Shown piece by piece: positions 1 to 23,102 of a DNA stretch of 23,102 bases (position 1 is the first letter of the stretch; every line of letters begins with the position of its first letter). The notes beneath the pieces are model-generated. The model was not told where the DNA came from and ran no database searches. It saw only the letters and a list, made by a program, of their open reading frames with translations. A program made the position numbers and the translations under genes. The stretch is from the IMG/VR virus record IMGVR_UViG_3300017598_001288, positions 1-23,102 of that record, one strand, 5' to 3'. Source of the DNA: a virus.

Positions 1-212
1 CTTTTATACAAAAAAATAAAAAAATAAATTTATATAAAAGAAGCAAAATAATTGTAGAAGTAAAGCTGTAACATATTGAAATAACTATAAATAATACTAA
101 TAGACAAAAAACAGTAGTAAGCATATATACTATTAGAAAGTTTTTTAAAGATCTAATTGATTTGATTTTTATAATTGTACCTTATTATATAGAGAATTTG
201 AGGAGTTATAAA

Positions 213-231
213 AATCAAATCATATTTGATT
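213..231. repeat. Inverted repeat, possible operator
   Basis: AATCAAAT (213-220) and ATTTGATT (224-231) form a perfect 8-bp inverted repeat around the spacer CAT. A further copy of ATTTGATT stands alone at 160-167. The repeat lies about 40 bases upstream of the primase-helicase start, as expected for an operator or leader hairpin. AT-rich sequence makes short palindromes common, so the function is only suggested. Confidence 0.35.
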
Positions 232-254
232 CTAAGTTATTGTCAATTTTAAAA

Positions 255-269
255 TGATTTGGGGAATCA
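255..269 (+). promoter_or_regulatory. Ribosome binding site inside a small hairpin loop
   Basis: TGATT (255-259) can pair with AATCA (265-269), and the loop TGGGG holds most of the ribosome binding site of the gene whose ATG is at 270-272. The stem is only 5 bp and A/T-rich, so it would be weak. It may simply be chance. Confidence 0.25.
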
Positions 270-2963
270 ATGATAACCAAAAGTAAAGCTATTAAATCTT
301 TTCTTCAAGCGAAAACCCGCAAGGATTTGGCAAATCTTTATTCTTTAAAAATGGAGTGCCAAGTTAATGTTGCTCAAGATGGTGGTGATCGTATTGAAGG
401 AGAATATAAAGGAAGAAAATGGCATGGTTGGACTGATAGTCTAACAACTTGGAAATCTTTTAGAATACCATTTAAAGCTAATACTGATCCTTATTACCAA
501 GATTCCAAAATGTCTTTTGATTTAGAGTCTCATGTTGAAGGAATTGGAATGACAGGTTGGGATTGGGATAATCAAGTTAGTAAGTGGGTTGCTTTTGACT
601 TTGATGCTTTGATTGGGCATTCTGATAAACATTCTAAAAAATTAACAGATAAAGAATTAACAGAAGTCAAAGAAGCAGCCTTAAAAATTCCCTGGGTAAC
701 TGTTCGCCGTTCAACAAGTGGAAAAGGTCTTCACCTATATGTTTTTTTAGATTCTATTCCTACCAGTAATCATAATGAACATGCAGCTCTCGGTAGAGCG
801 ATATTAGGAATTATGGCAGCCATTACAGGTTTTGATTTCACAAATCGTGTAGATATTTGTGGTGGCAATATGTGGATCTGGCATCGTAAAATGGAAGGAA
901 CTAATGGATTAGAGTTACTTCAACAAGGAACAATTTTTAAAGATATTCCAAAACATTGGAAAGATCATATTAAAGTTATTACAGGTCGAAGAAGAAAAAA
1001 TCTTCCACAAGACATCGAACAAAGTGGAACTGTTGATATATTTGAAGAACTTTCAGGACAATATCCTAAAATTAAACTTGATGAAGAACATAAAAGACTT
1101 ATTAATTTTTTAAGAGAAAGTAATGCCATTTGGTGGTGGGACCAAGATCACTATGCACTAATCACACATACCTATAATTTAAAACAAGCTTTTATAGAAT
1201 TAAATTTAAGAGGGTATTTTGAAACTTCTTCGCAAGGATTAAATTTAAATGAGCAAAACTGTTTTATGTATCCTCTCCAACAAGGTGCCTGGGCTGTTAG
1301 AAGATTTACAACAGGCGTTCAGGAACATGATTCTTGGGATCAAGATGGAGCAGGATGGACAAGGTGTTATTTTAATCGTATCCCAACACTGGAAACTGCT
1401 TGCCGGGCTTTTGGAGGACTTGAAAATACTAAAGGGGGATTTGTTTTTAGAGATGCAGAGTCAGCTGTTAATGCAGCAGCTTTACTTGGTGTCCATTTAA
1501 AAATTGGATTACCTCAACGAGGACGTCAAACTATTCTTAAACAACATAAAGATGGTCGATTGATTTCTGAAATCAGTCATGATGTTAATGATCGATCAGA
1601 AGAAATGGGAGGCTGGCTTCCTGATGTTAAAAAGAAAATTTGGACAAAAATTCATAATGTAAGAACCTCACTTCCTACAGAAACTGAACATTCAACTTTT
1701 GATGATACTGTTAGACATTTAGTTACAACAAATAGTGAAGATTATGGTTGGATGATTCGAAGTGATAATTTATGGAGAACGGAACCTTTAACACATATAA
1801 AAGTTGCTTTAGCTGCATTAGGATTAAGTACCAAAGATATAACTAATACCTTAGGTTCTTCAATTTTTAAATGTTGGACATTAGTTAATAAACCTTTCCA
1901 ACCCGAGTACCCAGGAAATCGTCAATGGAATCGAAATGCAGCTCAATTAAGATTTACACCATCTATTAAAGAAAATCTTAATTATCCTCACTGGTTGAGT
2001 ATATTAAATCATTGTGGTGAAGGTCTTAACCAAGCTGTTAAACAAAATAGCTGGTGTAAAGCTAATGGAATTTTAACTGGTGGTGATTATCTTAAATGTT
2101 GGATCTCTTCGATTTTTAAAGAACCAGATGAACCTCTACCATATCTTTTTCTCTATAGCCAACAACAGGGAACTGGTAAATCTATTTTTCATGAGGCATT
2201 AAGTTTACTTTTAACAAAGGGATATATTCGAGGTGATGCTGCTCTAATTAGTCAAGGTGGATTTAATGCCGAACTTGAAGGTGCTATTATCTGTGTTGTT
2301 GAAGAAACTGATCTTCGAAGAAATCATACAGCTTATAATAGAATAAAGGATTGGGTGACTGGTCGTGAGGTTCTTATACACGTTAAAGGGAAAACTCCTT
2401 ACCATATTAAAAATACAACTCATTGGATTCAGTGTTCTAATAATCACCAAGCTTGTCCTATTTTTTCTGGAGATACTCGAATAACAATGAGTTATGTTTC
2501 TCCTATTGATCCCTTAAATCTTATTCCTAAAAAGAATTTAATCCCTTTACTTGAGCAAGAAGCCCCTGATTTTTTAACAGCTGTTTTAAATCTTGAACTC
2601 CCACCATCTAATGACAGATTAAATATTCCTGTTTTAGAAACTGAAGATAAAAAGATTCTTCAACAGCTTAATGAATCTGATTTAGAGAGATTTATCCGAG
2701 AAAGTTGTGATTCAATTTTTGGCTCAGTAATTAAACAAAGTGAATTTTATGAACTTTTTATGGCTTGGATAGATCCTGAAGAAGCTTATAAATGGTCGAA
2801 AATTAGAGTTGGTAAAGAATTACCTGCACAATATCCTCGGGCAAGATTAAGAGGATCAGGTCAATTTTATATTGGAAATATCATGTGGAAAGAAGGAGAA
2901 AAACCTAAAAAACCACAAAAATATATTGTTGTTGATGGGTATCTGGAATATGAAAACGATTAA
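270..2963 (+). CDS. Primase-helicase (AEP primase plus SF3/D5-type helicase)
   Basis: This 897-aa protein probably primes and unwinds phage DNA at replication. The N-terminal part shows archaeo-eukaryotic primase signatures: DFD at residues 110-112 (metal-binding), SGKGLH at 150-155 and a third acidic position near D195 followed by WIWHRKM. The C-terminal part is a P-loop helicase: Walker A GTGKS at 634-638, a Walker B-like hydrophobic strand ending in EETD at about 672-681, and a sensor-like segment with SNN and a following Arg near TRITMS. Family knowledge says such fusions load and translocate as hexamers at phage or plasmid origins. The ATG at 270 follows GGGGAATCA. It is the first and largest gene of the rightward arm and overlaps the next gene by 14 bases. 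The domain calls are strong; the exact subfamily is not assigned. Confidence 0.9.
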   Translation: MITKSKAIKSFLQAKTRKDLANLYSLKMECQVNVAQDGGDRIEGEYKGRKWHGWTDSLTTWKSFRIPFKANTDPYYQDSKMSFDLESHVEGIGMTGWDWDNQVSKWVAFDFDALIGHSDKHSKKLTDKELTEVKEAALKIPWVTVRRSTSGKGLHLYVFLDSIPTSNHNEHAALGRAILGIMAAITGFDFTNRVDICGGNMWIWHRKMEGTNGLELLQQGTIFKDIPKHWKDHIKVITGRRRKNLPQDIEQSGTVDIFEELSGQYPKIKLDEEHKRLINFLRESNAIWWWDQDHYALITHTYNLKQAFIELNLRGYFETSSQGLNLNEQNCFMYPLQQGAWAVRRFTTGVQEHDSWDQDGAGWTRCYFNRIPTLETACRAFGGLENTKGGFVFRDAESAVNAAALLGVHLKIGLPQRGRQTILKQHKDGRLISEISHDVNDRSEEMGGWLPDVKKKIWTKIHNVRTSLPTETEHSTFDDTVRHLVTTNSEDYGWMIRSDNLWRTEPLTHIKVALAALGLSTKDITNTLGSSIFKCWTLVNKPFQPEYPGNRQWNRNAAQLRFTPSIKENLNYPHWLSILNHCGEGLNQAVKQNSWCKANGILTGGDYLKCWISSIFKEPDEPLPYLFLYSQQQGTGKSIFHEALSLLLTKGYIRGDAALISQGGFNAELEGAIICVVEETDLRRNHTAYNRIKDWVTGREVLIHVKGKTPYHIKNTTHWIQCSNNHQACPIFSGDTRITMSYVSPIDPLNLIPKKNLIPLLEQEAPDFLTAVLNLELPPSNDRLNIPVLETEDKKILQQLNESDLERFIRESCDSIFGSVIKQSEFYELFMAWIDPEEAYKWSKIRVGKELPAQYPRARLRGSGQFYIGNIMWKEGEKPKKPQKYIVVDGYLEYEND

Positions 2964-3153
2964 AGAAACATTAGACTCACTAAAAGAGCATGAAAAACAA
3001 CAGCTTATGTATGGTTTTGAGCATGAGTTTGCTCAATTTGTATGTTTAGAAAATCATAAGTTTATAGGAGTTAATGTCAAAAATATTAAACATCTTGAAA
3101 TTGAACAAGAAGCTGGTAATTGGGCAATGGGAATCATTAAAGGAAAGGAATAA
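2950..3153 (+). CDS. Hypothetical 67-aa protein
   Basis: A small soluble protein of unknown function, beginning MKTIKETLDSLKEHEK. The start at 2950 lies just inside the end of the primase-helicase gene (14-base overlap), which fits translational coupling; the longer reading frame back to 2872 would overlap far more without a better ribosome site. The predicted N-terminal helix is charged and amphipathic, and the rest could be a small alpha/beta domain. Its stop TAA shares a base with the ATG of the next gene (TAATG). It belongs to the early operon; I do not recognise the family. Confidence 0.65.
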   Translation: MKTIKETLDSLKEHEKQQLMYGFEHEFAQFVCLENHKFIGVNVKNIKHLEIEQEAGNWAMGIIKGKE

Positions 3154-3430
3154 TGCAATATGTTGAATATGAATGGGCTAAAAAAATAAAGTTGTAGGCT
3201 TAACAATCTATGAATGGATAAAATTAAGACCTAATCTTTCTTTAAAAACCAGAGGCCAAGTTATTAATGACTGGCGGCGAGGTACAGTATTGCTAAATAT
3301 AGGTGAAAAACCTTTAGTAACTTCAGCTAATCAAAAAAGTCAAGATACTTGGATTAAAAATCAAATTAATCCTGATTTTCATCAAAAACAATATTTACAA
3401 AAATATTTAGAAGGAGTATGGAAACTATGA
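3153..3430 (+). CDS. Frameshifted small early gene (needs -1 shift at A7)
   Basis: A ribosome binding site (AGGAAAGGAA) precedes ATG 3153, which overlaps the previous stop as TAATG. In that frame only 14 codons follow, starting MQYVEYEWAKK. At the A7 run 3180-3186 a -1 change joins this to a frame that is open for 81 more codons to TGA at 3428-3430, giving a 92-aa product. The downstream frame has no usable start near its beginning, is preceded by a stop, and its TGA overlaps the ATG of the next gene as ATGA, so both ends look genuine. It includes YEWIKLRPN and a VINDWRRG stretch, but I recognise no family. It is either recoded by slippage, as in the tail chaperone, or carries a real or assembly-made one-base change in the homopolymer. 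Confidence 0.65.
3180..3186 (+). other. A7 slippage site in small early gene
   Basis: Seven A residues read in the zero frame as GCT AAA AAA ATA. Slipping the second Lys codon back one base gives AAT AAA GTT and the long open frame. The phase (Lys-Lys codons followed by the seventh A) is the same as at the chaperone site at 20801-20807. Confidence 0.5.
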
Positions 3431-3531
3431 TTATTGTTTGGTGTTGTGTAGCTTTTGGAGTAGGTTATTTTACCCGTTGGGGTACCCAACGTTTTATTGA
3501 CTGGGTAGAAAGAGAGGTAATTGATGGCTGA
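3427..3531 (+). CDS. Small membrane peptide, 34 aa
   Basis: A short gene starting at ATG 3427, overlapping the previous stop as ATGA, with AGGAG at 3412-3416 upstream. An in-frame ATG at 3418 would add three residues but sits only one base from the Shine-Dalgarno. The N-terminal half (MIIVWCCVAFGVGYF) is a hydrophobic segment long enough for one short membrane helix; the C-terminal half is charged and amphipathic. The gene overlaps the start of the methyltransferase gene, whose ATG is at 3524. Function unknown; coupling to both neighbours supports that it is real. Confidence 0.55.
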   Translation: MIIVWCCVAFGVGYFTRWGTQRFIDWVEREVIDG

Positions 3532-4405
3532 TTTAACAAATCTATTTGATGAACTTGATAGACAAAGCTATGAAGAAGAAGATGAAAAAAGTCATGAAGT
3601 TACTATTCGTGCTCCTTTTGGTTATCCAGGTGGTAAATCAAAGATAGCAGCAATGATCATTAACCGTCTTCCTTATAGGAATAAATATATTGAACCTTTT
3701 GGAGGATCAGGAGCTATTTTATTAGCTCGAAAACCCAGTTGCTTGGAAGTATTAAATGATCGCTATGCTGGAATTGTTGCTTTTTATCGTTGTTTAAGAT
3801 ATCCAGAAAAATATAAAGCTTTAATTGATTATCTTGAGTTAACGGTCCATAGCCGAGAAGATTTTGTTGATGCAAAACAATCGTGGTGTGAAGAAAAAGA
3901 TGATGTTGTCAGAGCAGCCAAATGGTATTATATGATTAATTATAGTTTTGGTTCTCTTGGCAGAAACTTTGGAAGATCAACTAATGCTCGTGGATTAATG
4001 TCAGGAAAAATTAGAAATAAACTTAAACTTTTTCCATATATTCATGAAAGACTCAAAAAAGTTCAAATTGAAAATCAAGATTGGGCTACTTGTATAAAAG
4101 ATTATGATTCAAGAGATACTGTTTTTTATCTTGATCCCCCTTATGTTGATGTTTACCAAGGGACTTTTGTCCATGAAATTAATAAAGATCAACATTATAA
4201 AATGTTAGATATAATTTTCCAATTAAAAGGATTCGTTGCTTTATCAGGTTACTCAAATCCTTTATATGAAGATCAACCTTGGGATAATAGATTTGAATTT
4301 CCAAGTTTTGTTTCTATCAATAGTTGTACAGCAGTTAAAAATAATTACAGGAAATGCTTAACTAAACGTGAACCTGTTCAGGAGGTTTTATGGATCAAAG
4401 AGTAA
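3524..4405 (+). CDS. DNA N6-adenine methyltransferase, D12 class (Dam-like)
   Basis: This 293-aa enzyme should transfer a methyl group from S-adenosylmethionine to adenine N6 in phage DNA. The D12-class order of motifs is visible: FGYPGGKSK at 32-40 (motif X), EPFGGSG at 57-63 (motif I, cofactor loop) and DPPY at 204-207 (motif IV, catalysis). The length is normal for the family. The start at 3524 has AGAGAGG six bases upstream; the TTG three bases earlier is a less likely start. No cognate restriction endonuclease is seen next to it, so a solitary role is likely: evading host restriction, or marking DNA for replication or packaging. Which sequence it methylates cannot be read from the protein. 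The next small gene starts inside its 3' end. Confidence 0.92.
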   Translation: MADLTNLFDELDRQSYEEEDEKSHEVTIRAPFGYPGGKSKIAAMIINRLPYRNKYIEPFGGSGAILLARKPSCLEVLNDRYAGIVAFYRCLRYPEKYKALIDYLELTVHSREDFVDAKQSWCEEKDDVVRAAKWYYMINYSFGSLGRNFGRSTNARGLMSGKIRNKLKLFPYIHERLKKVQIENQDWATCIKDYDSRDTVFYLDPPYVDVYQGTFVHEINKDQHYKMLDIIFQLKGFVALSGYSNPLYEDQPWDNRFEFPSFVSINSCTAVKNNYRKCLTKREPVQEVLWIKE

Positions 4406-4518
4406 TAAAAATTACAGATTACCTCAAAGAAAAAAATAAAAAGACTAAGGAAAAAGTTAAAAAGAAGCTTCAACGAGCTATTCGTAAAAATGAACTATGG
4501 AAAAGAAAGGAGGAATAA
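4390..4518 (+). CDS. Small highly basic protein, 42 aa
   Basis: A short gene beginning MDQRVIKITDYLKEKNK, with ATG 4390 four bases after GGAGG and overlapping the end of the methyltransferase gene by 16 bases. Lys and Arg make up nearly half of the protein, which looks helical and could bind DNA or RNA. Its stop TAA shares a base with the ATG of the exonuclease gene (TAATG), and its 3' end holds that gene's ribosome site. Function unknown; the tight fit between two real genes is the main evidence for it. Confidence 0.6.
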   Translation: MDQRVIKITDYLKEKNKKTKEKVKKKLQRAIRKNELWKRKEE

Positions 4519-5147
4519 TGGCTAAAAGTATGCAGCATTGGAATAATAATCAATTATGTGTGATTGATACAGAAACAACTGGAGTCGATTATTTTTGGCA
4601 TGAAATAATTCAAATATGTATTCTTCCACTTAACTCAAATATTGAAGTCAGAAAAGATGTTTTACCTTTTTATATTTTTTTACAACCTGATTATCCTGAG
4701 AGGATAGATCCTGAAGCAATGAAAAAGAATAAAATTAAATTATCTGATTTAAGAGATCAAGGATTTGATAGATTAAAAGCTGTTGATATGCTTGAAGATT
4801 GGGTTAAAACATTAGGAATAGGTTTTAATAAATATGGTTATCCTGCTAAAATAACTCCCTTAGGCCATAATTATTCTTTTGATATGGGATTTCTTAATAG
4901 GTGGTTAGGTAAGAGTTTATATGATGAAATTTTTCACTATCACCATAAAGATACAATGATAGCTGCTAATTGGCTTAATGATGCTGCTGCTTTTAAAGGA
5001 GAAAAAGTTCCTTTTCCTAAAGTTAATCTCCAGTATCTATGCAATATACTCAATGTACAATCAGAAAGAGCACATGATGCTCTCTCTGATTGTGTAAGTA
5101 CTGCTGGAGTTTATAAGAAAATGTTAAATATGGGACTTTTCTTTTAA
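4518..5147 (+). CDS. DnaQ-like 3'-5' exonuclease (DEDDh)
   Basis: This 209-aa protein has the three exonuclease motifs of the DnaQ/DEDDh superfamily: DTET with D17 and E19, a second motif NYSFD with D122, and H186 with D191 in HDALSD. These residues bind two metal ions that cut nucleotides from DNA 3' ends. The start at 4518 is preceded by AAAGGAGGAATA, an excellent ribosome site; the in-frame ATG at 4497 lacks this. No DNA polymerase gene is visible, so the exonuclease could proofread for a host or phage polymerase, or trim DNA in recombination. It is the last rightward gene, and its last 24 bases overlap the end of the first leftward-strand gene. Confidence 0.9.
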   Translation: MAKSMQHWNNNQLCVIDTETTGVDYFWHEIIQICILPLNSNIEVRKDVLPFYIFLQPDYPERIDPEAMKKNKIKLSDLRDQGFDRLKAVDMLEDWVKTLGIGFNKYGYPAKITPLGHNYSFDMGFLNRWLGKSLYDEIFHYHHKDTMIAANWLNDAAAFKGEKVPFPKVNLQYLCNILNVQSERAHDALSDCVSTAGVYKKMLNMGLFF

Positions 5148-5414
5148 CTTTTTCTTTGGTTTTATTTTAGGTTTACCACCACATTCATGACATTTGACAA
5201 TACTAACTTCTTTATCATAGTAACCACATTCAATAATTCTTTCAGTAGCTCCACAAGGCAAAGTTTCTGATTTATCAAATCTATGTTCACAATCTTTTAA
5301 AATAGGATGATAGACTAAAGGATTCTTATCATCTTGACAATAGCCTTTTGGAGCTGGCGGATAGGGCTTTTTATTTGGAATTATTAATCTACCATCAGGG
5401 AGTTTTCGAAACAT
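5124..5414 (-). CDS. Cys-rich zinc-ribbon-like protein, 96 aa
   Basis: A small protein beginning MFRKLPDGRLIIPNK. AAAGGAAAATCAG precedes ATG at 5414; an upstream in-frame start at 5468 would overlap the preceding gene heavily and is disfavoured. Cysteines at about 42, 54, 63, 75 and 78 with the knuckle CHECGG suggest zinc binding. The C-terminus is a run of Lys residues. It is the last gene of the leftward operon and converges with the exonuclease gene. Function unknown; regulatory or structural roles are both possible. Confidence 0.6.
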   Translation of the reverse strand: MFRKLPDGRLIIPNKKPYPPAPKGYCQDDKNPLVYHPILKDCEHRFDKSETLPCGATERIIECGYYDKEVSIVKCHECGGKPKIKPKKKLKEKSHI

Positions 5415-5616
5415 CTGATTTTCCTTTCTGAATTGCCTGTTTAATTTTATTGACAACTGAGTCAGCATCAGTTATTAATCCACCAATGGTACCAGTTGCA
5501 GTTCCAATAATTATGCCAACATCTGAAAAAGTTGCTTTACCAAGAGCAACAACAGTTAAACAAGCAATATTAATAAATGTAAGACTTATTACTGCTAATG
5601 ATTTTGGATTCATCAT
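5395..5616 (-). CDS. Two-helix small membrane protein, holin candidate
   Basis: This 73-aa protein has two hydrophobic segments: about residues 6-26 (LAVISLTFINIACLTVVAL) and 31-47 (SDVGIIIGTATGTIGGLI), then a short charged tail. Small size, two membrane spans and a position at the end of the late operon fit a class II holin, which forms lesions in the inner membrane at lysis; no family match can be confirmed. ATG 5616 overlaps the preceding stop as ATGA, with GAGG upstream. Its 3' end overlaps the next gene by 20 bases. Confidence 0.6.
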   Translation of the reverse strand: MMNPKSLAVISLTFINIACLTVVALGKATFSDVGIIIGTATGTIGGLITDADSVVNKIKQAIQKGKSDVSKTP

Positions 5617-6089
5617 TCTACCTCAACAAGTCGAATTAATGCGTCTTGTTTATCCAGATGCAAGTTAATTCGGTATCGTGTACAATCATCAATTGGTTCC
5701 GTATTATCTTGATACTCTGTGATACCTTCCAATACAATGAACATATCAGCTGCTCCAACTTTTGTTGCCCGAGTTGCCTCTGATAAAATAGCAGCAACTA
5801 AACTTCCAACAGTAGCTGTTGGCATATTATTAGCAAATCGGATATTATCAACACCTTCATGGCCCTGTGTTTTTGTATATAGTCCCTGGGAAATAGCCAC
5901 TCTATTGGCAACAAACAAGCCCAACCTGTAACCGGTTGTATTTCCAAGTAACCGATAAATAACACAATCCTCTGTTGGATTTTGTGTAATATGTTTGACT
6001 CCATTACTATCATAATAGATAACTGCACCAACCATTGGACAAGCTAATACAAAAAAACTTACAATTAACATGATAATTAATTTTTTCAT
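5613..6089 (-). CDS. Exported protein of unknown function, 158 aa
   Basis: The N-terminus MKKLIIMLIVSFFVLAC is a clear Sec signal peptide; cleavage could fall after VGA near residue 22, or the VLAC could act as a lipobox, though it is a poor match. The mature part is about 135 residues of mixed alpha/beta, with a central helical stretch rich in Ala and Gly (VGSLVAAILSEATRATKVGA). I do not recognise the domain. The gene lies in the small-gene cluster after the tail hub, so an envelope role at lysis or superinfection control is possible but unproven. No peptidoglycan hydrolase motif was seen. Confidence 0.6.
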   Translation of the reverse strand: MKKLIIMLIVSFFVLACPMVGAVIYYDSNGVKHITQNPTEDCVIYRLLGNTTGYRLGLFVANRVAISQGLYTKTQGHEGVDNIRFANNMPTATVGSLVAAILSEATRATKVGAADMFIVLEGITEYQDNTEPIDDCTRYRINLHLDKQDALIRLVEVE

Positions 6090-6349
6090 TTTCGTCTCCT
6101 TAAATTAGGGGATTGAGGTCCAATAGGGACCTGTAAGCTAAAATCTTTAGGGACTTCAGCACTTACATAAATAACAACGCATTGAAAACAAATAACAGGA
6201 ACTTTTTCACCATTTTCTAAATTTATATTTGAAGCTTCCATCACTATTGGAACATTATATTTTCTTAAAATAGTTTCTGTTCCAGGTTCTGAAAAAATAG
6301 AAGTAGCACACCCAGTTAATAGTAAATATAAAATAATTATTCTAACCAT
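6086..6349 (-). CDS. Small lipoprotein, 87 aa (outer-spanin-like position)
   Basis: The gene begins MVRIIILYLLLTGCAT, a short lipoprotein signal with lipobox LLTGC, so the Cys near residue 14 is the likely lipidation site. The start at 6349 has AGGAGG five bases upstream; longer in-frame starts are not supported. The mature part is short and ends in RRRK. In Gram-negative phages small lipoproteins of this kind in the lysis region can be o-spanins, which help disrupt the outer membrane. The partner (an i-spanin) is not clear here. The gene overlaps the preceding stop by a few bases and the next gene by four. Confidence 0.6.
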   Translation of the reverse strand: MVRIIILYLLLTGCATSIFSEPGTETILRKYNVPIVMEASNINLENGEKVPVICFQCVVIYVSAEVPKDFSLQVPIGPQSPNLRRRK

Positions 6350-6524
6350 AACGGCCTCCTGAATCTTTCCAATCTTTTTTATTATGTTCTCTATTCTCCC
6401 AATCATTTAAATCTTTTACATTATCTTGACCTGAAGAACATTTATACAATATTATACACATATTGCATACTTTAGCTTGTAACTTTATATCATCAATTTG
6501 AGGACATCCCTCTGCAATAGCCAT
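6342..6524 (-). CDS. Cys-rich mini-protein, 60 aa
   Basis: Starting MAIAEGCPQIDDIK, this small gene shares the junction with the preceding gene, whose stop overlaps its ATG at 6524. Cysteines at 7, 20, 23 and 29 include a CNMC knuckle and could bind zinc. The C-terminal half is very polar (DWENREHNKKDWKD). An AAAGG-type ribosome site lies upstream. I recognise no family; the compact spacing within the operon supports it being real. Confidence 0.5.
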   Translation of the reverse strand: MAIAEGCPQIDDIKLQAKVCNMCIILYKCSSGQDNVKDLNDWENREHNKKDWKDSGGRYG

Positions 6525-6922
6525 TATGGACCTTTTGGCCTTCCATAATATTCAGGGTGACGGCCACTTTCCTTTAATTCCATTAATCGAAGTCTTATTT
6601 TATGATCTTGAACATCTTCCTCAATTGCAATTATTTTTTCAGCCATTCCTTTTGTATAAGCTTTAATATCTCCTTGTTGAGCAACAATAGCCCATTGAGC
6701 ACCACCAATAATTATAACAGTAAAAAAAGCCAATCCACTCATGAGCCAAACAAAGGTTTTCTGATCAACTTTTTTATCAAGACATTGTTTTATTGCTGCA
6801 AGTTTTAATTCTATTTTTTCTGTAAGTTTATCCATAGCCTCAGCTACTGGTTTACAGAGAGTTGTACAGGTCATTTGCCAATTTTCTCGTCTTTCTGGTT
6901 GTCTAACAATATGCTCAGTCAT
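6524..6922 (-). CDS. Coiled-coil protein with one membrane helix (XhlA-like arrangement)
   Basis: This 132-aa protein has an N-terminal helical region (residues about 15-60), a single strong hydrophobic segment TFVWLMSGLAFFTVIIIGG at about 60-80, and a C-terminal heptad-like helix (AEKIIAIEEDVQDHKIRL). ATG 6922 follows AAGGAGG; TTG and GTG in the same frame just upstream are less likely starts. It overlaps the tail-hub stop. Single-helix coiled-coil proteins at this place are often called hemolysin XhlA-like or holin accessory proteins in phages, but that is analogy. It probably acts at the inner membrane in lysis. Confidence 0.6.
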   Translation of the reverse strand: MTEHIVRQPERRENWQMTCTTLCKPVAEAMDKLTEKIELKLAAIKQCLDKKVDQKTFVWLMSGLAFFTVIIIGGAQWAIVAQQGDIKAYTKGMAEKIIAIEEDVQDHKIRLRLMELKESGRHPEYYGRPKGP

Positions 6923-9900
6923 CACCAACCTCCTTAAGCAAAGGACTATTCAAAGTATTACTAACGGTAAATCCTTGATTTTCTAAATCTAATTTTTGTT
7001 GATCAAGAATAGTGAGAAAAGTTGTCGCTCCACTAACTGATAATTCATCTGATAAAGAATTAGTTCCAAAGAGTCTTGCTCCTATTCTATCAATCTCTAA
7101 GTCAGAATCGTAGAGAACAGTTTCATCATCAAAAAATTCAAAAAAAACTTCAAATCCACTTTGATAATTTAATATTTCATGATTTTGTAAATCAAATTTT
7201 ATAATCCAAGAACGAGACTCCCACGCATTGGTATTATCAGCAATTTGAATTAAACTATGAGAATCATAACCTTCTATTCGAGTTTCTCCAATACCAATAT
7301 AAATTCGATAAAGGCCAATTTCTGGTTGCTCGATTCTTAATTTTTTAAATTGTGTTGATATTATATTATGAACAAATTGATTATTATTTAATTGATTATA
7401 AAGTCTCCCTTGTTCAGCTCCTTTAACAGCCCAAGCAGCAACTTCACTTGGTTTTTCTATTCGATAAACATCTTCAATCCCTATTGTATTATTACCATCT
7501 TTATATTCGCCAGATTCATTAGCTGTTAGATGATCACATTGTTTTGTAAACCAGCGACTACCACTTGTTACTGGTGGCCATTCACTATAAGCATTTTTTA
7601 TATGATCAGGAGCATCCCAGGGATCAGGATTAATCCCATAAACTCTCCATTTTTCACTTTGATACTCATCATTATAATATAATCCAATATCTATCCAACT
7701 ATCTGATAAATTAAAATTTTCAATATTACTTTCTTTACCTGTTATACATACAATTCCATGAAGAGAAGCCTCAATAAGAATTTTTTGTCCATCAGGTAAA
7801 TTTAAATTATATCGATCAATAGAAGCCACTCCAAAAGGATCAGCTATATAATAATTACCTGAACACCCATTATTAAAATATTCATTAAAATAATCTTCTG
7901 GACTTGATGAATATTCTTGTAGCCAATGCCTAAATAAATTTTGATTAAAAGATGTTCCAAGAGAATATTGAAAAAGCTGTTCTTCAGTTCGCAAATATGG
8001 TATTTGATTTTTAACTTCTATATAAAAGATTTTATAAATCTGTTCAGGAGTAACTAAACAGTTATTTGAATCAAGAAAACATTCATAAGCCCAAGCATCA
8101 CCATCTGGATTACTTCGACCATTCCAATATTGTTTAAAATTAGTCTCTAATAAACAAGCATAAATAATCCCTCTCTTTTGTCTAAAAGGGCGCACCTGGT
8201 TTTTTCCCCCCTTTCTACCTGTAAACACAAAACCTTCTAATGGATTACCTTCATCATCAAATTCATTAAGTTCAAAACTATCAGCTTTAGTCCCAAGCTC
8301 AACGCCAATAGCTGAAGGTTCAGTTCCATCAGAAAAAGCTGATAGATCAAAAGCATTATAACCTAAACCCTCTTCACCAGCAGCTAAATCCTGAATTGGA
8401 AAAATAATACCACCTGCCGGAAGACTATTTGCTGAAGGTTTTTGAACAATCGTATATTCATTATCAAATGAACCTCTATTTTCAGCAGGATTATAAGCTT
8501 CAATAGCTTCATCAGCTTTTATTTTTTCTAATTTAGGATCTAAAGAACCATTAGTTACAGCAATCTCGCCACCATCAACACCCATAACATTGAATCCAAA
8601 ACTCTTTTTAGAAAGTTCTTTTGATCCTTTAATCGTTCCAACAGTATCCCCAACTCTTGTTTGATTACTTTCACTATAATTAGGGTGAATACCCGGATTT
8701 AAATCATAATCAACCCATTGTGGACTACTGGCTGAATAACAACAACCAACTTGCCCACCAAAAATACTATCAGGATTTGTAAAAACAATTTTATCAGGTT
8801 CCTGATTACTTTTTGTTGGGGAACCTAAAAGTAGGATATTAGTTTCAACTCGATTACCATCTTGATCAAATTTATAGGTTCCATCTCTTTCTAAACCAAC
8901 AATTTCATGACATAAATAACCAACAGATGAACCATCAACAATTCGACATTTAAGACATTGAGAATCACCATAAGTTGTAATATTATTAATTGTCTCACCA
9001 TCAATTAAAGGTTCACAAATTGTATGTAACTCAACACTGGCAACTGGATTAGGAGGACTCCCAGGAATATATTCATCGCCAGCATCATAATATCCACTAT
9101 CTAAAGATGGTTGTCCACCAGTTGCTGTTCCTGCACTTGAAGCTACCTCACACTCAATTTCTATCCTATGATCAGAAACATTGTGCCCAACTGATAGAAT
9201 TAAGGCAGGTAAAGAATATTCACTAAAAATTAATAAATTTAAATCTACCCAATCAAAAGGTTCAAGAGGTAATGTAGGTAAAAAAGTTACCATATCAAGT
9301 TGTCGCCAACTATTAGAATATCGATAACCCCAAAAAGTAGCTGCCACTTTTATGCATTCTAAATTTGTGTAAATATAAAAATCTTGAGTCTGATCAATAG
9401 TTCCAAATTGACCAGTATTATTTGTATAAATAAATTCTTTAGAAGATTCAGCTTCATCACTATAGTCAGTTTTCCAGTTAGCTATTAATTTAGTAACTAT
9501 TTCATCAGTATCAGAAAATTTTAAATTTGAAGATTTTAATTCAATCTCATTTGCTGTTAAAGGAAAAACACTATCAGGAACATTAGCAAGATTTTGTATA
9601 AAAACAACACCACCCCTTTTGATTAAAGCACAACGACATTGCCAAGCCATTTCTTCAGCAAGTTGAAGAGGGTCAGGTTGTGAAAAAAGTACCCAATGAG
9701 AAGGAAGATTTGTCAAATCACTGGCAACTGAAGAAAAGGAAGCTGCATCAGTTGTTAAGCCTGTTGCGTAAGTATCAATAATCCATTTGATCTGTGTAGC
9801 TGTATTTGAAGATAAACTTGAAGTTAATGATATATATATTTCATCTTCCCAACCACTATCATCTTGTGTGCTTAGTGGTTGATCCATTAAAATAGCAGTA

Positions 9901-10655
9901 ACTGTTTTTCCCCCATAACTATAACTTGTGTTTATTGTGTAGTAACTGGAGGGAACTTCAAAGAAACCTGGCTTCCCATAACAGTTACGTTTAGCAAAAA
10001 CTCCTTGAACTGATGCTGAACTAACAAGATTAATTATATAAATTAAATCATAGGCAGTCATTTCAGGATCTACAATTAATTCTTCTTCTGTTGGTTCAAT
10101 TTGTTGAACTTTAACAGCCTTAACCATTTTTGGATTGCCAAAAACTATTGGCCAAGGAATATTAATAGCTGAATCAAGTAAATTTTCTATTGAATCTTCA
10201 ATGGGAGCAAAACCAACTTCACCAGTTCCTATGAAAGATTCAATACTTGCAGTAAAAATTCTTTCTCCTTCCGACCAATTAATAGGACCAGCAATTTTTC
10301 CTTTTATAATTATGGCAGCATCTGAAGCTGGCAAATCAGCATAATGATGGTAAGCTGTTGCAACTACTCCTTCAATTATATCAGTATTTATGCGATCTTT
10401 CAAATCACTATCAGTATCATCAAGACTAAAGTCAATAGAAGAAACTTCACTAATAGAACCTATTCTCCCTTGACTTTTAACAGATCGATCTTCAGGTAAT
10501 AATCGAGTTTCACAAACATTACCATCAAAGGTATAAGTTTTTTCAGAATAATATTTTGTTCCTGATGGCCACTCAATTTTAAGAATGAAAAGAGGCTCAG
10601 TCCCAAGAGGAGTTTGTGAACGTATTTCTGCATCTGTTGTTAGTATTTTAGACAT
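6915..10655 (-). CDS. Tail hub / tail-tip protein, 1246 aa
   Basis: The largest gene. Position after the tape measure and minor tail proteins, its length, and the segment WPIVFGNPK (about residues 165-180), which recurs in phage tail-hub proteins, point to the central tail-tip protein that seals the tail tube and holds receptor-binding parts. The first 540 residues look like the hub (mixed beta domains, ending in a segment with VASSAGTATG); the rest, rich in Asn, Asp, Tyr and Gly, is variable in style and may be the host-contact part. No clear peptidase or lysozyme motif was found in it. ATG 10655 overlaps the protease stop as TAATG. The hub call is moderate to good; receptor binding is inferred. 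Confidence 0.75.
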   Translation of the reverse strand: MSKILTTDAEIRSQTPLGTEPLFILKIEWPSGTKYYSEKTYTFDGNVCETRLLPEDRSVKSQGRIGSISEVSSIDFSLDDTDSDLKDRINTDIIEGVVATAYHHYADLPASDAAIIIKGKIAGPINWSEGERIFTASIESFIGTGEVGFAPIEDSIENLLDSAINIPWPIVFGNPKMVKAVKVQQIEPTEEELIVDPEMTAYDLIYIINLVSSASVQGVFAKRNCYGKPGFFEVPSSYYTINTSYSYGGKTVTAILMDQPLSTQDDSGWEDEIYISLTSSLSSNTATQIKWIIDTYATGLTTDAASFSSVASDLTNLPSHWVLFSQPDPLQLAEEMAWQCRCALIKRGGVVFIQNLANVPDSVFPLTANEIELKSSNLKFSDTDEIVTKLIANWKTDYSDEAESSKEFIYTNNTGQFGTIDQTQDFYIYTNLECIKVAATFWGYRYSNSWRQLDMVTFLPTLPLEPFDWVDLNLLIFSEYSLPALILSVGHNVSDHRIEIECEVASSAGTATGGQPSLDSGYYDAGDEYIPGSPPNPVASVELHTICEPLIDGETINNITTYGDSQCLKCRIVDGSSVGYLCHEIVGLERDGTYKFDQDGNRVETNILLLGSPTKSNQEPDKIVFTNPDSIFGGQVGCCYSASSPQWVDYDLNPGIHPNYSESNQTRVGDTVGTIKGSKELSKKSFGFNVMGVDGGEIAVTNGSLDPKLEKIKADEAIEAYNPAENRGSFDNEYTIVQKPSANSLPAGGIIFPIQDLAAGEEGLGYNAFDLSAFSDGTEPSAIGVELGTKADSFELNEFDDEGNPLEGFVFTGRKGGKNQVRPFRQKRGIIYACLLETNFKQYWNGRSNPDGDAWAYECFLDSNNCLVTPEQIYKIFYIEVKNQIPYLRTEEQLFQYSLGTSFNQNLFRHWLQEYSSSPEDYFNEYFNNGCSGNYYIADPFGVASIDRYNLNLPDGQKILIEASLHGIVCITGKESNIENFNLSDSWIDIGLYYNDEYQSEKWRVYGINPDPWDAPDHIKNAYSEWPPVTSGSRWFTKQCDHLTANESGEYKDGNNTIGIEDVYRIEKPSEVAAWAVKGAEQGRLYNQLNNNQFVHNIISTQFKKLRIEQPEIGLYRIYIGIGETRIEGYDSHSLIQIADNTNAWESRSWIIKFDLQNHEILNYQSGFEVFFEFFDDETVLYDSDLEIDRIGARLFGTNSLSDELSVSGATTFLTILDQQKLDLENQGFTVSNTLNSPLLKEVGDD

Positions 10656-11728
10656 TAGCTAATTACCTGTAATTTTTTCTTAGGATAAACTTGAGCTTTA
10701 CAATCAGCACAAGTACTAAAATTTCGCTGCATTGGATGTGTTAATGTTTTAATCGTTGTTCCAACATATTGATAACATCGACCACCAGCCATTATAAAAG
10801 GGTATTCAGTTTCAGATACTATATTACCATCCCAAGCTTCAATTTGAAGATCAGTTGCTATCTGTCCTATATGATTAGCAAATCCCTGTGTACCATCTTC
10901 ATTACCAGCAAAAAGTAATCCTATGATTTTCCAGATCCCTGCACTTTGAACTAATATTAATGAGCCAGAATCTCCTGGTTGAAGAAAAGGAGTAAGTGAT
11001 TCAACCATCATTTGATTATAGTAATCAGCATAATCACCATTACTATTAACTCTGGCTGCAACTTCATTTGAGATAATTGTTCCTTGTGTCAATTCTGTTG
11101 TTCGTCCCATTTTATAAGCAGTGGTTCCTGGAGCATACTCAAGAGATGAACTAAGAAACTCAAAAGGTCCTCTTGAAATATTTCTAATATCTGTTTTCAT
11201 TAAACCAGCTGCTAATGTTATAATAGCTGCATCTACATAATTTTCACCTTCATCCCCAAATTGTGTTGCTATTGCCCTTTTGGGATTTCCAATATTATCA
11301 GCATCAGTTGTTCCCCCATCATTATAAGAAGGTTGTCGCATGTTAATATGTGAAATTGCAGTATTACCATAAACTGGCCAAACATAATTAATATCAAATA
11401 AGGTTCCAGCACAATGGTTACAGGTTAAAGCAACGAGTGCACCATCTAAGGAGTCCCGAACAATTCCGCCAAGAGTACCAGAACCTAAATTTGATTCAAC
11501 ACAACTAATCCCACCCATTAGAGGTCGGAAACGTTGAAAAGCTTTAATAACTCCTCGCTCAATAACATCAGTCCGTAGTCCATCTTTATAACGAGGAACC
11601 ACATCTTTAGCCTTCAATTCACTAAGAGGAAGTTTCTTTGTTACTTGGACAATTAATTTACCTTTATTTTTATAGACAGCTGTAACATTAGCTAATCTAA
11701 GTACAGAGTTCATATTCGCGATTTGCAT
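10655..11728 (-). CDS. Trypsin-like serine protease within the tail gene cluster
   Basis: This 357-aa protein shows a PA-clan (chymotrypsin/trypsin) triad: His105 in TCNHCAG, Asp166 in NYVDAAI and Ser254 in PGDSGSL. Other family marks are GSGTLGGIVRD before the His and YKMGRTTELTQGTI between Asp and Ser. From memory this layout resembles the NAL1-like group of bacterial/plant trypsin-like proteins. No signal peptide is seen. The C-terminus holds a CADC pair. The start 11728 has GGAGAG upstream; the longer frame to 11827 would overlap the previous gene by 131 bases. It sits between tail-fibre-type genes and the hub, so it could mature tail proteins or ride in the virion and cut host surface proteins. 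Activity is expected from intact triad residues but its role is inferred. Confidence 0.82.
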   Translation of the reverse strand: MQIANMNSVLRLANVTAVYKNKGKLIVQVTKKLPLSELKAKDVVPRYKDGLRTDVIERGVIKAFQRFRPLMGGISCVESNLGSGTLGGIVRDSLDGALVALTCNHCAGTLFDINYVWPVYGNTAISHINMRQPSYNDGGTTDADNIGNPKRAIATQFGDEGENYVDAAIITLAAGLMKTDIRNISRGPFEFLSSSLEYAPGTTAYKMGRTTELTQGTIISNEVAARVNSNGDYADYYNQMMVESLTPFLQPGDSGSLILVQSAGIWKIIGLLFAGNEDGTQGFANHIGQIATDLQIEAWDGNIVSETEYPFIMAGGRCYQYVGTTIKTLTHPMQRNFSTCADCKAQVYPKKKLQVIS

Positions 11729-12104
11729 TACCTTCACTCTCCACTTCAAAAGTAAAATAACATTCTCCTGAATTTCCTCCTCTTCCAGTACTATAGATTT
11801 CAAAAATCGGAAAAGGAGCAAGTCCATTATTTAATCCACCACCAGTTGCCTCAACACTAAAACTAAATTCACTTTCACCAGCACTTAAATTTTGACTATG
11901 AGCATTAATAGAAAATTCAACTTCACCCCAATTAATCTGATAGCCTTCAACTAAAGCATCAATAGGAGGAAAAACACATCTTCCTTGCCCATCACCTGAA
12001 AGTCCTGAACTTTCAACTTCAAAATTAATTATTAAGAAACCCTCACCTTCATTTTGATTATCAGTGATCGTTTCAATATTCTGTATATAATCTAATAGTC
12101 TCAT
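11697..12104 (-). CDS. Tail-associated protein with 18-residue repeats, 135 aa
   Basis: Beginning MRLLDYIQNIETIT, this protein is mostly a tandem repeat of 18-19 residues. Units begin with Phe and a beta strand: F28 (FEVESSG), F64 (FSINAHS), F82 (FSVEATG), F101 (FEIYSTG) and F119 (FEVESEG); the spacing 28 to 64 equals two units, one of them degenerate. Each unit is a strand, a Gly/Ser/Asn turn and a second strand, suggesting a regular beta stack as in fibre shafts. Such a protein could be a small fibre or tail decoration. No strong ribosome site is visible, so coupling to the upstream gene is likely. It overlaps the protease gene start by 32 bases. Confidence 0.6.
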   Translation of the reverse strand: MRLLDYIQNIETITDNQNEGEGFLIINFEVESSGLSGDGQGRCVFPPIDALVEGYQINWGEVEFSINAHSQNLSAGESEFSFSVEATGGGLNNGLAPFPIFEIYSTGRGGNSGECYFTFEVESEGNANREYELCT

Positions 12105-12106
12105 AA

Positions 12107-13582
12107 TTAAGGTATCAAAAAATAAGTTTCAGTTAAAATATTAGGTACTTTATTCAATACACTAAGACATTGGTCTTTAATTGATCTATTTGATCCTCCA
12201 TATTTATATCCATCTCTTAATAATTCAAAAGTATAAGAATTATTTTGATAAGTTATTAGTCCAGGAATACTAACACCTTCACCACATCCTTGAGGAGCAT
12301 AAGCTACAAAAATATAAATAATTCCATTAGATTGTAAACTTTTAAAAGTAGTTAAACTTTCTATAGGTCCTAATTCATCAGACAAATCTATTGTATATTC
12401 TAAATTCCACCCAGAACCAGTCTCTTTATAAATATAAAAATTATAAAAATCTTGACTAATAAAAATTAAATCATCAATATTATCTATATATAAAGCACCT
12501 TTGATTACATTATTAGTAATAAAAGTATTTTCAGATCCCCAACTTCCATCTTTTATAATTATTTGAGCATCTCCAGCATATTTATAAATAATATAAATTA
12601 TTGAATTTTTTGCACATAGTGACATAACTCCATATCCAGAAACACTAACTCCAGGATCATCATTTACCCAACTTCCTCCTGTCGTTTTATACCAATAACG
12701 TAATGCATTAGAATCTGTAAAAGCTAAATGAATAGTGTCATTTTCATCTATCCACATATCCCACATATAATTTATGTAAGCACCTCCTGCAGAGATAAGA
12801 GAAGGACTTGACCAACTTCCATCATAATAAACATGATAAAAATTTGCTCCAGCTTTATAGATAACTTGAATATCATCATTAGAGTCTATTATTAAATGCA
12901 TTAAGTTACCAGCTGAGATAAAACTCATATCTGTTTTAACCCAACTTCCAGTTACATTTGTAAAATAATCATCAGTTTCTCCTGAAATTTTAGTAATCCA
13001 ATGGATTTTTCCATTAGAATCCAAGTCAATTGCTCCTGGGAGCATTCGTTCTGGGATATTAGGAAGGGAAGGTTCAATTACACTTTCACCTAAAATTTCT
13101 AAAGTTCCAATCGCAATTTCAGAAACTGAAAAAGGTAAACTGTTTATATACCCAAATCTAATAGTTGCAATATCTTCATTATAAAACCATTGAATACAGT
13201 AGTTAGTTCCATCAGTAGGAGTTAGACTATAAATAAGATCATAAGAAACTGATCGTAAAACATATGTATCTTCAGGAATTCCTAAAGCCTTCACAAAAGG
13301 ATCTCGTAAATCAGTCATCCAAGAACCTATTGCATTTAATTGACCATAGCCTATTTGATTCATTACCCATTTTTCACCATCCCAAGAAATCTGGTCTTCA
13401 TCATCAGATTCCCAATAATCAGGGCTTAAATAACTTGTCCAATCTATTATCTCTGCTGGATTAACAGTTAGCAACTCATTATAAGTACGTACAAATATAT
13501 TATCCCGATAATATTCAAATTCATCAAGCTCATCAGGAGTTACAAACTGTTGTCCATTTTCATCAACTGTTATAATAGTCAT
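12107..13582 (-). CDS. Probable beta-propeller tail fibre / receptor-binding protein, 491 aa
   Basis: The middle of the protein (about residues 185-440) repeats a pattern of a hydrophobic strand, a D-x-N/D-D/G-x-I turn and an aromatic strand: for example IDLDSNGKIHW, LIIDSNDDIQVIY, MWIDENDTIHLAF and LYIDNIDDLIFI, each followed by a SW or GSW element. This is typical of BNR-like or related beta-propellers, which often bind sugars. No sialidase Asp box (SxDxGxTW) was seen, so catalysis is not suggested. The N-terminal 180 residues may attach it to the tail. Its place among tail-tip genes makes host receptor binding plausible. The ATG at 13582 follows a GAGAG-type site. Confidence 0.6.
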   Translation of the reverse strand: MTIITVDENGQQFVTPDELDEFEYYRDNIFVRTYNELLTVNPAEIIDWTSYLSPDYWESDDEDQISWDGEKWVMNQIGYGQLNAIGSWMTDLRDPFVKALGIPEDTYVLRSVSYDLIYSLTPTDGTNYCIQWFYNEDIATIRFGYINSLPFSVSEIAIGTLEILGESVIEPSLPNIPERMLPGAIDLDSNGKIHWITKISGETDDYFTNVTGSWVKTDMSFISAGNLMHLIIDSNDDIQVIYKAGANFYHVYYDGSWSSPSLISAGGAYINYMWDMWIDENDTIHLAFTDSNALRYWYKTTGGSWVNDDPGVSVSGYGVMSLCAKNSIIYIIYKYAGDAQIIIKDGSWGSENTFITNNVIKGALYIDNIDDLIFISQDFYNFYIYKETGSGWNLEYTIDLSDELGPIESLTTFKSLQSNGIIYIFVAYAPQGCGEGVSIPGLITYQNNSYTFELLRDGYKYGGSNRSIKDQCLSVLNKVPNILTETYFLIP

Positions 13583-13583
13583 A

Positions 13584-14456
13584 TTATGCTCTCGCTAAAA
13601 GTAAAGATAATTTTTCAATATTATTAACTCTTAAAGATGTCCAAGTAAAAGCATCAGTTATCATTGTTCCATAAGTACAGTCTTGCCAACCTTCACCTAT
13701 AACAAAATCTTCACACTCTATTGTAGTAGTTGAAAAAGTAACTTTAAGTATTCCTGCATTAATCCAAAATTCAACTTTTTGCCCATTATAACTTGTTGAA
13801 CCATTTAATTGTCTCCAACCTGTCACATCAAGACTATTAGCCCTATATTTAGTAACACTAATAGTTTCAATGTAATTAATCTCTAATTCAGATTGATAAG
13901 CTCTTACTAAATTCCAAGCTAATAATGAATGATCTAAGGAATCAAGATTTGTTGTTCCTGTTGATGATCCTCCTCCTTCATCATCACCACCTTCTTCATC
14001 ATCATCAACAGGAGGATCATCAATTATTTCAACAGGCACATCAACATTAGGAATACTAACGCCTTCATCAATTTGAGTTTCAAAAACTTCACGATGCCTA
14101 AATTTTTTAAGAGAAAAATAAGAAGATTCAAATTCTATTAGTTTCTCAGTAAGTACATAATAATTGTCACCGGCTAATGTTGCAAAGAAAGTCCCCCATC
14201 CATACATAGCGATTTTAAAAATCCAACCACTATCAGTTCCATTATCAGAATAACTGACCTTGACATCAGGAGGAACCTCACCAACTACTGGTGAAGTATC
14301 TGGAGCATCAAAACCTATTCTTTCTAATAAAAGAACAGATCCATTCGACCAAGGCCCACCAAGTTCACTTATAAAAGCACCCAATGTTACCTTTATATAT
14401 CTTGGAAAATTCCTAAGCCAACAATTAAGGGACTCTGGATATTCTTGTTTAGCCAT
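13584..14456 (-). CDS. Tail-module protein with acidic linker, 290 aa
   Basis: Starting MAKQEYPESLNCWLRNF, it has an N-terminal domain of about 130 residues, an extremely acidic Asp/Glu/Gly linker at about 140-165 (stretch VDDDEEGGDDEGGG) and a C-terminal domain of about 120 residues rich in beta-strand patterns. Such flexible acidic linkers commonly join structural and binding domains. I do not recognise either domain. Only one base separates its stop from the next start, and it follows a minor tail gene closely, so it is assigned to the tail tip by position. No strong ribosome site is visible. Confidence 0.5.
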   Translation of the reverse strand: MAKQEYPESLNCWLRNFPRYIKVTLGAFISELGGPWSNGSVLLLERIGFDAPDTSPVVGEVPPDVKVSYSDNGTDSGWIFKIAMYGWGTFFATLAGDNYYVLTEKLIEFESSYFSLKKFRHREVFETQIDEGVSIPNVDVPVEIIDDPPVDDDEEGGDDEGGGSSTGTTNLDSLDHSLLAWNLVRAYQSELEINYIETISVTKYRANSLDVTGWRQLNGSTSYNGQKVEFWINAGILKVTFSTTTIECEDFVIGEGWQDCTYGTMITDAFTWTSLRVNNIEKLSLLLARA

Positions 14457-14457
14457 A

Positions 14458-15195
14458 TTAACTTGCTGGTACTATTAAATCAAAAGTATTAACAACAAAA
14501 TCAACTCCATTAGTAATAGTTAATGAAGCAAGATTCATCTGTCCACCTGAACCTAATGCAACAGCTCCATCAAATCTAACAGCTGTAGTTGAGGCACCTG
14601 TTGTGTGAGATTGATCAAAAAATCTAAACCAACCAGCTTGGCCTGTTGCCCCTGGTGTACCTAACCAGGTCTGAGTAGAAAGTTTTCCAAGTGTTCCACT
14701 ACTTGGATCATCTTCAAATTCAAGCCCATTAAGACCTGTTGTAGTATTATGAGCATTACCATCATCAGTTATTGTAACTAAAAGAGTACCTGATTCCACA
14801 TCATCAGAACTGGCTGGTTGAGCACCTGTTCTAATCTCAATAACTCCATGTTTAACAAGATCATCAATAGATCCACCTTTAGCAGCAACAACAGCCGTTG
14901 CAGCGGCAAAAGCTTCAGCCGTATCAACTGTTGCAGTAGCAAATTCTAATGTACCTGAAGCTACAGCTAATAATTTAGCCAAAAGATCATTAGCAGAAGT
15001 AGTTGCATTAAAACATTGAATCCAATCGCCAATCTCAAATCCGGCTGTAATAAATCCATTACCGGAATCCGTAATTGAATCATTACTTCCACCACCATCA
15101 ACAAAAGCTCCTGTTGCTCCTACTAAAATAGCATGTGGAGTTCCGGCTAAACCTACCAATGCATTTCGCATTCCTGTACTTATTCTGATAGACAT
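14458..15195 (-). CDS. Minor tail / tail-tip structural protein, 245 aa
   Basis: Begins MSIRISTGMRNALVG and has an Ala/Thr/Gly/Ser-rich beta-type body. The C-terminal part (GWFRFFDQSHTTGASTT, then RFDGAVALGSGG, ending in TFDLIVPAS) resembles tail-associated proteins I have seen in many phages, but no name is secure. TAGGAGA lies upstream of the ATG. It follows the putative fibre-base gene by 10 bases. No enzymatic motif is seen. Confidence 0.55.
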   Translation of the reverse strand: MSIRISTGMRNALVGLAGTPHAILVGATGAFVDGGGSNDSITDSGNGFITAGFEIGDWIQCFNATTSANDLLAKLLAVASGTLEFATATVDTAEAFAAATAVVAAKGGSIDDLVKHGVIEIRTGAQPASSDDVESGTLLVTITDDGNAHNTTTGLNGLEFEDDPSSGTLGKLSTQTWLGTPGATGQAGWFRFFDQSHTTGASTTAVRFDGAVALGSGGQMNLASLTITNGVDFVVNTFDLIVPAS

Positions 15196-15205
15196 AATTT
15201 ATCTC

Positions 15206-15856
15206 CTAACTAAAAGTTAAAACTATTGATAGTCCCTTGGGAGGAGTAGTTGGTAACTGATCAACATCAACATAGATCTGATCACCAGTTGCAATGTCAT
15301 CATTGCTTGTATTTATTACCCCATCACTAACATTATATTCATCATAATCTATTGTTATAAGAGTTGAAAGCATATCAACATCTGCTCCTGCTCTTCTTCT
15401 TCTTATTTGAACATTTGTTGTACCTGATCCTGAACCTAACGTATGGACTGAAGCAATTGCATCTGTCAAATCAAGCCCATTCATAAGTAAAGGAACTGTA
15501 AAAGCAATAAACCCATTAGCTATTTCAATATCTATATCGCTTGGATAAGGAGCAAAATTAATGAACTTAGCAGCACTATTTGCAACCATAAAAGAGTCAA
15601 TTTGTGCATGAGTATTAGTTCCTATGTCAGTTAAATCAGTATGACTTTTAGTTGCAAGATCTGCTAAATCAGAACTTGTTTTATCAATTACTGACCAAGC
15701 AATATCATCAGCACTCAAATTTGCTAAAAAACTATCAACAAAATCAGAAACTGTTGCCTTAACATTGCCAGCTGTTCCAAGAGAAGTCCGCAACATCATA
15801 ACAAAATCAGTCCCTAAGATTGATCCTAAAGTTGAAAAATCTGACCATTTACTCAT
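15206..15856 (-). CDS. Tail fibre/baseplate-like protein, 216 aa
   Basis: The N-terminus (DFSTLGSILGTDFVMMLR) and the KATVSDF segment resemble the attachment modules of tail fibre proteins. A helical linker with TKSHTDLTDIGTNTHAQID follows, then a beta-rich C-terminal domain with VQIRRRRAG, DMLSTLITID and GLSIVLTFS, a pattern seen in phage fibre or decoration proteins. AAGGAGATCAGAT precedes the ATG, which overlaps the preceding stop as ATGA. The precise role (fibre attachment, tail-tip decoration) is inferred. Confidence 0.6.
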   Translation of the reverse strand: MSKWSDFSTLGSILGTDFVMMLRTSLGTAGNVKATVSDFVDSFLANLSADDIAWSVIDKTSSDLADLATKSHTDLTDIGTNTHAQIDSFMVANSAAKFINFAPYPSDIDIEIANGFIAFTVPLLMNGLDLTDAIASVHTLGSGSGTTNVQIRRRRAGADVDMLSTLITIDYDEYNVSDGVINTSNDDIATGDQIYVDVDQLPTTPPKGLSIVLTFS

Positions 15857-16218
15857 ATCTGATCTCCTTCAAACTCAAGAGTTGTTGCTAAATAACTTCG
15901 TCTTACACCTTTTTCTTCAAAAGGATCATTGATAAAAACTCCCCGCCATTGAACTGAATTTTGATCAAGATAACCAGCATCGCCATCAACTGCACGATAA
16001 ATAAAATCTTTTAATTTAGCGGCTTCAGTGAAATTAAGATTTGTAAAATCAAGAAGTAGTTTTCTTGAGTCACCAACCATTATGTAAGAATAAACTCGTC
16101 CAGTCATTGCTATCCCAAAAGTAGCAACTTGTGTTAATTGATCAGTATCACCAAGTATTGGATTTGGTAAATCAATAGTAACTGTTGGGGTTATATATGG
16201 ATAAGTTAACGTAACCAT
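15853..16218 (-). CDS. Minor tail protein, short paralogue, 121 aa
   Basis: This protein shares layout with the 182-aa neighbour encoded just upstream: a Leu-Pro-Asn-Pro-x-x-Gly-Asp motif (LPNPILGD here, LPNPSFGD there) near the N-terminus, a helix after LNFTEAAKLKDFI (compare LNETQRDDFLDFL), and a beta-rich C-terminal part with GVFIND. The two look like products of gene duplication. Proteins of this kind in this position are minor tail or distal-tail components. The ribosome site AAGGATATTAA is within the end of the upstream gene and no gap separates them. Confidence 0.65.
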   Translation of the reverse strand: MVTLTYPYITPTVTIDLPNPILGDTDQLTQVATFGIAMTGRVYSYIMVGDSRKLLLDFTNLNFTEAAKLKDFIYRAVDGDAGYLDQNSVQWRGVFINDPFEEKGVRRSYLATTLEFEGDQI

Positions 16219-16767
16219 TTAATATCCTTCAACCTGAATTGCTGTTGCATCATCTTCTTCATCAATTTGATTATCATCTTCATCCTGAATCTGATACCAC
16301 GATCCATCATCCAATGTTTTATTATAAAGATAATCACCTGTTGCTCCTGGAGCAGGACTAACAATTGATGTACTACCTTCACATTCACCAGTTAAAAATG
16401 TTATTTGATTAGCCATAAATTCAAAAGAAGCATCAAAGGAACATCCATCTTCTCTAACAGTTATTATTTCTGTTGAAGGAGTTACTATATATCCTGTTCG
16501 AGGAATCCCGTAATGATCAGTTATGGTTACCTGTTTACCTAATGATTCAATTAAAAAATCTAAAAAATCATCTCTCTGTGTTTCATTCAATCGCTCAATT
16601 TGATATGGGAAATTTTCAACAACAGGCCAATCAGGATCTTTAAAACTTTTCCTATTCCCACCTTTCGTCTTTCTAAAGATTCGTTGACTTGTAAATCTTT
16701 TAATATCCCCAAAAGATGGATTTGGTAAAATTACAGTTGTTGAACTATAAACAAGAGTTAAACTCAT
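16219..16767 (-). CDS. Minor tail protein, long paralogue, 182 aa
   Basis: Starts directly after the tape measure with an ATGA overlap. It carries LPNPSFGD at about residues 14-21 and a helix with LNETQRDDFLDFL, matching its downstream 121-aa neighbour. The C-terminal 55 residues form an added acidic tail (DEDDNQIDEEDD) after a Gly/Ser/Pro-rich link, absent from the paralogue. Position directly after the tape measure fits a distal tail or minor tail protein. No enzymatic motif is seen. Confidence 0.65.
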   Translation of the reverse strand: MSLTLVYSSTTVILPNPSFGDIKRFTSQRIFRKTKGGNRKSFKDPDWPVVENFPYQIERLNETQRDDFLDFLIESLGKQVTITDHYGIPRTGYIVTPSTEIITVREDGCSFDASFEFMANQITFLTGECEGSTSIVSPAPGATGDYLYNKTLDDGSWYQIQDEDDNQIDEEDDATAIQVEGY

Positions 16768-19700
16768 AACTTAACTCTCCCTCGTCTAATTTCTCGGCGC
16801 AATTCTTTACCAAAACCAACTACATCAAGTCGACCAGTAGATGATGCCTGAGGATAAACACTAATATCCCCAACCTGATAAGTAGGTCCACCTGAACTAA
16901 ATCGATTTCCTGAGTTCATAGCAACTATTTGACTATAAAAACCTTTTGTTGCTTTTTCATTCATTACAAATTCTTTTTTATTAAGCCAAGCAGGAACACG
17001 ATCATAACTTGATCCACCACTTGCAAATCTTTCTGCTTGTTGATTAAATTGAACACCCTCCCCTAAAAGAGCTAAAGCTCTAACTTCTCCATAAGCTGTT
17101 CGAGCATCTTTAACATATTGTTTCCAAATATTTCGAGAAACATTTAATTCTTCTGTTTCTCTTTTTTTAATAAATTCTATCTGACTTTGTCTGGCTGCTC
17201 GTTCAATATCAATAAGTTTTAATTTATAATATTCTTCTAACTGGCCTCTGGCTGTAACTAATTGAAATTGATTAAAGAAATCAACACCTATTTGTTTTGC
17301 AATCCCTTGAAGTTTACCAAAAGCTTTACTTTGTTCAGAAAAAACTTGCTTTAATTTTTCAGGATCATCAATTTTAAAAAATGCAGTTGTAGTAGTATCA
17401 AGAATTTTTTTAGTTTGATTTTTAACATATTCGATAAGATTAGTTTGAGCTTTTTCTTTTTGACTAATAAAACCAAGCTCTTCTTTAGCCCTTTGTTTAA
17501 TTAGATTTCGTAAATCTTGTTCTCTTTGTATCCAATGTTCATAAAATTGTCCGCCAAAAACAATTCGATCACCAGTTTCATCTTGGAATCGATCAGAAAA
17601 ACCAATAACTTGTTGCATATGCTGTTTAACTTTATCGATCCAAAATTTAAAATCTTCATCACTTACTCTTAAAGCAGCACTACGAGCTTTTTCTTCAGCT
17701 ATATGAAGTTGTTGAAGAAGAAAATCATATTTTCTTTTTGCCGTAAATTCTTTAGGTCCACCAGGAGTATCCCGACCTGATAATTGACGTTCAATTATAA
17801 AATCATATAAATCTTGTTGTGGATCTTCAGTTTCATCAATAATACTTTGAAGACGACGTGCTTCAGTTCTAATACCTTGAAGCTTTTGTCGAATAGTTCC
17901 AAGAATTGTATCTTCAAATCTTCCAATATTAGAGATAAAAGATTTGTAAACAGGTTCATAAGTTTTCAATTGTTTATGTGTGTAAGCTCGTAAAATTCCA
18001 ATTTTATTTATTTCAAAGCTATGAGCTTTTTCAATTTTTTTAATTTTTTCATTATAAGCTTTATCAATAGCTCTTAATTGTATTTTATCTATATTATTAC
18101 GAAAATTCTGCATCTTTCTCTCAAAAGCTTCTTCTTTTTCCCATTGTTTTCTCTTATGGATAGATACAGCAGTAGCTAAAACTCCTAAAGTAGCAATAAC
18201 AGTTCCCGATATCCCTCCAAGCCCAACCAATGAACCTAAAGCAAGAACTGTAGCTCCAATAGCAGGAACAAGAAATATTTGAAGAGCATCAGCTAACCCT
18301 TTAATAACCGCTGTAAATAAAGAAAAATCTTCTCCAAGAAATTCAAAAACTTTTCTTAAAGCTTTACCAGTAATATCAACTGTGAAAAAGTTTTTAATTT
18401 TATTAATTTCAACTTCAAGTTTTTTACCAACATTACCCATTACTATTTCAACTTTTTCACCATAACTCTCAGCTGATCTTTCAATTTCAGCAAAAGCTTC
18501 ATTTGCATTCTCAAGTCCTTGACCTAAAATAGTTAAAGCACCTGTTGTAGCTCTTTGTCGGCCCATTAACCGACCTAATTCAACAACATTACCTTGAACT
18601 TTATTTTGTAATGCTCCAAAAAAACCAATAAGTCCCTTTCCTGCAATAATAGTTTGACTTGATTCATAGCCCAACTCTTTAAAAAAATCTTTCATTGCTT
18701 CAGTTGGACGAATTAATTTAGTTAAAACATTACGAATAAAAGTTGCTGTCGTTGCATATTTAATACCTTGAATTGAAGCAGCTGCCACAATAGCATTAAG
18801 TTCTGTCATCTTAACACCTAATTTAGCAGCTGGAACAGCTATTCGGCCATAAACATTAGCCATTTCAGAAGCACGAACGCGACCCAATTCAATTGTCTTA
18901 AAAAATTGAGCAGCTGCTTCATTAGCTTCATTAGCAGGTCTATTAAAAGCATTAAGAGCAGCTGTTAAAAGATTTACGGAATCAGCAACTGATGAAACTG
19001 AAGTAACAGCAAAACGATTAGCATCATTCATAAATTCAATAGCTTCAGTTCCTTCAGCTATTTGATTAGATATTGCTTGGTAAGTACCTTCAACTTGATC
19101 TAATAGATCAAGTCCCCAAGCATCAGAAACACTCCTAAGACTGTCTCTCCAACGTTCAAAAATAAGAGGTTGATTTTGAGAAATTGTCTGAACTTCAGAT
19201 ATTTTTTTCTCTAATTCAATAACAGCAGAAACTGCATCTCTTATTTGTCTAACCATTGAAGATACAGCTTGATGGAAAAGTTGAACAGCTAAAAGACGTG
19301 TAAATGAGCGCCAAGAGACAGTTATCTCCTTAACATTTTTAGCCATTCGTTTTAAAGCAGGATTAGTTCGTTTATCAATAATTCGAGATTGTTTAACAAA
19401 AACAGCAGCTTGTTTATCAAAATCTTTAAGTTCTTGCTGAGCATATTTACGATGAGTTTGACCTAATTTATCACGTGCATTTTTAACATTTAATAATTGA
19501 TCACGTATTTTTCGTAAATTACCTTGATAAGCAGTAGCTTCGCCAGCATTAACTTCCTGCCATATTTTTTTAGTTTCTTCATGTGATGTTTTTGTACGGG
19601 TTTGTAATTCTTTTAAAAGACCAATTTGTTTTTTAAAATTTTGAGCTTCAGTATTTGTAGCACGAGTTCTAAAAAGTTGTTCCTGGCTAAATTTACCAGT

Positions 19701-20036
19701 AACCATTTTAGCTGTTGTCTGAACTTGTTTACTAAGTTCTTTATTTAAAGCTGCAACAGCTACTTTTTGTTTATCTGTAGCCTGTGCTGAAGCAGTGGCT
19801 TGAGCTTTAGTTTTAGCTTGAAGGGTATTATATTTACCCATTTGAGTTGTTAATTTACTCATTGATTTATTAAGAGATTTTAAAACTTTTTCTTGTGTAT
19901 CAAATCTCTTAACAACATTTCCAACTTCTTTAGTAGCTACTGCTTGAGCTTTGGCCACTTTAGTCCATTCTTTAGCGACCTTTTTTAATTCTTTAATTAA
20001 GCTACTAAAATCTGCTGATGCTTTTACATCTGTCAT
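16764..20036 (-). CDS. Tail tape-measure protein, 1090 aa
   Basis: This protein sets the length of a long tail and is threaded in the tube. The N-terminal 230 residues are Lys/Gln/Ala-rich coiled coil. The region from about 250 to 520 (for example TVEEGTYQ-like helix, NLLTAALNAF, IAVPAAKLGVKMTELN, ATTGALTIL) matches the TP901-type tape-measure core. A hydrophobic stretch at about 585-625 could span membrane during DNA injection. The rest is long helical, with a Gly-rich end. Four A7 runs in Lys-Lys codons lie in this gene. GGAG precedes the ATG within the end of the upstream gene. The length suggests a tail of ordinary siphovirus or myovirus size. Confidence 0.92.
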   Translation of the reverse strand: MTDVKASADFSSLIKELKKVAKEWTKVAKAQAVATKEVGNVVKRFDTQEKVLKSLNKSMSKLTTQMGKYNTLQAKTKAQATASAQATDKQKVAVAALNKELSKQVQTTAKMVTGKFSQEQLFRTRATNTEAQNFKKQIGLLKELQTRTKTSHEETKKIWQEVNAGEATAYQGNLRKIRDQLLNVKNARDKLGQTHRKYAQQELKDFDKQAAVFVKQSRIIDKRTNPALKRMAKNVKEITVSWRSFTRLLAVQLFHQAVSSMVRQIRDAVSAVIELEKKISEVQTISQNQPLIFERWRDSLRSVSDAWGLDLLDQVEGTYQAISNQIAEGTEAIEFMNDANRFAVTSVSSVADSVNLLTAALNAFNRPANEANEAAAQFFKTIELGRVRASEMANVYGRIAVPAAKLGVKMTELNAIVAAASIQGIKYATTATFIRNVLTKLIRPTEAMKDFFKELGYESSQTIIAGKGLIGFFGALQNKVQGNVVELGRLMGRQRATTGALTILGQGLENANEAFAEIERSAESYGEKVEIVMGNVGKKLEVEINKIKNFFTVDITGKALRKVFEFLGEDFSLFTAVIKGLADALQIFLVPAIGATVLALGSLVGLGGISGTVIATLGVLATAVSIHKRKQWEKEEAFERKMQNFRNNIDKIQLRAIDKAYNEKIKKIEKAHSFEINKIGILRAYTHKQLKTYEPVYKSFISNIGRFEDTILGTIRQKLQGIRTEARRLQSIIDETEDPQQDLYDFIIERQLSGRDTPGGPKEFTAKRKYDFLLQQLHIAEEKARSAALRVSDEDFKFWIDKVKQHMQQVIGFSDRFQDETGDRIVFGGQFYEHWIQREQDLRNLIKQRAKEELGFISQKEKAQTNLIEYVKNQTKKILDTTTTAFFKIDDPEKLKQVFSEQSKAFGKLQGIAKQIGVDFFNQFQLVTARGQLEEYYKLKLIDIERAARQSQIEFIKKRETEELNVSRNIWKQYVKDARTAYGEVRALALLGEGVQFNQQAERFASGGSSYDRVPAWLNKKEFVMNEKATKGFYSQIVAMNSGNRFSSGGPTYQVGDISVYPQASSTGRLDVVGFGKELRREIRRGRVKL

Positions 20037-20038
20037 TA

Positions 20039-20599
20039 CTAACTCCTAACTCGAAGATCAACTGTTGAGTAAGCATTAAGAAGAATATTTAAATCTTTAG
20101 GTAAATAATCAGTATAATTAGTTTCTATAAATCTTATAAAAGCTTGTCGTCCAGCTTCTAATGTTTGCCAAGTAGGTTCATGGAACCAATATTGAAACAC
20201 TTTAATACGAAATTCAAAATTTATAAGAGGTTGATTAACATTACCAAAAGTTAATGTATAAGCATTATAGCCAGCTTTAACACCAGCATCAATATCCCTT
20301 TTACTATTACGATACCATGTTCCACTAAGTGTTTCACGACCTTTTCTATAAGCTCGTTTTCGTCGTTGGACAACTACATCAATAATTGTTGTACCTACTT
20401 CTTGGGCTAAAGGTTCAAGAGAAGCAGCTGACATACCAGTATCAATAACAATGTAATTTTGGACTATTGTATGTACAAAAACTCGAACTGCTTCTCTTGT
20501 CAATTCTTGAATCTGTTTATGGTGAGCTTTAGCATAATCAGCTATTTGTTTTTTAAATCGAGTCATATTGACTCTTGTATAGCGAATAGTTGTTGGCAT
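20039..20599 (-). CDS. HK97 gp10-like tail-completion/neck protein, 186 aa
   Basis: Begins MPTTIRYTRVNMTRF, with a basic helical N-terminus and then VIDTGMSAASLEPLA, the D-T-G motif typical of HK97 gp10-like or minor tail Z-like proteins. The C-terminal part has an aromatic helix (FQYWFHEPTW). In many phages this protein lies between capsid and major tail genes; here it comes after the chaperone and before the tape measure, so a tail-joining role is possible but the place is less usual. Its ATG shares a base with the stop of the frameshifted chaperone extension (TAATG). Confidence 0.55.
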   Translation of the reverse strand: MPTTIRYTRVNMTRFKKQIADYAKAHHKQIQELTREAVRVFVHTIVQNYIVIDTGMSAASLEPLAQEVGTTIIDVVVQRRKRAYRKGRETLSGTWYRNSKRDIDAGVKAGYNAYTLTFGNVNQPLINFEFRIKVFQYWFHEPTWQTLEAGRQAFIRFIETNYTDYLPKDLNILLNAYSTVDLRVRS

Positions 20600-21266
20600 T
20601 ATCCCATTTTCGCTCCTACTAAAGCAGCTTGTTGTTCAGATTCGTCATACTCTCTAATTTGATCATAAGCAATTAAATGAGCCTGTGCCCAAACACTACA
20701 CTTATCCCATGATTTCTCAGATCCAGGAGGTAAGATTTTAAAACGTTCACAAGCACGCCAGATGGCATAGTTTTCTGATCTATATTTAGGAAACTTTACC
20801 TTTTTTTCTCCACCTGACGACCAGCTAAAAAACTTTTAGTTGCTTGATCAATTTTATCTTGATCAAGTCCTTGAACTTCAGAATAAGCTTGCATTAACTT
20901 TATTTGCTCAGGTTCTGGAAAAGCTTTTTCAAGTTCTTTCATATAATTTTCCCAAGTATCTGGCTTCTCCATATCGACAGTTTCCCATTCTAAATCTTTT
21001 GTAATACTTATAGATGTAAGAAATTGCCAATATACTTTTTTTAAACCCCAAGCATCAATAGCTTTTTTAAATTCTGGATTTTCTACATCTGCTTGTTTAG
21101 TTCCTCCTGGTAAAAGTTTTATCGGAGGTTCAGGTATTGGACATAATTTATGAAAGTCCTTATCATCTAAAATAGCCTGAAATTCAAAAACTAAATCATC
21201 ACCATCTCTTGGAAAAACAACAGTTTTAATATACGGACCTTTTAATTTTTTACCTTTAATCTTCAT
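20599..21266 (-). CDS. Tail assembly chaperone, frameshifted long form (gpGT-like), 222 aa
   Basis: Translation of the chaperone gene to its A7 run, then a -1 shift, joins 155 residues to a 67-residue extension that ends at TAA 20601-20599. The extension (KVKFPKYRSENYAIW, ACERFKILPPG, VWAQAHLIAYDQIREYDE) has no start codon before its last three codons, yet looks protein-like and ends exactly at the next gene's ATG. Long-tailed phages commonly produce G and GT-type chaperones by this mechanism between the major tail protein and tape measure genes; GT binds both during assembly. The shift itself is inferred, not measured. Confidence 0.82.
20796..21266 (-). CDS. Tail assembly chaperone, short form (gpG-like), 156 aa
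   Basis: Starts MKIKGKKLKGPYIKTVVF at 21266; a longer frame to 21500 is rejected because it would run inside the upstream gene. It is a mixed alpha/beta protein with an acidic helical C-terminal half and ends in EKKR. It lies between the probable major tail protein and the tape measure, the usual place of the G-type chaperone, which coats the tape measure during tail assembly. GAGGGAAAGAGAG lies upstream. Family assignment rests on position, the following frameshift and general pattern, not on recognised motifs. Confidence 0.75.
   Translation of the reverse strand: MKIKGKKLKGPYIKTVVFPRDGDDLVFEFQAILDDKDFHKLCPIPEPPIKLLPGGTKQADVENPEFKKAIDAWGLKKVYWQFLTSISITKDLEWETVDMEKPDTWENYMKELEKAFPEPEQIKLMQAYSEVQGLDQDKIDQATKSFLAGRQVEKKR
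20801..20807 (-). other. Probable programmed -1 frameshift site
   Basis: Seven A residues on the - strand, read in the zero frame as GAG AAA AAA AGG TAA. One-base backward slip on the second Lys codon gives AAG GTA AAG and the 67-codon extension. A purine-rich GGTGGAG lies just upstream. The zero frame stops two codons later, typical of such sites. No strong downstream hairpin or pseudoknot was seen by eye. Transcript slippage on the A7 run is an alternative to ribosomal slippage. Confidence 0.75.
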
Positions 21267-21282
21267 AAAAATCTCTCTTTCC

Positions 21283-21302
21283 CTCGTTATTACCCTAACG
21301 AG
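21283..21302 (-). repeat. Second intergenic hairpin before chaperone gene
   Basis: CTCGTTA (21283-21289 on +) and TAACGAG (21296-21302) pair over 7 bp with a 6-base loop. It lies just upstream of the purine-rich ribosome site of the chaperone gene and could affect translation or mRNA decay there. It follows the GC-rich hairpin in the same 79-base gap. Confidence 0.55.
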
Positions 21303-21311
21303 TAAGGTAGC

Positions 21312-21329
21312 GGGCGGGTCACCCCGCCC
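21312..21329. terminator. GC-rich hairpin between tail protein and chaperone genes
   Basis: GGGCGGG (21312-21318) and CCCGCCC (21323-21329) form a perfect 7-bp all-GC stem, striking in AT-rich DNA. On the - strand the loop is GTGA, a GNRA-type tetraloop, but no T run follows, so for the late operon it may protect or process mRNA rather than end it. On the + strand TTTTGTTGT follows directly, the form of a rho-independent terminator for antisense transcription. The stem is certain; the role is inferred. Confidence 0.6.
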
Positions 21330-21345
21330 TTTTGTTGTCATTAAA

Positions 21346-21876
21346 TTACTGAGCAGCTCTAACAATAGTAGGAGTAAGAGCATTACATTTACCAGTACAA
21401 CTAACAGTTCCAGCCCTGAGATCATGGTCAAGAGTCTCATATCGAAAATCTGGAAAAGTAATTGTTTCTTGATCACCACAAGTTGTTGGTACAGGTGCAT
21501 AAATAACTTCTATATCAATAGCATAAGGCCGACAAGCATTACCAGCTCCAGTATCTGAAGAAACCCAAGTACTTGCTTCACCAGTATTTTTAAGAGCTTC
21601 CTCAACAGTAGGTGTTCCACTTGCAGCCAAAGCTGTTATATAGTCCCAAATAAAATCAAAAGATACTTCCATTGGAACTTGATCCCCTTCTCTGACTTCA
21701 TCTAAATTACCACGATCAAGGACATATTCAATATTTTTATTCTCTGAATATGTTAGATTTCCTTCACCAATGGTTATTGAAATCTCTTCAGGAGTACCAG
21801 TTCCATCTTTAATCTTAAATGTTGTGTTTTTAAGATCAATGATTGCGAAAACAGGTATCCAAGGTTTACAAAACAT
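21346..21876 (-). CDS. Probable major tail protein (tail tube), 176 aa
   Basis: Begins MFCKPWIPVFAIIDLKN, with AGGAGTAGATT before the ATG. The N-terminal part (TTFKIKDGTGTPEEISITIGEGNLTYSE is the region) and the EVREGDQVPMEVSF strand pattern are typical of tube-forming proteins: mostly beta sheet with a helix (FIWDYITALA). Four Cys residues in the C-terminal half (ACRPYA, TTCGDQ, VSCTGKC) are unusual for this family and could bind a metal or form contacts. It lies between the tail-completion candidate and the chaperone gene, where the major tail protein is expected. After its stop comes the two-hairpin gap. Confidence 0.72.
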   Translation of the reverse strand: MFCKPWIPVFAIIDLKNTTFKIKDGTGTPEEISITIGEGNLTYSENKNIEYVLDRGNLDEVREGDQVPMEVSFDFIWDYITALAASGTPTVEEALKNTGEASTWVSSDTGAGNACRPYAIDIEVIYAPVPTTCGDQETITFPDFRYETLDHDLRAGTVSCTGKCNALTPTIVRAAQ

Positions 21877-21890
21877 AATCTACTCCTTTG

Positions 21891-22349
21891 TTAAAGATCA
21901 ATTTCAAAATGACCTTCCACACTTGCTTGTAGTAATGGAAGTTCAGGTTTTATTTTTCCAAAGTGACTAATAACCAATAATTCGTTGGATCGAGCATTTT
22001 GAATAAGTGTGAGACAACCAATTTGAGAATCATCATCATCTACTCCATTCCCATATTTATAAACAGGAATAAGAGTAAAAACAGAACCTACTAATCCAGT
22101 TTGACGATGAATCAAATGGGTATCATCAGTCATCACAATTTGAAGTAAAATATTAATTTCAACTTTTGCTCGCCAATTATCCTTTGTAAATTGTTGAAAA
22201 TAAGGACCATCAACTCGCAGCTCTATAAAATCTTTTTCTTCCCAAGTATCTCTTATCTCCCCTTCTATAAACATTTTTTGATCACTAAGAGAAGTTTCAA
22301 AATGTTTGGAAATAGAAGCAAAAATCCAACGTGGCCAATGGTTATTCAT
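21891..22349 (-). CDS. Neck/tail-completion protein candidate, 152 aa
   Basis: Begins MNNHWPRWIFASISKHF. The TTG three bases upstream is a less likely start; GGAG lies seven bases before the ATG. The start overlaps the preceding stop by eight bases. It is a mixed alpha/beta protein (GEIRDTWEEKDFIELRVDGP, KVEINILLQIVM), with no motif I recognise. The place immediately before the major tail protein suggests a tail terminator or joining protein. Confidence in the gene is good; confidence in role is modest. Confidence 0.55.
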   Translation of the reverse strand: MNNHWPRWIFASISKHFETSLSDQKMFIEGEIRDTWEEKDFIELRVDGPYFQQFTKDNWRAKVEINILLQIVMTDDTHLIHRQTGLVGSVFTLIPVYKYGNGVDDDDSQIGCLTLIQNARSNELLVISHFGKIKPELPLLQASVEGHFEIDL

Positions 22350-22773
22350 CAACCTTCTCCATACTTTCTAAAAGAGTTACAGTTAAAATAAATGAGCGTC
22401 CATCAACTGTCGGGTTTATATTTTTAATCTCATAAGAATTCTTTTTATGAATAAATTTTGTATTATAATCAATTTCAAAATCTAAAGGGAGATCTTTACC
22501 ATCAATTAAAACTGTTCGAGTTTGAGTATTAAAAAATCCCCCATAAGTAAAATTTTTGTTACTTGCAATGAAAGACAAGTCATAGATAAAATCCGGAATC
22601 GATTTTGCAGGAAGAACAACTCCTCTCCTGATTTTCAAAATCCTTGTTTTTGAAGACTGTTCACCTGTTTCTCTATCAACTTCAGTAAGTGTTACTTTCC
22701 GAAGTTCGACGGAAGACGGGTACTGTCTTTTTAAATTATAAATAATATTTCTGACTTGTCTTAAATTGCTCAT
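22342..22773 (-). CDS. Head-completion/head-tail joining candidate, 143 aa
   Basis: Begins MSNLRQVRNIIYNLKRQ, with GAGG five bases before the ATG. After a basic helix it has a beta-rich body (VELRKVTLTEVD, RILKIRRGVV, TRTVLIDGKDLP, YEIKNINPTVDG). This is the gene directly after the capsid gene; small beta-barrel proteins there usually close the portal or connect the tail (stopper or adaptor). No specific family is recognised, so the name rests on position and size. Confidence 0.55.
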   Translation of the reverse strand: MSNLRQVRNIIYNLKRQYPSSVELRKVTLTEVDRETGEQSSKTRILKIRRGVVLPAKSIPDFIYDLSFIASNKNFTYGGFFNTQTRTVLIDGKDLPLDFEIDYNTKFIHKKNSYEIKNINPTVDGRSFILTVTLLESMEKVDE

Positions 22774-22781
22774 AATAACCT

Positions 22782-23102
22782 CTATGAAAGGAGCGGAACA
22801 CCAAGGCTGGTATTCAGTACCTTAATTCCACAAAGCAAGTCAACAGTTACCATATGACCCTGTTTTACAGGATTATAAGTGATAACCACACGAATTGAAA
22901 GCCCATTATAACTGGCAACAAAACCTTGAGCACCTGTTCCTTCACGGGGAAGGGCCAAAGGACGAGTTACAAGAGCTATTGCATGGGGATGAAAACAGAA
23001 ACCATATTGACCCGCAGGACCAATACCAACAAGATCATTATCAATACGAGCATTTTGGACAGGAACATCAAGAAGCATAGCAGTCGTAGTTGGACCTTGC
23101 CC
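22782..23102 (-). CDS. Major capsid protein, P22 coat type, C-terminal part (partial)
   Basis: The open frame runs through the window's right edge; the in-frame ATG at 23078 is not its start, because eight sense codons (reading GQGPTTTA) precede it without a stop. The visible part has AGQYGFCFHPHAIALVTRPL and then GLSIRVVITYNPVKQGHM, a pattern typical of the C-terminus of P22 gp5-like coat proteins: a strand, a RPL turn, and a final strand with a Leu-rich end. About 106 residues are seen. It forms the phage head shell. The rest of the head genes (portal, terminase) should lie further right. The assignment is good, not certain. Confidence 0.75.
   Translation of the reverse strand, partial: GQGPTTTAMLLDVPVQNARIDNDLVGIGPAGQYGFCFHPHAIALVTRPLALPREGTGAQGFVASYNGLSIRVVITYNPVKQGHMVTVDLLCGIKVLNTSLGVPLLS

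Follow-up and report, generated by a model that had tools for sequence, protein, structure and literature searches.

Programmed -1 frameshifting in the tail chaperone gene is already known from lambda, P2 and many other phages, and the question raised by the locus considered here is whether an uncultivated phage, the chaperone gene of which is without sequence similarity to known families, uses the same device and, if so, on which bases the ribosome shifts. The locus belongs to the window, by which we mean the whole stretch that was analysed, the 23,102-base virus record IMGVR_UViG_3300017598_001288, in which the chaperone region lies on the minus strand. This phage probably makes a long tail-assembly chaperone by a -1 ribosomal slip, and the site of the slip is not the one to which the eye is first drawn.

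Reading frames of the chaperone region

The gene of the short product, ORF1, comprises 156 codons and runs from an ATG at 21266 to a TAA at 20798-20796. A second frame, in the -1 phase, is open over 234 nt, from 37 nt before the ORF1 stop down to a TAA at 20601-20599, the last base of which is also the first base of the ATG of the next gene (TAATG). The sole ATG, GTG or TTG of this frame in the window is an ATG placed two codons before its stop, so that a preliminary description of the region was right to see a second frame which lacks a start of its own and ends at the next ATG. As an estimate of what chance would produce, 77-codon stretches inside the other genes of the window were read in their -1 frame, and none of 3786 was open. 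Coordinates, missing start and absence of chance openings together make the earlier account of the reading frames correct, and simple annotation would indeed, as that account had foreseen, report the short product only and miss the extension. Its figure of 67 codons holds as a length counted from the run of seven A (A7) where it had placed the shift, 65 codons lying 3' of the ORF1 stop; what it overlooked is that the opening is situated further upstream, at TTTTTTA (Table 1).

Table 1. Features of the window around the frameshifted gene
Feature	Position	Strand	Basis or remark
Tape measure protein, 1090 aa	16764..20036	-	PHROG tail length tape measure protein, E 5.5e-29; Pfam PhageMin_Tail, E 1.4e-21
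Next gene, 186 aa, no assigned function	20039..20599	-	its ATG shares a base with the TAA of the -1 frame (TAATG)
Extension in the -1 frame (T-like domain) of 75 codons, predicted to be translated solely upon frameshift	20602..20826	-	alignment of 60 sequences; AlphaFold2
Predicted long product (GT-like), 222 aa, 25.7 kDa	20602..21266	-	assembled from the two frames; expression inferred
Possible stem CGUCAGGUGG/CCAUCUGGCG, from 6 nt 3' of the heptamer	20756..20819	-	predicted folding
ORF1, short product, putative tail assembly chaperone (gpG-like), 156 aa	20796..21266	-	homologues; AlphaFold2 model; structure matches
A7 run, slip site of the earlier proposal; at most accessory	20801..20807	-	present in the window, in none of the 65 other homologues
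Slippery heptamer T_TTT_TTA (U_UUU_UUA), proposed -1 frameshift site	20826..20832	-	in-phase conservation in homologues
Major tail protein, probable from its position alone	21346..21876	-	immediately upstream in 65 loci

A slippery heptamer fixed in phase

An initial scan of viral contigs gave nine relatives and a later profile scan 80 loci which, taken with one further locus (L010) and the window, amount to 66 distinct cases. The distinct homologues share 32-58% identity with the ORF1 of the window, the 66 fall into 46 clusters at 60% identity, and those which hold TTTTTTA have a median pairwise ORF1 identity of 43%. As all the search patterns lay upstream of the heptamer, the slip site was not selected by the search. 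No relative appeared among annotated phages in tblastn searches with ORF1, with one of its relatives and with the upstream gene, nor did profiles of ORF1 and of the upstream gene match anything in bacterial genomes, whether prophage or host.

The second frame is in the -1 phase in all 66 distinct homologues and is lost in none; in every one of them its opening coincides with, or precedes, a site of the NNT TTT TTA type that is in frame. The site reads TTTTTTA in 57 cases, TTTTTTG in three, TTTTTTT in two, TTTTTTC in one, TTTTATA in two and TTTCTTA in one, and an X_XXY_YYZ heptamer, lying in phase where the two frames overlap, is hence kept in the form TTTTTTN in 63/66. The codon preceding TTT specifies eight different residues and yet ends in T in all 66, where codon usage would lead one to expect 24.9; the Phe codon of the site is TTT in 65 (32.9 expected) and the codon that follows is TTA in 58 (10.0 expected). 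This constancy is not that of general nucleotide conservation, since an invariant Ala four codons upstream of the site uses all four of its codons (27/17/14/8). Elsewhere in the ORF1 of the homologues an in-frame TTTTTTN was met at none of 9500 codon positions, and one homologue (L063), with an ORF1 of 69% G+C, still keeps TTTTTTA. The 0-frame stop, by contrast with this fixed element, wanders between 3 and 123 nt 3' of the heptamer. Conservation and phase of the heptamer are in this sense directly observed.

The second frame as a protein domain

Directly 3' of the heptamer, an alignment of 60 sequences delineates a conserved domain, P..R...YAIWRACER.gI.PPgv...WD......QA.liAY.QIR.yEe, the P..R motif of which starts 12 codons downstream of the heptamer in 62 of the 66 homologues. 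Where the overlap is long (23 homologues), mean column identity is highest in the -1 frame, at 0.675, the 0 frame having 0.546 and the +1 frame 0.510. The second frame is thus kept as a protein throughout the 66 homologues, in keeping with the earlier claim that a -1 frameshift joins it to the tail chaperone. The AlphaFold2 model of this T-like domain is confident (pLDDT 86); sequence and profile searches of PHROG and PDB gave no convincing match for it, and a search by fold nothing convincing.

Alternative explanations

The preliminary description had the slip take place at GAG AAA AAA AGG, that is on the A7 run, which lies 25 bases downstream of the start of the heptamer. The run is real, it is inside the frame overlap, and a -1 shift there, be it of ribosomes or of RNA polymerase, would enter the identical downstream frame, through a fusion keeping LAGRQVEKK before it. 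Yet, when homologues were aligned through the run, as had been suggested by way of a check, the conserved and phased site proved to be T_TTT_TTA at 20832-20826 instead: A7 is found in 0/65 other distinct homologues, in which the longest run of A is five, while the gene strand of the window carries nine A7 runs. Present in the window only, frequent on its strand and standing beside a TTTTTTA that is conserved, the run has therefore to be rejected as the slip site. Furthermore, G AAA AAA in its 0-frame phase does not match X_XXY_YYZ, and the peptide that the -1 frame encodes between the two sites (S.SGG) is similar to the peptide of the relatives. We leave scarcely any probability to a slip at A7 and, the run being the wrong site, the AGRQVE of the product drawn from it gives way to SWSSGGE in the likely one. 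A compromise, in which most slips would occur at TTTTTTA and A7 would contribute by accident, has in its favour that both are in the overlap and feed one frame; we consider it unlikely, A7 being confined to the window and showing no sign of selection.

If the heptamer is the place, one may still ask whether it is RNA polymerase, not the ribosome, that slips on the run of T. The six-T homopolymer seen in nearly all homologues would speak for transcriptional slippage, but six bases are short for a slipping polymerase, the constant A that follows them (TTA in 58/66) and the constant codon phase are what one would expect of tandem tRNA slippage, and in the variant sites TTT ATA and TTC TTA the run is interrupted or shortened, all of which makes this explanation highly improbable. 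To regard the -1 frame as an independent gene, started by itself or through re-initiation at a non-standard codon, is more hazardous still. It is true that in 12 of the 66 homologues the scanned frame shows some ATG, GTG or TTG, be it in the interval from heptamer to WRxC motif or further along; these starts, however, sit at inconsistent positions, and 54/66 have none between heptamer and motif. Nor would independent translation have fixed TTTTTTA in the phase of the upstream gene. With no start in that interval in those 54 and, but for the near-terminal ATG, none in the window, we reject a separate gene with its own start and attach practically no weight to this reading.

Identity of the short product and gene order

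What kind of protein is extended in this way has to be approached through structure, as ORF1 gave no convincing match in sequence and profile searches of Pfam, PHROGs and PDB, which leaves room for a distant relative. Its AlphaFold2 model is confident (pLDDT 90). Foldseek alone found no significant match for it in PDB, its best viral match being an uncharacterised protein of Bacillus phage Staley (E 1.5e-3). Comparison with solved structures placed at the top YqbN (3klu; Z 6.0, rmsd 4.0 over 99) and the tail assembly chaperone of HK97 (2ob9; Z 4.9, rmsd 5.5 over 93), the next-best chain, at Z 2.5, coming well below both. With 13% identity and such rmsd values, these best matches are distant from ORF1, and the moderate Z scores support a shared chaperone fold short of proving it.

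Gene order adds to this picture. ORF1 lies between a putative major tail protein gene upstream, the product of which has no family match, and a tape measure gene downstream, from which one gene separates it. The tape measure gene was found downstream in 46 homologue loci, and the intervening 186-aa gene was recognised in 39. The likeness of the model to a chaperone and this arrangement of genes are direct observations; a known tail chaperone and YqbN being top-ranked for the model, and the gene order besides, make the case for ORF1 as a probable tail chaperone. Two further observations concern the surroundings of the locus. Within the virion structural gene module, positions 10655-11827 (minus strand) encode a protein resembling proteases (PHROG 'protease', E 1e-31) with a weak, below-cut-off Pfam match to Nal1_C, and the opposite strand carries, at 270-5147, genes of the replication type (DUF5906 primase-like, D12 adenine methyltransferase and DnaQ-like exonuclease).

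Possible stimulators

The stimulatory signals of the frameshift are uncertain. No downstream structure was visible according to the preliminary description, which has to be amended for the window itself, where a 10-bp stem is predicted 6 nt 3' of TTTTTTA (-16.0 kcal/mol, z -2.2). Across relatives RNAalifold found no consensus pairing in the region downstream of the heptamer. The mean folding z of the homologues is -1.24 downstream of the heptamer and lies between -0.14 and -0.18 upstream of it. When co-varying stems were sought by a swap test, the strongest value, z -4.6, fell just 3' of the heptamer; it is suggestive but not decisive, since upstream control sites reach -4.1.

Signals 5' of the site may also be considered. 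Among the homologues, 29/66 have a GAGG resembling a Shine-Dalgarno (SD) sequence, separated from the heptamer by 10 nt on its 5' side as in a similar way the dnaX stimulator is from its slip site, and at the fifth codon before the slip-site Phe GAG is used over GAA in a ratio of 32:11, against 117:223 (p 7e-7). No GAGG or SD-like motif precedes the heptamer of the window.

Proposed mechanism

We hold it very likely that a -1 slip at T_TTT_TTA produces a 222-aa chaperone with a T-like domain beside the 156-aa short form; both the slip itself and its low efficiency are what we infer. Most ribosomes would finish ORF1 at its stop, releasing the 156-aa chaperone, while a minority, having reached the codons AGT TTT TTA, would slip one base back on the heptamer, the tRNA-Phe in the P site and the tRNA-Leu in the A site re-pairing one base upstream, from UUU UUA to UUU UUU. 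Translation would then resume at AGC and end in the 222-aa protein, with a predicted junction ...ATKSFL/SWSSGGEKKVKFPK... (the stroke marks the passage to the second frame) and the T-like domain at its C-terminus. By analogy with the HIV heptamer, some of the long molecules would be expected to carry Phe instead of Leu at the junction (PMC5009743). It speaks against the proposal that, in E. coli, U_UUU_UUA is reported to be much less shift-prone than A_AAA_AAG (PMC5009743), although a low shift efficiency fits the role of a chaperone. On the model of lambda G and GT, the short form would coat the tape measure protein and the long form would in addition recruit the major tail protein (PMC5009743). 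It is from that same model that the presumed roles of the two forms, and their presumed low ratio, are borrowed.

Comparison with known systems

The present case is a sequence-divergent example of the known frameshifted tail chaperones, well supported and ordinary in kind. As in lambda, the chaperone is encoded upstream of the tape measure gene and the second frame is in -1; whereas lambda slips on a site of the GGGAAAG type, the phage of the window has T_TTT_TTA, a conserved gene of 186 aa comes between its chaperone and tape measure genes, and the two systems show no sequence match. The short and -1 frameshifted forms of the lambda chaperone, G and GT, stand in a molar ratio of 30:1 (PMC5009743). 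Another parallel is found in the E/E+E' genes of P2 and of the P2-like phages KS5, KS14 and KL3, where the -1 frameshift occurs at T_TTT_TTG, towards the 3' end of a tail gene adjoining the tape measure gene, with a second frame that has no initiation signal and a downstream structure that is not clear (PMC3091744, PMC3931495). The locus of the window resembles P2 in these respects; unlike P2, most members of the family of the window have a heptamer ending in A. In HIV-1 gag-pol the heptamer is the identical U_UUU_UUA, with Leu or Phe at the junction (PMC5009743), a likeness limited to the slip sequence, the genes being unrelated and a bacterial-type ribosome being presumed for the phage. Among the open-access papers searched, none evidently reports a TTTTTTA/UUUUUUA heptamer in a phage tail gene, and we do not claim it as new.

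The slip site, hence the sequence of the long protein, is corrected here for a chaperone family without match in annotated phages, Pfam or PHROGs. A word of caution follows for AT-rich phages, in which the most conspicuous homopolymer is not necessarily the place of the slip: homologues decide.

Natural variants of the site

The slip site is available in 66 natural variants, three of them imperfect, which constitute a test set for the requirements of -1 frameshifting in bacteria. One may tentatively go further and imagine, though we would rather doubt it than not, that a widespread group of uncultivated phages fixed the HIV-type U_UUU_UUA, in many cases preceded at 10 nt by an SD-like stimulator, and that the imperfect U_UUU_AUA and U_UUC_UUA of a few members work mainly by slippage of a single tRNA, in the P site. 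The members concerned, L074 and L079 (T_TTT_ATA) and L082 (T_TTC_TTA), have kept the -1 frame domain despite their imperfect heptamers.
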